DNA from: Marinobacter pelagius
GTDB taxonomy: Bacteria > Pseudomonadota > Gammaproteobacteria > Pseudomonadales > Oleiphilaceae
NCBI RefSeq assembly: GCF_003315345.1
Contig: NZ_QNRO01000009.1
Location: forward strand, 1-64,000
Direction: 5' to 3'
DNA length: 64,000 bases
Part shown: one piece after another, positions 1 through 64,000 of the stretch
How positions within the stretch are numbered: position 1 is the stretch's first letter
Layout of the letters: each line of letters starts with the position of its first letter
Made by a program: the position numbers and the translations under genes
Notes under the pieces: generated by a model
What the model was told of the DNA's origin: nothing
The model's database searches: none
What the model saw: only the letters and a program-made list of their open reading frames with translations

Positions 1-357
1 GAACTCAACTACGGAGTCGATCTATCAACCATCTGAGGGTGGTATCAGATTGATGGGGTGAAGGTGCCCCATCAACCATTAAATCCGTATACCCTCCTTT
101 CCTAAATCGCATGGTGCAGAGTGATTCCCTCAGTGGTGTAGTTGGATACATCCCCACTGGCTGAGAGCCAACTATCCGAATCTGCGTATCTACAGCATAG
201 TAGAGGACGTCTGTTAAGGTATTGAGTCAAAGCAATTCTTTGATCAGCGAGTCTCCGCCTGTGAAAGCCAGAGAGAGGAACTGCCGGAAAGGTCATGTCT
301 GGCTATGCGCGTGAGCGATACATCGAAGATTGCTGTGGATAACCCTTTTTTACCACT
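1..357. other. Intergenic region downstream of mnmE, no convincing gene
   Basis: This stretch looks lower in GC than the flanking coding DNA and holds no convincing ORF. One clear inverted repeat is present: TTGATGGGG at 50-58 pairs with CCCCATCAA at 67-75 around an 8-nt loop, but no T-run follows. A perfect DnaA-box sequence (TGTGGATAA) lies at 334-342, beside the mnmE stop codon. It could be the edge of a neighbouring island or an untranslated leader of a gene outside the window; the sequence does not decide. Confidence 0.4.
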
Positions 358-1728
358 TCACTTCCCGATGCAGAAGCTGCTGAATATCTTGCCCAGAAGT
401 TCATCCGGGGTCAGGTGCCCGGTGATTTCCCCCAGGGCATCCTGGGCCGCGCGCAGGTCTTCGGCCAGCAGTTCGCCGGCGCCGTAACCTTCCAGCTGGG
501 TCTGGCCCTGCAGCAGCGAATCCCTGGCCCGCTCCAGGGCATCCAGGTGCCGGCGGCGGGCCAGGAAGCCACCCTCGGTGGTGGTAACGAAGCCCATGCA
601 CTGCTTCAGATGATCCCGCAATACCTCAAGCCCTTCGGCGGACTTGGCAGCCAGCCGAATGACCGGCGCCGCCTGGTGGGGTTCGGCGGTAATGCCCACC
701 GTTTCCCCGGACAGGTCCACCTTGTTACGGATCACCGTCACCGGCGCATTAGCGGGCAACCGATCGATGAAGTCCGGCCAGATTTCGTGGGGTTCGGTCT
801 TGTCGGTGGTGGTGGCATCCACCATCAGCAGGATCCGGTCGGCCTGGCGGATCTCATCCCAGGCCCGGGCAATGCCGATCTGTTCCACCTCGTCGGGGCT
901 GTCCCGCAAACCGGCGGTATCGATGATATGCAGGGGCATGCCGTCGATGTGGATATGTTCCCGGAGCACGTCCCGGGTGGTGCCTTCGATGGCGGTCACA
1001 ATGGCGGCTTCCCGGCCCGCCAGGGCGTTGAGCAGGCTGGACTTGCCGGCATTGGGGCGGCCGCCAATGACCACTTTCATGCCGTCGCGCAGAATGGTGC
1101 CCTGCTGAGCCTCGGCCAGGATGGTGTGGACCCTTTCGATCAGGGCATTCAGGTCGGTGGCTACCTTGCCGTCGGCCAGGAAGTCGATTTCCTCCTCGGG
1201 AAAGTCGATGGCGGCCTCGACATAGATCCGTAAGTGAGTAACCGCTTCCACCAGATCGTCGATCCGGCGGGAGAAGACGCCCTGCATGGAGCGCACTGCA
1301 CAGCGAGCCGCCTGCTCCGAGCTGCTCTCGATCAGGTCGGCAATGGCCTCAGCCTGGGCCAGATCGAGCTTGTCGTTCAGGAATGCCCGTTCGGAGAATT
1401 CACCCGGTCGTGCCAGGCGGGCACCGAGGCCGCAGACTTCCCGGAGCAACAGATCCAGGATGACGGTACCACCGTGGCCCTGGAGCTCGAATACATCCTC
1501 ACCGGTGAAGGAGTGGGGGTTGGGAAAAAACAACCCGATGCCCTCGTCGATGAGCTGGCCGGAGTTATCCACAAAGGGACCGTAATGGGCGTACCGGGGT
1601 TTGGGTTCGAATCCCAGCATACGGTGGGCGATGTCCCGGGCTTTTGGACCGGAGACCCGGACAATGCCGACGCCGGCCTGGCCCGGCGCGGTGGCTATGG
1701 CGGCAATGGTGTCTGTGCTCTGCTGCAT
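358..1728 (-). CDS. mnmE: tRNA uridine-5-carboxymethylaminomethyl(34) synthesis GTPase MnmE (TrmE)
   Basis: This GTPase works with MnmG to install the cmnm5 modification on U34 of certain tRNAs, and also uses a folate-derived one-carbon unit. The 456-residue length is normal for the family. Visible features are the N-terminal folate-binding domain, P-loop GRPNAGKS (223-230), GTTRD (249-253), DTAG (270-273), NKVD (335-338) and the C-terminal FCIGK ending with the family's conserved Cys. The ATG is preceded by a GGGGAA-like ribosome site. It is the last gene of the leftward rpmH-rnpA-yidD-yidC-mnmE set, separated from yidC by a perfect hairpin that may lower read-through. Confidence 0.98.
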
Positions 1729-1750
1729 GGAAATTCCCCGGCTGAAATAA

Positions 1751-1775
1751 CAGAGGCTCCATGAAGGAGCCTCTG
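1751..1775 (-). terminator. Perfect 10-bp hairpin between yidC and mnmE
   Basis: CAGAGGCTCC (1751-1760) pairs perfectly with GGAGCCTCTG (1766-1775) around a 5-nt loop. On the minus strand it is followed by a short TTATTT stretch, so it can act as a partial terminator or as a processing/stability hairpin at the end of yidC, only about 22 nt before the mnmE start codon. Confidence 0.55.
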
Positions 1776-1797
1776 TCGGGTCAGGTCAGCACTCTGG

Positions 1798-3513
1798 TCA
1801 GTGCTTCTTGCCTGCCACTTCCGCTTCGATCTTGCGGGTAATGTACCACTGCTGGGCAATGGACAGAATGTTGTTCACCAGCCAGTACAGTACCAGGCCT
1901 GCCGGGAACCAGAGGAAGAACACCGTGAACACCAAAGGCATGAGCTTCATGATCTTCGCCTGCATGGGGTCCGGCGGAGTCGGATTCAGGTGCATCTGCA
2001 GGAACATGCTGGCGCCCATCAGGATCGGCAGGATGAAGTACGGATCCATCTGCGACAGGTCATTGATCCACAGGAAGAACGGAGCGTGACGCAGCTGCAC
2101 GCTTTCGAACAGAACCCAGTACAGGGAAATGAACACCGGCATCTGCACCAGGATCGGCAGACAGCCACCGAGCGGGTTGATCTTCTCCCGCTTGTACAGG
2201 GCCATCATTTCCTGGGACATACGCTGGCGATCGTCGCCGTAGAGTTCCTTGAGCCGGGTCAGCTGCGGGGCCACCGCGCGCATCTTGGCCATCGACTTGT
2301 AACTGGTGGCGGACAGGTGGAAGAACACCGCCTTCACCAGCACTGTCAGGAGAATGATGGACACACCCCAATTGCCGACGAGGGCATGGAACCACTTCAG
2401 GATGTAGAACAGTGGCAAGGAGATGAAGAACAACCAGCCAAAGTCGACCGTGCGGTCCAGGTTCGGTGCAATGGTTTCAAGCCGGTCGAGAATTTTTGGT
2501 CCGACATAGGCCTTGGCGCCGACTTCTGCTGTTTCTCCCGGAGCCACGGTGGTGGCCGGATAGACAAAGCCCATCACGTGCAGCGGACCACGCTGGGTGG
2601 TCTGGAACTGGGCCGGTACATCCCGTTCGGGAATCCAGGCGCTCAGGAAGTAATGCTGCAGGAACGCCAGCCAGCCGTTGGTAACCTGCTGGTTGACACG
2701 GTTTTCCTTGAGGTCGTCAAAGTCGAACTTTTCGTAGGGGTCTTCCGGTGAACTCATCACCATGCCCAGGTAGGCACGGATACCCATACTGGCCTGGCTG
2801 GTGGGATCAGGTGCCTGGTCACGGACGATCTTGCCGGTGAAGTTGGCCTGCCAGGGCTGTCCGGAATTGTTCTCCACCAGGTAACGAATACCGATTTCAT
2901 AGCTGTCACGCTCGAACTGGTAGCGCTTGATGATCTTGACCCCGGTATCGGTGGTGTAGGTCAGATCGACGGTCAACTGGTCCTGACCTTCCTGGAGCTG
3001 ATAGTGATCAGCCGTGGTCTGGTACACGGGAGCGGTGCCGTTTTTCTGGCTGTCCGGGCCGTCACGACCAATCAGCCCGCTTTCCAGCACGTAGGTGCGG
3101 GTTTCGGTGTTGGTGAGCAGTGTGAGCGGTTCCTCACTGTTCAGCGTCTTGTCGTAATTGAGGAGTGAGCTGTGGACAAGGTTACCGCTGACCCGATCGA
3201 TGGTCAGATCGTAAACATCAGTCCGGATGGTGACGAACTGGTTATCAACGCTGGTGGCTTCTGCGCTTGCCGAGATTGTCGTCTGGCCGGATTCGGGTGT
3301 GGAAAACTCTTCACTGCCGTCCGAGGTCGCGGTGCCCTGTTCCGGAAGCACCATGCCGTCATCACCATTGCTACCGTTGCCATTGGATGTACTGGCAACC
3401 TGAGCAGTTTCAGTCGGTTGCGGTTGCTGGTGATAATCCTCGTTCCAGGCCAGCACCATCAGATAACTGACAATCGCCAGGCCGGCAAACAAAACAATGC
3501 GTTGAATATCCAT
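1798..3513 (-). CDS. yidC: Membrane protein insertase YidC
   Basis: Inner-membrane insertase/foldase that inserts membrane proteins alone or together with SecYEG. The start is placed at the ATG at 3513 (MDIQRIVLF...), giving 571 residues; an upstream in-frame ATG would add 24 residues with no membrane character. It has the proteobacterial architecture: an N-terminal transmembrane segment (about 3-22), a large periplasmic domain, then the conserved C-terminal multi-helix insertase core (about 350-555) and a short basic tail ending AGKKH. It begins 4 nt after the yidD stop codon, within the rnpA-yidD-yidC cluster. Confidence 0.98.
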   Translation of the reverse strand: MDIQRIVLFAGLAIVSYLMVLAWNEDYHQQPQPTETAQVASTSNGNGSNGDDGMVLPEQGTATSDGSEEFSTPESGQTTISASAEATSVDNQFVTIRTDVYDLTIDRVSGNLVHSSLLNYDKTLNSEEPLTLLTNTETRTYVLESGLIGRDGPDSQKNGTAPVYQTTADHYQLQEGQDQLTVDLTYTTDTGVKIIKRYQFERDSYEIGIRYLVENNSGQPWQANFTGKIVRDQAPDPTSQASMGIRAYLGMVMSSPEDPYEKFDFDDLKENRVNQQVTNGWLAFLQHYFLSAWIPERDVPAQFQTTQRGPLHVMGFVYPATTVAPGETAEVGAKAYVGPKILDRLETIAPNLDRTVDFGWLFFISLPLFYILKWFHALVGNWGVSIILLTVLVKAVFFHLSATSYKSMAKMRAVAPQLTRLKELYGDDRQRMSQEMMALYKREKINPLGGCLPILVQMPVFISLYWVLFESVQLRHAPFFLWINDLSQMDPYFILPILMGASMFLQMHLNPTPPDPMQAKIMKLMPLVFTVFFLWFPAGLVLYWLVNNILSIAQQWYITRKIEAEVAGKKH

Positions 3514-3517
3514 AGGA

Positions 3518-3766
3518 TTACTGTCTGGTCTGGGTGGTTTGAGGGGAATGGTCAGTACCTGGAACAGGATCGTAGCCGCCTTCACTCCAGGGGTGACATC
3601 TGCCTAAACGCCGGATTGCCAGCACCGAACCTTTGGCAGCACCGTGCAGGGTAATGGCTTCAACCGCGTATTGCGAGCACGTGGGATAGTGGCGGCAGTG
3701 ACTCGCCATCAGAGGACTGATTGCGTATTGATAGAAGCGAATGGGCAGAAGCAAGAGCTTGCGCAT
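3518..3766 (-). CDS. yidD: Membrane protein insertion efficiency factor YidD
   Basis: Small (82 aa) membrane-associated protein thought to help YidC-dependent insertion. It shows the family signature: an amphipathic start ([19 protein letters not shown]), then conserved cysteines in [12 protein letters not shown] and the GRCHPW motif. Its ATG overlaps the rnpA stop codon by one base (TAATG), so the two genes are translationally coupled, and yidC follows 4 nt downstream. Confidence 0.96.
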
Positions 3767-4173
3767 TACCCCGTTCCTCTACCGGCAGGCCTGGATTCAG
3801 CTGCACGGGATGGCGATGACTGATGGTATTTTTTCTTGAGCCGGCGCCAGAGGTCGTTCAGGGAGTCCCGGATGGTCTGGTTATCCAGGTTGGCCAGGCC
3901 CTGACGCCCAAGGATCACAATATCTACGCCGGGCAGGTCATTCCGGAGCCTGAACGTCTCCCTGACCTGGCGTTTTACCCGGTTTCTCTGGACGGCCAGC
4001 TTGAGGTTCTTTTTGGAAAAAACCAGACCGACCCTGGCATGACCGAGATCATTCGGTGTAGCCAGGATCAGGAAATTTCGGTGCGGAACCTTCAGCTGTA
4101 CGTCATCGAAGACTTTGCTGTAATCCGCGGGCCGCAGTAGCCGGGCGGACTTTGGAAAACCCAAAGCCTTCAT
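3766..4173 (-). CDS. rnpA: Ribonuclease P protein component
   Basis: Protein subunit of RNase P, which together with the catalytic RNA removes tRNA 5' leaders. At 135 aa it carries the diagnostic RNR-type motif [11 protein letters not shown] (about residues 60-70) and a basic central helix. The C-terminal tail after KKKYHQ is rich in Ser, Arg and Gly and looks disordered. It lies 14 nt downstream of rpmH and overlaps yidD by one base. The RNA subunit gene (rnpB) is not in this window. Confidence 0.97.
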
Positions 4174-4187
4174 CAGTCGATCAGGTC

Positions 4188-4322
4188 TTACGCTGACAGG
4201 CGCGCGCGACCTTTGGCACGGCGACGGGACAGAACCTTGCGACCATTGGCAGTGGCCATACGGGCACGGAAACCGTGGACGCGCTTACGCTTCAGGACGC
4301 TTGGTTGAAACGTTCTTTTCAT
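4188..4322 (-). CDS. rpmH: 50S ribosomal protein L34
   Basis: Translation of the minus strand from the ATG at 4322 gives a 44-residue, very basic protein beginning [18 protein letters not shown] and ending RARLSA before TAA, which is the classic L34 sequence. It is the first gene of the leftward operon and its promoter must lie inside the adjacent origin region. Length and motif order are exactly those of bacterial L34. Confidence 0.98.
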
Positions 4323-4969
4323 GGTGACGATCTCACATTTCGTAAGTTTGAAATTCAGTAACTGGCTGGAAAATGTACAGCCAAAACAGGAGCGGCATTC
4401 TATGCAAATACCGGTGAGAATTCAATGATTATTGTGTCAGGGACAATACGGGGCCTGTGGGTGCGATAGTGGGGCGATCAGATAACAGAATCAGTAAGTC
4501 TTTTATGAATTCTTTTAAGGATTATTTATTACTGTTATTAGGGATCATGATTTCTGTGGAAAAGCCGTATTTTCGTATCAAATTCAATTCCTTCTGTCGT
4601 TGACAAGGGTATTGACAAGGTGGCGTGAGCCCTGTGGAGGAAGCAGTGACGAAATGTGGGAAAGTCAACTTTGTCCAAAACGTGCGAGTTATCCCCTGAT
4701 CGGTCCCGCGCTTTCGCACAGGGTTGCACGCAGGGTGTACACACAGGGCTGTGGGTAACTTTTTTGTAGGAGCTTTACTGTACACAAGCCTGTAGGTAAG
4801 TCTCTAAGAATCTGTTTTTGATAATTTTAAATTTCCACAGGCTGTTTATGAGTTCAGTTTTACACTTTTACTGCCAGGTCGCTCGGGTTAGAATCCGTGA
4901 TCGCCTCTTTACTACCGGAAGCAGTCATTCCGGAGAGAAGAATTTCTGGGTTATCGGGAGCAGACGGTC
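4323..4969. other. oriC: Putative chromosomal origin of replication (oriC)
   Basis: This 647-bp gene-free region between divergent rpmH and dnaA is where pseudomonad-type origins lie. AT-rich tracts at about 4498-4550 and 4808-4836 could be unwinding elements. DnaA-box-like 9-mers in one orientation are TGTGGAAAA (4555), TGTGGAGGA (4633), TGTGGGAAA (4655), TGTGGGTAA (4750) and TGTAGGTAA (4791). No perfect TTATCCACA is present. A direct repeat TTGACAAGG occurs at 4600 and 4612. Two chromosomal parS sites lie 5 kb to the right. Promoters for rpmH and dnaA must also be here. The role is inferred from position and box clustering. Confidence 0.8.
4750..4758 (-). promoter_or_regulatory. Best DnaA box in the origin region
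   Basis: TGTGGGTAA, the reverse complement of TTACCCACA, differs at one position from the TTATNCACA DnaA-box consensus. It is the strongest of the clustered, same-orientation box-like sequences in the rpmH-dnaA gap. Confidence 0.6.
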
Positions 4970-6424
4970 GTGCCGAACAGTATCTGGCATCAATGTCTTG
5001 AAGTACTCCGGGACGAGTTTCCCGCACAACAGTTCAATACCTGGTTGAGACCGCTACAGTCTGATCACAGGGAAGGTCAGCTGGTGCTGTTTGCTCCCAA
5101 CCGGTTTGTCATGGACTGGGTCAACGAAAAATATCTTCGCCGTATAGAGGAAGTCCTCAAGGATCTGAACGGAGGCCAGGCGCCCCGGGTCAACATGAAG
5201 GTGGGGTCGGCTCCTCGAGAGCAGGCACCGGTAAACCGCGCTTCCGACAAACCGGCGGTCAATGGACGGCTGCAGGAAGAAACCGGCAATCAGGTCACGG
5301 AAGAGGAAAAGGGTGTCGCTGCGACCGTGGCGGGGCCGGTGAGTGTAAAGCCGAAAACCGACAATGATCGCCGGGAAGTGCAGGTTGAAGGTGACATCAA
5401 GCACCAGAGCTTTCTCAACGAGGGCTTCACATTCGAGACCTTCGTGGAAGGCAAATCGAACCAGCTGGCTCGGGCCGCTTCCATGCAGGTCGCCGAAAAT
5501 CCCGGTGGCGCCTATAACCCGCTCTTTCTGTATGGCGGCGTAGGCCTGGGTAAGACCCACCTGATGCACGCCATCGGTAACGAGATCGTCCGGCGGAATC
5601 CCCGGGCCAAGGTGGCCTACCTGCGGTCCGAACGTTTCGTGGCAGATATGGTCAAGGCGTTGCAGCTCAATGCCATCAACGAGTTCAAGCGTTATTACCG
5701 GTCGGTGGATGCCCTGCTGATCGACGATATCCAGTTCTTCGCCCGCAAGGAGCGTTCCCAGGAAGAGTTTTTCCACACCTTCAATGCCCTGCTTGAGGGC
5801 GGGCAGCAGGTGATCGTGACCTGTGATCGCTTCCCGAAAGAAATCTCCGACATGGAAGAGCGGTTGAAGTCCCGTTTTGGCTGGGGTCTGACCGTGATGG
5901 TGGAGCCGCCGGAGCTGGAAACCCGGGTGGCGATCCTGATGAAAAAGGCGGAACAGGCCAACGTCAAGCTCAGTAGCGAAGCGGCCTTTTTTATTGCCCA
6001 GAAGATTCGTTCTAACGTGCGAGAGCTCGAAGGGGCGCTGCGTCTGGTGATAGCGAATGCTCACTTCACGGGCTCGGAGATTACTCCGCCGTTTATTCGT
6101 GAGAGCCTGAAGGACCTGCTGGCCCTGCATGAAAAGCAGGTCAGTATCGACAATATCCAGCGCACCGTGGCCGAGTACTACAAGATCAAGGTGGCGGACC
6201 TGCTGTCCAAGCGCCGGACCCGGACCGTGACCCGGCCCCGGCAGGTTGCCATGTCCCTGGCCAAGGAGCTGACCAACCACAGTCTGCCGGAAATCGGTGA
6301 TGCGTTTGGCGGTCGGGACCATACGACGGTGCTGCACGCGTGCAAGAAGATCCTGGAACTGCAGGATACAGATCCGGGTATCCGTGAGGATTATCAGAAC
6401 TTTATGAGATTGCTGACCACCTGA
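4970..6424 (+). CDS. dnaA: Chromosomal replication initiator protein DnaA
   Basis: AAA+ initiator that binds DnaA boxes and melts oriC. The start is a GTG ([10 protein letters not shown]...) with GGGAG 9 nt upstream; the protein is 484 aa. Domain I covers about 1-80, a variable linker about 85-150, and the AAA+ domain has Walker [10 protein letters not shown] (189-197) and Walker B LLIDDIQF. The C-terminal DNA-binding domain ends with the DnaA signature [14 protein letters not shown]. It is the first gene of the rightward dnaA-dnaN-recF-gyrB series. Confidence 0.99.
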
Positions 6425-6479
6425 TGCCGGGCGTTAGCGACAACATTCACCCTTCCAACACCAAAGAAAGCTGAGTGCC

Positions 6480-7583
6480 ATGAAACTGACGATCAGCCGT
6501 GAATCCCTGCTCACCCCGCTGCAAAGCATTGCCGGCGTGGTGGAGAAGAAACAGACAATGCCCGTGCTCTCCAACGTACTGCTGGTGGCCGAGGACAATA
6601 CACTGACCCTGACCGGGACCAATATGGAGGTTGAACTGGTGGGCCGGGTGACTCCGGTGCATGTGGACCAGTCTGGCCGGATCACGGTGCCCGCCCGGAA
6701 ACTGTCCGACATCTGTCGCGCCCTGGGTGACGAGTCACCGATCGAGTTGGCCCTGGAGGGAGATCGCCTGCATCTGCGCTCCGGCAACAGTCATTTCACC
6801 CTGTCCACGTTGCCGGCGGAGCATTTCCCCAACGTGGAGGATGAGGACGAGAGCTTCCGGCTGGAACTTCCCCAGAAGGAACTCGGCCGGATGCTGGATG
6901 CCACCGCCTTTGCCATGGCGCAGCAGGATGTCCGGTATTACCTGAACGGCCTGTTACTGGAAGTGTCGGCGGAGCACGTGCGCACGGTCGCCACCGATGG
7001 TCACCGGCTGGCGATGGCCCATGTGGATATGCAAACCGGCTGCCCGGAGTTGCGCCAGGTGATCGTGCCGAGAAAGGGTGTGCTGGAACTGGCCCGTCTG
7101 CTGGATGACGTGGAAACGCCGGTGACCCTGGTGATAGGGGATAACCACCTGCGTGCAACGGTCGGTGCCTATACCTTCACCTCCAAGCTGATCGAGGGCA
7201 AATTCCCGGATTACAACCGGGTTATCCCCAGGGGCGGTGACAAGGTCGTTCTGGCGGACCGGTCCACTTTGAAGAATACGCTGCAGCGGGCAGGTATTCT
7301 TTCCCACGAAAACATCCGGGGCGTCCGGCTGAACCTGGGGCCGAACCAGCTCCAGGTGTTTGCCAACAACCCGGACCAGGAACAGGCCGAAGACGCGCTG
7401 CCGGTGGAGTACCAGGGCGAATCACTCCAGATCGGCTTTAATGTAGGCTACCTGGTGGATGTGATGAATGCGCTGGATGACGATCAGGTGAAAATCACCC
7501 TGTCCAATCCGAACAGCAGTGCATTGATCGAATCGGAAAGCGACAACCGGTGCCTGTACGTGGTCATGCCGATGCGGCTGTAA
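6480..7583 (+). CDS. dnaN: DNA polymerase III sliding clamp (beta subunit)
   Basis: Ring-shaped processivity factor that tethers DNA polymerase III and recruits many repair proteins. The 367-residue length and N-terminus MKLTISRESLLTPLQ are typical, and the C-terminus ends in the conserved VVMPMRL. It lies 55 nt after dnaA and is followed after 28 nt by a UbiB-like kinase gene, where recF would be expected. Confidence 0.98.
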   Translation: MKLTISRESLLTPLQSIAGVVEKKQTMPVLSNVLLVAEDNTLTLTGTNMEVELVGRVTPVHVDQSGRITVPARKLSDICRALGDESPIELALEGDRLHLRSGNSHFTLSTLPAEHFPNVEDEDESFRLELPQKELGRMLDATAFAMAQQDVRYYLNGLLLEVSAEHVRTVATDGHRLAMAHVDMQTGCPELRQVIVPRKGVLELARLLDDVETPVTLVIGDNHLRATVGAYTFTSKLIEGKFPDYNRVIPRGGDKVVLADRSTLKNTLQRAGILSHENIRGVRLNLGPNQLQVFANNPDQEQAEDALPVEYQGESLQIGFNVGYLVDVMNALDDDQVKITLSNPNSSALIESESDNRCLYVVMPMRL

Positions 7584-7611
7584 CCGGGGTGCCGGGTAAG
7601 GGAGACACACC

Positions 7612-8883
7612 ATGGGTACCGTGACGAACGGAATCAAAGGCGCATTCAGGATTGGCCAGACCCTGTCGGTGCTTGGCCGCACCGGGGTCAGCTGGGTTCG
7701 GGGGGAGCGGCCCCCTGCCCCGCGTCTGCTTCGGCAGACGTTTGAATCGTTGGGTGCCACTTACATCAAGCTGGGCCAGTTCATTGCCAGTTCGCCGACG
7801 TTCTTTCCCAAGGAATACGTCGAGGAATTCCAGTACTGCCTGGACAAGACGCCGAGTCTTCCATTCGGGGTGATCAAGAAAATCATCCGTGAGGAACTGG
7901 GCCGCCCGATCGAGGAGGTCTTCTCCGAGATTGATCCTGTAGCGCTGGCATCGGCTTCCATTGCCCAGGTTCATGCTGCCCGTCTGGTTACCGGCGAAGA
8001 TGTGGTGATCAAGGTCCAGAAGCCGGGTGTGGAAAACATCCTGCTCACCGACCTTAACTTCCTCTACCTGTCGGCGCGGATCATCGAGACCCTGGCACCG
8101 AAACTGTCCTGGACCTCGATGTCCGGCATTGTGGAAGAAATCCAGCGGACCATGATGGAGGAATGCGACTTCATCAAGGAAGCGAACAACCTGAAGGTGT
8201 TCCGAAACTTCTTGCACGATACCCATAATGAAGAGGCAACCTGCCCTCTGGTGTATGAAGATTGCAGTACCCGCCGGATCCTGACCATGGAGCGGTTCTA
8301 CGGCGTGCCCCTGACCGATCTGGAAAGTATTCGCGGTTATGCACGGGATCCGGAGCACACGCTGATCACCGCCATGAATACCTGGTTTGCCAGCCTGACC
8401 CAGTGCGAGTTCTTCCACGCGGACGTTCACGCCGGTAATCTCATGGTGCTGCGGGATGGCCGGGTCGGTTTCATTGATTTCGGGATCGTGGGCCGGATCA
8501 AGCCGGACACCTGGCAGGCAGTGAGCGATTTCATCTCGGCGATCATGGTTGGCAACTTTGATGGCATGGCCTCGGCCATGATCCGGATCGGGGTGACTCA
8601 TCAGACCGTGAAGGTGTCGGATCTGGCAGCGGATCTGCGCCGGCTGTACCAGCAAATGGACAAGATGGTGCCTGACCATGTGCCCTACGAAGCGGATCAG
8701 GCCGAAGACGATGTGAACAACATCCTGATGGATATGGTGAAGATCGGTGAGAGCCACGGGCTGCATTTCCCCAGGGAATTTGCCCTGTTGCTGAAGCAGT
8801 TCCTGTACTTCGACCGGTATGTTCACATCCTGGCGCCGGAAATGGATGTGTTCATGGATGAACGATTGAACATGTTGCACTGA
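7612..8883 (+). CDS. UbiB/ABC1/AarF-family atypical protein kinase
   Basis: 423-residue ABC1-family kinase-like protein. The diagnostic elements are all visible: KLGQ (53-56), the Ala-rich nucleotide loop ALASASIAQVH (about 111-121), the lysine in VVIKVQKPG (about 131), EECDF, HADVHAGN (from about 269) and FIDFG (287-291). Members such as UbiB support ubiquinone biosynthesis, but this copy lacks the C-terminal transmembrane pair of UbiB and has no ubi neighbours, so its substrate is unknown. It sits co-directionally between dnaN (28-nt gap) and recF (108-nt gap) and may be co-transcribed with replication genes. Confidence 0.88.
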   Translation: MGTVTNGIKGAFRIGQTLSVLGRTGVSWVRGERPPAPRLLRQTFESLGATYIKLGQFIASSPTFFPKEYVEEFQYCLDKTPSLPFGVIKKIIREELGRPIEEVFSEIDPVALASASIAQVHAARLVTGEDVVIKVQKPGVENILLTDLNFLYLSARIIETLAPKLSWTSMSGIVEEIQRTMMEECDFIKEANNLKVFRNFLHDTHNEEATCPLVYEDCSTRRILTMERFYGVPLTDLESIRGYARDPEHTLITAMNTWFASLTQCEFFHADVHAGNLMVLRDGRVGFIDFGIVGRIKPDTWQAVSDFISAIMVGNFDGMASAMIRIGVTHQTVKVSDLAADLRRLYQQMDKMVPDHVPYEADQAEDDVNNILMDMVKIGESHGLHFPREFALLLKQFLYFDRYVHILAPEMDVFMDERLNMLH

Positions 8884-8991
8884 GCCGGTCGCCATCCCCG
8901 GTCAGCTTTTGTACACTAAGGCGGCGCACGGATAATCCGGCGCTGCCTTTTTAATGGCCCAGTTTCGTCCCTCCGGAAAGCCAACCCTTCT

Positions 8992-10119
8992 ATGGCCCTT
9001 CTCAGACTCCAGACCGAGCATTTCCGCAATCTGGCGCCGGATCCGGTGTCTTTCTCGCCGTCGTTCAATCTTCTCTATGGTGCCAACGGTAGTGGCAAAA
9101 CCAGCGTGCTGGAAGCGATCGGCTATCTGGGACTTGGCCGCTCGTTCCGGGTGAGTCGTCACCAGGCAGTGGTTTCCCATGGTCAAAGCCGCTTTACGGT
9201 GTTCGGCGGTCTGGACCGGGGCGCGGACGAATTTGTATCCGGTGATGAGGGTAGGCTTGCGCACCGGTTGGGGATTGCCCGGGATGTGAATGCGAAAGAG
9301 ACGTCGCTCCGGGTCGATGGCGAAAACGTGCGGAGTCTTTCCTCGATGGCGAAGCATCTCCCGGTATCGGTGATTGACCCGGGTGTTTTTGACATTGTGG
9401 CGGGGGGCCCCGGAAAACGGCGGCAGTTTCTGGACTGGTTGGTGTTCCACGTGGAACCTTCCTTTGCGTCGGTGTGGCAGCAATGTCAGAGAGTTACATC
9501 ACAGCGGAATCAGACGCTCAGAAATGGTAGAATGGATGAATCCTTGCTGCGGGTCTGGGATAGCCAGTACGCAGCCCTCAGCGAGCGCCTGAGCGACTCG
9601 AGGCAGTCCACCTTCGACCGGTTCAAGGAAGCCTTCGAACTGCTGGTTGAGCAGGTGGACGTGCCCTGGACTCAGGGCTTGAAGATGGAGTTTTTTCCGG
9701 GTTGGGACCGGGCGCACGTGCTCACGGAGATTCTGAGGAATCATCGGGAACAGGAACTGAAGATGGGCCACACGCTGTATGGACCCAATCGCGCAGACAT
9801 CCGCCTCAAGTTTCAGGGGCGGCCGGTTGCCGAAACGTTTTCCCGGGGCCAGCAGAAAACCCTGGTTATTTTAATGAAGATTGCCCAAGGGATGGTGTTG
9901 AGCGACATGGGCCGGCAGGTTACGTTTCTGCTCGATGACATCAATGCGGAACTGGACGTTGGTCATCGGGCCATGCTGGCTCGAAAACTCCGGGCTCTTG
10001 GGAGTCAGGTATTTATTACATCGATTGAACATCCGGATCCCGAGTCCCTTTGGGGCACTGCCGACACCCCGGATTACAGAATGTTCCACGTGGAACATGG
10101 CAAATTGACGGAAGAATAA
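8992..10119 (+). CDS. recF: DNA replication and repair protein RecF
   Basis: SMC-like ABC ATPase that acts with RecO and RecR to load RecA at gaps. The 375-aa protein has Walker A GANGSGKT (30-37), the ABC signature SRGQQKTL and Walker B LLDDINAELD. Two copies of the chromosomal parS palindrome are embedded in the reading frame, encoding HVEP and HVEH peptides near the middle and the extreme C-terminus. It is 81 nt upstream of gyrB. Confidence 0.97.
   Translation: MALLRLQTEHFRNLAPDPVSFSPSFNLLYGANGSGKTSVLEAIGYLGLGRSFRVSRHQAVVSHGQSRFTVFGGLDRGADEFVSGDEGRLAHRLGIARDVNAKETSLRVDGENVRSLSSMAKHLPVSVIDPGVFDIVAGGPGKRRQFLDWLVFHVEPSFASVWQQCQRVTSQRNQTLRNGRMDESLLRVWDSQYAALSERLSDSRQSTFDRFKEAFELLVEQVDVPWTQGLKMEFFPGWDRAHVLTEILRNHREQELKMGHTLYGPNRADIRLKFQGRPVAETFSRGQQKTLVILMKIAQGMVLSDMGRQVTFLLDDINAELDVGHRAMLARKLRALGSQVFITSIEHPDPESLWGTADTPDYRMFHVEHGKLTEE
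9443..9458. promoter_or_regulatory. parS: parS centromere site (15/16 match) inside recF
   Basis: TGTTCCACGTGGAACC is a near-perfect palindrome matching the ParB binding site used by gammaproteobacterial chromosomes (TGTTNCACGTGNAACA). It lies in frame within recF. With the second copy 624 bp downstream it would nucleate ParB spreading and origin segregation. The parA and parB genes are not in this window. Confidence 0.9.
10082..10097. promoter_or_regulatory. parS: parS centromere site (perfect palindrome) at recF 3' end
   Basis: TGTTCCACGTGGAACA is a perfect 16-bp palindrome, identical to the canonical chromosomal parS of pseudomonads. It is placed 23-38 nt before the recF stop-codon end and about 5.4 kb from the dnaA-proximal origin region. 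Confidence 0.95.
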
Positions 10120-10170
10120 AACCGGCGATGCCAAACCTGATGATGAAGCCCACGAGGGCCCTCAGGCTAG

Positions 10171-12615
<2,445 letters not shown>

Positions 12616-12633
12616 GTGCCCTTTAAAAGGCAT

Positions 12634-12668
12634 AAAAAAGGCGGGAAGTGAGAGCTTCCCGCCTTTTT
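12634..12668. terminator. Bidirectional Rho-independent terminator after gyrB
   Basis: AAAAAGGCGGGAAG pairs with CTTCCCGCCTTTTT around a TGAGAG loop. With A-runs on the left arm and T-runs on the right arm it can end gyrB transcription on the plus strand and also the convergent membrane-protein gene at 12709. Confidence 0.92.
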
Positions 12669-12708
12669 GTTTTAAAGAATTTGTCTTTATTTCCTGAAGC
12701 TTTAAAGC

Positions 12709-13479
12709 CTACTTCCCGGAGGTCTGTTCTCTGGACCTGGCCTTTTCTTTCTCACGCTCTTTCTCCAGCAGGTGCGGCGCCATCACCTCTTCCAGGGTGT
12801 ACCCGGTCAGTCGGCGGATGGTCCGCCACAGGTACCAGAAGATCAGCATCATCATGACCATGGAAGGAATTGCGATCATCGGATAGCTCACCAGGGTCAT
12901 GCGGCCGAGCTCCTCGTTGAAGGCCTGGGTGCCGGAGGGACTGGTGACGATCCATTTAGCCAGCACGTAGTTCATGATCGAGGAAAACAGGAAGGTGCCG
13001 GCGAAGAAGTAACTGGCTTTCAGCAGCCGGCCCTCGAATTCGCTCTCCTTGCCCTCACGTACCAGACGTTCCTGGATCTTGTCCACATCCAGCACGGTCG
13101 GGTTGTAAAGAAGGGTGCGGACCAGCGGATACCGGGTTCGGGTCGACACCAGCACGGCCAGCCCGATGATCGCCGGTACCGCCGCCTCCTTAATGGCCAG
13201 CCACTGGGAATTGAGCTCGAGCAGACCGATGCCGCCGGTGAGGCCGACACTAATCAGGCCCAGCAGGGCAATGAAGTTTTTCTTGTGATACCGCACCAGC
13301 TCGAACAAACCCCAGCCCAGAGGGAATGCCAGGCCGATAATCAGAGCGTTCACGCTGCCGAGGTGTTCGTCCCCGCTGAACTTCATCAGGATGACCGATG
13401 GGATGATGATGCTGACGAGCAGATCAACCCAGGGACGGGGCTTGTGATCGGGAACGGATCGGGGAGTGTCCGGAGTCAT
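12709..13479 (-). CDS. VC0807-family integral membrane protein, function unknown
   Basis: The start is placed at the ATG at 13479 (MTPDTPRSVPDHKPRPWVDL), giving 256 residues; an upstream in-frame start would add a 35-residue segment lacking membrane or signal features. About five or six hydrophobic segments are visible (for example LLVSIIIPSVILMKF, ALIIGLAFPLGWGLF, FIALLGLISVGLTGGIGLL, PMIAIPSMVMMMLIFWYLW), with a charged Lys/Arg/Glu C-terminal tail. The pattern matches what is annotated as the VC0807 family. No catalytic motif is evident. It is convergent with gyrB across the shared terminator. Confidence 0.75.
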   Translation of the reverse strand: MTPDTPRSVPDHKPRPWVDLLVSIIIPSVILMKFSGDEHLGSVNALIIGLAFPLGWGLFELVRYHKKNFIALLGLISVGLTGGIGLLELNSQWLAIKEAAVPAIIGLAVLVSTRTRYPLVRTLLYNPTVLDVDKIQERLVREGKESEFEGRLLKASYFFAGTFLFSSIMNYVLAKWIVTSPSGTQAFNEELGRMTLVSYPMIAIPSMVMMMLIFWYLWRTIRRLTGYTLEEVMAPHLLEKEREKEKARSREQTSGK

Positions 13480-13573
13480 TGAATTACCTGGTTGGACAGC
13501 CTGCACACACAGGCCGGGTGAATAATCGTGTTCAGGCAGTATACGATGAATCAGGGGGTATTCGAAGGGAGTT

Positions 13574-13596
13574 GGCCGGGCCACAGAGGCCCGGCC
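13574..13596 (-). terminator. GC-rich hairpin downstream of the GABA aminotransferase gene
   Basis: GGCCGGGCC (13574-13582) pairs with GGCCCGGCC (13588-13596) around ACAGA, starting 18 nt past the gene end. There is no T-run on the minus strand, so termination is plausible but not certain. Confidence 0.4.
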
Positions 13597-13614
13597 GGCA
13601 AATGCCTTTGACGA

Positions 13615-14892
13615 TCAGGCGCCTGCCTCTTTCAGGCTCTCCTCGACAATCGCCAGGCCTTCCTCAAGGATCTTGTCCTCGATGGTGACCGGCATGAGGA
13701 AACGCAGGGTATTGCCATACATGCCACAGCTCAGCAGGATCAGGCCCTTCTCCTTGGCCTTCTTGGTGACTGCCGCAGCCAGTTCCGGCATTGGCTTGTG
13801 GGAATCCTTGCTTTCCACCAGCTCGATTGCCGCCATGGGACCGAGGTTGCGCACGTTATCCACATGCTCGAACTGCTCCTGCCACTGGGCAAACCGGGCT
13901 TTGAGTTTTTCACCCAGACGCTGGCTCTTGCCCAGGATGTCCTCTTCCTTGAATACATCGAACACCGCGAGGGCCGCCGCACACGCCGTCGGGCTGCCGG
14001 TGTAGGTACCGCCCAGGGAGTTCGGGCCGGAGGAATCCATGACCTTGTCGGTGCCGACAATCGCGGAGATCGGCATACCGTCTGCCATGGACTTGGCCAT
14101 GGTCATGATGTCCGGCTCGACACCGCTGTGCTCGATGGCGAACATCTTGCCGGTCCGGCCAAAGCCGCTCTGGACCTCGTCAACGATCATCAGGATGTCG
14201 TTGTCGTCGCAGATCTTGCGGACCTTCTCCAGGAAGCTCTTAGGTGCCGGATAGAAACCGCCCTCACCCAGTACCGGTTCGAGCACAATTGCTGCGGTAT
14301 TCCGGGCCGGGGAATCGGCCTTCATGGTCATGGCCAGGCCCCGCAGCGCCTCGTCCTCGGAGACACCGTGGTAGGGCACCGGATAAGGCGCGCGGTAGAC
14401 CATACCCGGCATCGGACCAAAGTCGGTCTGGTAGGGCGCGGCCTTGCCGTTCATGGCCATGGTCATGAAGGTACGGCCATGGTAACCGCCGTCGAAACAG
14501 ATGACGTTGGTCTTGCCGGTGGCAGCCCGGGCGATCTTCACGGCGTTCTCCAGAGCCTCGGCACCGGAGTTGGCGAGCATGACCTTGCCATGGCCGCGCA
14601 CTGGCACCACTTCGCTCAACTTCTGCGCCAGCTTCACATAGCCCTCGTAGGGCATCACCGTCTGACAGGTGTGCATCAGCTTATCCAGCTGCGCTTTGAC
14701 GGCTTCGACCACCTTGGGATGACGGTGGCCGATGTTCAGAACGCCGATACCTCCGGCGAAGTCGATCATGCGTTTGCCGTCGGCGTCCCACAGCTCGGCG
14801 TTGAGGGCGTGATCGGCAAACTGTTCATTGGGGCTTGCCGCGCCCGCTGCCACGTAACGTTCTTTCAGTGCCTGCAATTCTTGATTGCTCAC
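13615..14892 (-). CDS. gabT: 4-aminobutyrate-2-oxoglutarate aminotransferase (class III PLP enzyme)
   Basis: Transfers the amino group of GABA to 2-oxoglutarate, giving succinate semialdehyde and glutamate; related substrates such as 5-aminovalerate are possible. The 425-aa protein shows class III motifs: ANSGAEALENAVK (107-119), the PLP-contacting Asp in IVDEVQSGFGRTGK (D238) and the Schiff-base lysine in MTMAKSMADGMP (K267). The start is GTG with GGAGG 8 nt upstream. No gabD dehydrogenase or GABA permease is adjacent, so it appears monocistronic; substrate preference is inferred from overall similarity to GabT. Confidence 0.88.
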   Translation of the reverse strand: MSNQELQALKERYVAAGAASPNEQFADHALNAELWDADGKRMIDFAGGIGVLNIGHRHPKVVEAVKAQLDKLMHTCQTVMPYEGYVKLAQKLSEVVPVRGHGKVMLANSGAEALENAVKIARAATGKTNVICFDGGYHGRTFMTMAMNGKAAPYQTDFGPMPGMVYRAPYPVPYHGVSEDEALRGLAMTMKADSPARNTAAIVLEPVLGEGGFYPAPKSFLEKVRKICDDNDILMIVDEVQSGFGRTGKMFAIEHSGVEPDIMTMAKSMADGMPISAIVGTDKVMDSSGPNSLGGTYTGSPTACAAALAVFDVFKEEDILGKSQRLGEKLKARFAQWQEQFEHVDNVRNLGPMAAIELVESKDSHKPMPELAAAVTKKAKEKGLILLSCGMYGNTLRFLMPVTIEDKILEEGLAIVEESLKEAGA

Positions 14893-14975
14893 TTTGCGAT
14901 CCTCCTGTTCGGGAGTCAGTAGGTTTAACTACCAGTGTAAGGAGTACGGGCGCCGGCCACAAACCGACCACTGTC

Positions 14976-16754
14976 TCAGCTTTGCTGATCCCGGAACTGG
15001 AGACGGGCAAGACGCTGGTACAAGGGACTGGTTTCCATGAGTTTCTGGTGGTTGCCGATCGCCAGTAACCGGCCATCCTCCAGTACCGCAATCCGGTCGG
15101 CATCGCGCACCGTGGCCAGCCGGTGGGCGATCACCAGGGTGGTCCGGCCATGGGTCAGTGCCGGCATCGCCTGCTGGATAAGGTGTTCGCTCTCCGCATC
15201 CAGGGCGCTGGTGGCCTCGTCCAGCAACAGCACCGGAGCATCGGCCAGCAGCGCCCGGGCCAGGGCCAGACGCTGTTTCTGGCCGCCGGACAGGCCCAGG
15301 CCGTTGTCACCGAGCCGGGTGTCATAGCCTTCCGGCAACCTGTGGATAAATTCGTGAGCATGGGCCACGCGGGCTACCTGCTCTACTTCCGCCTGGCTGG
15401 CCTCCGGGCGGGCATAGCGGATGTTGTCGGCCACCGAACCGTTGAACAGCGCCGGGTTTTGCGGCACCAGGGCAAAGCAGCGACGCAGATCAGCAAGCTC
15501 CAGCGCGGAGCTGTCGATACCATCGATCCGGATGCTGCCTGCCTGTGGTGAATAGAAGTGCAGCAGCAGGTCGAACAGGGTGGATTTTCCGGCGCCCGAG
15601 GGGCCCACCAGGGCAAGGGTCTCGCCTGGCTCGATGGTCAGGCAAAGGTCTTCCAGCGCGGGTGTCTCGGGCCGGCTCGGGTAACAGAACCGAAGATGCT
15701 CAATCCCGATCCGGCCGCTTACCCGCTCGGGCAGTCTGGTCGTGGACTTGCCCCGCTCACCGAATTCCGGGCGGGTTTGCAGCAGTTCGAACAACCGGGC
15801 GGCGGAGCCGGCAGCCCGTTGCAGCTCGCCAATCACCTCGCTGATCGCCCCCGCGGCCACGCCCACCAACAGGCTGTAGAATACGAAGGCGGCCAGTTCC
15901 CCGGGGCTGATACGGCCCTCGATGACATCCAGGCCACCAATCCAGATCACGATACCCACGGCGCCCATCACCAGGGAAATCGCCAGGGTGGTCAGCCAGG
16001 CCCGCTGCCGGATCCGGGCCCGGGAGATGTCGAATGCCCGCTCCGACACCTCCCCGAAATAGCGGCGATCCTGGGGCTGGTGATTGAATGCCTGGAGTGT
16101 CTTGATCTGGGTGAGGCTCTCGCCTACGTAGCTACCGACATCGGCCACCCGGTCCTGACTCAGCCGGGACAGCTGCCGGACCCGGCGACCGAAGAACAGG
16201 ATCGGCGCGATCACCAGCGGGAAGCCGAGCAGAATGATGCTGGCCAGTTTGGGGTTGGTCACGAACAGGAGAATCAGCCCGCCCACCAGCATCAGGGCGT
16301 TGCGCAGGGCGATGGATACCGTTGAGCCGATCACCGATTGCAGCACGGTGGTATCGGCGGTGAACCGGGACTGGATCTCCAGTGCGCGGTTCTGTTCGAA
16401 AAAGCCCGGGTGCAGGTCGATCAGGTGGTTGAATACCCGTTTACGGATATCCGCCACCACCCGCTCCCCGATCCAGGACACCAGGTAGAACCGGGCAAAA
16501 GAACCGAACGCCAGGCCCAGCACCAGCACAAAGAAAAGGCCGATGGCCCGGGCCAGGTTGGCCGGTGACTCGGTGGCCAGGCCCTGGTCCACCAGGATCC
16601 GCAGCCCCTGCCCCAGGCTCAGGGTGATGCCGGCGGTAATGACCAGGGCTACCAGGGCGCCGGCAACGGCATGCCGGTAGGGGCTGATGAACTCGCAGAC
16701 CAGTTTCAGGGCTTTGCGGTGACGGGTGTTGATAGTCGGCCTCCGGATATCCAC
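14976..16754 (-). CDS. ABC exporter, fused permease/ATPase (MsbA-related half-transporter)
   Basis: 592-aa type IV ABC half-transporter. An N-terminal six-helix membrane domain (about 20-310) is followed by an ATPase domain with Walker A GPSGAGKST (384-392), signature LSGGQ (488-492) and Walker B/D-loop LLLDEATSALD (about 509-519). It would work as a homodimer in the inner membrane. The closest type is the MsbA-related exporter family; the substrate (lipid, peptide or drug) cannot be told. It is divergent from a second half-transporter that starts 78 nt away, so the two share a promoter region. Confidence 0.88.
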   Translation of the reverse strand: MDIRRPTINTRHRKALKLVCEFISPYRHAVAGALVALVITAGITLSLGQGLRILVDQGLATESPANLARAIGLFFVLVLGLAFGSFARFYLVSWIGERVVADIRKRVFNHLIDLHPGFFEQNRALEIQSRFTADTTVLQSVIGSTVSIALRNALMLVGGLILLFVTNPKLASIILLGFPLVIAPILFFGRRVRQLSRLSQDRVADVGSYVGESLTQIKTLQAFNHQPQDRRYFGEVSERAFDISRARIRQRAWLTTLAISLVMGAVGIVIWIGGLDVIEGRISPGELAAFVFYSLLVGVAAGAISEVIGELQRAAGSAARLFELLQTRPEFGERGKSTTRLPERVSGRIGIEHLRFCYPSRPETPALEDLCLTIEPGETLALVGPSGAGKSTLFDLLLHFYSPQAGSIRIDGIDSSALELADLRRCFALVPQNPALFNGSVADNIRYARPEASQAEVEQVARVAHAHEFIHRLPEGYDTRLGDNGLGLSGGQKQRLALARALLADAPVLLLDEATSALDAESEHLIQQAMPALTHGRTTLVIAHRLATVRDADRIAVLEDGRLLAIGNHQKLMETSPLYQRLARLQFRDQQS

Positions 16755-16832
16755 AGGAAGTGCTGTACACTTTGCTCGCTGTCCATCATACGGCTGAATC
16801 GATCATTTTGCCCTGACCGAAAAGGAAAACCC

Positions 16833-18623
16833 GTGCGCGCCTACGCCGACAACGACTACCCTGCCGACCACAAACCCGACTGGAAAGTGATAGCCGGGCT
16901 CTGGCCCTACCTGACCGAGTTCCGTGGCCGGGTGATTCTGGCGCTGTCGTTGCTGGTGCTGGCGAAGCTCGCCACCGTGGCCACGCCGGTAGCCCTCAAG
17001 TACATCGTCGATTACCTGGACCAGAATCGCGGTGCGGACAACATGGTGCTGTGGATACCGGTGGTGCTGGTTGTCGCCTATGGCAGTCTCCGGTTTGGCA
17101 GCACCCTGTTCAGTGAACTGCGCGATGCGGTCTTTGCCCGTGTGGCGGAGCGGGCAATGCGACGGGTGTCCCTGCGGGTGTTCCGTCACCTGCACCAGCG
17201 GGAACTGGCCTTCCACCTGGACCGGAAGACCGGAGGTCTGGCCCGGGATATCGAGCGGGGTACCAACGGCATCAGTTTCCTGCTGCGCTTCACCCTGTTC
17301 AACATCGTCCCCACCCTGCTCGAGATCCTGCTGGTCGCCGGCATCCTGCTGGTGGTGTTCAACGTGAGCTATGTGCTGGCGATCCTGGTCGCGGTGGTGG
17401 TCTATGTCGTGTTCTCCATCAAGGTCACCGAATGGCGCACCAGGTTCGTACGGGAGGCCAATGCCCGGGACAACCAGTCCAATTCCAGGGCTGTGGACAG
17501 CTTGCTCAACTACGAGACGGTCAAGTATTTCAATAATGAGTGCTATGAGGCGGAGCTGTACGATCGGGACCTGGAGGACTGGGAAGCGGCCCGCCTGAAA
17601 AACCGCCTGTCACTGGCCACCCTGAACGGTGGCCAGGCCCTGATCATCGGTGTGGCCCTGATCGTGATCATGGCGATGGCCGTGCGTGAGGTGGCGGCCG
17701 GCGAGATCACCCTGGGGGATTTCACCATGATCAACGCCTACCTGATCCAGCTGTTCATTCCCCTGAACGCGCTCGGATTTGTCTACCGGGAGATCCGCCA
17801 GGCACTGGTGAACGTCGAGCGCCTGTTCAAGCTGCTCGATGATCGCCCGGTGATTGTGGATAAACCGGATGCCCCGGCCCTGGCTGTGGATAACGGTGAG
17901 GTCCGGTTTGACCATGTTCACTTCGGTTACCGGAGCGACCGGCCGATCCTCAGGGATGTGGACTTTGCCATTCCCGCCGGGCATACAGTTGCGGTGGTCG
18001 GTGCCAGTGGCGCCGGCAAGTCCACCCTGGCGAGGTTGCTATTCCGGTTCTTCGATGTGGACAGCGGAAGTATCCGGATCGATGGCCAGGATATCCGGGA
18101 CGTAACCCAGGACAGCCTGCGGGCTGCCATCGGGGTGGTGCCCCAGGATACCGTCCTATTCAATGACACCCTGTACCGGAATCTCGCCTATGGCCGGCCG
18201 GAAGCGACTGAAGAGGAAGTGCACCGGGCAGCCCGGATGGCTCACCTGGAGGGGTTTATCCACAGCCTGCCCGAGGGCTATGACACCAAGGTGGGTGAGC
18301 GTGGTCTGAAACTGTCGGGGGGCGAGAAGCAGCGGGTGGCTATCGCCCGGGTCATCCTCAAGAACCCGCCGTTGCTGATCCTGGATGAGGCCACGTCGTC
18401 ACTGGATTCCCTGTCCGAGCAGGCGATCCTCGGGGCCCTGAGGGAGGTCAGCCGGCAAAGGACTACCCTGGTCATTGCCCACCGGCTGTCCACCATCCGC
18501 GATGCCGATACCATCCTGGTGATGGACTCCGGCCGGATTGTGGAGAGTGGTCATCATAACGAATTGCTGGCCCGGGACGGACATTACGCCCGACTCTGGC
18601 GCCAGCAGCACCAGGATCAGTAG
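16833..18623 (+). CDS. ABC exporter of the Atm1/HMT1 type
   Basis: The preferred start is GTG at 16833 (VRAYADNDYPADHKPDW), preceded by AAAAGGAAAA; a longer in-frame extension to 16671 overlaps the divergent gene and lacks domain character. The 596-aa protein has a six-helix membrane domain and an ATPase with GASGAGKST (about 390-398), LSGGEKQR (about 495) and LLILDEATSSLD. The membrane-domain stretch DSLLNYETVKYFNNE is characteristic of mitochondrial Atm1-like and bacterial heavy-metal/glutathione-conjugate exporters. Transport of glutathione-linked metal or persulfide species is an inference from the family. Its 3' end overlaps the convergent cyclase gene by 7 nt. Confidence 0.88.
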   Translation: MRAYADNDYPADHKPDWKVIAGLWPYLTEFRGRVILALSLLVLAKLATVATPVALKYIVDYLDQNRGADNMVLWIPVVLVVAYGSLRFGSTLFSELRDAVFARVAERAMRRVSLRVFRHLHQRELAFHLDRKTGGLARDIERGTNGISFLLRFTLFNIVPTLLEILLVAGILLVVFNVSYVLAILVAVVVYVVFSIKVTEWRTRFVREANARDNQSNSRAVDSLLNYETVKYFNNECYEAELYDRDLEDWEAARLKNRLSLATLNGGQALIIGVALIVIMAMAVREVAAGEITLGDFTMINAYLIQLFIPLNALGFVYREIRQALVNVERLFKLLDDRPVIVDKPDAPALAVDNGEVRFDHVHFGYRSDRPILRDVDFAIPAGHTVAVVGASGAGKSTLARLLFRFFDVDSGSIRIDGQDIRDVTQDSLRAAIGVVPQDTVLFNDTLYRNLAYGRPEATEEEVHRAARMAHLEGFIHSLPEGYDTKVGERGLKLSGGEKQRVAIARVILKNPPLLILDEATSSLDSLSEQAILGALREVSRQRTTLVIAHRLSTIRDADTILVMDSGRIVESGHHNELLARDGHYARLWRQQHQDQ

Positions 18624-19999
18624 CCGGTGTGACGGTTTGCCGGGGCCAGGCTCCGGTCAAACACCATGACCCGGTTCCGTCCCGCGGCCTTGCCGGCATA
18701 AAGGGCGGTATCTGCCCGGAGCATGATTTCTTTGGCGTCGTCGTCCTGCTGGCAGGAGACCGCAATACCGCAGGTGATGGAACCGCGAATACCCTGCTCC
18801 GGTCCCTCGAAGGAATGCTCGGAAAGGGTCTGGCGAAGCCGTTCGGCAAGATGGCGGGCGCTGTCCTGATCGCTGTCGGGCAGGAGGATGGCAAATTCCT
18901 CGCCACCAATGCGGGCGAAGGTATCACTGGCCCGCAGGCTGTCCTGGACCAGACGGGTGGTCTCCCGTAACACCATGTCTCCGGCGTTATGGCCGAAGCG
19001 GTCGTTGACCTGCTTGAACCAGTCGAAATCAAACAGGATGACCGAATAGGATGGCCCGTTGCGGCGATAGCGCTGGTATTCCCGGGACAGCAGCTCCATG
19101 AACTGGCGACGGTTGGCGGCCCCGGTCAGCTCGTCGGTGATGGCAATCTGCCGCAACTTTTCCTCCAGTTCCTTCTGGGCGCTGATGTCGAGAATCGCGC
19201 CATGCCAGAGGATACTGCCGCTGTCCCGGAATTCCGGTCGGGCCTGGCCGTAAACCCAGCGGACATGGCCGTCCACCACGACCCGGTATTCACAATTCCA
19301 GTCCCCACCACTGGCCCGTGAGGCCTCAATGGTGTCGCGCACATGCTGGAGGTCGTCGGGATGAATCTTGTCAAATATCAGGGAGGCATCCTTGCGTACC
19401 TGTTCCGGGCTCACTCCATAGATCCGCTCGATCCCCGCGCTGGCATAGGGAAAACTCATGAAGCCATCCGGTTGCATCTCGAACTGGTAAATTACCCCCG
19501 GAATCGTCGCCGCCATCTTTTCCAGTCGCTCGATGGTCTCGAGCTGCTCGGCCTGGACTGCCTCGAGCTGTTGCTGATATTGCTTGGCGGCACTGATGTC
19601 GATGTGGGTCCCACTGACCCATTCCGGATCGCCCTCGGGGGTCCGGCTCACCAGGCGCCCGTAATCCCGCACCCAGACCCAGTGGCCATCCCGGTGGCGC
19701 ATGCGAGCTTCGCATTCGTAGTAGTCCGTATCGCCGCGGAAATGGGCTTGCAGGCGCTGCTCGGAGTCCGCCAGATCATCGGGATGGGCAAATTTCAGCC
19801 AGGTTTCGATGGAGATCGGCTGCAGTTCTTCCAGCGTGTAACCAATGATCCGGGCCCAGCGCTCGTTGAACACCGTCTCACCGGTCTGGACGTTCCATTC
19901 CCAGGTGCCGGCCCGGGTGCCTTCGAGAATGGTCTTGAGCCGGGCGGCCTCATCCTGGCCAAGGTAGGTGCTGTGCTCCGATGGGGGTCTGTCGGTCAT
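18617..19999 (-). CDS. PAS-PAS-GGDEF diguanylate cyclase
   Basis: Soluble 460-aa signalling protein predicted to make cyclic di-GMP from two GTP. It has two PAS/PAC sensor domains (about 20-140 and 163-275), a short coiled linker, and a GGDEF domain (about 285-445) with an intact active site GGEEF (365-369). An inhibitory I-site RASD (356-359) is placed five residues before it, implying product feedback. No EAL domain, receiver domain or membrane segment is present. The PAS ligand is unknown. Confidence 0.95.
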   Translation of the reverse strand: MTDRPPSEHSTYLGQDEAARLKTILEGTRAGTWEWNVQTGETVFNERWARIIGYTLEELQPISIETWLKFAHPDDLADSEQRLQAHFRGDTDYYECEARMRHRDGHWVWVRDYGRLVSRTPEGDPEWVSGTHIDISAAKQYQQQLEAVQAEQLETIERLEKMAATIPGVIYQFEMQPDGFMSFPYASAGIERIYGVSPEQVRKDASLIFDKIHPDDLQHVRDTIEASRASGGDWNCEYRVVVDGHVRWVYGQARPEFRDSGSILWHGAILDISAQKELEEKLRQIAITDELTGAANRRQFMELLSREYQRYRRNGPSYSVILFDFDWFKQVNDRFGHNAGDMVLRETTRLVQDSLRASDTFARIGGEEFAILLPDSDQDSARHLAERLRQTLSEHSFEGPEQGIRGSITCGIAVSCQQDDDAKEIMLRADTALYAGKAAGRNRVMVFDRSLAPANRHTGY

Positions 20000-20031
20000 T
20001 GCAGTGATTGCCTGGAACTTTCGGGGTCTTG

Positions 20032-22206
20032 TCAGACTATAGTTGAGGAATCGTTCATGTACGACCCAACCGGTTTGCTGGATGCAGCAAGCGCCCGGGC
20101 CAGTCCGGAGGCCCGTACCACCTGTTGCCTGGCACTGGCTTTGAACACATTGGCATCACCGGTGATCAGGCTGAACCAGTTCCGGGCCCGTGTGATGCCG
20201 GTGTACACCAGCTCCCGGGTCAGCACCGGGCTCATCCGATCCGGCAACACCAGGCAGGCGTGATTGAACTCCGAGCCCTGGGATTTGTGGACGGTCATGG
20301 CGTAGACCGTCTCCAGCTGCTGCAGGCGGCTCGGGGAGATCCAGCGGATGCTATCGGTATCATCGCTGCCGGGAAAGGCCACCCGCAACGCTGGCCGGGG
20401 TTCGCCGTTCTCGGCCCGGTCCCAGGGCACACTGAAGGTGATGCCGATATCGCCGTTCATGAGGCCGAGATTGTAGTCATTGCCGGTGACCAGAACCGGC
20501 CGCCCGGCGTACCAGCCTTCCGCCCGGTGAATCAGTTTTTCCGCCAGCAGGTGCCGGGCAATGCGTTCGTTCAGGCCTTCCACGCCCCATGGACCCTGAC
20601 GCAGCGCGCACAGCAGCTGGAAGTCACCGAAGGCAGCCAGCACGCGGCGGGCCAGCTCGTCCCAGTCCGCCAACGGGCTGTCCATCCCCAGACTGTGGTT
20701 GGCCATCAGTTCCAGGTAATGGCGATAGCCCACGGGGGCTGGAAGTTCCTTACCGTGCAGTACCCTGCCCCGGCCCTCGTTGTGGAATGCCCCGGGACTG
20801 CCGGAGATGGCGTGGTGGCAGATGCGCTCCAGCGTCGCTTCCGGATCCGGATTGGCATCGTCGCCGTTGAGCCAGACCACATCATCGAAGTGCGCCCGGC
20901 GACAATGTTCGAGCATCGTGGCATCCAGGGTGTTGGTATTGACCGCTTCCGCCAGCTCACGGATACCGCTGCCCTCGGTGAAGCGGTAGCTCTTGCGAAG
21001 CATGGCCACCGCCTGGTCGAGCGCCTGCCCCTGTGGATCCAGCAAACCCTCAGGTAGTGGTTGCCCGGTCGCCGATTCCAGCCACTGTGCCGTGTCAGGC
21101 CGGTAGTGGGCCTGTCGGGCCCGTTGGCACAGTTCGCCAAGAACGGCGCCGGCATCCACCGAAGCGAGCTGGTCCTTGTCGCCGAGCAGGATCAGCTGGG
21201 CGTGGTCCGGCAGGGCCTCGAACACCGAGGCCATCAGGTCGACATCCACCATGGAGGCTTCATCGATTACCAGGATATCCACCAGCAGGAGATTGTCACG
21301 GTTATGGCGGAACTTCCGGGTATCCGGGCGACTGCCCAGCAACCGGTGCAGGGTGGTGACCCGGGTCGGGATATCCTCCAGCCGGACCCGCCCTGGAAGT
21401 TGGTCCAGCGGCAGACGGCTGACCGCCCCGCCAATGGATTCGTTCAGCCGTGCCGCCGCCTTGCCGGTGGGCGCGGCCAGACGAATGCGGAACTTCTTGC
21501 CGGCACGGCTGGGATCCTCACCCGCCACCGCCTGCAAGGCCGCCAGCAGGTTCACCACTGTGGTGGTCTTGCCGGTACCCGGCCCGCCGGTAATTACAGC
21601 GAAACGTTTGCGCGCCGCCAGCGCACAGGCCAGTTTCTGGTAGTCCACGTCATCCCCGGACTGGAACAGGGTGTTCAGTGTTTCGGTCAGGGTCCGGGTG
21701 GTGCTCGAGCCGGGATCATCGAGCGGGGAGTTCAGGGTCAGGCGGTCGCTGATCCCACGGGCAATCCGTTGTTCGTAACGCCAGAAACGCCGCAGGTAAA
21801 GGCGGGTATCGTTCACAACCAGTGGTGTGGTCAGTGAGCCATCACTTACTGCTCGAGTATTGGCCAGCGCAGTCAGGCAGTCTTCAAGTGAGGCCTTTGC
21901 CAGGACCTCAGATGGCGAGGGGCATGCCTCCTGGTCCCCCACCGGGAATGCGGCCATGGTGTCTTCCGGTGGCAAGGCCAGGGTGTTGCCGGCGTCCTCC
22001 AGCAAACTCACCAGGTCGATACAGACATGCCCACGCCCGACCTGATGCGAGGCCAGGGCCGCCAGCAACAGCAGCAGCGGGTTCGGGCTTTCGCCCTGCT
22101 CTACGCACAGTTGCCGGATCAGCCGTGCAAAGGCCACATCCAGGGGGCGGATCCATTCGGTCTCGCGCCATTGCTCCAGCAGTACTTCCAGTTGCTCGAG
22201 ATTCAT
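20032..22206 (-). CDS. recD: Exodeoxyribonuclease V subunit RecD
   Basis: Fast 5'-3' SF1B helicase subunit of RecBCD, which resects double-strand breaks before RecA loading. The 724-aa protein has Walker A TGGPGTGKTTT (206-216), DEASMVDVDL (motif II) and the C-terminal motif VYAMTVHKSQGSEF (motif V). Its ATG overlaps the recB stop codon (ATGA), so it is translated by coupling. It is somewhat longer than the E. coli protein (608 aa), partly from an N-terminal domain and extra central segments. Confidence 0.96.
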   Translation of the reverse strand: MNLEQLEVLLEQWRETEWIRPLDVAFARLIRQLCVEQGESPNPLLLLLAALASHQVGRGHVCIDLVSLLEDAGNTLALPPEDTMAAFPVGDQEACPSPSEVLAKASLEDCLTALANTRAVSDGSLTTPLVVNDTRLYLRRFWRYEQRIARGISDRLTLNSPLDDPGSSTTRTLTETLNTLFQSGDDVDYQKLACALAARKRFAVITGGPGTGKTTTVVNLLAALQAVAGEDPSRAGKKFRIRLAAPTGKAAARLNESIGGAVSRLPLDQLPGRVRLEDIPTRVTTLHRLLGSRPDTRKFRHNRDNLLLVDILVIDEASMVDVDLMASVFEALPDHAQLILLGDKDQLASVDAGAVLGELCQRARQAHYRPDTAQWLESATGQPLPEGLLDPQGQALDQAVAMLRKSYRFTEGSGIRELAEAVNTNTLDATMLEHCRRAHFDDVVWLNGDDANPDPEATLERICHHAISGSPGAFHNEGRGRVLHGKELPAPVGYRHYLELMANHSLGMDSPLADWDELARRVLAAFGDFQLLCALRQGPWGVEGLNERIARHLLAEKLIHRAEGWYAGRPVLVTGNDYNLGLMNGDIGITFSVPWDRAENGEPRPALRVAFPGSDDTDSIRWISPSRLQQLETVYAMTVHKSQGSEFNHACLVLPDRMSPVLTRELVYTGITRARNWFSLITGDANVFKASARQQVVRASGLARALAASSKPVGSYMNDSSTIV

Positions 22207-25200
22207 GCGGCATCCTCCCCGTGCAAGGCATCACCATCGAACAGGGCGTCGAGCTGTTCGATCAGCGCCCGGGGTGGTTTGTCGGTAAAGGCACCGGCAC
22301 CGGGGGCGTGGATACCCCGCAGGAACAGGTAGACGGCACCGCCGATGTGTTGGTCGTAGTCGTAACCGGGTAGCCGGGCCTTAAGCAGGCGATGCAGGGC
22401 CAGCAGGTAGAGTACGTATTGCAGATCGTAGCGCTTGTCGAGGATGGCCTGGCCCATGGCCTGGTCAGTGTAGGCGCTGTCGTCTTCGCCGAGGGTGTTG
22501 GATTTGTAGTCGAGCACGTAGTAGCGGCCCTCGTGTTCAAATACCAGGTCGATGAAGCCCTTGAGCATGCCGTTGAACCGGCGGTTATCCACCTGGACCC
22601 GGTCCGCACCCTCCAGGGTATGCTGACGCACCAGGCTGTCCAGGGCACCGGTGGCGACGTTACAACTCTCGAACCAGAATTCCAGTTCCGGTCGCACGGT
22701 GCTGAAATCCATCAGGGCGGCGCGAGTGTCCCCGTCGCGGTCCAGGCGCAAGGGTGTCCGGATCAGGCTCAGCAGCCAGTGCTCCAGGGTGTCGGTCCAG
22801 TCGGCCCAGCCGCGAATAGTGCAGCGCCGCTCCAGGTATTCCCGCAGCATCGCCGGGTTATCCACAACCTGCGCAAAGCCCTGCTGGCAGCACCATTCCA
22901 ACAATTCGTGGAGAAAGGTGCCCGGCCCCGCCCCTTTCGGGAACTGGTGGAGGGAATGATCGGCGGGAGCTGTCAGCCTCTCCTCCGCCGCACCCTGGGC
23001 CGATTCTTCCAGCAGGTTCTGGGTTTCGGCGTCCTCCACTTCCCCGCTGAACACGATGCCGGTGCCGGCCAGGCCGGTGTATTCGATGGAGGAATAACTG
23101 GCAATCCACCAGTCTTCCCGGGCTTCCCGGGTGGCTTCCAGTGCCGGCCCCAACGCTGCCGGTGCCTCCTCGGTATAGCAGGCGGTATCGGCTTCGGGCA
23201 GTGTCATGACCTTTATCATGTCCTCGTCCCGGGCCAGCGGACCCAGGCTGTCGGCCAGGGGATACTGTTCACGGCCTTCGCCACCGAGCAGGTAGCCCAG
23301 GCCACTCTGGGCCCAGTTGTCGATGGCGGAAACACCGACCCAGGTGGCATACCGGGCCCGGGTCAGGGCCACGTAGAGTTTGCGGATATCCTCGCCCAGC
23401 CGTTCCCGGTCGGCCCGGGCGACCGCCTCGGGCTCCGGATCGAACACGGTTACCAGCCGCCCCTGTTCATCGTGGTAGCGGACATAGGCCTGCTTGTCGT
23501 TCTGAGCCCGGAATGCGGTCCCGAACGGCAGGAATACCAGCGGGTATTCCAGGCCCTTGGACTTGTGCACGGTAATGACCTTGACCAGGCCGGCGTCGCT
23601 TTCCAGGCGCAGGGTGCGGTATTCGTCCTCTTCGTCCGCCGCCCTCAGGATCTGGGCGTAGTGATGCACCAGCGCGTGCTCGCCGTCCAGCTGCAGGCTG
23701 TCCTGCTGTAGCAGTTCGGCGATGTGCAGGATATCGGTCAGCCGCCGTTCGCCATCGGGCCGTTGCAGCAGGCGGGCGGGTACCTCGAAGTCCATCAGGA
23801 AGCTGCGCAGCATGGGCAGTACGCCCTGGGTCCGCCACTGGTCGTGATAGCCCATGAACCGTTCGATTTCCCGCTCCAGGGCAATCTCGTCGGTCAGCAG
23901 GCGATCCAGGGTCTGCCAGGACTGGCCCAGGGTGGGCGTGGCCAGCGCCGCCCGGGTCAGGGCCAGTTGCCGGGGTTCGGCGAAGGCCCGCAGCCAGGTC
24001 AGTACCTCGCTGGCCTCGGTGGAGGTCAATACCGAATCCCGGTCAGAGAGGTACACGCTCTTGATCCGGCGCTGACCGAGCGCCTCACGCACCGCTGCTG
24101 CCTCGTTGCGGTTGTTGACCAGGATGGCGATGTCCGCAGGCCGGACTGGCTGAAGATCCGCCGGATCATCCGTCAGGGCAAAGCCGGCCCTGCCCTGTTG
24201 TCCGAGCGTCAGCAGGCGGGCGACTTCGCTGGCACAGCTTTGTGCCACTTCGACGGTGGCCGTGCCCTTGGCCAGGGGCTTGCGGTTGCCGTTCCGGTCC
24301 TCGTCCTCACTGTCGACGGTCCAGAAACTGAGGCTGGGTTGGTCCTCGCCGTCGATCCGCCATTGCCGTTTGGTACCGTTGGCATCGACACCCTGGAACG
24401 GCAGTGGCGTGCTGTCGCCCTTGCCGAACAGGAAGGCGCCGTCCCGGCTGTGCTGGTCGGCGTGTTCGAACACCCGGTTCACCGCCGCCACCATGCTGGC
24501 GGAGGAGCGGAAGTTGCGGCCCAGGGTCCAGGTACGGTCCCGGGCACCCTCGCGGGCTTCCAGATAGGTGTAGATGTCCGCGCCGCGGAATCCGTAGATG
24601 GCCTGTTTGGGGTCCCCTATCATCAGCAGGCAGGTGTCCGGATCGTTGTCCGCAACCCGGTAGATCCGGTTGAAGATCCGGTACTGCACCGGGTCAGTAT
24701 CCTGGAACTCGTCGATCAGCGCCACCGGGAACTGGCGGCGGATGGTGGCGGCGAGCTGATTGCCCCGGGAACCGTGCAGGGCATCGTCCAGGCGGGTGAG
24801 CAGGTCGTCGAAGCCCATTTCCGAGCGTTGCTGCTTTTCCGATTCCAGCCGTTGCGCCACCCAGACGCTGGCGTGCCTGAGAATGTCCGCCCGGGCGCTG
24901 GGCTGGTTCTGGCTGAACTGCATCAGTTCATCGATGGCGTCGAACGCGGGATGATGCGGGGCCGGATCCTCGCCCTTGAGGATCTGTTCCAGGCCCTCCG
25001 GGGTCTGGTTGCGGAACCCGGCCTTGTCCAGGCCATCCGGAACCGGTTCGTCCGATTCCGCCCAGGCCAGGAGGGTGTCCCAGATCTTGACCATGGCGTT
25101 CTTGCTGCCGCCATGCAGGCGCTTGCTCTTGTTCAGTTCGTTGAGCAGGGCAATCACCTCGCCCTGCCACTGGGCCCACGGATACGCTTTCAGTTCCCGG

Positions 25201-25934
25201 GCGCGGGCCAGGCGTTCGCTGACCACCGAATCGATCACCTGATGGACATCGCCGTCCGGCGTGCCCAGTTCGCTGGCTTCGGGAATCAGGTTGCGAATGG
25301 CTCCGCGCAGGGCTTCCGGGGTTTTCCAGTGGCCCAGGGCTTCGTCCATCAGCACCGGAGGCAAGGGGTAGATGAAGGTGCGCCAGTAGTCGCGGACCAC
25401 ATCGTCCAGCAGTTCGCTCTGGTCGGTTTCCAGGGTCAGCTGGAATAGACTGCCGCTGTCGAAGGCGTGTTCGCTGAGCATCCGGTTGCACCAGCCGTGG
25501 ATGGTGGAGACCGCCGCCTCGTCCATCCATTCCGCCGCCAGCAACAGTTTTTTCCGGCACTCTGGCCAGCTGGCCGGGTCCGGGTAGCTGGTATCCCTCA
25601 ACTCGTACAGGAGCCGGGTTTCGGCCGGGGGCTCGCTGGCGTCCGCACTGTCGGAAAACACCTCGGCCGCCTGGGTCAGGCGGGTACGGATCCGGTCCCG
25701 CAGCTCCTTGGTGGCGGCGTCGGTAAAGGTCACCACCAGCAGGTTGGGCGGCAGCATGCCCTGGGCCAGCGGACTGTCGTCGTTCTGGCCATGGCCCAGT
25801 ACCAGCCGTACATACAGGATGGCGATGGTGAAGGTCTTGCCGGTACCGGCACTGGCCTCGATCAGGGTGCTGCCGTTCAGGGGCAGGGTCAAAGGGTCGA
25901 GGTTCGGATTGCGATTGGTCATCTCGGTACTCAT
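22203..25934 (-). CDS. recB: Exodeoxyribonuclease V subunit RecB
   Basis: 3'-5' helicase and nuclease subunit of RecBCD. The start is ATG 25934 (MSTEMTNRNPNLDPL), which overlaps the recC stop as ATGA; 1243 aa. Walker A is EASAGTGKT (26-34), and motif II is in VALIDEFQDTDP. The C-terminal RecB-family nuclease has the catalytic LDYKSN with D1142 and K1144, so the nuclease should be active. It lies between recC and recD with 4-nt overlaps on both sides. Confidence 0.97.
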   Translation of the reverse strand: MSTEMTNRNPNLDPLTLPLNGSTLIEASAGTGKTFTIAILYVRLVLGHGQNDDSPLAQGMLPPNLLVVTFTDAATKELRDRIRTRLTQAAEVFSDSADASEPPAETRLLYELRDTSYPDPASWPECRKKLLLAAEWMDEAAVSTIHGWCNRMLSEHAFDSGSLFQLTLETDQSELLDDVVRDYWRTFIYPLPPVLMDEALGHWKTPEALRGAIRNLIPEASELGTPDGDVHQVIDSVVSERLARARELKAYPWAQWQGEVIALLNELNKSKRLHGGSKNAMVKIWDTLLAWAESDEPVPDGLDKAGFRNQTPEGLEQILKGEDPAPHHPAFDAIDELMQFSQNQPSARADILRHASVWVAQRLESEKQQRSEMGFDDLLTRLDDALHGSRGNQLAATIRRQFPVALIDEFQDTDPVQYRIFNRIYRVADNDPDTCLLMIGDPKQAIYGFRGADIYTYLEAREGARDRTWTLGRNFRSSASMVAAVNRVFEHADQHSRDGAFLFGKGDSTPLPFQGVDANGTKRQWRIDGEDQPSLSFWTVDSEDEDRNGNRKPLAKGTATVEVAQSCASEVARLLTLGQQGRAGFALTDDPADLQPVRPADIAILVNNRNEAAAVREALGQRRIKSVYLSDRDSVLTSTEASEVLTWLRAFAEPRQLALTRAALATPTLGQSWQTLDRLLTDEIALEREIERFMGYHDQWRTQGVLPMLRSFLMDFEVPARLLQRPDGERRLTDILHIAELLQQDSLQLDGEHALVHHYAQILRAADEEDEYRTLRLESDAGLVKVITVHKSKGLEYPLVFLPFGTAFRAQNDKQAYVRYHDEQGRLVTVFDPEPEAVARADRERLGEDIRKLYVALTRARYATWVGVSAIDNWAQSGLGYLLGGEGREQYPLADSLGPLARDEDMIKVMTLPEADTACYTEEAPAALGPALEATREAREDWWIASYSSIEYTGLAGTGIVFSGEVEDAETQNLLEESAQGAAEERLTAPADHSLHQFPKGAGPGTFLHELLEWCCQQGFAQVVDNPAMLREYLERRCTIRGWADWTDTLEHWLLSLIRTPLRLDRDGDTRAALMDFSTVRPELEFWFESCNVATGALDSLVRQHTLEGADRVQVDNRRFNGMLKGFIDLVFEHEGRYYVLDYKSNTLGEDDSAYTDQAMGQAILDKRYDLQYVLYLLALHRLLKARLPGYDYDQHIGGAVYLFLRGIHAPGAGAFTDKPPRALIEQLDALFDGDALHGEDAA

Positions 25935-28900
25935 GCATCTCCCTCGATCTGTTCGGCGGCGGACTTGCCCTGCTCTGCCTCCCACAGGGGCACATACAGC
26001 TGGTGCAGCAAGGCCTCGAATTCACCGCTGGCGAGTAACGCCTCCGGGCTGTCGAAAGCACCGCGCAGGTAACCGGTGTCCCGTTCCAGGGCCGTGCTGT
26101 AAGCCTGTTCGGCATCACTGCGGGCCCGCTCGTCATCGCCCCGGTATTTCTTGCTCTGGTAGTAGCTGGTGATCCAGGCGAAGCCGGCCTCGCAGTGGAT
26201 TGGCAGGGTGCGGGTGGTGGCTTCCATCCACCGGGCCAGGATGGCTTCCAGATACTGCCTGGCCTGTTCCGGAGCCATGGGTGTGAAACTGAAGGTGCGT
26301 TTCTCCTCCCTGGCCAGAATCAGGGTCTCGAAAGGCTGGTCGGTGAGCTGGCCGGCCAGGTGAATCACCCAGTCCCGCATCAGGTTGGCGTAGCGCACTT
26401 TCCTGCTGCCACCGGAGCCGGACAACAGGCTGGAGCCGGCCACCACCAGCCGGCACAACTGGCCGTCGCGGCTGGTGCGCAGGTTGTCGATCAGGTCGAC
26501 CACTTCCACCGAGCCGTTGTCGTTCCGGTACTGGTACTCGAAGTTCAATGGTTCGGAGATGGCCTCCGGCCAGTCGGACAGCGCGGCCCGGTAGCGTTGA
26601 TGCAGGTCCGGTAACCGTCCGGCCAGTTCCGTGCGTAACCGGTGTTCGGTGACCCCCATGCCCAGGTCGCCGCGTCGGGCCATGCGATCGAGGGTCGCTT
26701 CCAGCCGTTCGTGCAGGTCCTCCTCGCTGACGGCCTTGATGACGCCTTCCCGGATCAGTTCGCTGTCCAGACGCCACCGGTCCAGGCCGTTAAGATCAAA
26801 GTTCTCGTTATCGGTGTCATCGTCCTCGAGTTCCTCGAAGTGCACCTGAAGCCGTCTCTGATAGAAGGTGTCGATGGGCTTTTTCAGGAAGTTCGAGAGG
26901 TCGGTCAACCGGACCGGCTCCTCCGGTTGCTGGTACGGCAGTGGATGTCGCTCCGGTTCCGTCGCCTCGGCTCCGTGGGCACTGCGCCATTCCCGCTCGA
27001 AAGTGAACAGGCTTCGGGATTGCAGCACCTCGGCCAGGGGTCGGGGTCGGCTCTCGTGACCGGCTTCCAGGCCGTTGCTCCGGGGAAAATAATCCCGGCT
27101 GAAGGGCTGCAGCGGATGCCGGGTCGTCAGGGTTTCGGTGACCGATCCGTCCGGCTCGCCTGGAATGGTCCACAGGCTGTCGAGGTGGTCCTGTAACTGG
27201 CCCACCAGAACGGAGGGAGGGCGCTCGGAATCGTCCCTGATGCTGCGGCCCACCCAGCTGATATAGAGCTGTTCCCGGGCTGACAGCAGGGCTTCCAGGA
27301 ACAGGTAGCGATCATCCTCGCGCCGGGACCGGTCGCCGGGGCGGTAGTCGTTGGCCATCAGGTCGAAGTCCACCGGTGGCCGGGAGCGGGGGTAGTCGCC
27401 ATCGTTCATGCCCAGCAGGCAGACCTTGCGGAACGGGATCGCCCGCATCGGCATCAGGGTGGCGAAGTTGACCTTGCCAGCGAGGAAGCGCTGGTTCAGT
27501 CCGCCTTCGTCCAAGCCCGCCAGCAGCACATCCTTGACGATGTTTAAAGGCAGCGGCCGGGAATCCAGCCCGGCCGCCAGGGCATCCTCCAGCCATTGCT
27601 CCAGCTGGCGGCGGAAGCGGTTGAGCAGCAACAGGTCGTTGTCCTCGACCCTGAGGAAAAAGCGCTCGAGCATTTGCGAGAACAGGGTCTCCCAGTCCGC
27701 CGGGGTGCGCGGCGTCTGCAGGGCCTGCCAGAGCTCCTCGAGTTGCTCTACGAATTCCGCCAGCCGCCCGGCCAGACTTGCCTGCAGCCCGCCGATTTCA
27801 CCATAGGGTTCGATGCCGGCCCAGGGCTCGTCCTCGCCCATGCCGTAACCGAGCAACATGGCGCGAAGGCCGGATTGCCAGGTATTGCGTTCCAGCTCCG
27901 CCGGCAGCTCCAGGCTTTGCCGGTGCTGCCCGTGCAGGCCCCAGCGGATATTGGCGCCTTCCACCCAGCGCCGGGCCAGGGGAATCTCGCCCTCGTCGAT
28001 GCCGAAGCGGTCCCGGATGCCGGGTACTTCCAGCAGGCTCAGGATCTCGCTCACGCCGAACCGGCTGCGCGGCAGGGACATCAGGGTTTCCAGGGCAATC
28101 AACACCGGCTCGTGATGACGCTGCCCCTGATCGGAGATGGTGAACGGGATGTGGCGTTTCTGTCCGGCCTGGTAGCGGCCGAACACGGCCTGGATATGGG
28201 GCGCGTAGACATTGATGTCCGGCACCATGACCATCACGTCCCGGGGGCGCAGGTCGGGATCGGCATTGAAGGCGGCCAGCAGCTGGTCGTGCAGGATTTC
28301 CACTTCCCGCTGGGGGCTGTGGGCGTCGTGGAAAACCAGTGAGTGGTCCCGGGCCAGGTCCAGCTGGCGGTTTTCCGCGCGGATGTCCTGCAGCGGCGTC
28401 AGGTTGTAGATGTCGTTCTGCAGCTGGTGCAGCAGGGTCGGTGCGCCCGGTTCGCCGTGGGCGGAGAAAATGTCGATCTTCTGGTCCGGAGTTTCGAACC
28501 GGTCCCGGTATTCCTCGGGATCGTCGAATTCGTCCAGCAGGCGGATGTAGTCCCGCCCCTGTTTTCCCCAGGCCGCCAGCAACGGGTTGGCGTGCTGATG
28601 CAGCTGGTCCGGGTCGGCGATCTTTGACAATTCCGGATGGGCGATGCCCCGTTTGCGTTCGGCCTTGAGCAGTTCCCGGTCGCTGACAATATCGGCCCAG
28701 TAGTATTGGCAGGGGGTGTGGACACATAACACCACCTGACTGAACCGGCTGAGTACGTACAGTGCTTCCAGAGCCTGCCGTGGTAGCGAGGAGACCCCGA
28801 ACACCACGATCCGAGCTGGCAGCCGGGAGCGGTTCGCCGGCGCTGACAGGCGCTGGCCCTCGGCCATGAACCGGGTGTGAATCCGGGACCGGCTGGTGTG

Positions 28901-29524
28901 GGCATCCGGTCCCACATCTTCCACCAGTTTGCGCCAGAGCAGAGGCTGCCAGAGCGTCTCCGGATCCAGGGGCTTTTCCTCGTTGCGGGCGGTGATCACC
29001 ACATCCCGGCCCTGCTCCCAGGCACTGAGCCAGTCGGCCCGGAACACCTGGTACTGGTCGAACAGATCCGCCACCTTCTCCGCCAGCTGGAAGTTGCGCA
29101 GGTCGGTGTCGGTGCCATCGAGGAAGCGTGCCAGCGGCGTGAAGGCCTGGTCCTGGTCTACCAGGTCCGGCAGCAGCCGGTACAGACGCCAGACTAGCCG
29201 GCGCTTGTCGAAGGGCGACTGTTCCGGCACTTCGCCGTCCGGCAGTACCGCCCGGTACGCCTGCCAGATAAACCGCGCCGGAAACAGGAAGTCCATGCCT
29301 GCGGCGATACCCAGGCCCCCTTCGGCGCTATCGTCCGAGCGCTTTTCCGCCAGGGCCAGCTTCAGCCACTGGGCAATACCGTTACTCTGGACCAGGAAAG
29401 TCTCGCTCTGCAGCGGCGGCAGAGGATTTTCCCGGCACAGGAAGATCACCGCACGGCGCAGGTCTTCCAGGTGGTTGGCATGGATGGCGTGAAAGCCGGG
29501 TTGGATGGCGGAGTGGTCGGCCAT
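25931..29524 (-). CDS. recC: Exodeoxyribonuclease V subunit RecC
   Basis: Scaffold and Chi-recognition subunit of RecBCD. The start is ATG 29524 (MADHSAIQPGFHAIHANHLEDL) with AAGGAG upstream, giving 1197 aa, close to the E. coli length (1122). RecC-type stretches are visible, including ETFLVQSNGIAQWLKLALAE near the N-terminus and the central FRKVCLLGMNDGDYPRSRPPVDFDLM. It is the first gene of the recC-recB-recD operon. Unlike in E. coli there is no ptrA (protease III) gene between recC and recB. Confidence 0.96.
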   Translation of the reverse strand: MADHSAIQPGFHAIHANHLEDLRRAVIFLCRENPLPPLQSETFLVQSNGIAQWLKLALAEKRSDDSAEGGLGIAAGMDFLFPARFIWQAYRAVLPDGEVPEQSPFDKRRLVWRLYRLLPDLVDQDQAFTPLARFLDGTDTDLRNFQLAEKVADLFDQYQVFRADWLSAWEQGRDVVITARNEEKPLDPETLWQPLLWRKLVEDVGPDAHTSRSRIHTRFMAEGQRLSAPANRSRLPARIVVFGVSSLPRQALEALYVLSRFSQVVLCVHTPCQYYWADIVSDRELLKAERKRGIAHPELSKIADPDQLHQHANPLLAAWGKQGRDYIRLLDEFDDPEEYRDRFETPDQKIDIFSAHGEPGAPTLLHQLQNDIYNLTPLQDIRAENRQLDLARDHSLVFHDAHSPQREVEILHDQLLAAFNADPDLRPRDVMVMVPDINVYAPHIQAVFGRYQAGQKRHIPFTISDQGQRHHEPVLIALETLMSLPRSRFGVSEILSLLEVPGIRDRFGIDEGEIPLARRWVEGANIRWGLHGQHRQSLELPAELERNTWQSGLRAMLLGYGMGEDEPWAGIEPYGEIGGLQASLAGRLAEFVEQLEELWQALQTPRTPADWETLFSQMLERFFLRVEDNDLLLLNRFRRQLEQWLEDALAAGLDSRPLPLNIVKDVLLAGLDEGGLNQRFLAGKVNFATLMPMRAIPFRKVCLLGMNDGDYPRSRPPVDFDLMANDYRPGDRSRREDDRYLFLEALLSAREQLYISWVGRSIRDDSERPPSVLVGQLQDHLDSLWTIPGEPDGSVTETLTTRHPLQPFSRDYFPRSNGLEAGHESRPRPLAEVLQSRSLFTFEREWRSAHGAEATEPERHPLPYQQPEEPVRLTDLSNFLKKPIDTFYQRRLQVHFEELEDDDTDNENFDLNGLDRWRLDSELIREGVIKAVSEEDLHERLEATLDRMARRGDLGMGVTEHRLRTELAGRLPDLHQRYRAALSDWPEAISEPLNFEYQYRNDNGSVEVVDLIDNLRTSRDGQLCRLVVAGSSLLSGSGGSRKVRYANLMRDWVIHLAGQLTDQPFETLILAREEKRTFSFTPMAPEQARQYLEAILARWMEATTRTLPIHCEAGFAWITSYYQSKKYRGDDERARSDAEQAYSTALERDTGYLRGAFDSPEALLASGEFEALLHQLYVPLWEAEQGKSAAEQIEGDA

Positions 29525-29738
29525 GGGGCTCCTTGTTGGCGATCGGTTCAATCCTGATGCCACAGGTTACCGTATGTGGCTGGAAAATCAGACGGTCATT
29601 ATGCCCGGTCAGTGTGACCAATGGCTGCGACAGCTGCCGTCGCGAGAGCTTTACTGGCCGATCATTTTTTAATCATCTGTTCGTGACCCCCAGCGTATGA
29701 TTCAGGGAGGGCGTGGCGCAAAAGCGGAGGTGAGAAAG

Positions 29739-30176
29739 ATGGCCTGGAATCCTCTTCGGACACGAGTCCGATTACCGTTTTTCCTTCTGATTGTCTTGGT
29801 GGTTGTCGCGCTGCCGGGCGTGCCCAGTGCCGAGGAACAGGACGAAGCCATTGAGCAGACCATCCTGCGGCAGATTGAGGCCTTTGCCAACGACGACCAG
29901 GAGGCCGCCTGGTCCTTTGCATCCGAGGGTATCAAGCGTCGGTTTGGTGATGCCGATGTGTTCTTCAGCATGGTTCGGGAGGCCTACCCTGCGGTGCACC
30001 GGGCCACGACCATCGAATTTGTCGAGCTGGTCCCCCATGGTACGTTCGATATCCAGGTGGTACGACTGACCGGCCCGGACGGACAACTCTGGGATGCCTA
30101 CTACCGGATGGTGCGCAGTGATGGCGACTGGCGGGTTGCCGGCGTGCAGCTGCAGCCCGCGGACATGGGAATTTAA
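29739..30176 (+). CDS. DUF4864 domain-containing exported protein
   Basis: 145-aa protein from ATG 29739, which has a good GGAGGTGA ribosome site; the hydrophobic segment LPFFLLIVLVVVALPGVPSAEEQ (about 12-34) is a signal peptide with a likely AxA-like cleavage near PSA-EE. The mature part matches the DUF4864 pattern (IRQIEAFANDDQEAAWSFAS..IKRRFG....SMVREAYPAVHRA....VRLTGPDGQ.WDAYYRM...DG.WRVAGVQL), a small cone-like fold of unknown function. It is divergent from recC and upstream of the FAN1-like gene, with no clear functional tie. Confidence 0.85.
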   Translation: MAWNPLRTRVRLPFFLLIVLVVVALPGVPSAEEQDEAIEQTILRQIEAFANDDQEAAWSFASEGIKRRFGDADVFFSMVREAYPAVHRATTIEFVELVPHGTFDIQVVRLTGPDGQLWDAYYRMVRSDGDWRVAGVQLQPADMGI

Positions 30177-30253
30177 AGGGCATTTGAGGTCACAGACGAG
30201 CGGGCGTACAGTTGCATGACCTGACTGCTTTCCGTGAAGTACCTGCTCGCCCT

Positions 30254-31969
30254 ATGACCACGTTTGATCCTGCCTCTGTGCCGCGTACCGCGGACCTGGA
30301 TAATCCTCTGTATTACCTGGAAAACATGGAAACCGTGGTGCGCTGGGTGCTGGATCACCATGATGACCTGCTGACCAGATCCGAATTCCGTGTGTTGGAA
30401 ACCTTCCTCGGTCTTGAGACAGAGGAAAAAGCGCTGTTGACCCGTCTGGTGATGCGCACGGGCGAACTGTTCCGGGCGGACAAACTGGTGTATCCGGAGC
30501 TGGATTCACCGGTTTCTGAAATTCTGCACAGCCTGGTGTCGGCCGACTGGCTCGAACCGGAGCCTTTGCTCGACTTCGATGAGCTGTTCCGGCTGTTTAC
30601 CCTGGCTGAGCTCCGACCGGTCTTCGCCGATACCCTGCAAGAGCTTGGCCACAGCCGCACACTGTCCAAAGCGGCCATGAAAACGGTGTTGTCCGATCAA
30701 TTTTCCGAGGCACGGACCCTCGACCAATGGTTCGATACCGGTGAGGCCCGGGTGGTTTGTCTGCGACACATGGCGCTGTTCGACCGGATCCGATTGATGT
30801 TCTTCGGCAACCTCCGCCAGACCTGGTCCGACTTTGTGCTGGTGGAGCTGGGTTACCAGAGTTACGAGCAAGTCCCGCTGACAGCCGAGTCGAGGGCGTT
30901 TTCGCACCGGGAGGAAGTGGATTGCTACCTGGCCATGCAGGCCTGTCGGGACCAGCTTGACGAGGGGGTTCCGGCATCTGAAGTGTGGCCTCAGGTGCCC
31001 GAACCGGTGACCAACGCCTGGCTGGCGAGCCGTCGGGACCGGCTGCTGCTGGAATTGGGCCGACAGGCCGAGCGCCAGGGCGACCGGGAGCTGGCGCTGA
31101 CTGCCTGGGCCGGGAGTCAGCACCGGGAGGCCCGGCTGAAGCAGTTGCGGCTGCTGGAGCGGATGAAACGGTTTGAGGAAGCCTGGCAGATCGCAGGGCT
31201 GTGGCAGACCGAAGAATTGAGTGATGCCGAACGCCAGGGCCTGGACCGGATCCTGAAACGGCTGGCCCCGAAGGTGGGCGAGCCCAGACCGGCTCCGGTA
31301 ACCACACAGCCGATCAACGAATGGCAGGTGTCGCTACCCCGGCCGGCGGTTGGCGCGGTGGAATGGGCCGCAGCGGAACACCTGAACCGACCCGAGGCAC
31401 CGGTGGCCTATGTCGAAAACACCCTGATCAACGGCCTGTTCGGCCTGCTGTGCTGGCCGGTGATCTTCAAACCGGTGCCCGGTGCTTTTTTCCATCCTTT
31501 CCATACCGGCCCCGCCGACCTGACCCGGGAGGATTTCGTGACGCGCCGCCGGTCCGATTTCGAGGCCTGCTTCGTGACGCTGAGCGATGGTGGTTACCGA
31601 CAGCGCATCCTGGACACTTGGCATGACAAGCAGGGGCGCGCCAATCCGTTTGTCATCTGGCCGGCCCTGTCCAAGGATCTGGTCGAGCTGGCCCTGGAGT
31701 GCATCCCGGCGGAGCACCTGGCGGCCATGTTCCGGCGCCTGCTGCTGAATGTGAAGGAGCATCGCAGCGGCTTCCCGGACCTGATCCAGTTCCACCCGCA
31801 GCGTTCGGACGATGAATCACGATATGAAATGGTGGAGGTGAAAGGCCCGGGTGACCGGCTGCAGGATCACCAGCGCCGATGGCTGGATTTCTTTGCCCGG
31901 GAGGGTATTCCCGCCAGTGTCTGTTACGTTCGTTGGGACGAGGATTCCGGCGTCGGGAGCAGTGAATGA
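30254..31969 (+). CDS. FAN1-type nuclease with VRR-NUC domain
   Basis: About 571 aa if the ATG at 30254 (MTTFDPASVPRTADLDNPLYYLENMETVVRW...) is used; an ATG at 30212 would add 14 residues and neither has a strong ribosome site. An alpha-helical N-terminal and middle region precedes a C-terminal VRR-NUC PD-(D/E)xK domain with the metal/catalytic residues in FPDLIQF (about 507) and MVEVKGPGDRLQDHQRRW (about 526-542). FAN1 proteins are structure-specific 5'-flap nucleases and 5'-3' exonucleases that unhook DNA interstrand crosslinks. It overlaps the next gene by 4 nt (ATGA), implying a shared pathway with that helicase. Confidence 0.9.
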   Translation: MTTFDPASVPRTADLDNPLYYLENMETVVRWVLDHHDDLLTRSEFRVLETFLGLETEEKALLTRLVMRTGELFRADKLVYPELDSPVSEILHSLVSADWLEPEPLLDFDELFRLFTLAELRPVFADTLQELGHSRTLSKAAMKTVLSDQFSEARTLDQWFDTGEARVVCLRHMALFDRIRLMFFGNLRQTWSDFVLVELGYQSYEQVPLTAESRAFSHREEVDCYLAMQACRDQLDEGVPASEVWPQVPEPVTNAWLASRRDRLLLELGRQAERQGDRELALTAWAGSQHREARLKQLRLLERMKRFEEAWQIAGLWQTEELSDAERQGLDRILKRLAPKVGEPRPAPVTTQPINEWQVSLPRPAVGAVEWAAAEHLNRPEAPVAYVENTLINGLFGLLCWPVIFKPVPGAFFHPFHTGPADLTREDFVTRRRSDFEACFVTLSDGGYRQRILDTWHDKQGRANPFVIWPALSKDLVELALECIPAEHLAAMFRRLLLNVKEHRSGFPDLIQFHPQRSDDESRYEMVEVKGPGDRLQDHQRRWLDFFAREGIPASVCYVRWDEDSGVGSSE

Positions 31970-34212
31970 AGGCGGCGGTGCGTACCCTGTGCGAGTTTGC
32001 CGCCCGGGCCGGGGACCTGGACTTCCGGTACACCCCGGCACCCTCCTCCGAGGAGGGCATTGCCGGCCACCAGGCCATCCAGTCCCGCCGTGGCTACGGT
32101 TACAAAAGCGAGTATTCACTGACCGGTGAATGCTTGGGAATAAGGCTTTCCGGAAGAGCGGATGGTTATGATCCCCATCGTGGCCGGCTGGAGGAAATCA
32201 AGACCCATCGGGGCGACCTGGCCCGGGTGCGGGAACACCAGCGGGCGCTGCATCGGGCCCAGTTACGGGCCTACGGTGCGCTGCTGTGCCAACAGGAAGA
32301 CCTGAAAAAAATCGAGCTGGTGCTGGTGTACTACGACACCGGTCGGGACAAGGAAAGTCTGGTTGCCGAAACCGCCCATGCCGATGAGCTCTGGCAGGAA
32401 CTTGAGGGCCTGTGCCGGCAATTCCGTGCCTGGGCCGAGCAGGAAGAGCATCACCGGGAACAGCGTAATGCCGCCCTCGCCCGGCTGAACTTTCCCTTTG
32501 CCGACTTCCGGCCGCGCCAGCGGCAACTGGCCGAAACCGTCTACAAGAATGCCATGACCGGCGGCACCTTGTTGCTCGAGGCGCCCACCGGCCTGGGCAA
32601 GACCCTGGGCACACTGTTTCCGGGCCTGATGGCCATGGCCCGGGCCGACCAGGACCGCCTGTTCTATCTGACCTGCCGCAATACCGCCCGGCAACTGGCT
32701 CTGGACGCTGTGGATAAACTCAGGGCTGCCCAGGACGAGTCTGTTGACTGGTCGCTCAGGGTGCTGGAACTGGTGGCAAAGGACGACGCCTGCGAGCACC
32801 CGGACAAGGCCTGCCACGGGGACTCCTGCCCGCTGGCGAAGGGGTTCTTCGATCGGCTGCCGGATGCCCGGGCCGAGGCAGCCCAGTCCGGGACACTCAC
32901 CCGGGCCGAACTGTCGCGTATTGCTGCGGGCCATGATATCTGTCCCTATTTTCTGGCCCAGGAGATGGCCCGCTGGAGTGACGTGGTGATCGGCGACGTC
33001 AACCGGATGTTTGACCAGTCCGCCCTGCTCCACGGCCTGGTTCGCCAGAACCAGTGGCAGGTCTCGATCCTGGTGGATGAGGCCCACAACCTGGTGGACC
33101 GGGCCCGGGGCATGTACTCGGTAACGCTTGAACAGCAGCGACTGTTGCGGGTAAAGAAAACCGCCCCGAAGGTGCTGAAGAAGGCACTGGACCGCACCGC
33201 GCGCGCCTGGCAAACCCTGATCCGGGACCAGGATGTGGACACGGCTGTGCCGGTGTTTCTCGAGACCTTGCCGTCGAGTCTGATCGGCAGCCTGCAGGGG
33301 CTGGTCTCCACCCTGACCGATTATCTGGCGGACAACCCGCCGGATCTGGCGCTGCAGGAACTGCTGTTCGAGAGTGTCGGCTTCATGAAGCTGGCGGACA
33401 GCTTCGGTGATCACTCCCTGTGTGAATTCCGGCGCTCCGGTCGTGGCCGGGCCACACTCACCATCCAGAACCTGATCCCGGCGGACTTCCTGCGCGAGCG
33501 GTTTGCCGCCGCGGGCCCGGTGTTGTTGTTCTCGGCCACCCTGAGCCCCGGCATCTACTACCGGGATCTGCTGGGTCTGCCGGAAACCAGCGCTTTTACC
33601 TCCCTGCGCAGTCCGTTCAGCGCCGATCAGCTGCAGGTCCGTTTCACGCCCAGGATCAGCACCCGCCAGGCGCACCGGGAGGCATCGCGGGCGCCGATAG
33701 CGGAGATCATTGCCCGTCAGTTCCGGGAGCAGCCGGGTCATTACCTGGCGTTCTTCAGCAGTTTCCAGTACCTCCGTGCGGTCAGCGAAACCCTCGCCCA
33801 ACAGGCACCGGATATACCCCAGCGTTGCCAGGCGCCGGGCATGAGCCAGGCCGAGCGGGAGGCCTTCCTGGCGGAGTTCCGGCAGCCGGAGCCCGGTGTG
33901 GCGTTTGCCGTGCTCGGCGGCGTGTTCAGCGAGGGTATCGATTTGCCGGGCGAGCAACTCATTGGAGCTTTCGTGGCGACCCTGGGGCTGCCGCCGTTCG
34001 ATCCCTGGCACGAAATACTCAAGGATCGTTTACAGGAACGTTTCGGTACGGGCTATGACTACACCTACCTGATACCGGGCCTTCGGAAAGTCGCCCAGGC
34101 CGCCGGCCGGGTGATCCGAACCCCCGAGGATCGGGGCGTGATCTGGCTCATCGACGACCGGTTTACGCGCCCGCAGGTGCGGAACCTGCTCCCCCATTGG
34201 TGGTTTGTTTGA
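31966..34212 (+). CDS. Fe-S XPD/DinG-like DNA helicase with N-terminal PD-(D/E)xK nuclease domain
   Basis: 748-aa fusion. Residues about 1-130 carry a RecB/Cas4-like nuclease core: GRADGYDP (D66), LEEIKTH (E77, K79) and a following Gln/Tyr helix (HRAQLRAYG, near 97-104). Residues 180-740 form a Rad3/XPD-type superfamily 2 helicase with Walker A EAPTGLGKT (205-213), four cysteines of the predicted 4Fe-4S cluster (C276, C283, C288, C326), VDEAHNLVD, and C-terminal helicase motifs including GVFSEGIDLPGEQL and QAAGRVIRT. The enzyme is predicted to translocate 5'-3' on single-stranded DNA and to cut DNA. Coupling to the FAN1-like nuclease suggests repair of crosslinks or branched DNA; the exact role is inference. 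Confidence 0.88.
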   Translation: MKAAVRTLCEFAARAGDLDFRYTPAPSSEEGIAGHQAIQSRRGYGYKSEYSLTGECLGIRLSGRADGYDPHRGRLEEIKTHRGDLARVREHQRALHRAQLRAYGALLCQQEDLKKIELVLVYYDTGRDKESLVAETAHADELWQELEGLCRQFRAWAEQEEHHREQRNAALARLNFPFADFRPRQRQLAETVYKNAMTGGTLLLEAPTGLGKTLGTLFPGLMAMARADQDRLFYLTCRNTARQLALDAVDKLRAAQDESVDWSLRVLELVAKDDACEHPDKACHGDSCPLAKGFFDRLPDARAEAAQSGTLTRAELSRIAAGHDICPYFLAQEMARWSDVVIGDVNRMFDQSALLHGLVRQNQWQVSILVDEAHNLVDRARGMYSVTLEQQRLLRVKKTAPKVLKKALDRTARAWQTLIRDQDVDTAVPVFLETLPSSLIGSLQGLVSTLTDYLADNPPDLALQELLFESVGFMKLADSFGDHSLCEFRRSGRGRATLTIQNLIPADFLRERFAAAGPVLLFSATLSPGIYYRDLLGLPETSAFTSLRSPFSADQLQVRFTPRISTRQAHREASRAPIAEIIARQFREQPGHYLAFFSSFQYLRAVSETLAQQAPDIPQRCQAPGMSQAEREAFLAEFRQPEPGVAFAVLGGVFSEGIDLPGEQLIGAFVATLGLPPFDPWHEILKDRLQERFGTGYDYTYLIPGLRKVAQAAGRVIRTPEDRGVIWLIDDRFTRPQVRNLLPHWWFV

Positions 34213-34372
34213 GCAAAAACGTTACTTTGTAACATTAATGGCGAGTTTATATACAAAAATCTATGGATGGAGAGTGCTGTAGTTACATTTTGCTATGGAA
34301 TTGTTCATCCGGACTACTAGAATGCGTGCCTTAATCAGAAGATTGACCATCTGACAAGGACAATGAGCGCAA

Positions 34373-34765
34373 ATGAACAACACGGATCTCGTTTTCCAGA
34401 GTTATGGACGTTGCTGCCGCAAGGATGAATTTTTCGTCGATTTCTACGACTTTTTCATGTCCAGCTCGGACACCATCCGCAACCGCTTCCTGAAAACCGA
34501 CATGGAAGCCCAGCGCCACCTGCTCCGAAACGGCATCATGCAGCTGATCCTGCACGCCCGAGGCATGTCGGACCGCAAGCTGAAAGCCCTGGGTGAGAGC
34601 CATAACCGCAACCACTACGACATCAAGCCGGAGTGGTACACGCTGTGGCTGGAGGCCCTGCTGAAAACCGTTCGCCAGCACGACCCAGACTACACGCCAG
34701 AGCTGGGCAAGGCCTGGCGTGACGTTCTGAACCCCGGGATAGACCTTATCCGCGGGGCTTACTGA
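34373..34765 (+). CDS. Single-domain globin
   Basis: 130-aa protein with a globin-like pattern: FYDFF in the B helix region, RHLLRNGIMQLI (E helix) and GESHNRNHYDIKPEWYTLWLEALL, in which the first His is the likely proximal heme ligand. No flavin or NAD domain is attached, so it is not a full flavohemoglobin. Possible roles are NO or O2 chemistry, or redox sensing; none is shown here. It is convergent with sqr, ends 10 nt from it, and the upstream 160 bp contain a GTTAC-TTT-GTAAC palindrome at 34221-34233. Confidence 0.8.
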   Translation: MNNTDLVFQSYGRCCRKDEFFVDFYDFFMSSSDTIRNRFLKTDMEAQRHLLRNGIMQLILHARGMSDRKLKALGESHNRNHYDIKPEWYTLWLEALLKTVRQHDPDYTPELGKAWRDVLNPGIDLIRGAY

Positions 34766-34775
34766 GCATGAGCCC

Positions 34776-36035
34776 TCACCCCCGGGGTGCGGGCTTCGCC
34801 AGCCATTCATGACCCTTCAGCATGCCGTGCCAGTAAAGGCCCGGCAGCTGCTTGGCCTTCAACCACCAGGCCGCACGCGTTGCCTTGGTGCCATCGTTGA
34901 TCCACTTCGGGAAGCTGGGCTGCAGCTTGCCTCCATAGCCGAACTCCGCCAGCACGATCCGGCCGTTCTCTACCGTCAGCGGGCATGAACCGTAGCCCAG
35001 ATAGGCCGCCTTCAGAGGTTGGTTGCGTATGGTTGCCAGCAGGTTTTCCGCGACCACCGGCGCCTGTTTGCGTACGGCTGCCGCGGTCTTGGCATTGCCG
35101 GTACCACTGGCATCCCCGAGGCCGAAGATATTGGCAAAACGCTTGTGGCGCAGGGTGTCGTCTTCCAGATCCAGCCAGCCGCCCTCATTGGCCAGGGGAG
35201 ATTCCCGGACAAATTCCGGCGCACGCTGCGGGGGTACCGCGTGTAGCATATCGAAACCGACCTCTTCATCCCGGGTGTTGCCCTCGGAATCGGTCATGCG
35301 GAAAGTGGCTTTCCTGGCCGGACCGTTCACAGCCACCAGATTACTCTGGAAATTGACATCGATGCCGTATTTCTTGATGTAGGACTCCAGCGCCGGCACG
35401 TAATCGGGAACGCCAAACAACACCGCTCCAGCGTTGTGGAACTGGATATCGATGTCCTTCAGCACGCCCTGCCGGAGCCAGTGATCGGAAGAAAGGTACA
35501 TGGCTTTCTGGGGGGCGCCGGCGCACTTGATCGGCATGGGTGGCTGGCTGAACAGCGCCCGGCCATGCTTCAGCCGCTGCACGGTTTCCCAGGTGTAGCT
35601 GGCCATCCCTTCCCGGTAGTTTGAAGTCACGCCGTTCTGGCCGAGCGTTTCCTCAAGGCCCTCGATGGCGCCCCAGTTCAGTTCGAGGCCGGGAGCAAGT
35701 ACCAGGGTCTTATAGGTCATCCAGGAGCCGTCCGCGAGCTGGATACGGTTCTGTTCCGGTTCCACGGAGAGAACCTTTTGCTGATACCAGCTGACGAACG
35801 AGGGCATGACCTCTTTCATGGGTCTGGAGGTCACTTCGGGGCGAAAGACGCCACCGCCAACCATGGTCCACCCCGGCTGGTAATGATGGGTGGAGGAAGG
35901 CTCCACCACCGCTATATCGAGGGAGCGGTCCCGCTTGTGAAGACTTGACGCTACCGATATACCGGCGGCACCGCCACCGACAATCACGACGGTGTGTTTT
36001 TTATCGGACTCCCGTGGGACTGAATTCAAACTCAT
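34776..36035 (-). CDS. sqr: Sulfide:quinone oxidoreductase, type II
   Basis: Membrane-peripheral FAD enzyme that oxidises H2S to persulfide or polysulfide and passes electrons to the quinone pool. The start is ATG 36035 (MSLNSVPRESDKKHTVVIVGGG), 419 aa; a longer frame to 36152 runs through the promoter region. The FAD-binding Rossmann motif VVIVGGGAAGIS is at 16-27. The two redox cysteines expected in type II enzymes are visible: C171 in IKCAGAPQK and C351 in GYGSCPLT. It is divergent from persulfide dioxygenase, the usual partner that removes the persulfide product. An FNR/ANR box sits about 50 nt upstream. Confidence 0.93.
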   Translation of the reverse strand: MSLNSVPRESDKKHTVVIVGGGAAGISVASSLHKRDRSLDIAVVEPSSTHHYQPGWTMVGGGVFRPEVTSRPMKEVMPSFVSWYQQKVLSVEPEQNRIQLADGSWMTYKTLVLAPGLELNWGAIEGLEETLGQNGVTSNYREGMASYTWETVQRLKHGRALFSQPPMPIKCAGAPQKAMYLSSDHWLRQGVLKDIDIQFHNAGAVLFGVPDYVPALESYIKKYGIDVNFQSNLVAVNGPARKATFRMTDSEGNTRDEEVGFDMLHAVPPQRAPEFVRESPLANEGGWLDLEDDTLRHKRFANIFGLGDASGTGNAKTAAAVRKQAPVVAENLLATIRNQPLKAAYLGYGSCPLTVENGRIVLAEFGYGGKLQPSFPKWINDGTKATRAAWWLKAKQLPGLYWHGMLKGHEWLAKPAPRG

Positions 36036-36084
36036 GCCTTGAACCTCTCTGTTTGTCATTGTTAGAGCAACTGCCTGGCCGCAG

Positions 36085-36098
36085 TTGATATTGATCAA
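36085..36098. promoter_or_regulatory. FNR/ANR-type binding site upstream of sqr
   Basis: TTGATATTGATCAA matches the FNR/ANR consensus TTGAT-N4-ATCAA perfectly. Its centre is about 57 nt upstream of the sqr ATG. If it acts at -41.5, transcription would start near 36050 and leave a leader of roughly 15 nt carrying the AGAGAGG ribosome site. Confidence 0.7.
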
Positions 36099-36116
36099 AT
36101 AGTAGCAAACCTGTGG

Positions 36117-36130
36117 GTATAACGTTATAT
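36117..36130 (+). promoter_or_regulatory. Shared sulfur-locus element, copy A
   Basis: GTATAACGTTATAT contains the 10-bp palindrome ATAACGTTAT. It is followed by CG and ATTGA plus TATA-rich sequence in the same order as in copy B (minus strand, upstream of the rhodanese gene). A binding site for a common regulator is proposed. Confidence 0.5.
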
Positions 36131-36314
36131 CGATTGAATATATCCCACTCATGCTACATGCAGATCAAATTAGTCTTCAGCTATCAAAAAAAGATAATCC
36201 GATAGTCTTTGAGAATTTATGGCATGAGCTAAACCTATTTGAAGTGTTAGTAAGGATAGGAATAACCTAATAACAAAAAGGGAAAACGCACTTATCAATT
36301 GAAAGGAGGGTTCT

Positions 36315-37223
36315 ATGAAGACCTTCAGATTGTCCGCTTCCCAAGGCTCTGCATCCCCGGACGTTGCGGGGTTTTTCGATCCGCGCACGTTCAGTGTGCA
36401 GTATGTGGTCAGCGATCCTGCAAGCCGTCAGTGTGCGATCATCGATCCAGTGCTGGATTACGATGAGAAATCCGGGGCCACCGCCACTCACCATGCCGAT
36501 CAGTTACTCGACTACGTGCGTGAGCAGCGTTTTGATGTGCAGTGGATTCTTGACACCCATCCCCATGCCGACCACTTTTCGGCAGCCCAGTATCTCAAGG
36601 GTAAGACTGGGGCACCCACCGCCATCGGTGGCTACGTGACAGACGTACAGGAGCTCTGGAAGGGCATCTACAACTGGCCCGATTTCCCGGCGGACGGACG
36701 CCAGTGGGACCAACTGTTCCGTGCCGGCGATGAATTCGCCATCGGCGAGCTGAAGGGCCGGGTGCTGTTCTCGCCCGGGCATACTCTGGCATCGGTAACT
36801 TATGTGATCGGTGACGCCGCCTTCGTCCACGATACCCTGTTCCAGCCGGATTTCGGCACGGCCCGGGCGGATTTTCCGGGGGGCGATGCCCATCAGCTCT
36901 GGGATTCGATTCAGGAGATCCTGTCATTGCCGGAAGAGACCCGTTTGTTCACCGGCCACGATTACATGCCTGGTGGCCGGGAACCGCAGTGGCAAAGCAC
37001 GGTTCGCGAACAGAAGGAGGCGAACAAGCACCTGGCGGGTACCAGTGAAGAGGCCTACGTGGCGTTGAGAAACCAGCGCGACAGCGAATTGCCCATGCCC
37101 AAGCTGATCCTGCACGCCCTGCAGGTCAACACTCGTGGAGGGCGATTGCCGGAACCGGAGAGTAACGGCCGCCGATACCTGAAAATTCCCCTGGATGCTT
37201 TGGAAGGTGCAGCCTGGGACTGA
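36315..37223 (+). CDS. pdo: Persulfide dioxygenase-type MBL-fold hydrolase (ETHE1/Blh family)
   Basis: 302-aa metallo-beta-lactamase-fold protein. THPHADH (81-87) is the metal-binding signature, with later ligands in SPGHTLAS, HDTLFQPDFGTARADF and GHDYMPGG. This spacing is that of persulfide dioxygenases (ETHE1, PDO, Blh), mononuclear Fe(II) enzymes that oxidise glutathione persulfide to sulfite. Pairing with sqr supports the assignment: SQR makes persulfide, PDO oxidises it. GGAGG precedes the ATG and a textbook terminator follows at 37249. Confidence 0.9.
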   Translation: MKTFRLSASQGSASPDVAGFFDPRTFSVQYVVSDPASRQCAIIDPVLDYDEKSGATATHHADQLLDYVREQRFDVQWILDTHPHADHFSAAQYLKGKTGAPTAIGGYVTDVQELWKGIYNWPDFPADGRQWDQLFRAGDEFAIGELKGRVLFSPGHTLASVTYVIGDAAFVHDTLFQPDFGTARADFPGGDAHQLWDSIQEILSLPEETRLFTGHDYMPGGREPQWQSTVREQKEANKHLAGTSEEAYVALRNQRDSELPMPKLILHALQVNTRGGRLPEPESNGRRYLKIPLDALEGAAWD

Positions 37224-37248
37224 ATCCCAACCGGTTTCACAACCCCTT

Positions 37249-37274
37249 GCCGGGCCTTCGGGCCCGGCTTTTTT
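37249..37274 (+). terminator. Rho-independent terminator after pdo
   Basis: GCCGGGCC and GGCCCGGC form a perfect 8-bp stem with a TTCG tetraloop, followed by six T residues. Confidence 0.95.
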
Positions 37275-37380
37275 GTGCCTGGTTTATAGCCGAAAGTGAC
37301 TTTGTCACTGAGTGATCGGGATCTGCCGCTTATAGTTAAAATGCGAAATCATCGTAGAACCCGTCAAGGAGGCAATAGCC

Positions 37381-37824
37381 ATGATCAGAAAACTCAAGGT
37401 ACTGGGCCTGACAGCCCTGCTCGTCTGTGTGCCGTTTGTTGCGCAGGCTGACAATCACAAGAAAACCGTTGATGAGGTCCTGGTGATTCTCTCCAGCGAC
37501 TCGCTGCAGACCCAGGGCATGGCCATGGTGCTGTCCAATACCATGGCGGAGCAAGGCGCGAAGGTGAATGTCCTGCTGTGTGACAAGGCCGGCGATCTGG
37601 CTCTTAAATCTTACGAGGCCGAGCCCCTGAAGCCGAAAAACGTGACTCCGGGCCAGATGCTGCGCGGCTTGTTGAAGAACGGCGGCAGTGCCAAGGTGTG
37701 TGCCCTGTACCTGCCCAACAGCGAGAACACCAAGGATGACCTGATCGAAGGTGTCGGCGTCGCGATGCCACCGGAGATGTCTGGCCAGATGCTGAATCCC
37801 GCGATGCGCACGTTCACTTTCTGA
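37381..37824 (+). CDS. Exported DsrE-family protein
   Basis: 147 aa with a clear signal peptide (MIRKLKVLGLTALLVCVPFVAQA, cleavage near QA-DN). The mature part has the DsrE/F-like fold pattern: VLVILSSDSLQTQGMAMVLSNTMAEQGAKVNVLLCDKAGDLAL, then VCALYLPN. DsrE-type proteins carry sulfane sulfur on a conserved cysteine; a candidate is the Cys of LLCDKAG. A periplasmic location would let it hand sulfur to the periplasmic rhodanese or the octaheme cytochrome nearby; that link is inference. A 15-bp palindrome AGTGAC-TTT-GTCACT lies 72-86 nt upstream of the ATG. Confidence 0.82.
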   Translation: MIRKLKVLGLTALLVCVPFVAQADNHKKTVDEVLVILSSDSLQTQGMAMVLSNTMAEQGAKVNVLLCDKAGDLALKSYEAEPLKPKNVTPGQMLRGLLKNGGSAKVCALYLPNSENTKDDLIEGVGVAMPPEMSGQMLNPAMRTFTF

Positions 37825-37892
37825 GCCATGAAACGGTGCGTCGGCGCAGTATGCCGGCGCATCCTTCACAGAACAGGGAGACCAGAGACGTA

Positions 37893-38855
37893 ATGACCGA
37901 GATCCAGCCTTCTCGCTTGCAGAATTTCCCGATTTCCTGGTTTGCCGTGGTCATGGGGATGACCGGGTTCACCATTGCCTGGCACCGGGCCGAAGTTCTT
38001 TTTGCCTTGCCGCTGAAGACCAGCCCGTTACTGCTTGGCCTGACCATCATTATCTTTCTTGTTCTGGCAGGGTTCTACCTGGCCAAGACGGTCAAGTACC
38101 CGGATAGTGTCAAAGCCGAATTCGGTCACCCGGTAAAGCTCAACTTCTTCCCCACCATATCCATCGGCCTGATGCTTTTGAGCATTGCAGTGCTACCCTA
38201 CAGTGACAAGGTCTCCCTTGTATGTTGGGTGGTCGGCGCGCTCCTGCACCTGGCGTTCACCCTCTATGTGTTGTCTGTCTGGTTGCACCACACCCACTTT
38301 GAGATTGCCCACATCAATCCGGCCTGGTTCATACCGATTGTCGGCAACATCGTGGTACCCATTGCCGGGGTTCAGCACGCTTCACCCGAGATTTCCTGGT
38401 TCTTCTACAGTATTGGTCTGGTGTTCTGGGTGGTGCTGTTGACCATTATTTTCTACCGGATGTTCTTCCATAACCCGCTCCCGGCAAAGCTGCTGCCCAC
38501 GCTGTTTATCCTGATTGCACCGCCGGCGGTCGGGTTCATTTCCTGGCTCCAGCTGACCGGCGAGGTGGATGCCTTTGCCCGGATCCTTTACTACAGCGCT
38601 ATCTTCCTGACCCTGATGCTGATGACCCAGGTCCGGCGTTTCCTGCGGCTGGAATTTTTCCTGTCGTGGTGGGCATATTCGTTCCCGATGGCAGCCATTA
38701 CCATTGCCACCTTTGCCATGTATCACCAACTTGAGCTGGCGTTCTTCAAGGGGCTGGGTGTGGTATTGCTGGCTCTGTTGACAGGGCTGATTGTGGTACT
38801 GGCGGGCAAGACCGCCCAGGCCGTCAGGCGCCGGGCGGTCTGTATCGAGGACTGA
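37893..38855 (+). CDS. SLAC1/TehA-family anion channel
   Basis: The start is ATG 37893 (MTEIQPSRLQNFPISWFAVVMG), 320 aa, with GGGAG upstream. About ten transmembrane segments are visible, beginning with the family hallmark FPISWFAVVMGMTGFTIAW and containing NPAWFIPIVGNIVVPIAG and APPAVGFISWLQL. The family (TehA, plant SLAC1, yeast Ssu1 sulfite exporter) conducts small anions through the inner membrane. Next to SQR, PDO and DsrE genes, export of sulfite or another sulfur oxyanion is an attractive inference. It follows dsrE by 68 nt on the same strand. Confidence 0.9.
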   Translation: MTEIQPSRLQNFPISWFAVVMGMTGFTIAWHRAEVLFALPLKTSPLLLGLTIIIFLVLAGFYLAKTVKYPDSVKAEFGHPVKLNFFPTISIGLMLLSIAVLPYSDKVSLVCWVVGALLHLAFTLYVLSVWLHHTHFEIAHINPAWFIPIVGNIVVPIAGVQHASPEISWFFYSIGLVFWVVLLTIIFYRMFFHNPLPAKLLPTLFILIAPPAVGFISWLQLTGEVDAFARILYYSAIFLTLMLMTQVRRFLRLEFFLSWWAYSFPMAAITIATFAMYHQLELAFFKGLGVVLLALLTGLIVVLAGKTAQAVRRRAVCIED

Positions 38856-38876
38856 AGTATTGCCGGTCTACGGGGA

Positions 38877-39473
38877 TTACTGGTCAAGATCCTCGTAGCC
38901 GGTCACCATCGGTTTGATGTGGCTGGTCAGGGTGTGGCCCATGGTGGTCATGTAAACGTGGGCAATGATGAACACCAGCATGGCGAAGGCCGCTCCGGTG
39001 TGTACCAGCGCCACCCACTCCAGTTCCAGGGCACCGGCGAGGGTTGCCGGCCAGTCGTTATAGAACAGGTAGAGCAGCCCGGTCACCCAGATCACCGGTG
39101 AGATCACCACCTTGAAGAACAGGTAAGCCAGCCGTTGCAACGGGTTATGCTTTGCCCTGGTGGTCTTGCGGTAGGGGTGCTCGGCATCGGTGAAAGTACC
39201 AATCAGGTAATAGTGGATGACGGCAAACAGGCCGTTCTTCGTGGGTATGTACTGGCGCCATTCACCGGTGGTGAAGTGCCAGAAGATGGCAAACAGCCAG
39301 AGCACGATCAGGGCCCAGGCGGCCAGGGTGTGGATCCGGGCGGCGTCGCCGAACCCCAGCCAGGAATGGCTGCCGTGGATCTCGAACCCGGTGATCAGCA
39401 GGGTGAAGATCAGCAATGCCTGGCACCAGTGCCAGAAGCGCTCGAAGCGTTTATAGATCATTACCCGGCTCAT
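38877..39473 (-). CDS. Membrane cytochrome b (b561/NapC-partner type)
   Basis: 198-aa integral membrane diheme cytochrome b with about four helices and candidate heme-ligand histidines in RFWHWCQALLIFTLLITGFEIH, RIHTLAAWALIVLWLFAIFWHF, and LVHTGAAFAMLVFIIAHVYMTTMGH. Such subunits carry electrons between the quinone pool and a periplasmic partner. Its ATG overlaps the stop codon of the octaheme cytochrome gene (ATGA), so it is the likely membrane electron partner of that enzyme. Confidence 0.9.
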   Translation of the reverse strand: MSRVMIYKRFERFWHWCQALLIFTLLITGFEIHGSHSWLGFGDAARIHTLAAWALIVLWLFAIFWHFTTGEWRQYIPTKNGLFAVIHYYLIGTFTDAEHPYRKTTRAKHNPLQRLAYLFFKVVISPVIWVTGLLYLFYNDWPATLAGALELEWVALVHTGAAFAMLVFIIAHVYMTTMGHTLTSHIKPMVTGYEDLDQ

Positions 39474-41077
39474 GAGTGCCCCCTCCCCTTGAAGATCATC
39501 CGTGCGATGGCGTGGAGAATCACGCCCAGCAGGGTCAGCGCGACGGCCAGCCAGCCAAGCCGGTCAAGCCAGATGTTGCTGTCATGCCCGGGCATGTAGA
39601 TGCCCCCGACCCCGGCCAGCCGGCTCTCGGCCGCGTGGCAGGAGCCACAGTCCAGCGCCTGCTCCGCCGGCGGCACCATGTGGGCAATGGGCCAGTACAT
39701 CCGGGTTTCGACAAAGTCGAACTGGCCACTGAACGGCATTCCGGACATCTCGCTACCCGCCTCCAGGGCTTTCTGCCAGTTGAAGTTGCTCCACAGGGAG
39801 GTGTCATCCGCCCCAAAGACATGGGTGACCAGCAGGGTGCCCAGCTCGGTATCGTAAGGCTGTTTGCCGCGCATCAGCTTGAACGGCCAGATCCGGGAAT
39901 CCGGGTCGTCCGGGCCACCGTCAATGCGGTTGATATTGATGGGCGGGTTGGACAGATCCAGTTTTTCGTCGATCAGGGTGTACTCAACGGTACCGTCGAA
40001 CCAGGCATAATGCGGCACCACGTCCTCGCCGTGGCGGAAGTTGCCTTTCTCGCTCAGGTAACTGACGTGGCCGTTCTCGTCGTATTCGGTGATGGGGTTA
40101 CCATCCTCATCCAGCTTGCCGGCCGTGGACCAGTCCCACCACATCTTGGTGGGGACGCCGCCCCGGGCGAATTCCGGCACATGGCAGGTCTGGCAGGCCA
40201 GGGTATCCACATGGTCGTTGAGTTTCTGCTGCTCGTGCGGGCTGGCACCATGACAGGACTCGCAGGTGGTTCGGGTCATGTCGGTGTGGCCCGGGACGTC
40301 AATGCCGAGGGTATCCTTGGCTTCAACCTGGTAACGGCTGCCGGATACGTTGTGGCCCCAGGTGGAGTGACAATCAGAACAGGCGAAATCGAGACCTTCA
40401 GGGGACATGTGAACGTCCAGTGCCTTGGGCGGATTCACCAGGGATGAGTCCAGATCACCGTGCTTGACGCCATCACCGCCACCGCCATAGAAATGGCAGC
40501 TGCCGCAAGTGGCCCGGCCGGAGGGACCGACATTCTGGGCAATATTGGTCAGATCGGGCGGCTGCACCAAGTTGCCACTGCCTTTCGGCCATTCCCGGGA
40601 TACGTAGGTGGGGTGCCCGGCCAGGGTCGGAAACTTCCAGTAGTCGCCGGTGGTGTCGTGGCAGACCAGGCAATCCACCGCCGAGTCTGCCTGGGGAGGT
40701 GGCTGGTTCATGTCTTCCCAGCCATAGCCGACGTGGCAGGAGGTGCAGCGGGCCTCGTTGGTCACCGGCATTCCACAGAAACTGTTGATCACCTTGCTCT
40801 TGCCCAGTTGCTGGCCGGTTTCCTGGTGGTCGTAGAGCCAGGTCCAATGGGTGGTGTCCTTCACCTGGTCGGCCGCCTCGGTGTGGCAGCCCAGGCATGC
40901 TTCGGTGACTTCTGTGGCGTCTTCAAAGGGGCCTTTGAGCGCTTCGAACTTGCTGTGGTCCGCGGTGGGGGGTGATCGTTCCGCTCCCTGGGCTACAGAA
41001 ATAACTGCCAGAGCCAGCACGGCCAGAAAAGCTTTGGCTATGCCCGGCCTGAAATAGACACATCCTGTTGTTACCAT
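39470..41077 (-). CDS. Octaheme c-type cytochrome, tetrathionate reductase family (OTR-like)
   Basis: 535 aa from ATG 41077 with GGAGG just upstream (an in-frame GTG at 41089 is less likely). A signal peptide ends near residue 31. Eight CxxCH heme sites are visible: CLGCH (61-65), CTSCH (111-115), CLVCH (136-140), CGSCH, CSDCH, CESCH, CQTCH and CGSCH. A C-terminal helix (LGWLAVALTLLGVILHAI) anchors the protein in the membrane. The order and spacing resemble the Shewanella octaheme tetrathionate reductase, which also acts on nitrite and hydroxylamine. Lysines in GKSK (92-95), between hemes 1 and 2, are candidates for that enzyme's unusual Lys heme ligand. The physiological substrate here is unproven; the sulfur context favours a sulfur compound. 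Confidence 0.9.
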   Translation of the reverse strand: MVTTGCVYFRPGIAKAFLAVLALAVISVAQGAERSPPTADHSKFEALKGPFEDATEVTEACLGCHTEAADQVKDTTHWTWLYDHQETGQQLGKSKVINSFCGMPVTNEARCTSCHVGYGWEDMNQPPPQADSAVDCLVCHDTTGDYWKFPTLAGHPTYVSREWPKGSGNLVQPPDLTNIAQNVGPSGRATCGSCHFYGGGGDGVKHGDLDSSLVNPPKALDVHMSPEGLDFACSDCHSTWGHNVSGSRYQVEAKDTLGIDVPGHTDMTRTTCESCHGASPHEQQKLNDHVDTLACQTCHVPEFARGGVPTKMWWDWSTAGKLDEDGNPITEYDENGHVSYLSEKGNFRHGEDVVPHYAWFDGTVEYTLIDEKLDLSNPPININRIDGGPDDPDSRIWPFKLMRGKQPYDTELGTLLVTHVFGADDTSLWSNFNWQKALEAGSEMSGMPFSGQFDFVETRMYWPIAHMVPPAEQALDCGSCHAAESRLAGVGGIYMPGHDSNIWLDRLGWLAVALTLLGVILHAIARMIFKGRGHS

Positions 41078-41136
41078 GATTCCCTCCACGCTCGGGGTCT
41101 CCCCGGTACAGCATAGTCCATTCTCAGAACAGGGCA

Positions 41137-41158
41137 GGCCAGAGCCCGGGCTCTGGCC
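41137..41158 (-). terminator. 22-bp perfect palindrome between rhodanese and octaheme cytochrome genes
   Basis: GGCCAGAGCCC and GGGCTCTGGCC form a perfect palindrome just after the rhodanese stop codon. There is no T-run on the minus strand. It may terminate or stabilise the rhodanese transcript. Confidence 0.45.
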
Positions 41159-41190
41159 ATTGGTGCCCTATCCAGGGTCTGACGTTATGA

Positions 41191-41736
41191 TCAGGGACGA
41201 TAGATCTTGTCCGGATTGATATCCATGGACCAGGGCAGACCGGAATTCTGCCAGCCGTTCACCACCCGAAATCCCTTCATCTTGCCTTCTTTGGCGCTGC
41301 TGCCCTGGAAGCCGTGGTCAATGTATTTCACATTGGTGAAGCCCCGCTCCAGCAGGTACTCGGCGCTGGGCTTGCCACGGGAGGAGCCGGAGCGACACAT
41401 GGTGATGATCAGGGCATCCCGGTCCAGCCCCTTGGCTTCGAGCGCCTTGTCGACATCCGCGACGAAGTCCGGATTGGTATCCATGGCGAACCTGGCTTTC
41501 TCTTCATTGAAGCGGGAGCGGTCCACCAGTTTGAATGGAATGTTGGCATCCACCGTATCGGTGAAACCGATGAACATGATCTCGACGGGGTCCCGGACAT
41601 CAATGAACAGGATCTCATCGCCCTGTTCCTGAGTCATTTTAAAGGTTTCCTCGGGGGTAACAGACAGCGCTTCTTCTGCCTGCGCCTGGAATGCCAGACC
41701 AAAAGTGATGAGCAGTGACAATAACAGGGTTTTCAT
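41191..41736 (-). CDS. Periplasmic rhodanese-like sulfurtransferase
   Basis: 181 aa with a signal peptide (MKTLLLSLLITFGLAFQAQA, cleavage before EE). A single rhodanese domain has FIDVRDPVE and the active-site loop CRSGSSRG with C114, so persulfide transfer should be possible. It is on the same strand as, and upstream of, the octaheme cytochrome gene, with a palindrome between them. A periplasmic sulfur carrier role alongside the DsrE-like protein is inferred. The upstream region carries copy B of the shared ATAACGTTATA element. Confidence 0.92.
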   Translation of the reverse strand: MKTLLLSLLITFGLAFQAQAEEALSVTPEETFKMTQEQGDEILFIDVRDPVEIMFIGFTDTVDANIPFKLVDRSRFNEEKARFAMDTNPDFVADVDKALEAKGLDRDALIITMCRSGSSRGKPSAEYLLERGFTNVKYIDHGFQGSSAKEGKMKGFRVVNGWQNSGLPWSMDINPDKIYRP

Positions 41737-42079
41737 GGAGGCCTCTCCCAGGAGCGGTATCGCTCATTTCGGATTTGCGAAGACAGGTACAGCCCGGATA
41801 CGGATACTGAAATCCTAGACCAGATGTCAGAACCCGTCCGGGGTTCTAACAAGAACAGAAACGAAAGTTGATGCCGGTCAACGGCTGTGACGATCCGAAA
41901 CCGGTAGCCTTTCGATTCACGGCCGAGTCAGATTACCCGCGAGATTTCCTTATATCAATACGAGTATAACGTTATTCCATTAAGGTTTTATGGCAGGGAT
42001 GTCTAGCCGTTTTGTTTCCGAAACCCGGGAGAGCGCATATATTGTCCACAGGAGACAGAGTTTTCCCTGAAAGGCCCAT
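41737..42079. promoter_or_regulatory. Intergenic region upstream of the rhodanese and PLD-family genes
   Basis: 343 bp between divergent genes. It holds a hairpin AGAACCC/GGGTTCT at 41829-41847, a small stem GAGCG/CGCTC at 41752-41765 next to the rhodanese start, and the shared sulfur-locus element at 41964-41975. No additional ORF is convincing. Confidence 0.45.
41964..41975 (-). promoter_or_regulatory. Shared sulfur-locus element, copy B
   Basis: On the minus strand this reads ATAACGTTATAC, followed by TCG and ATTGATATA. The 11 bases ATAACGTTATA and the following CG...ATTGA order match copy A upstream of pdo. The distance to the start codon of the gene downstream in the same orientation is similar (about 190 nt for pdo, about 230 nt for rhodanese). 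Confidence 0.5.
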
Positions 42080-43657
42080 GTGGTGAGGCTATTTTTGTTA
42101 CATAACCTGGCAGAGCACCGTCGGCAAATCTTTACAGGATTGGCCATCCTTCTGCTATCGGGTTGTGCTCTGCCACCACTGGCGGACCGGCCTGACAGCC
42201 GATCCATTCCCCAGTCCCAGACCCGGGAAACGGTTCTGGGCCAGGCCATTACCCCAAAAACTGACGCCCATCCCGGCGAGAGTGGCGTTGTCCTGCTACC
42301 GGATCCCTTCGATGCCTTCGCCGTGCGTGCGCTGCTGGCCGAGGCGGCCGAAACCAGTCTCGATGTCCAGTACTACATCTGGCGTCCGGACACCACCGGC
42401 ACCCTGATGCTGTACACCCTTTATCGGGCGGCGGAACGAGGGGTCAGGGTGCGGTTGTTGCTGGATGACAATGGCATCGCCGGCATGGACGACATCCTGG
42501 CGGCCTTGAGTCAGCACCCCAGCATCGAGATTCGCCTGTTCAACCCGTTTGTGGTCCGTAATCCCAAGTGGCTGGGTTATTTCACGGATTTTCGGCGTCT
42601 GAATTACCGGATGCACAACAAGTCCTTCACCGCGGACAACCAGGCTACGATCATTGGTGGCCGGAACATCGCCGACGAGTACTTCGGTGCCGGCCAGGGC
42701 ACCCTGTTTGCGGATCTGGATGTCCTGGCCATCGGCCCGGCGGTGGATGAGGTTTCCCGGGATTTCGACCGCTATTGGGACAGTAGCGCCGCCTGGCCGG
42801 CGCAGCGGATCCTCGGCGAACCCGAATCCGATGCGGTTGCCGCTCTTGGCAACCTGTTCAGCGGTGCCGAGAACAGTGATGCCGCTTCCGTGTATGTTCA
42901 CGCGCTGGAGGATTCCGGATTCCTGAGGAAGCTGTTGGCCGGGGAACTGACTTTCAGCTGGGCACCAGTCGTCATGGTCAGCGATGATCCTGCCAAAGTC
43001 ATGGGCCGCAATGTTAAGGAGGATCTGCTCAGTCGCCAGCTGGCCCGGGCACTGGAGAACCCGGAACGAAGCATTACCCTGGTCTCACCGTACTTCATCC
43101 CCCGGGATGCCGGAGTGGAACTGTTCCGGAAGCTGGAAGAGCGGGGTGTGGAGGTGCGGGTACTGACCAACTCCCTGGAAGCCAACGATGTAGCCCTGGT
43201 TCATGCCGCCTACAGCAAGTACCGCAAGCCCCTGCTGCGGTCGGGTGTGGAGCTATGGGAGATGCGCCGGCTCGACAACGATCCCCCGCGGGAGCAGGAC
43301 CTGCAATCCGGCATGGTGGGCAGTTCGGCGTCCAGTCTGCATGCCAAGACCTTCGCGGTTGATGGTGAGACCCTGTTCGTGGGCTCGTTCAATTTCGATC
43401 CCCGCTCTATCCATCTCAATACCGAACTGGGATTTGTGATCGAGAGCCCGGAACTGGCCCGGGCGCTGGAACGCGAGTTTGATCAACAGGTCCGATTCAC
43501 CGCGTATCGAGTAGTACTGGATGAGGACGGCGAACTGCGCTGGCTGGAACAACAGGAACACCGGATGGTGACCTACAGCCATGAACCGGGAACCGGGCCG
43601 TTGAAGCGGATGCTGGTGTTTTTCTGGTCGCTGATGCCGATCGAATCCCTGCTGTAA
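42080..43657 (+). CDS. Phospholipase D-family lipoprotein (cardiolipin synthase-like)
   Basis: 525 aa with a GTG start at 42080 and AAGG upstream. The N-terminus has a lipoprotein signal with lipobox LLSGC (C29). Two HKD motifs are present: HNKSFTADNQATIIGGRN (H179) and HAKTFAVDGETLFVGSFNFD (H421), so both catalytic halves look intact. The YYIWRPDTTG and ERGVRVRLLLDD segments are typical of cardiolipin-synthase-like PLD enzymes. A lipid anchor suggests action on phospholipids or phosphodiesters at the periplasmic face. It is followed by a lipocalin gene on the same strand, 113 nt away. Confidence 0.9.
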   Translation: MVRLFLLHNLAEHRRQIFTGLAILLLSGCALPPLADRPDSRSIPQSQTRETVLGQAITPKTDAHPGESGVVLLPDPFDAFAVRALLAEAAETSLDVQYYIWRPDTTGTLMLYTLYRAAERGVRVRLLLDDNGIAGMDDILAALSQHPSIEIRLFNPFVVRNPKWLGYFTDFRRLNYRMHNKSFTADNQATIIGGRNIADEYFGAGQGTLFADLDVLAIGPAVDEVSRDFDRYWDSSAAWPAQRILGEPESDAVAALGNLFSGAENSDAASVYVHALEDSGFLRKLLAGELTFSWAPVVMVSDDPAKVMGRNVKEDLLSRQLARALENPERSITLVSPYFIPRDAGVELFRKLEERGVEVRVLTNSLEANDVALVHAAYSKYRKPLLRSGVELWEMRRLDNDPPREQDLQSGMVGSSASSLHAKTFAVDGETLFVGSFNFDPRSIHLNTELGFVIESPELARALEREFDQQVRFTAYRVVLDEDGELRWLEQQEHRMVTYSHEPGTGPLKRMLVFFWSLMPIESLL

Positions 43658-43770
43658 TGTGACCGGCCTGATTCCGAAGCCTGGCCCTGGTGGCGGCCAT
43701 TTTGATGGCGTGTTTTTCGCTGCGGCTCTGGTATGGTTCCGCAGACATCCGTCGGTTTGAGGAGAACCCC

Positions 43771-44283
43771 ATGAAAGCCCTGCCCGTGATTGCTGCCACC
43801 CTGCTGCTACTGGCTGGCTGCACCGGCCTGCCCGAAGGCATTGAACCGGTCACCGGCTTCGACAAAGACCGCTACCTGGGCACCTGGTACGAGATCGCCC
43901 GCCTGGACCACTCCTTCGAGGAAGGCCTGAGCAAGGTGACCGCCGAGTACACCCTGAATGAGGACGGCAGCATCAAAGTCATCAACCGGGGTTACAACGC
44001 CGAAGAAGGAGAGTGGGAACAAGCCGAAGGCCGCGCCGTGTTTGTGGGCGACAGCGATGTGGGCCACCTGAAAGTGTCCTTCTTCGGGCCCTTTTACGGC
44101 TCTTACGTGGTGTTCTGGCTGGATGAGGACTACTCCACGGCTTACCTGACCGGTTACAACCGGGATTACCTGTGGTTGATGTCCCGGACACCGGAGGTGA
44201 GTGACGAGGTGCTGGAGGCGTTCAAATCCCGGGCTGAGGCAGAGGGGTTTGAGCTTGGGGAGTTGATTTTGGTGGAGCAGTAA
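43771..44283 (+). CDS. blc: Outer-membrane lipoprotein lipocalin Blc
   Basis: 170-aa lipocalin from ATG 43771 with GAGGAG upstream. The lipobox LLAGC (C17) predicts a lipoprotein. The bacterial lipocalin signature GTWYEIARLDHSFEEGL and the later GYNRDYLWLMSRTPEVSDE match Blc, which binds fatty acids and lysophospholipids. Position behind a phospholipase-D-type lipoprotein suggests handling of released lipids; that is inference. Confidence 0.93.
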   Translation: MKALPVIAATLLLLAGCTGLPEGIEPVTGFDKDRYLGTWYEIARLDHSFEEGLSKVTAEYTLNEDGSIKVINRGYNAEEGEWEQAEGRAVFVGDSDVGHLKVSFFGPFYGSYVVFWLDEDYSTAYLTGYNRDYLWLMSRTPEVSDEVLEAFKSRAEAEGFELGELILVEQ

Positions 44284-44443
44284 GTATTTGCATCACTGGT
44301 CAATCGCCTCATTCATCAAAATAACCCCTTTGATCTCAAGCAGATTTATAGAGGATACCGAAATTCATGGGCTTCAGGTGCAATAACCTGACACGGAAAC
44401 GGTGTTACGAATTATAAAAAGGAGATACAGAAAGGCGGGAAAG

Positions 44444-44520
<77 letters not shown>

Positions 44521-44533
44521 AACAACGGCCGGT

Positions 44534-44561
44534 ATTATACGGATTAAACGAGTTTTGGCTA
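44534..44561 (-). promoter_or_regulatory. Sigma-70 promoter for tRNA-Pro
   Basis: On the minus strand TAGCCA (-35), a 16-nt spacer and a perfect TATAAT (-10) lie 14 nt before the tRNA 5' end, placing the start about 7 nt upstream of the mature tRNA. Confidence 0.7.
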
Positions 44562-44622
44562 CCCCTCGGGCGGGGAATTTTCGTCCGTATAACTGCGGAG
44601 ACCGGCCGTATTACCCTCCCTG

Positions 44623-46704
44623 TTACCCGGCGGTGGGCAACAGGGAGATGTCCGCCACCCGCAGGAACAGGTTGCGCAAGCGGTTGAGCAGGGCCAGGCG
44701 GTTGTTGCGGATCGACTCGTCCTCGGCCATGACCATGACCTCGTCGAAGAAGGTATCCACCGGCTCCCGCAGGCTGGCCAGGGAGCTCAGGGCACTGGCG
44801 TAGTCGCCCTGCTCGAACAATGGCAGGACTTTTTGGGCCTGCTCTTCCACCTGCGCCGCCAGGGTCTTTTCCTCGGCGTCCTGCAACAGGCTGTCGTCCA
44901 CGGTTTCGCCGATGCCGTCGCCACCCTGCTTGGTCAGGATGTTGGACACCCGCTTGTTGGCGCCCGCCAGCGCCTGGGCTTCCGGTAGCTGACGGAAGGC
45001 TTCCACAGCCTTCACCCGGCGGTCGAAGTCCAGCGGCCTGGTGGGTCGGCGGGCGTGCACGGCCAGGTAAACCTCGGCGCCGATGCCCTGCTCTTCGTAA
45101 TGGGCGCGGAAGCGCTCGAGCATATAGTCCACCACGGTGCTGGCGGTATCCTGCTCGGTCAGCACGGTGAAGTTCTGCTCTGCCCATTCGCAGACGGTCT
45201 GCAAATCCAGCGGCAGCTCGCGTTCGATGATGATGCGCAGCACGCCCAGAGCGGCGCGGCGCAGCCCGAACGGATCGCGGGTGCCTGAGGGCGGCTGATT
45301 GATGCCGAAGAGGCCGACCAGGGAATCGATTCGGTCGGCAATGGCGACGGCACAGCCGGTCAGGGTGCCGGGCAGGTCATCGCCGGCAAAGCGCGGCATG
45401 TACTGCTCGTTCAGCGCCTTCGCGACCTCCTCGTGCTCGCCATCGTTGGCGGCATAGTACTGGCCCATGATGCCCTGCAGGTCGGTGAACTCCAGCACCA
45501 TTTCGGTGACCAGGTCAGTCTTGGCCAGCATGGCCGCCCGCTCGGCCAAGGCCGGATCACTGTTGATCGCCTCGGCGATCTTCTTCGCCAGGGCGGCGAC
45601 CCGCACGGACTTGTCGTAGATGCTGCCCAGCTTCTCCTGGAACACAATCGGCTTGAGGGACTCGATGCGGTCTTCCAGCCGGGTCTTGCGATCGGTGTCG
45701 TAGAAGAAGGCGGCGTCGGCCAGGCGCGGGCGGATCACTTTTTCGTTACCGGAGATGACCTGGCTAGGGTCCTTGCTTTCCAGGTTGGCCACGGTAATGA
45801 ACAGCGGCAGCATCTTGCCGTCCTTGTCCACCACGTGGAAATACTTCTGGTGCTCCTTCATCGAGGAGATCAGGGCTTCCGCCGGAACCTCGAGGAAGCG
45901 CTCCTCGAACCGGCCCATCAGCGGCACCGGCCACTCGTTCAGGGCGGTAACCTCGTCCAGCAGGTCCTCGTCGATGACCGCCTTGCCGCCGGCTTCCTTC
46001 TCGGCCAGGGCAGCAACACCGGCACGGATATGCTCCCGGCGCTCGGCGAAGTCCGCCAGCACGTAGCCTTCCTGCTTGAGTACCACCTCGTAGTCATTCG
46101 GAGTGGGTACGATCAGCGGCTTCGGGCAATGGAACCGGTGGCCGCGGGTGGTGTTGCCCGGCTTCAGGCCCATGATCGGGGTGTCGATTACCTTGTTGCC
46201 GAACAGGAGGACCAGCCAGTGCACCGGGCGGACAAACTCGGTGCGGTGGGCGCCCCAGCGCATGCGCTTGGGAATCGGCAGGGCGGCCAGGGACTGTTCC
46301 ACCAGTTCCGGCATCAGTTCCACGGTCGGCCGGCCCTTCTCCACAGTGCGATAGACCACCCAGGCACCCTTGTCGGTTTCCATGGTGTCGAGCTGGTCCG
46401 GGGTGATGCCCAGGGAGGTGGCGAACCCGGTCAGTGCCCGGGTCGGGTTGCCGGAGTCGTCGAAGGCGGCTTTAACCGCCGGGCCACGCTTCTCTACCGG
46501 CTTGTCCGGCTGGGCGTCGGCCAGGTCGCGGACCCGGACAGCCAGTCGGCGGGGCGCGGCAAAGGCTTCGACCTTGGCGAATTCGATGCCGGCGTCTTCG
46601 AGGCCCTTGGCGATACCCTGGGTAAAGGCATCAGACAGTGGTTTGAGGGCCTTGGGGGGCAGTTCTTCGGTGCCCAGTTCAACCAGAAAATCCTGTGTAG
46701 CCAT
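44623..46704 (-). CDS. glyS: Glycyl-tRNA synthetase beta subunit
   Basis: Beta subunit of the alpha2/beta2 glycyl-tRNA synthetase, contributing tRNA binding. The 693-aa length and N-terminus [20 protein letters not shown] are typical, and the C-terminal half carries the anticodon-binding-like segment ending [12 protein letters not shown]. It starts 2 nt after the glyQ stop codon, so the two subunits are made from one message. Confidence 0.98.
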
Positions 46705-46706
46705 GG

Positions 46707-47735
46707 TTATGCGTTCCCCTGTTCCTGCTGTGCCTTCTTCGCTTTCTTGCCTTTCTTCTTGCCGTTGGCCTTGGCCTCAGCGGCTTCTGCCGCAGACAGC
46801 ACTTCCTGTTTCAGGGCCTCGGGGGCCAGCGGGAAGCCGAGCTTGCGGCGGCTGTCGAAGTAGGCCTGGGCCACGGCACGGGCTAGGGTACGTACGCGCA
46901 GGATGAAACGCTGACGTTCGGTCACGGAGATGGCGTGGCGCGCATCCAGCAGGTTGAAGGTATGGGAGGCTTTCAGCACCTGTTCATAGGCCGGCAGCGG
47001 CAGGCCGGCCTCGATCAGCCGGGCACTCTCGCGCTCGTGGACGTCGAAGCTGTGGAACAAAAACTCGGTATCCGCCTGCTCGAAGTTGTAGGTGGACATC
47101 TCCACTTCCTGCTGGTGGAACACATCACCGTAAGTGACGACGCCATCCGGGCCTTCGGTCCACACCAGGTCATAGACGCTGTCCACGCCCTGCAGGTACA
47201 TGGCGATCCGCTCCAGGCCGTAGGTCAGCTCGCCGGTCACCGGATAGCACTCCAGGCCGCCCACCTGCTGGAAGTAGGTGAACTGGGTTACCTCCATGCC
47301 GTTGAGCCAGATTTCCCAGCCCAGACCCCAGGCGCCGAGGGTCGGGGATTCCCAGTTATCCTCGACGAAGCGGATGTCGTGGACCAGCGGGTCCAGGCCC
47401 AGGGCCCGCAGGGAATCCAGGTAAAGCTCCTGGATGTTGTCCGGGGACGGCTTCAGGACCACCTGGAATTGGTAGTAGTGTTGCAGACGGTTGGGGTTTT
47501 CCCCGTAACGGCCGTCGGTGGGGCGACGGCTGGGCTGAACGTAGGCCGCATTCCAGGTCTCCGGACCGATCGCCCGCAGGAAGGTGGCCGGGTGAAACGT
47601 ACCGGCGCCCACTTCCATATCCAGGGGCTGGAGAACCACGCAGCCGTGCTGCGCCCAGAAATTCTGCAGAGCCAGGATCAGACCCTGGAAGGTCTTGATA
47701 TCCGGCGCGGAGTTGTTCGTTGCCTTGTCTGTCAC
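46707..47735 (-). CDS. glyQ: Glycyl-tRNA synthetase alpha subunit
   Basis: Catalytic alpha subunit of bacterial glycyl-tRNA synthetase. It starts [27 protein letters not shown] and contains the class II core motifs ([27 protein letters not shown]). At 342 aa it is longer than the usual ~300 residues because of a C-terminal tail with [18 protein letters not shown], very rich in lysine and alanine. A strong promoter precedes it. It is followed directly by glyS. Confidence 0.98.
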
Positions 47736-47806
47736 GACGTTTGCCTGCTGATTCAGTCTGTGTGTGGCGCCCCGATCATCCTCCGGGGCACTCCGAAAAA
47801 AGGCGC

Positions 47807-47835
47807 ATTATACGCTTGCCAATGCGGTATTTCTA
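47807..47835 (-). promoter_or_regulatory. Sigma-70 promoter for glyQS
   Basis: On the minus strand TAGAAA (-35), exactly 17 nt spacer and a perfect TATAAT (-10) lie 72 nt upstream of the glyQ start codon, inside the short trkA-glyQ gap. Confidence 0.7.
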
Positions 47836-47862
47836 AGAGGTCTTCACTGCGTTGATTTTGAA

Positions 47863-49266
47863 CTAGAAGAAGGTCAGGCCGACCTGGAAAAGTTTCTCCA
47901 CATCCCTGATCTTGGTCTTGTCCACCAGGAACAGGATCACGTGGTCGTCCGGCTGCACACGGAGGTGGTCGTGGGCGATCAGGACCTCGTTGTGGCGGAC
48001 GATGGCACCGATGGTGGTGCCTTCCGGCAGGGAGATCTCGTCCAGCCGTTTGCCCACCACCTTCGAGGACCGGTGATCACCGTGGGCGATGGCCTCGATG
48101 GCTTCGGCCGCGCCGCGCCGCAGTGAGTGAACGTTTACTACGTCACCCCGACGAACGTGGGTGAGCAAGCTGCCGATGGTGGTCTGTTGCGGCGAGATGG
48201 CGACATCGATATCCCCGCCCTGGATCAGGTCCACGTAATCGGGGTTGTTGATCAGGGTCAGCACCTTGCGGGCGCCGAGTCGTTTGGCCAGCAGGGAGGC
48301 CATGATGTTGGCCTCGTCATCGTTGGTCACCGCGCAGAAAACATCGGTGTTCTCGATGTTCTCTTCCAGCAGAATGTCCTTGTTGGCGGCATCCCCTTCC
48401 AGCACCACGGTCTTGCGCAGGTTCTCGGACAGCATCACGCAGCGTTCGTGGTCCCGCTCCAGCAGCTTGACCTGGTAGCGCCCCTCCAGGGTGCTGGCCA
48501 GGCGCTGGCCGATGTTGCCACCACCGCAAATGAAGATCTTTTTATAAGGCTTCTCCAGGGGCTGCAATTCGCTCATCACCGAGCGAATGTGGTCGGCGCC
48601 GGCGATGAAGAACACCTCATCACCGTCTTCGATCACGGTGTCGCCCTGGGGCATGATCGCCCGGTCCTTGCGGAAGATGGCGGCTACCCGGGTATCGATC
48701 TTGGGCATGTGGGTTCGCAGGTAGGACAGCTCGTGCCCCACCAGTGGCCCGCCCTCGGTGGCCTGGATCGCCACCAGCCGCGCCAGACCCTTGGAGAACT
48801 CCAGTACCTGCAGGGCACCCGGGTATTCGATCAGCCGGGTGATGTGCTTGGTCACCAAGTGCTCGGGGCTGATCAGGACGTCGATGGGAAAACCGCGCAG
48901 GCTGTCCAGGTCCTTGGCTTTGTCCCGCTGGTAGAACAGCTCAGGCTTGGCCAGGTAGGCGTTGGCCCGGACCCGGCAGATGGTGGTCGGGGTCTTGTAC
49001 AGCAGTTTGGTGACCTGGCAGGCAACCATGTTGGTCTCGTCGCTGTTGGTCACGGCGATCACCATGTCGCCGTCTTCGGCACCGGCCTGGCGGAGTACCG
49101 TCGGGTAGGAGGCCTTGCCCTGGACCGTCCGGATGTCCAGGCGATCCTGGAGTTCCCGCAGCCGGACGCTGTCACTGTCGACCACGGTGATGTCGTTGGC
49201 TTCGTTGGCGAGGTTTTCGGCCAGGGTTCCGCCCACCTGGCCGGCGCCGAGAATCAGGATCTTCAT
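47863..49266 (-). CDS. trkA: Trk potassium uptake system NAD-binding protein TrkA
   Basis: Cytoplasmic peripheral regulator of Trk K+ channels. The 467-aa protein has two repeats of an RCK_N Rossmann domain plus RCK_C: first nucleotide motif [19 protein letters not shown] at the N-terminus, second [18 protein letters not shown] near 240. The ATG overlaps the rsmB stop codon by 4 nt. No trkH or trkG gene is in the window. Confidence 0.97.
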
Positions 49267-50564
49267 GGTTCGGGTTTCTCCAGTACCGCGTAAAAGAAGC
49301 CATCGTGGCTGTCAGGGTCCGGCAGCAACTGGCGACCGGCGCCGGTGTCCCGGCCCCAGGCCACATCCGGCTCGATCAGGCCGGCGTCCGGCTGCTGTTT
49401 CCTGAACCGTTGGATTATACGGTGGTTTTCCTGGGGGAACACGGAACAGGTCGCATACACAAGGCGGCCACCGGGTTTGAGGATAGACCACATGGCCTTG
49501 AGCAGCCCCATCTGGATGCCCGCCAGGGGAGTGATGTCCGATTCCCGCCGCAGCAGTTTGATGTCCGGATGCCGGCGGATCACGCCGGTGGCGCTGCAGG
49601 GCACATCCAGCAGAATGCGGTCGAATTCGGCGCCATCCCACCAGCTGTCGATATCCGCCGCATCCGCCTGTTTCAGGGTGGCGGTGAGGTCGAGGCGGTC
49701 CAGGTTTTCCTGTACCCGGGGCAGGCGTTCGGCGGATTCGTCAATGGCAACCGCCTCGGATAGTTCCCCGCAGGCTTCCAGGATTGCGCAGGTCTTGCCG
49801 CCTGGGGCCGCGCAGGCATCCAGGACCCGCTGGCCGGGGGCAAGATCCAGCAGGGTGGTACACAGCTGGGCGGCTTCGTCCTGGACGCTGGCGGCGCCGT
49901 CGGCGAACCAGGGCAAGCGGTCCACCGGCACCGGCCGGGCCAGCTGGATAGCGTGGGGTGCGAACCGCGTCGCTGTGGCCTCGATGCCCGCCTCGTCCAG
50001 CAGGCCCAGGTAGTGTTCGCGGCTGAAACGCAGGGCATTGACCCGTAGGGTCATGGGAGCCTGGGTGTTGTTGGCTTCCAGGATCCGTTGCCAGTCCTGC
50101 GGCCAGTTATGGCGCAGCTTGTCCACCATCCACTGGGGGTGGCTGAAGCGTTCGGCGTCGTCGTTCGGCTCGGGGGCACCTTCGCGCTCGGCGGCGCGCA
50201 GTAGCCCGTTGACCAGTCCGGTCAGGTGCGGCTTGTCCAGGGCCCGGCAGGCTTCCACCGATTCATTGAGCACGGCGTAGGTGGCCTGTTCGCTGAACCG
50301 GAGCTGGAACAGGGCGACCAGCATCAGGTGGTGGACGATGCGGTCCGGTTTGCGCAGCGGTTTTTTCAGCCGGCCCTGTAGTTCACCATCGAGCCGGTGG
50401 AACCAGCGGCAGGTGCCGTAACACAGTGCCTGCAGTTCCGCCCGTTCGCCTTCCCCGACCCGGTTCAGGGCCGGTGGCAGGCACTGGGACAGGGACTGGC
50501 CCTGCTCGACCGCCAGCAGGACGCTGGCCGCCACCGACCGCATGGGTTGTTGGCCGGAGCCCAT
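49263..50564 (-). CDS. rsmB: 16S rRNA (cytosine(967)-C5)-methyltransferase RsmB
   Basis: 433 aa. An N-terminal NusB-like helical domain (about 1-140) precedes an SAM-dependent methyltransferase core with [15 protein letters not shown] (motif I), [19 protein letters not shown] (motif IV with Cys) and [11 protein letters not shown] (motif VI with the nucleophilic Cys). It methylates C967 of 16S rRNA. It sits between fmt (1-nt gap) and trkA (4-nt overlap). Confidence 0.97.
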
Positions 50565-50565
50565 A

Positions 50566-51501
50566 TCAGTTCAGCTCCTGGCCGGGCAGCAACAGCTGCT
50601 TGCCGCCGTTGATCAGGTCGTTGACGCTCTGGGCGCGGGCTCCGGGCAGCTGCAGGCGGGTGATACGCAGGGTGCCTGCACCGCAGGCCACGTCGATGCC
50701 TTCCCGTTCCCGACGGATCACGGTGCCCGGGGTTCCGGTGGAGGCATCGGTGAGAGCGCGGGCCTCGTGAATGCGGATGCGCTGGTCGTCAAGGTCGGTG
50801 TAGGTGCCCGGCCAGGGGTTGAAAGCGCGCACCAGCCGTTCGATGTCGGTGGCGGTCTGGTGCCAGTCGATATGGCCTTCCTCCTTGGACAGCTTGTGGG
50901 CGTAGCAGGCCAGGTCGTCGTTCTGGGCTTCCCCGGACAATTCACCTTTCTCCAGCAGGGCCACTGCCTGGACGATGGCCTCCCCGCCCAGGGTTGCCAG
51001 CCGGTCATGGAGACTGCCGCCGGTGTCGTCATCCTGGATGGGGGTGATGGTTTTCAGCAGCATGGCGCCGGTATCGAGGCCTTCGTCCATCTGCATGATG
51101 GTGATGCCGGTTTCCCGGTCGCCGGCGGCAATGGCCCGCTGGATCGGGGCGGCACCGCGCCAGCGTGGCAGCAGTGAGGCGTGGATATTCAGGCAGCCGT
51201 GGGCCGGGATTTCCAGCACGGTCTTGGGCAGGATCAGGCCGTAGGCGGCAACAATCATCACATCCGGGTTCAGCATCGCCAGTTCCTGGCGGGCTTCCGG
51301 GCTGCGGAAATTCTCGGGCTGGAACACCGGCAGGTCCGCTTCGAGGGCCACTTTTTTGACCGGGCTGGGCATCAGCTTGCGGCCGCGCCCGGCGGGTCGG
51401 TCCGGCTGTGAGTAGACGCCGACGATGTCGTGGTGGGTGGCCAGAAGGGCCGTCAGGGCGGTAGCGGCAAAATCCGGCGTGCCGGCAAATACGATTCGCA
51501 C
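50566..51501 (-). CDS. fmt: Methionyl-tRNA formyltransferase
   Basis: Formylates initiator Met-tRNA using 10-formyl-THF. The GTG at 51501 (VRIVFAGTPDFAATAL) aligns with the family N-terminus and gives 311 aa; the frame extends 20 residues further without support. The catalytic segment is LNIHASLLPRWRGAAPIQRA (Asn-His-Asp-type site) and GLDTGAML follows. It lies 90 nt downstream of def, the classic def-fmt-rsmB-trkA order. Confidence 0.97.
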   Translation of the reverse strand: MRIVFAGTPDFAATALTALLATHHDIVGVYSQPDRPAGRGRKLMPSPVKKVALEADLPVFQPENFRSPEARQELAMLNPDVMIVAAYGLILPKTVLEIPAHGCLNIHASLLPRWRGAAPIQRAIAAGDRETGITIMQMDEGLDTGAMLLKTITPIQDDDTGGSLHDRLATLGGEAIVQAVALLEKGELSGEAQNDDLACYAHKLSKEEGHIDWHQTATDIERLVRAFNPWPGTYTDLDDQRIRIHEARALTDASTGTPGTVIRREREGIDVACGAGTLRITRLQLPGARAQSVNDLINGGKQLLLPGQELN

Positions 51502-51591
51502 TGTGGTGTCGTCTCTGTTCCGTTGAATACGAAAAGACCGGGTCATCGCCCGGTCCGTCACTGCCTGTCTGTTCTGGTGGCCTGAAACAGA

Positions 51592-52095
51592 TCAGGCACT
51601 CTTGCGATGAAGCTTTTCCAGTTTCTTCTTGATCCGGTTCCGCTTCAGGGCGCTGAGATAGTCCACGAACAGCTTGCCGTTGAGGTGGTCCATCTCGTGC
51701 TGGATACAGACCGCCAGCAGACCTTGCGCCTCAATCTCGAAGGGCTCGCCGTTACGGTCCAATGCCCGGATCAGGCAGTGTTCGATGCGTTCCACGTCCT
51801 CGTAGAAACCGGGGACGGAGAGACAGCCTTCCTGCATGGCTTCGTAGTCACCATCCAGGACTTCCACCTGGGGGTTGATGAATACCCGCGGCTCGCTCTT
51901 GTCCTCGGACAGGTCCATCACGATGATCTGTTTGTGAACATTGACCTGGGTTGCCGCCAGACCGATTCCGGGCGCATCGTACATGGTCTCGAACATGTCG
52001 TCGATCAGCTTGCGGATGTCGTCTGTGACTTCGTCCACCGGCTTGGCGATGGTGCGCAGACGGGGATCCGGGTATTCGAGGATTTCTAGTATCAT
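51592..52095 (-). CDS. def: Peptide deformylase
   Basis: Removes N-formyl groups from nascent proteins. The start is ATG 52095 ([20 protein letters not shown]), 167 aa; an upstream ATG would add 14 unsupported residues. All three metal-site motifs are present: [17 protein letters not shown] (Cys ligand) and [12 protein letters not shown] (two His and the catalytic Glu). It is the first gene of def-fmt-rsmB-trkA and is divergent from the LysM gene. Confidence 0.98.
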
Positions 52096-52404
52096 AACGC
52101 TCGCGTTTCTGGTCCGTATGTCCGGCAGTTCAGGCAATCTGCCCGGCTACCGTTTGAGTTTTGTAATCCTGTGAAGGAAGTCTCGATATTATCCCCCAAT
52201 TCCACGATTGAGTACAAACTGATCAGTTAATAGTTAAAATCTTTCACAGGCAGAATAGAATTCACTGGAAGAACAAAAGATAACATCACAATTTCCGAGA
52301 CTTCTTCTATAGTATCAGGAATAACAACGTAATAAGCTGCAGATACTCCGGCTGCATCCCAACAGAATGCAAAGACTCAAGGCACGCGATCAAGGACTTA
52401 CACA
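52096..52404. promoter_or_regulatory. Divergent def/LysM intergenic region
   Basis: 309 bp, clearly AT-rich relative to neighbours, without a convincing ORF. It holds the palindrome AACTGATCAGTT (52217-52228). It also holds two inverted copies of CGAGACTTC (52177-52185 on the minus strand and 52296-52304 on the plus strand), one facing each gene. Promoters for both genes must lie here; no clear -35/-10 pair stands out. Confidence 0.45.
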
Positions 52405-53421
52405 ATGAGGAAACTGCTGTACGCTCTGGCAGCCACTGCGCTGCTGTTCACTTCCTGGGCCCAGGCTCAACCGGAACTGCGGTCCGACCACCCCGAGCGT
52501 TACACTGTCGTGAAGGGGGACACCCTCTGGGACATTTCGGCGCGCTTTCTGAACAATCCCTGGTACTGGCCGGAAATCTGGCACGTTAACCCCCAGGTTG
52601 CCAACCCGCACCTCATCTACCCCGGTGATCGCCTCGCCCTGGTCTACATCGACGGCAAGCCGCGGATCACCAAGGTGGCTTCCAACGGCGTGGTGAAGCT
52701 CTCGCCCCAGGTCCGTTCCGAGCCGATTGATACCCCGATCCCGGCCATTCCGCTGGATGCCATCAGCAGCTTCCTGACCGATACCCGTATCGTGACCCCG
52801 GAAGAGCTCGAGGGTGCGCCCTACGTCCTTGAAGGCGAAGACGGCCGTATCATCACCGGTGCCGGTGACCGGGTCTATGCACGGGGCGACAAGCCGGCCG
52901 ACAAGGTGGGTATCTTCCGACGGACCAAGGAATTCCGCGATCCGGATACCGGCGAGTTCCTGGGTCTGGAAGCCCGCAGCATCGGTGCCGGCAACATCAC
53001 TGCCGAGAACGGGGATGTGTTGACCCTGCGGCTGACCAAGTCCAACCAGGAAATCCGCATCGGGGATCGCCTGCTGACCAGCGTCGATCGCCCGATTGCC
53101 ACCAGTTTTGTGCCCAGCTCGCCGGATGAAACCGTCGAGGGTGAGATGATTGCCGTCGATGGCGGTGTCAGCCAGATCGGTCAGTACGACGTGGTGGCGA
53201 TCAACCGCGGTGAACGGGATGGCCTCGAGCCCGGCAATGTCATGGCGGTGCTCAAGAGCGGCAACCTGGTACGGGATCCGGTCACCGGTGAGACCATCGA
53301 GCTGCCCTCCGAGCGTGCCGGGCTACTGATGGTGTTCCAGGCCTACGAGAAGATGAGCTACGGATTGGTCCTGCAGGCTACCCGCCCGCTGTCCGTGGGT
53401 GACAAGGTCACCAACCCCTGA
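52405..53421 (+). CDS. Exported LysM-domain protein
   Basis: 338 aa with a signal peptide (MRKLLYALAATALLFTSWAQA, cleavage before QP). One LysM peptidoglycan-binding domain follows (YTVVKGDTLWDISARFLNNPWYWPEIWHVNPQVANPHLIYPGDRLAL, about 33-79, quoted here by its limits). A long C-terminal part of unknown function has repeated beta-rich segments (GDVLTLRLT, IRIGDRLLT, LSVGDKVTNP). It sits upstream of dprA in the conserved def-lysM-dprA-tsaC neighbourhood and probably binds the cell wall. Confidence 0.93.
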   Translation: MRKLLYALAATALLFTSWAQAQPELRSDHPERYTVVKGDTLWDISARFLNNPWYWPEIWHVNPQVANPHLIYPGDRLALVYIDGKPRITKVASNGVVKLSPQVRSEPIDTPIPAIPLDAISSFLTDTRIVTPEELEGAPYVLEGEDGRIITGAGDRVYARGDKPADKVGIFRRTKEFRDPDTGEFLGLEARSIGAGNITAENGDVLTLRLTKSNQEIRIGDRLLTSVDRPIATSFVPSSPDETVEGEMIAVDGGVSQIGQYDVVAINRGERDGLEPGNVMAVLKSGNLVRDPVTGETIELPSERAGLLMVFQAYEKMSYGLVLQATRPLSVGDKVTNP

Positions 53422-53449
53422 TCGGACAGAAGCTTCCAGCTGCAAGTTG

Positions 53450-53485
53450 AATGGCCGGGCGGGATTGCCCGGCCATTGTTGTTTT
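53450..53485 (+). terminator. Rho-independent terminator after the LysM gene
   Basis: ATGGCCGGGC (53451-53460) pairs with GCCCGGCCAT (53467-53476) around GGGATT, followed by a T-rich TGTTGTTTT. Confidence 0.85.
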
Positions 53486-53500
53486 CAAGGATGAAGAATC

Positions 53501-54679
53501 ATGAACGAAATGCTTTCCGGCGCGGGTTCCCGCGACCGATTCTGCCAGGCGCTTGAACATCCCGCTGCGCCCTGGCTCCTGCTGGCAACCCTGCCCCGGT
53601 TCGGTATCCGGCGGCGTGAGGCCGCGATGGCCGCAACCGAACAACTGACCGATCTGTTGGCCATGAATGCCGCCACCCTGAAAGCAGTGGGTCTGCATCC
53701 GGAAACCGTTACCGGAATCCGCGCCTGGCAGGATAAAGACGCCAGCCACCCTGCCCTGATGGAAATCGCGGAGGCCCTCATTGCTTGCGGCCAACACGGC
53801 ATCCACATCGTTGCCTGGCCCGATGCCGACTATCCCGAAGCACTGCGCCACATCCATGACGCGCCCCTGGTACTCTATACCCTGGGCGATCCCGCCCTGC
53901 TCGGCCGGGACCAGATTGGCATTGTCGGAAGTCGTCATGCCACCCGCCCGGGCCTGGACCATGCCCGCCGGTTCGCGGCGGAACTCAGTCGCCGGGAACT
54001 GGTGGTCACCAGTGGCCTCGCCCTGGGTGTGGACGGTGCCGCCCACGCCGGGGCCCTGGATGCCGGCTTTCCCACCATCGCGGTTATCGGTTGCGGGCTG
54101 GACCAGATCTATCCCCGCCAGCACCAGAGACTGGGCCAGCGGGTGATCGAACAGGGCGTGCTGGTGTCGGAATATCCCCCGGGGACGCCGGCCCGTGCTG
54201 CCCATTTCCCCCAACGCAACCGGATCATCAGCGGGTTGTCCCGGGGCGTACTGGTGGTGGAGGCGGGTCTCAAGAGCGGCTCGCTGATCACTGCCAGGCT
54301 GGCGCTGGAGCAGGGGCGCGAGGTGTTTGCCATTCCCGGTTCCGTCCACAGTCCGGTGGCCCGCGGCTGTCACCACCTGATCAAGCAGGGCGCCCGTCTG
54401 GTGGAAACCGTGGACGATGTGCTGGAAGAGCTGGGCGCCTGGTGGTCCCCACAAGCCGGGGCAGCGGATCCCGGCGGGCAGCCGGGGGCGCCGGATCTGC
54501 CGCGTCTGGGGCAACGGGAAATCGCGGTACTTGAGGCATTAGGGTATGATCCGGTTTCAACCGATGCACTGGGTTCGGCAACCGGATTGGCCGCAGACCA
54601 GCTGATGCAGTCTCTGTTGCTGCTGGAGCTGGAAGGGCTGGCCAGTTCAGCGCCAGGCGGCTACCTGCGAATCGCCTGA
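53501..54679 (+). CDS. dprA: DNA-processing protein DprA (Smf)
   Basis: Binds incoming single-stranded DNA and loads RecA during natural transformation. The 392-aa protein has an N-terminal SAM-like region, the Rossmann-like core with IGIVGSRHATRPG, VTSGLALGVDGAAHAGAL and FPQRNRIISGLSRGVLVVEAG, and a C-terminal winged-helix (DPVSTDALGSATGLAADQLMQSLLLLELEGL). The start follows a possible AAGGATG ribosome site. Confidence 0.97.
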   Translation: MNEMLSGAGSRDRFCQALEHPAAPWLLLATLPRFGIRRREAAMAATEQLTDLLAMNAATLKAVGLHPETVTGIRAWQDKDASHPALMEIAEALIACGQHGIHIVAWPDADYPEALRHIHDAPLVLYTLGDPALLGRDQIGIVGSRHATRPGLDHARRFAAELSRRELVVTSGLALGVDGAAHAGALDAGFPTIAVIGCGLDQIYPRQHQRLGQRVIEQGVLVSEYPPGTPARAAHFPQRNRIISGLSRGVLVVEAGLKSGSLITARLALEQGREVFAIPGSVHSPVARGCHHLIKQGARLVETVDDVLEELGAWWSPQAGAADPGGQPGAPDLPRLGQREIAVLEALGYDPVSTDALGSATGLAADQLMQSLLLLELEGLASSAPGGYLRIA

Positions 54680-54722
54680 GCCCGGTGCCCTGTTTCACCC
54701 CGTTCTGAACAGATGATTCTCA

Positions 54723-57047
<2,325 letters not shown>

Positions 57048-57059
57048 GCCGGGCGGGGT

Positions 57060-57101
57060 AAAAAGAAAGGCAGTAGCCGGGGCGTAAGCCCGGCGCCTGC
57101 C
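57060..57101 (-). terminator. Rho-independent terminator after the hsp20 gene
   Basis: On the minus strand GGCAG-GC-GCCGGG and CCCGGC-TA-CTGCC form an extended stem with a small internal loop (57069-57101), followed by TTTCTTTTT (57060-57068). Confidence 0.75.
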
Positions 57102-57132
57102 CGGAGAAGGGTCAGTGTGAAGCGAAGCGGAC

Positions 57133-57585
57133 TTACTCCACGTTCACTTCGATGGCTTTCGGCTCCTTCGGTTCGGCCTTGTTGATGATCAGGGTCAGCA
57201 GACCATCCTTGAAGCTGGCCTTGACGCTGTTCTCGTCCACATTGTCCGGCAGGGTGAAGCGGCGCATGAAGCTGCCATAGAACCGCTCGATGCGGTGCAT
57301 CTTTTTGTCCTCGGTCTCCTCTTCCTGTTTGCGCTCACCCTTGATGGTCAGGACACCGTCATCCACGGTCACCTTCACATCGTCCTTGGACATGCCCGGC
57401 AATTCGGCCTCGACGGTAAAGGCCTGGTCGGTTTCCTTGATATCCACCGCCGGAGCCCAGTCACTGCGACTGAACAGGTCTTTGCCTTCCCGTTCGCCCG
57501 CCCGGGTCAGCCCGAACATCCGGTTGTAGCGGTTCATCAGGTCCTCGAATTCATTGATCGGGTTCCAGCGTGTCAGGTTGCTCAT
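57133..57585 (-). CDS. Small heat-shock protein (Hsp20/alpha-crystallin family)
   Basis: Start ATG 57585 (MSNLTRWNPINEFEDLMNRYNRMF) with GGAGG 7 nt upstream, 150 aa; longer in-frame starts are poorly placed. The alpha-crystallin domain runs from about WAPAVDIKETDQAF to the end, with VTVDDGVLTIKGERK and a C-terminal GLLTLIINKAEPKEPKAIEVNVE. The IxI/V-like tail motif is present as IEV. It is an ATP-independent holdase against aggregation. No heat-shock promoter was clearly identified. Confidence 0.95.
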   Translation of the reverse strand: MSNLTRWNPINEFEDLMNRYNRMFGLTRAGEREGKDLFSRSDWAPAVDIKETDQAFTVEAELPGMSKDDVKVTVDDGVLTIKGERKQEEETEDKKMHRIERFYGSFMRRFTLPDNVDENSVKASFKDGLLTLIINKAEPKEPKAIEVNVE

Positions 57586-57780
57586 GGTCATTCCTCCTTG
57601 GTACGAAAACGAATCTGAAAATGTGTTATCAGCTTCGCTCGCGGAACAGCTCCCTGCCGGCGGCGCCAACCGGCCGGTTATCCGTGAACATCTGCTACCT
57701 TGGAATGTAGGCGCTCCCGATCGGTTTTCAAGGGTGGTTGTGGTCAATATTTGACCGGAATCAATTGAGCTGTCAGCTGC

Positions 57781-59340
57781 TCAGGGCGCGCCATAGTGTT
57801 GGTGCAGAAAGGCTCGGAATCGGCTCATGGGCGCGCCAGCGGTGTCCATGTCGGGCCGGGTGCCCGGCCGGAAGCCGGGCAGCTCCCCGGACAGAAACGG
57901 CGCGACCAGGGCCGGGTCACTGCTGATCACATGGACGATGACATCGCGGCTCGCGCCTTCGCCGGTGATCAGGGGCGCAGGCTGGTGATCGCCCAGAACG
58001 AACATCAGGGTGTTGTCGCCCAGGTGGCGGACGGCAAAGCCGCTGGCGACCGCCAGGGCATAATCGGTCGCCCGGGCGTAATGCTCACGCACCCGGTCCG
58101 GTTCCCGCCACAGCGACGCCGGCGCCTCACCGGCCCCCTCCCATTGCCGGAATACCTGGCCGTCCCCGATGCGATCCCATTGCTCAAGCACCGGCAGAAT
58201 GGGCACCCAGGGTGCGTGGCTGCTGATCAGCGCCAGCTCCGCAAACATTGGGCCGGGACGTTCCGTGCGCTGGCGGCCGAACCAGTGCCAGGTGTACTGA
58301 TCCGGCATGGTGACCCAGTTGAAGGGCGGGCCCTGGTAGCCGAGGTCATCGTGATCGAAGATCCGGTCATAGCCCAGCAGCTTGCCCTCCGGCCAGGGTT
58401 GGGTGATTGCGGGCATCACCGCCAGCGTTTCATGGCCGGTGCGGCGGAAGTCGTCCACCAGCGTCGGGTAGTCGCTGCTCAGCAGCGTTTCGTAGGCCAG
58501 CTGGTTCTCGATCCATTGCCCGCTGAGTACCGAGAGGTGGCCAAGCCAGGACTGGCCGCCCTGGATCGGCGATTCCAGCCGACCGGTGGCCACGGTCAGA
58601 CCCGCCTGTGCCAGCTCATCCGCCATGGCGTCCAGCCGGGGCGCCATCACGGAACGATAGGGCTCATCGGTCAGATTGGTGATGCCATAGGACTCAATGA
58701 ACGCCAGGATCACATCCGTGTCTGCCAGGCGGACCAGCGCCCTGGGCTCGCGGCCAGCCGCCTGCCCGCGCAACTGCTCGGCAAAAGCCTCCGTGGTGCG
58801 GTGGGTATGGGCAATCAGCGAGCCCTGGTTGGCGACAAAGGCCAGCGCCGGGCTACCCACCCAGGGCGTAACCGCCGTGGCCGCCACCAGCCCGGTGATC
58901 AGCAACAAGGGCTTGCCAGCGGCTTCGGGAGAGTGTCTGGCCAGGCGTGCAGTGAGTGCCATGAACAGCTTGGCGAGCGCGGCCAGCACCATGGCCAGCA
59001 ATATCAGGGCGAGGATGGCACCGGCAACGCCGAGATTGGTGCGTAGCAGGTGCCAGGCAGCATCCACCAGGCCCACCTCGAGGTACAGGTTGAGCCCTCG
59101 CCCCAGGCTCTCCCGGATCAGCGCATCGGCCCCGACCAGCAGAACCAGGACAGAATAGGCCGCCGCCAGGGCGCCGATCAGTCTCCCCGGTGGTCTTTGT
59201 TGCAGTGCCAACGCTGCCCAGATGGCCAATGCCTCAACCGCGAGCCACGGTGTGCCCCCCGGCAACGCCAATGCCGGCACCAGCAGCAAGCCATTGAGTA
59301 GCAGGAAGGCGATGGCCATCAAGATGCGGCTTCGATCCAT
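57781..59340 (-). CDS. Membrane sulfatase/phosphoglycerol-transferase-fold protein
   Basis: 519 aa from ATG 59340, which has TTGGAG upstream and overlaps opgH by 22 nt. About five N-terminal transmembrane segments are followed by an alkaline-phosphatase-superfamily domain with FIESYGIT (a metal-ligand Glu), GGQSWLGHLSVLSG (candidate nucleophile region), YPTLVDDF, and VLGDHQPAP (metal-ligand Asp-His). The architecture resembles OpgB/LTA-synthase-like enzymes that transfer phosphoglycerol or phosphoethanolamine to periplasmic glycans. Linkage to opgH supports glucan decoration, but the donor is unknown and the nucleophile has not been confirmed. Confidence 0.78.
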   Translation of the reverse strand: MDRSRILMAIAFLLLNGLLLVPALALPGGTPWLAVEALAIWAALALQQRPPGRLIGALAAAYSVLVLLVGADALIRESLGRGLNLYLEVGLVDAAWHLLRTNLGVAGAILALILLAMVLAALAKLFMALTARLARHSPEAAGKPLLLITGLVAATAVTPWVGSPALAFVANQGSLIAHTHRTTEAFAEQLRGQAAGREPRALVRLADTDVILAFIESYGITNLTDEPYRSVMAPRLDAMADELAQAGLTVATGRLESPIQGGQSWLGHLSVLSGQWIENQLAYETLLSSDYPTLVDDFRRTGHETLAVMPAITQPWPEGKLLGYDRIFDHDDLGYQGPPFNWVTMPDQYTWHWFGRQRTERPGPMFAELALISSHAPWVPILPVLEQWDRIGDGQVFRQWEGAGEAPASLWREPDRVREHYARATDYALAVASGFAVRHLGDNTLMFVLGDHQPAPLITGEGASRDVIVHVISSDPALVAPFLSGELPGFRPGTRPDMDTAGAPMSRFRAFLHQHYGAP

Positions 59341-61451
59341 CGGTGCTCCAACTCCTCCTCGCGAATACCTGCCAGCCCCGGTCGCCACTCCAGGGTTTTC
59401 TCAAGCCTTGCCAGAACCTGGCCCCAAGGCGTGTCAGGATCGGCCTGCCAGACCCGGTAGTGCAATGCCCTGAGCGACTCGGGATTCTCGCACAGTAGCG
59501 TGATCTCCTCATCGCTGAGCGCTCCGCTGCCGGCCTGGGCGCAGCGCTCCACCAACCGGGTCAGCCGCTCCTGTTTCCTGCCTTGAAGGCGTTGCTGACT
59601 CCTGACGGTCCTGTCAGACGACGGCGGTGCGAGTACCCGTTGTTCGAATCGGCTCAGGTCGGGCCACAGCTGCCCGAGGGCCAGGCCGGCATCCGCCCGA
59701 GCCAGGACCGGAGCGCTCACCCGCTGCTCGGGCACGAGCCAACAGCGCCGGTTCGAGGTTGGCTCGGCCAGCCATCGGGCCAACAGCGGTGTCGCCAGCA
59801 CCGGTACAGTGACCGGCAGGGCCCAGGGCGTGAGTTCGGGAGCCTGCCAGTGGATCAGGGCCAGTATTACCCCTGCGGTCGTCATTGGCCAGATGAATGG
59901 TTGCCACTGTGCCCCGCTGCGCGAATCGCCGGTGCGGTTCTGGCCCTGCCAAGGGGTACGCATGTTCAGGAGCGCGTGGACAACATGAATACTGTGGACC
60001 ACCATGCGCACCGGTGCCAGGATGAGCGCCATCAAAGTTTCCCCGCCGGCACTGGCCAACAGCCGGGTCGCACCACCAAACCGGGGCGTCCGCCCGGCCA
60101 GCACCTGGTCGATCAGCGCCAGGATCCGCGGCCCGAGTAACAGGGTCGCCGTGAAGGCCATCAGGAAGTGGTTGGTACCAGAGAAACCGGCGCTGCTGGC
60201 GACCAGTCCGGGAACCGTGGGCGGCGGGGCATCACTGTGCAGCCCAAGGTAACCGGACAGCCCAAGGTAACCGGACAGCCCCAGAAACCCCAACCATAAT
60301 GGCGAGGCCAGGTAGCACAGGATTCCGGTTAGCAGGGCGAGACGGTGGACCGGACGAAGCCCGTCCAGCGTCGCCAGCAGCCAGAGGTGCTGCAGGTTGC
60401 CCCGACACCAGCGCCGGTCCCGGATCAGGTCATCTTCCAGGGTCGGTGGAGATTCCTCGAAGCTGCCGCCTATGGAGGGTTCCAGCCACACCTCCAGACC
60501 TGCCCGCCCCATCAGGCCAGATTCGATGTAATCATGACTGAGCACCGGACCGCGAAACAGCCCCGGACCTCGCAGCCGCCGCAGCCCGCAATGGCGCATG
60601 AAGGGTGCGGTGCGCAGAATCGCGTTGTGGCCCCAGTAGGTGGCGTCACCCAGCTGAATGGCCGCGAGTCCGGCACTGTAAAGCCGGCCGTAACAACGGT
60701 TTGCAAACTGCTGCACCCGGGCAAAGCGGGTCCCGGCCCGTGCCAGGCGTGGTGCGGTCTGGATGATCCCTGCCCGGGGTCGATGCTCCATCAGCCGTAC
60801 CAGCCTGATAATGGCACTGGCTTCCAGCAGGCTGTCGGCATCCAGCACCACCAGGTACTTGTAGCTCATGCCCCAGCGACGCAGGAAATCGCCAATGTTG
60901 CCGCTCTTGTAGTTCAGCCGGATTCGCCGCCGCCGGTAAAACAGCCTTTGATGGCCGCCCAGTCTGGCGCAAAGATCAGCGCAGGCCGCCTGCTCTTCAA
61001 GCCAGACTTCCGGGTCCACGCTGTCGGAGAGTACAAAAAAATCAAACGCCTCCAGGTCCCCCCCTTGCTGCAGTTCCCGGTACGTCGCTGCAAGATTGTT
61101 CAGGGTACGCTGGACCGGTTCATGGCAGATGGGCATGATCACAGCGGTGCGGGGCAGCTCGGCCGGGTCCCCGGCCGGGCACTGACGATCCAGGCTCCAG
61201 GGGTCGCCACCCCGGCGCAGGATGAAAAACCCGAACACGGCAGTCCAGAAGCCCAGACCGATCCACAGGAAAAGAATCGCAAACACCAGCATCAACAGCG
61301 TGGACGCCCAGCCAGATGCGTCAGATGACAGCCCCTGTTGCAGCAGCCAGAGTCCGGCCAGGGTCTGGCCGATCACCAGACCGGCAAGCAACCACCGCCG
61401 CCAGTGGGCGGTGCGGTGCCAGGGTTGATCAGCCACCGGGATATCCGACAC
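59319..61451 (-). CDS. opgH: Osmoregulated periplasmic glucan glucosyltransferase (OpgH/MdoH-like)
   Basis: 710-aa polytopic inner-membrane family 2 glycosyltransferase, GTG start at 61451. Visible catalytic features are VVLDADSLLEAS (D-x-D type), QLGDATYWGHNAILR, SHDYIESGLMGRAG and RDRRWCRGNLQH (the QxxRW-like acceptor motif). It would polymerise beta-glucan backbone from UDP-glucose. It is shorter than E. coli OpgH (847 aa), with a reduced N-terminal region. An 18-bp tandem duplication lies in a membrane segment. It overlaps an upstream small ORF by 23 nt. No opgG partner is present in the window. Confidence 0.9.
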   Translation of the reverse strand: MSDIPVADQPWHRTAHWRRWLLAGLVIGQTLAGLWLLQQGLSSDASGWASTLLMLVFAILFLWIGLGFWTAVFGFFILRRGGDPWSLDRQCPAGDPAELPRTAVIMPICHEPVQRTLNNLAATYRELQQGGDLEAFDFFVLSDSVDPEVWLEEQAACADLCARLGGHQRLFYRRRRIRLNYKSGNIGDFLRRWGMSYKYLVVLDADSLLEASAIIRLVRLMEHRPRAGIIQTAPRLARAGTRFARVQQFANRCYGRLYSAGLAAIQLGDATYWGHNAILRTAPFMRHCGLRRLRGPGLFRGPVLSHDYIESGLMGRAGLEVWLEPSIGGSFEESPPTLEDDLIRDRRWCRGNLQHLWLLATLDGLRPVHRLALLTGILCYLASPLWLGFLGLSGYLGLSGYLGLHSDAPPPTVPGLVASSAGFSGTNHFLMAFTATLLLGPRILALIDQVLAGRTPRFGGATRLLASAGGETLMALILAPVRMVVHSIHVVHALLNMRTPWQGQNRTGDSRSGAQWQPFIWPMTTAGVILALIHWQAPELTPWALPVTVPVLATPLLARWLAEPTSNRRCWLVPEQRVSAPVLARADAGLALGQLWPDLSRFEQRVLAPPSSDRTVRSQQRLQGRKQERLTRLVERCAQAGSGALSDEEITLLCENPESLRALHYRVWQADPDTPWGQVLARLEKTLEWRPGLAGIREEELEHRWIEAAS
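60243..60278 (-). repeat. 18-bp perfect tandem duplication inside opgH
   Basis: CCCAAGGTAACCGGACAG occurs twice head to tail (60243-60260, 60261-60278), in frame. It encodes a repeated LSGYLG unit in a predicted membrane segment (GFLGLSGYLGLSGYLGLHS). Confidence 0.9.
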
Positions 61452-61674
61452 TGCCGCGAACCAGACGGGGCCCGGAAAGCGTATGGCACTGGCCGGCTAT
61501 ATCGAACCATTGATGCAGTCGTGGCAGCAGTGTCGCGGCGGTTACCGGTCTCCCGTCGGCACGGCAGCGATTGAAGTGCTCCTGCAGGCGCAAACGGGTC
61601 TGGGCACCGGTATCATGGCCGGCAACCTGAAGGTAGAGCAGCGCACGCTGGTAGAGGGGGTCGGTAACGTCCAT
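61429..61674 (-). CDS. Small protein of unknown function upstream of opgH
   Basis: 81-aa ORF with GGGAG 8 nt before its ATG and a 23-nt overlap with opgH, which suggests real, coupled translation. The sequence starts MDVTDPLYQRALLYLQVAG and contains a charged helix (TRLRLQEHFNRCRADGRPV) and no transmembrane segment. I do not recognise the family. It could be a dedicated partner or regulator of OpgH, or a spurious leader ORF. Confidence 0.55.
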   Translation of the reverse strand: MDVTDPLYQRALLYLQVAGHDTGAQTRLRLQEHFNRCRADGRPVTAATLLPRLHQWFDIAGQCHTLSGPRLVRGSVGYPGG

Positions 61675-61743
61675 GAGGGTCTCCCGGAGTCTCGATAGCT
61701 GAGAAACATACGGAGATCCCTCAAGGTTCAGACCACTCAGGGT

Positions 61744-62289
61744 CTATCTCTGACTGTACTCGCCGAGGTACTCATCCTTCAGTTTGACGTAATTCGCGGC
61801 GGTGTACTTGAAGAACGTCTTTTCCTTGTCGGTGAGCGGCCGGGCCTGTTTGGCCGGCGACCCCACATACAGGTAACCGGATTCCAGGGTTTTGCCCGGT
61901 GGCACCAGACAGCCAGCGGCAACGATCACCTCGTCTTCGACAACCGCACCATCCATGATGATGCAGCCCATGCCCACCAGCACCCGGCTGCCAATGGTGC
62001 AGCCATGCAACAGAGCCTTGTGGCCGACAGTCACATCGTCTCCGAGCGTCAGCAGATAACCGCCAGGGTTGTAGTCACTGGCATGGGTGATATGAAGCAC
62101 GGACCCATCCTGAATACTGCAACGATCCCCGATCCGGATCTTGTGCATGTCACCCCGCACCACAGTCATCGGCCAGATCGATACATCTTCACCGGTCTGG
62201 ACATCCCCAATCACCACGGCACTGGGATCGACCCAGCACCGTTCCCCAAAATGTGGCGTAATACCCTTGTGAGAGCGTACATTCGTCAT
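61744..62289 (-). CDS. Gamma-carbonic anhydrase family protein (left-handed beta-helix)
   Basis: The start is ATG 62289 (MTNVRSHKGITPHFGERCWV), 181 aa; an upstream extension would run into the repeat element. Hexapeptide repeats (VVIGDV, VSIWPM, IRIGDR, VTVGHK, VLVGMG) form a left-handed beta-helix. Metal-binding His candidates are in HITHASD and GHKALLHGC. Members (YrdA, CaiE-like, Cam) range from zinc or iron carbonic anhydrases to acyl transferase-like proteins. Carbonic anhydrase activity cannot be proved from the sequence. Confidence 0.93.
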   Translation of the reverse strand: MTNVRSHKGITPHFGERCWVDPSAVVIGDVQTGEDVSIWPMTVVRGDMHKIRIGDRCSIQDGSVLHITHASDYNPGGYLLTLGDDVTVGHKALLHGCTIGSRVLVGMGCIIMDGAVVEDEVIVAAGCLVPPGKTLESGYLYVGSPAKQARPLTDKEKTFFKYTAANYVKLKDEYLGEYSQR

Positions 62290-62325
62290 TACATATACCT
62301 TTGGTCGGTTTGCCCCGAGGCCTGG

Positions 62326-62522
62326 GGCACCTGTGGGAGAGACCCTTCCAAAACTGTGCGGAGCCATGGATGGCGGAGCTCAAGCGTCACATGGGTGAGG
62401 CTGAGCGTTTATGAAGCAAAGCTTCATGCATCAGCCGAACGACTGCAATCTATGATTGCAGGCCGGACCCCGGAGGGGTGCCGCAAGGAGCGTGTTTTGG
62501 AAGGGTCTCTCCCACAGGTGCC
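62326..62522. mobile_element. 197-bp MITE-like element with perfect 29-bp terminal inverted repeats
   Basis: The left arm 62326-62354 (begins GGCACCTGTGGGAGAGACCC) is an exact reverse complement of 62494-62522 (begins GTTTTGGAAGGGTCTCTCCC). Internally there are further perfect stems: ATGAAGC-AAA-GCTTCAT (62411-62427) and CTGCAATC-TAT-GATTGCAG (62443-62461), plus CCCC-GGA-GGGG near 62469-62479. No ORF, no transposase and no clear target-site duplication was seen. It looks like a non-autonomous palindromic repeat in the gap between the gamma-carbonic anhydrase and prlC. Confidence 0.75.
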
Positions 62523-62581
62523 TGCCCCGCGAGTAGAGGCACCGAAACTACCTTAGATGCAAAGAGCTGAGAAGAGGACTT

Positions 62582-64000
62582 ATGAATAACCCGTTACTGA
62601 CCGACGATCTGTTGCCGAAGTTTGACCACGTGCGCACCGAGCACATGGAAACGGCAATTGACCAGATTCTCAGCGAGAACCGCATGAAGATCAGCCAGCT
62701 CGCCGAGCAGGACGATCCCACCTGGGACACCCTGGCCCAGCCCATGCAGGCGCTGGAAGACAAGCTCTCCAACGCCTGGTCGGTGATTTCACACCTGAAC
62801 GGGGTGATGAACAACGACGAGCTGCGCAAGGTCTACAAGAACTGCCTGGAGAAGCTGACCGAGTACAGCACCGAAATCAGCCAGAACGAAGCCCTGTGCA
62901 ACGCCTACAAGAAACTGGCGGAACGGGATGACTTCAAGGACCTGAGCGAGCCCCAGCGCAAGTCGGTGGAAAACACCCTGCGCGATTTCCACCTGGGCGG
63001 TGTCGACCTGCCAGCGGACAAGAAAAAGCGTTATGCCGACCTGTCCCGGGAGCTGGCGGAGCTGTCCAACAAGTTCAGTGACAACGTACTGGATGCCACT
63101 CAGCACTGGTACAAGCAGATCAACGACGTGGACGAGCTGTCCGGCCTACCGGAAACCGCCATCGAGGGCGCGAAACAGGCAGCGCGCCAGAAAGAGCTGG
63201 ACGGCTATGTGATCACCCTGGACTTCCCCAGCTTCTACCCGGTCATGACCTACTGCGACAACCGCGACCTGCGTCGGGAAGTCTACGAAGCCTTCGTCAC
63301 CCGCGCCTCCGACCAGGGCCCGGACGCCGCTACCTGGGACAATACTCCGGTCATGGCGGAAATCCTCAAGCGTCGTCACGCCCTGTCCCAGCTGCTGGGC
63401 TTCAACAATTACGCCGAACGCTCCCTGGCTACCAAGATGGCCCGGAGTGTTGAAGAGGTGCTGGAGTTCCTGAACCAGCTGGCGGCCAAATCGAAGCCGG
63501 TGGCGGAAAAGGAATTTGCCGAACTGAAAGCCTTCGCCAAAGACGAGCATGGGGTGGAGGATCTGCAGGCCTGGGATATCGGTTACTACAGCGAGAAGCT
63601 GCGCCAGAAACAGTACGACATCTCCCCGGAAACCCTGCGCCCATGGTTCCCGGTCAACAAGGTGGTGCCGGGTCTGTTCCGCGTGGCCGAGAAGCTGTTC
63701 GATGTCCAGATCGAGGAACGCCCCGAAGTCGAGACCTGGCACGAAGATGCAACTGCTTATTGCATCAGCCGCCATGGCGAACCGGTAGCCTGGTTCTATT
63801 TGGATCTGTTCGCCCGTCAGGGCAAGCGTGGCGGAGCCTGGATGGCCGACTGCCGGGTACGCTGGCGTGACCAGCGCGGCCGCCTGCAACTGCCGGTGGC
63901 ATTCCTGACCTGTAACTTCACCCCGCCGGTGAATGGCAAGCCGTCACTGCTCACCCACGACGAAGTGACCACCCTGTTCCACGAATTCGGACACGGCCTG
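62582..64000 (+). CDS. prlC: Oligopeptidase A (M3 metallopeptidase), 5' part only
   Basis: The frame from ATG 62582 (MNNPLLTDDLLPKFDHVRTEHM) is open for 473 codons to the window edge with no stop, so the gene is cut. The sequence matches the M3 family (PrlC/OpdA) and reaches the zinc-site motif TLFHEFGHGL at the very end, in which HEFGH supplies the metal ligands. It degrades signal peptides and short oligopeptides in the cytoplasm. The full protein is usually about 680 residues, so about 200 residues are missing. Confidence 0.96.
   Translation, partial: MNNPLLTDDLLPKFDHVRTEHMETAIDQILSENRMKISQLAEQDDPTWDTLAQPMQALEDKLSNAWSVISHLNGVMNNDELRKVYKNCLEKLTEYSTEISQNEALCNAYKKLAERDDFKDLSEPQRKSVENTLRDFHLGGVDLPADKKKRYADLSRELAELSNKFSDNVLDATQHWYKQINDVDELSGLPETAIEGAKQAARQKELDGYVITLDFPSFYPVMTYCDNRDLRREVYEAFVTRASDQGPDAATWDNTPVMAEILKRRHALSQLLGFNNYAERSLATKMARSVEEVLEFLNQLAAKSKPVAEKEFAELKAFAKDEHGVEDLQAWDIGYYSEKLRQKQYDISPETLRPWFPVNKVVPGLFRVAEKLFDVQIEERPEVETWHEDATAYCISRHGEPVAWFYLDLFARQGKRGGAWMADCRVRWRDQRGRLQLPVAFLTCNFTPPVNGKPSLLTHDEVTTLFHEFGHGL

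Follow-up and report, generated by a model that had tools for sequence, protein, structure and literature searches.

Conserved association of a membrane-anchored octaheme cytochrome and its cytochrome b with exported sulfur-carrier candidates in Marinobacter

The 4.1-Mb genome of Marinobacter pelagius carries a conserved set of sulfur and redox genes with a firm core, an octaheme c-type cytochrome of the OTR family encoded next to a b561-type cytochrome b. Within the genus this set is real and its conservation goes beyond chance; the partnership of OTR with sulfur carriers, an exported rhodanese and an exported DsrE-fold protein, is specific to Marinobacter. The features are listed in Table 1 by their positions in the window, the whole 64,000-nucleotide stretch of DNA that was analysed. 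A first-pass annotation of this DNA had named sulfide:quinone oxidoreductase (SQR), persulfide dioxygenase (PDO), DsrE, SLAC1, cytochrome b, octaheme and rhodanese genes, and every one of them was confirmed in its place.

Table 1 Features of the gene set and its surroundings in the window
Feature	Position	Strand	Evidence and remarks
Single-domain globin-like protein	34373..34765	+	PF00042 E=1.7e-5; convergent with SQR
Type II sulfide:quinone oxidoreductase (SQR)	34776..36152	-	Human SQOR 6oi5/6mp5 E~2.5e-89
Persulfide dioxygenase (PDO), MBL fold	36315..37223	+	PF00753; NF040641 dioxygenase half
Intrinsic-terminator-like hairpin and T run, end of PDO unit	37249..37274	+	GCCGGGCC-TTCG-GGCCCGGC then TTTTTT
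Exported DsrE-fold protein, candidate sulfur carrier	37381..37824	+	Predicted fold; C67 and C107
SLAC1/TDT anion channel	37893..38855	+	Member of PF03595, 214 bits, E=4e-63
b561-type cytochrome b	38877..39473	-	PF01292 E=6e-25
Octaheme c-type cytochrome, OTR family, C-terminal membrane helix	39470..41089	-	TIGR04315; PDB 1SP3
Exported rhodanese	41191..41736	-	PF00581; CRSGSSR active loop (C114)
FNR/ANR-type box	41868..41881	-	TTGACCGGCATCAA; 1 mismatch to TTGAT-N4-ATCAA; 145 bp upstream of rhodanese start

The genes are apparently transcribed as separate units rather than one: SQR alone on the minus strand, PDO alone on the plus strand, DsrE-SLAC1 on the plus strand and, converging on the latter, a putative minus-strand operon of rhodanese, OTR and cytochrome b, in which the OTR stop overlaps the cytochrome b start by 4 bp. 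The region containing the hairpin behind PDO (37224-37290) gave a fold z of -3.9, and ATG 37893 is a likelier start for SLAC1 than GTG 37836. The globin-like gene, which formed the left edge (34373) of the range first annotated and was absent from its title, was dropped as a cluster member, as it was missing from all other loci of the genus bar one near-identical Marinobacter MAG (L209, 98%); it is probably outside the system. Further left, at 30212-34212, a FAN1-like VRR-NUC nuclease gene overlaps a DEAD_2/Helicase_C_2 helicase gene, and several Marinobacter conserve this pair as a chromosomal flank of the cluster.

The window octaheme scored 626.8 bits against a curated TIGR04315 cut-off of 375, which places it in the OTR family, and matched the Shewanella oneidensis OTR structure 1SP3 with E=6e-109. 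It shares with the latter eight CXXCH motifs, invariant in the OTR alignment A3, and two further invariant residues, C105 and K209, which align with C64 and K153 of 1SP3; we take K153 to be the lysine ligand of catalytic heme 2 and C64 to be its adjacent cysteine. The two proteins differ in that the Shewanella OTR is soluble and periplasmic, whereas that of the window is membrane-anchored and has a dedicated cytochrome b, as in nearly all other OTR loci examined. A C-terminal helix was present in every row of A3 except the Shewanella chain. This helix contains a nearly invariant histidine (H526 in the window OTR), possibly a functional residue at the interface with cytochrome b. The latter is a putative quinol-oxidising partner of OTR; it belongs to the general b561 family only, its score with the thiosulfate-reductase-type (PhsC) model NF011582 being 104.5 bits against a cut-off of 204. 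Given the helix and a cytochrome b gene adjacent to OTR at all 15 Marinobacter loci sampled, the octaheme can be regarded as membrane-anchored with a cytochrome b of its own, as had been suggested. The nearest named OTR locus is that of the Marinobacter sp. KhW MAG, with an OTR 95% identical.

Of the two carrier candidates, the rhodanese bears its active-site cysteine in a six-residue loop of the type CRSG[SA]xR, with C114 invariant in 16 sequences of the genus. At five loci (L028, L029, L108, L117, L120) an AhpC/TSA peroxiredoxin gene (PF00578, PF10417) adjoins the rhodanese gene. The DsrE-fold protein has a signal-like N-terminal sequence ending in AQA, and its C67 and C107 are invariant in alignments A1 and A4. 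Its PF02635 score of 14 bits (E=0.057) is below the gathering score of 22.7, and it is therefore named here for its fold rather than as a Pfam DsrE member. An AF2 model built on a wider alignment reached a pLDDT of 93, and its best PDB matches by Foldseek were YchN, DsrE and DsrF (1jx7, 3pnx, 2hy5; TM 0.71-0.77); the wider alignment was needed, since the genus-only alignment gave a pLDDT of 60 and meaningless PDB matches. In four Marinobacter genomes (L103, L106, L111, L114) a gene for a Crp/Fnr-family regulator adjoins that of DsrE. The SLAC1 protein, whose PDB relatives are plant SLAH3/SLAC1 and TehA, is judging by its sequence a candidate sulfite exporter.

SQR aligned with human SQOR over both catalytic-cysteine regions (KCAGAPQ, SCPL), as expected of a type II enzyme, and PDO was closest to PDO and PDO-like MBL proteins (4ysk/4efz, E~1e-89, and also 4chl), in agreement with its assignment.

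Conservation was followed in 61 Marinobacter genomes and, at the level of the locus, in 15 OTR loci. OTR was found in 16 of the genomes, rhodanese in 20 and full-length DsrE in 23. Fisher tests, which count related genomes as independent and thus ignore phylogeny, so that their p-values overstate confidence, associated OTR with rhodanese (15 of the 16 OTR genomes, p=3e-9), with DsrE (again 15 of 16, p=9e-8) and with cluster-type SQR (11 genomes, p=1.6e-4). The proposal that two exported sulfur-carrier candidates accompany the octaheme was thereby upheld, and so was the expectation that the neighbours are conserved together: beside the invariably adjacent cytochrome b, rhodanese was near OTR at 14 of the 15 loci and DsrE at 12, and SLAC1 at six. 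SQR was near at ten, one a fragment and one a 65% paralogue, and an orthologous PDO at four. SLAC1 occurred in six of the 61 genomes, all of them OTR-positive.

Gene order varies between loci; L032 and L033, for instance, have DsrE and SLAC1 interposed between rhodanese and OTR. As linkage is kept despite this, we argue that selection holds the set together. Pairwise sequence distances covary among rhodanese, OTR, cytochrome b, DsrE and SLAC1 (r=0.68-0.88), and those of SQR showed no covariation with the other cluster genes (r=0.08-0.33, and 0.14-0.33 with these five); SQR is a loose associate of the OTR set. The parts can also be separated. Several Marinobacter genomes have rhodanese and DsrE without OTR, and in G140 and G004 only remnants of OTR and cytochrome b persist beside rhodanese and DsrE. 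Deletion scars of OTR-cytochrome b lie at L103:7502-8029 and L120:9237-9605, where rhodanese and DsrE were kept, and in G128 an insert of about 1.2 kb interrupts OTR, with cytochrome b left intact (L115:8983-10229). OTR-cytochrome b and rhodanese-DsrE thus each occur apart, and neither strictly needs the other. This modular presence and absence, the several transcription units and the uncorrelated SQR distances are what one would expect if independent sulfur-stress genes had merely gathered in one variable chromosomal spot with no joint action, an explanation that we consider improbable in view of the genes that stay together through rearranged orders and covary in distance.

The putative rhodanese-OTR-cytochrome b operon is preceded by an FNR/ANR-type box. 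With up to two mismatches, such a box was found within 220 bp upstream of the rhodanese at all 26 Marinobacter rhodanese loci, 19 of them with at most one mismatch, for which 0.022 boxes are expected per 300 bp. The control genes of the Marinobacter loci, those for the helicase, the VRR nuclease and glyS, had no such box. The divergent PLD gene has the same intergenic site as the rhodanese gene, a site precedes DsrE in a few loci only, and the regions upstream of SQR and PDO contained none with at most one mismatch. PDO requires O2 and the box of the OTR operon is of an anaerobic type; the two halves are therefore probably active under different conditions. The first-pass view of a single pathway from sulfide to the octaheme consequently stands in part: the neighbours are conserved and OTR does come with cytochrome b and two exported carriers, but SQR and PDO sit in separate units without the box and are often missing beside OTR, and the SQR distances do not covary.

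A second motif, palindrome ATAANNTTAT, occurs upstream of rhodanese at 14 of the 26 loci (L022-L035), mostly with the FNR-type box about 24 bp upstream of it; it could be a promoter -10 element or an operator. In the window it is placed elsewhere, and it also occurs near the SQR start. An operator ATAACGTTAT common to the rhodanese promoter and the region of SQR and PDO was considered; as the palindrome does not recur upstream of SQR and does so upstream of PDO in one other locus only, we claim no common regulon.

The FNR-type motif is also used by NO-responsive DNR/NnrR regulators and is common to regulators of denitrification. Together with the presence of NarG in 13 of the 16 OTR genomes, and with the substrates of the Shewanella OTR, which include nitrite and hydroxylamine as well as tetrathionate (PMC4484225), this would suit an octaheme whose main function is to reduce or detoxify nitrite or hydroxylamine, with incidental sulfur neighbours. 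We consider such a role rather unlikely: OTR and NarG show no significant association (p=0.13), the tight partners of OTR are sulfur carriers, and SoxY beside OTR recurs in unrelated lineages.

We propose instead, with about even confidence, that the set encodes a quinol-linked, anaerobically expressed reductase of tetrathionate or other polythionates with a periplasmic sulfane-sulfur relay, complemented by SQR-PDO for sulfide when oxygen returns. At low oxygen the rhodanese-OTR-cytochrome b operon would be expressed, and cytochrome b would oxidise quinol and pass the electrons to the membrane-anchored periplasmic OTR. At the Lys-ligated heme beside the conserved cysteine, OTR would reduce tetrathionate (or another polythionate) to thiosulfate, from which the exported rhodanese may take the sulfane sulfur, leaving sulfite. 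The exported DsrE-fold protein could then carry the released sulfane sulfur on cysteine, and sulfite may pass the inner membrane via the SLAC1 channel. Once oxygen is present, SQR and PDO would convert the resulting sulfide to sulfite in the cytoplasm. We infer the substrate, the direction, the hand-over of sulfur from rhodanese to DsrE and sulfite as the substrate of SLAC1. That the membrane-bound octaheme reduces tetrathionate is probable; the potential of the tetrathionate/thiosulfate couple is sufficiently high to allow quinol as the donor. An OTR-family enzyme of Beggiatoaceae, encoded near thiosulfate-reductase cytochrome b genes, reduces tetrathionate at 93 umol/min/mg (PMC6449678).

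The same genes might also work in the oxidative direction, with sulfite from SQR-PDO exported by SLAC1 and joined to the sulfane sulfur of rhodanese/DsrE as thiosulfate, which OTR would oxidise to tetrathionate with electrons passing to quinone via cytochrome b. The whole arrangement of the window fits such a scheme, as do the co-occurrence of SQR with OTR (p=1.6e-4) and the restriction of SLAC1 to OTR-positive genomes, but it appears unlikely: the FNR-type box indicates anaerobic expression whereas PDO needs O2, OTR often lacks SQR and PDO as neighbours, and ubiquinone accepts electrons from thiosulfate poorly. Moreover, with SoxA and a diheme cytochrome that is TsdA-like, the window genome has other routes for thiosulfate/tetrathionate chemistry including oxidation; it also encodes NarG (L160 and L161, i.e. 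G000 C15 and C26; G000 C14). We also asked whether OTR substitutes for Sox or TsdA; co-occurrence gave no support for this idea, which was abandoned (p=0.7 for SoxA-like proteins, and a weakly positive association for TsdA-like ones, p=0.04).

Beyond Marinobacter we compared 80 named OTR loci of alpha-, beta- and gammaproteobacteria and Chloroflexi. Cytochrome b directly follows OTR in 78 of them, and in the other two the contig ends there; no other universal neighbour was found. FNR-type boxes upstream of OTR outside Marinobacter were again enriched, both as exact matches (9 of 75 against a 1.2% background, p=3e-7) and with at most one mismatch (25 of 75 against 5.9%, p=6e-13). OTR-cytochrome b is usually without rhodanese or DsrE of the window type there, and the full gene set was not found among the loci examined outside the genus. 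Another 24 gammaproteobacterial genomes contain relatives of the rhodanese; their enrichment with OTR is mild (p=0.003), and they are not beside it. In two of these genomes a SLAC1 gene adjoins the rhodanese relative. Denitrificimonas caeni and one betaproteobacterial MAG have DsrE relatives in the vicinity of OTR. Within 10 kb of OTR (L209-L288) we also noted PF02579 (Nitro_FeMo-Co) genes at 11 of the 80 loci, DUF302 genes at 12 and TlpA-like genes at 10, partly in MAGs of sulfur oxidisers. In two other lineages SoxY directly follows OTR-cytochrome b. It is conceivable, if doubtful, that the true substrate of OTR-cytochrome b is sulfane or thiosulfonate sulfur bound to a periplasmic carrier, rhodanese/DsrE here and SoxY elsewhere; the pair would then respire protein-bound sulfur with electrons from quinol instead of reducing free tetrathionate.

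Search of the open literature found no named system with the gene content of the window. Sulfide oxidation by SQR and PDO in heterotrophs resembles it in that a type II SQR and a PDO lie side by side, but in the window this pair is a loose part of the set, and we know of no octaheme or exported DsrE in that pathway. BOGUAY_2386 of Beggiatoaceae, for which tetrathionate activity has been measured, shares with the window octaheme the OTR family, a sulfur context and a thiosulfate-reductase-type cytochrome b gene downstream, whereas its other neighbours encode thiosulfate/polysulfide reductase subunits in place of rhodanese, DsrE and SLAC1 (PMC6449678). The otr-soxY loci of lucinid symbionts likewise have OTR beside a periplasmic sulfur-carrier gene, the carrier being SoxYZ there and rhodanese and DsrE in the window (PMC11237559). 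The Shewanella OTR interacts with a small tetraheme cytochrome that itself receives electrons from CymA (PMC4484225).

It has been unclear what OTR does in the cell, since the model enzyme, a soluble protein, uses sulfur as well as nitrogen compounds. Our comparison suggests that the family usually takes the form of a membrane-bound unit of two genes that is linked to quinone and in many cases controlled by an FNR-type regulator. The Marinobacter unit has defined sulfur carriers linked to it, and this provides a tractable marine host in which its substrate and direction can be tested.
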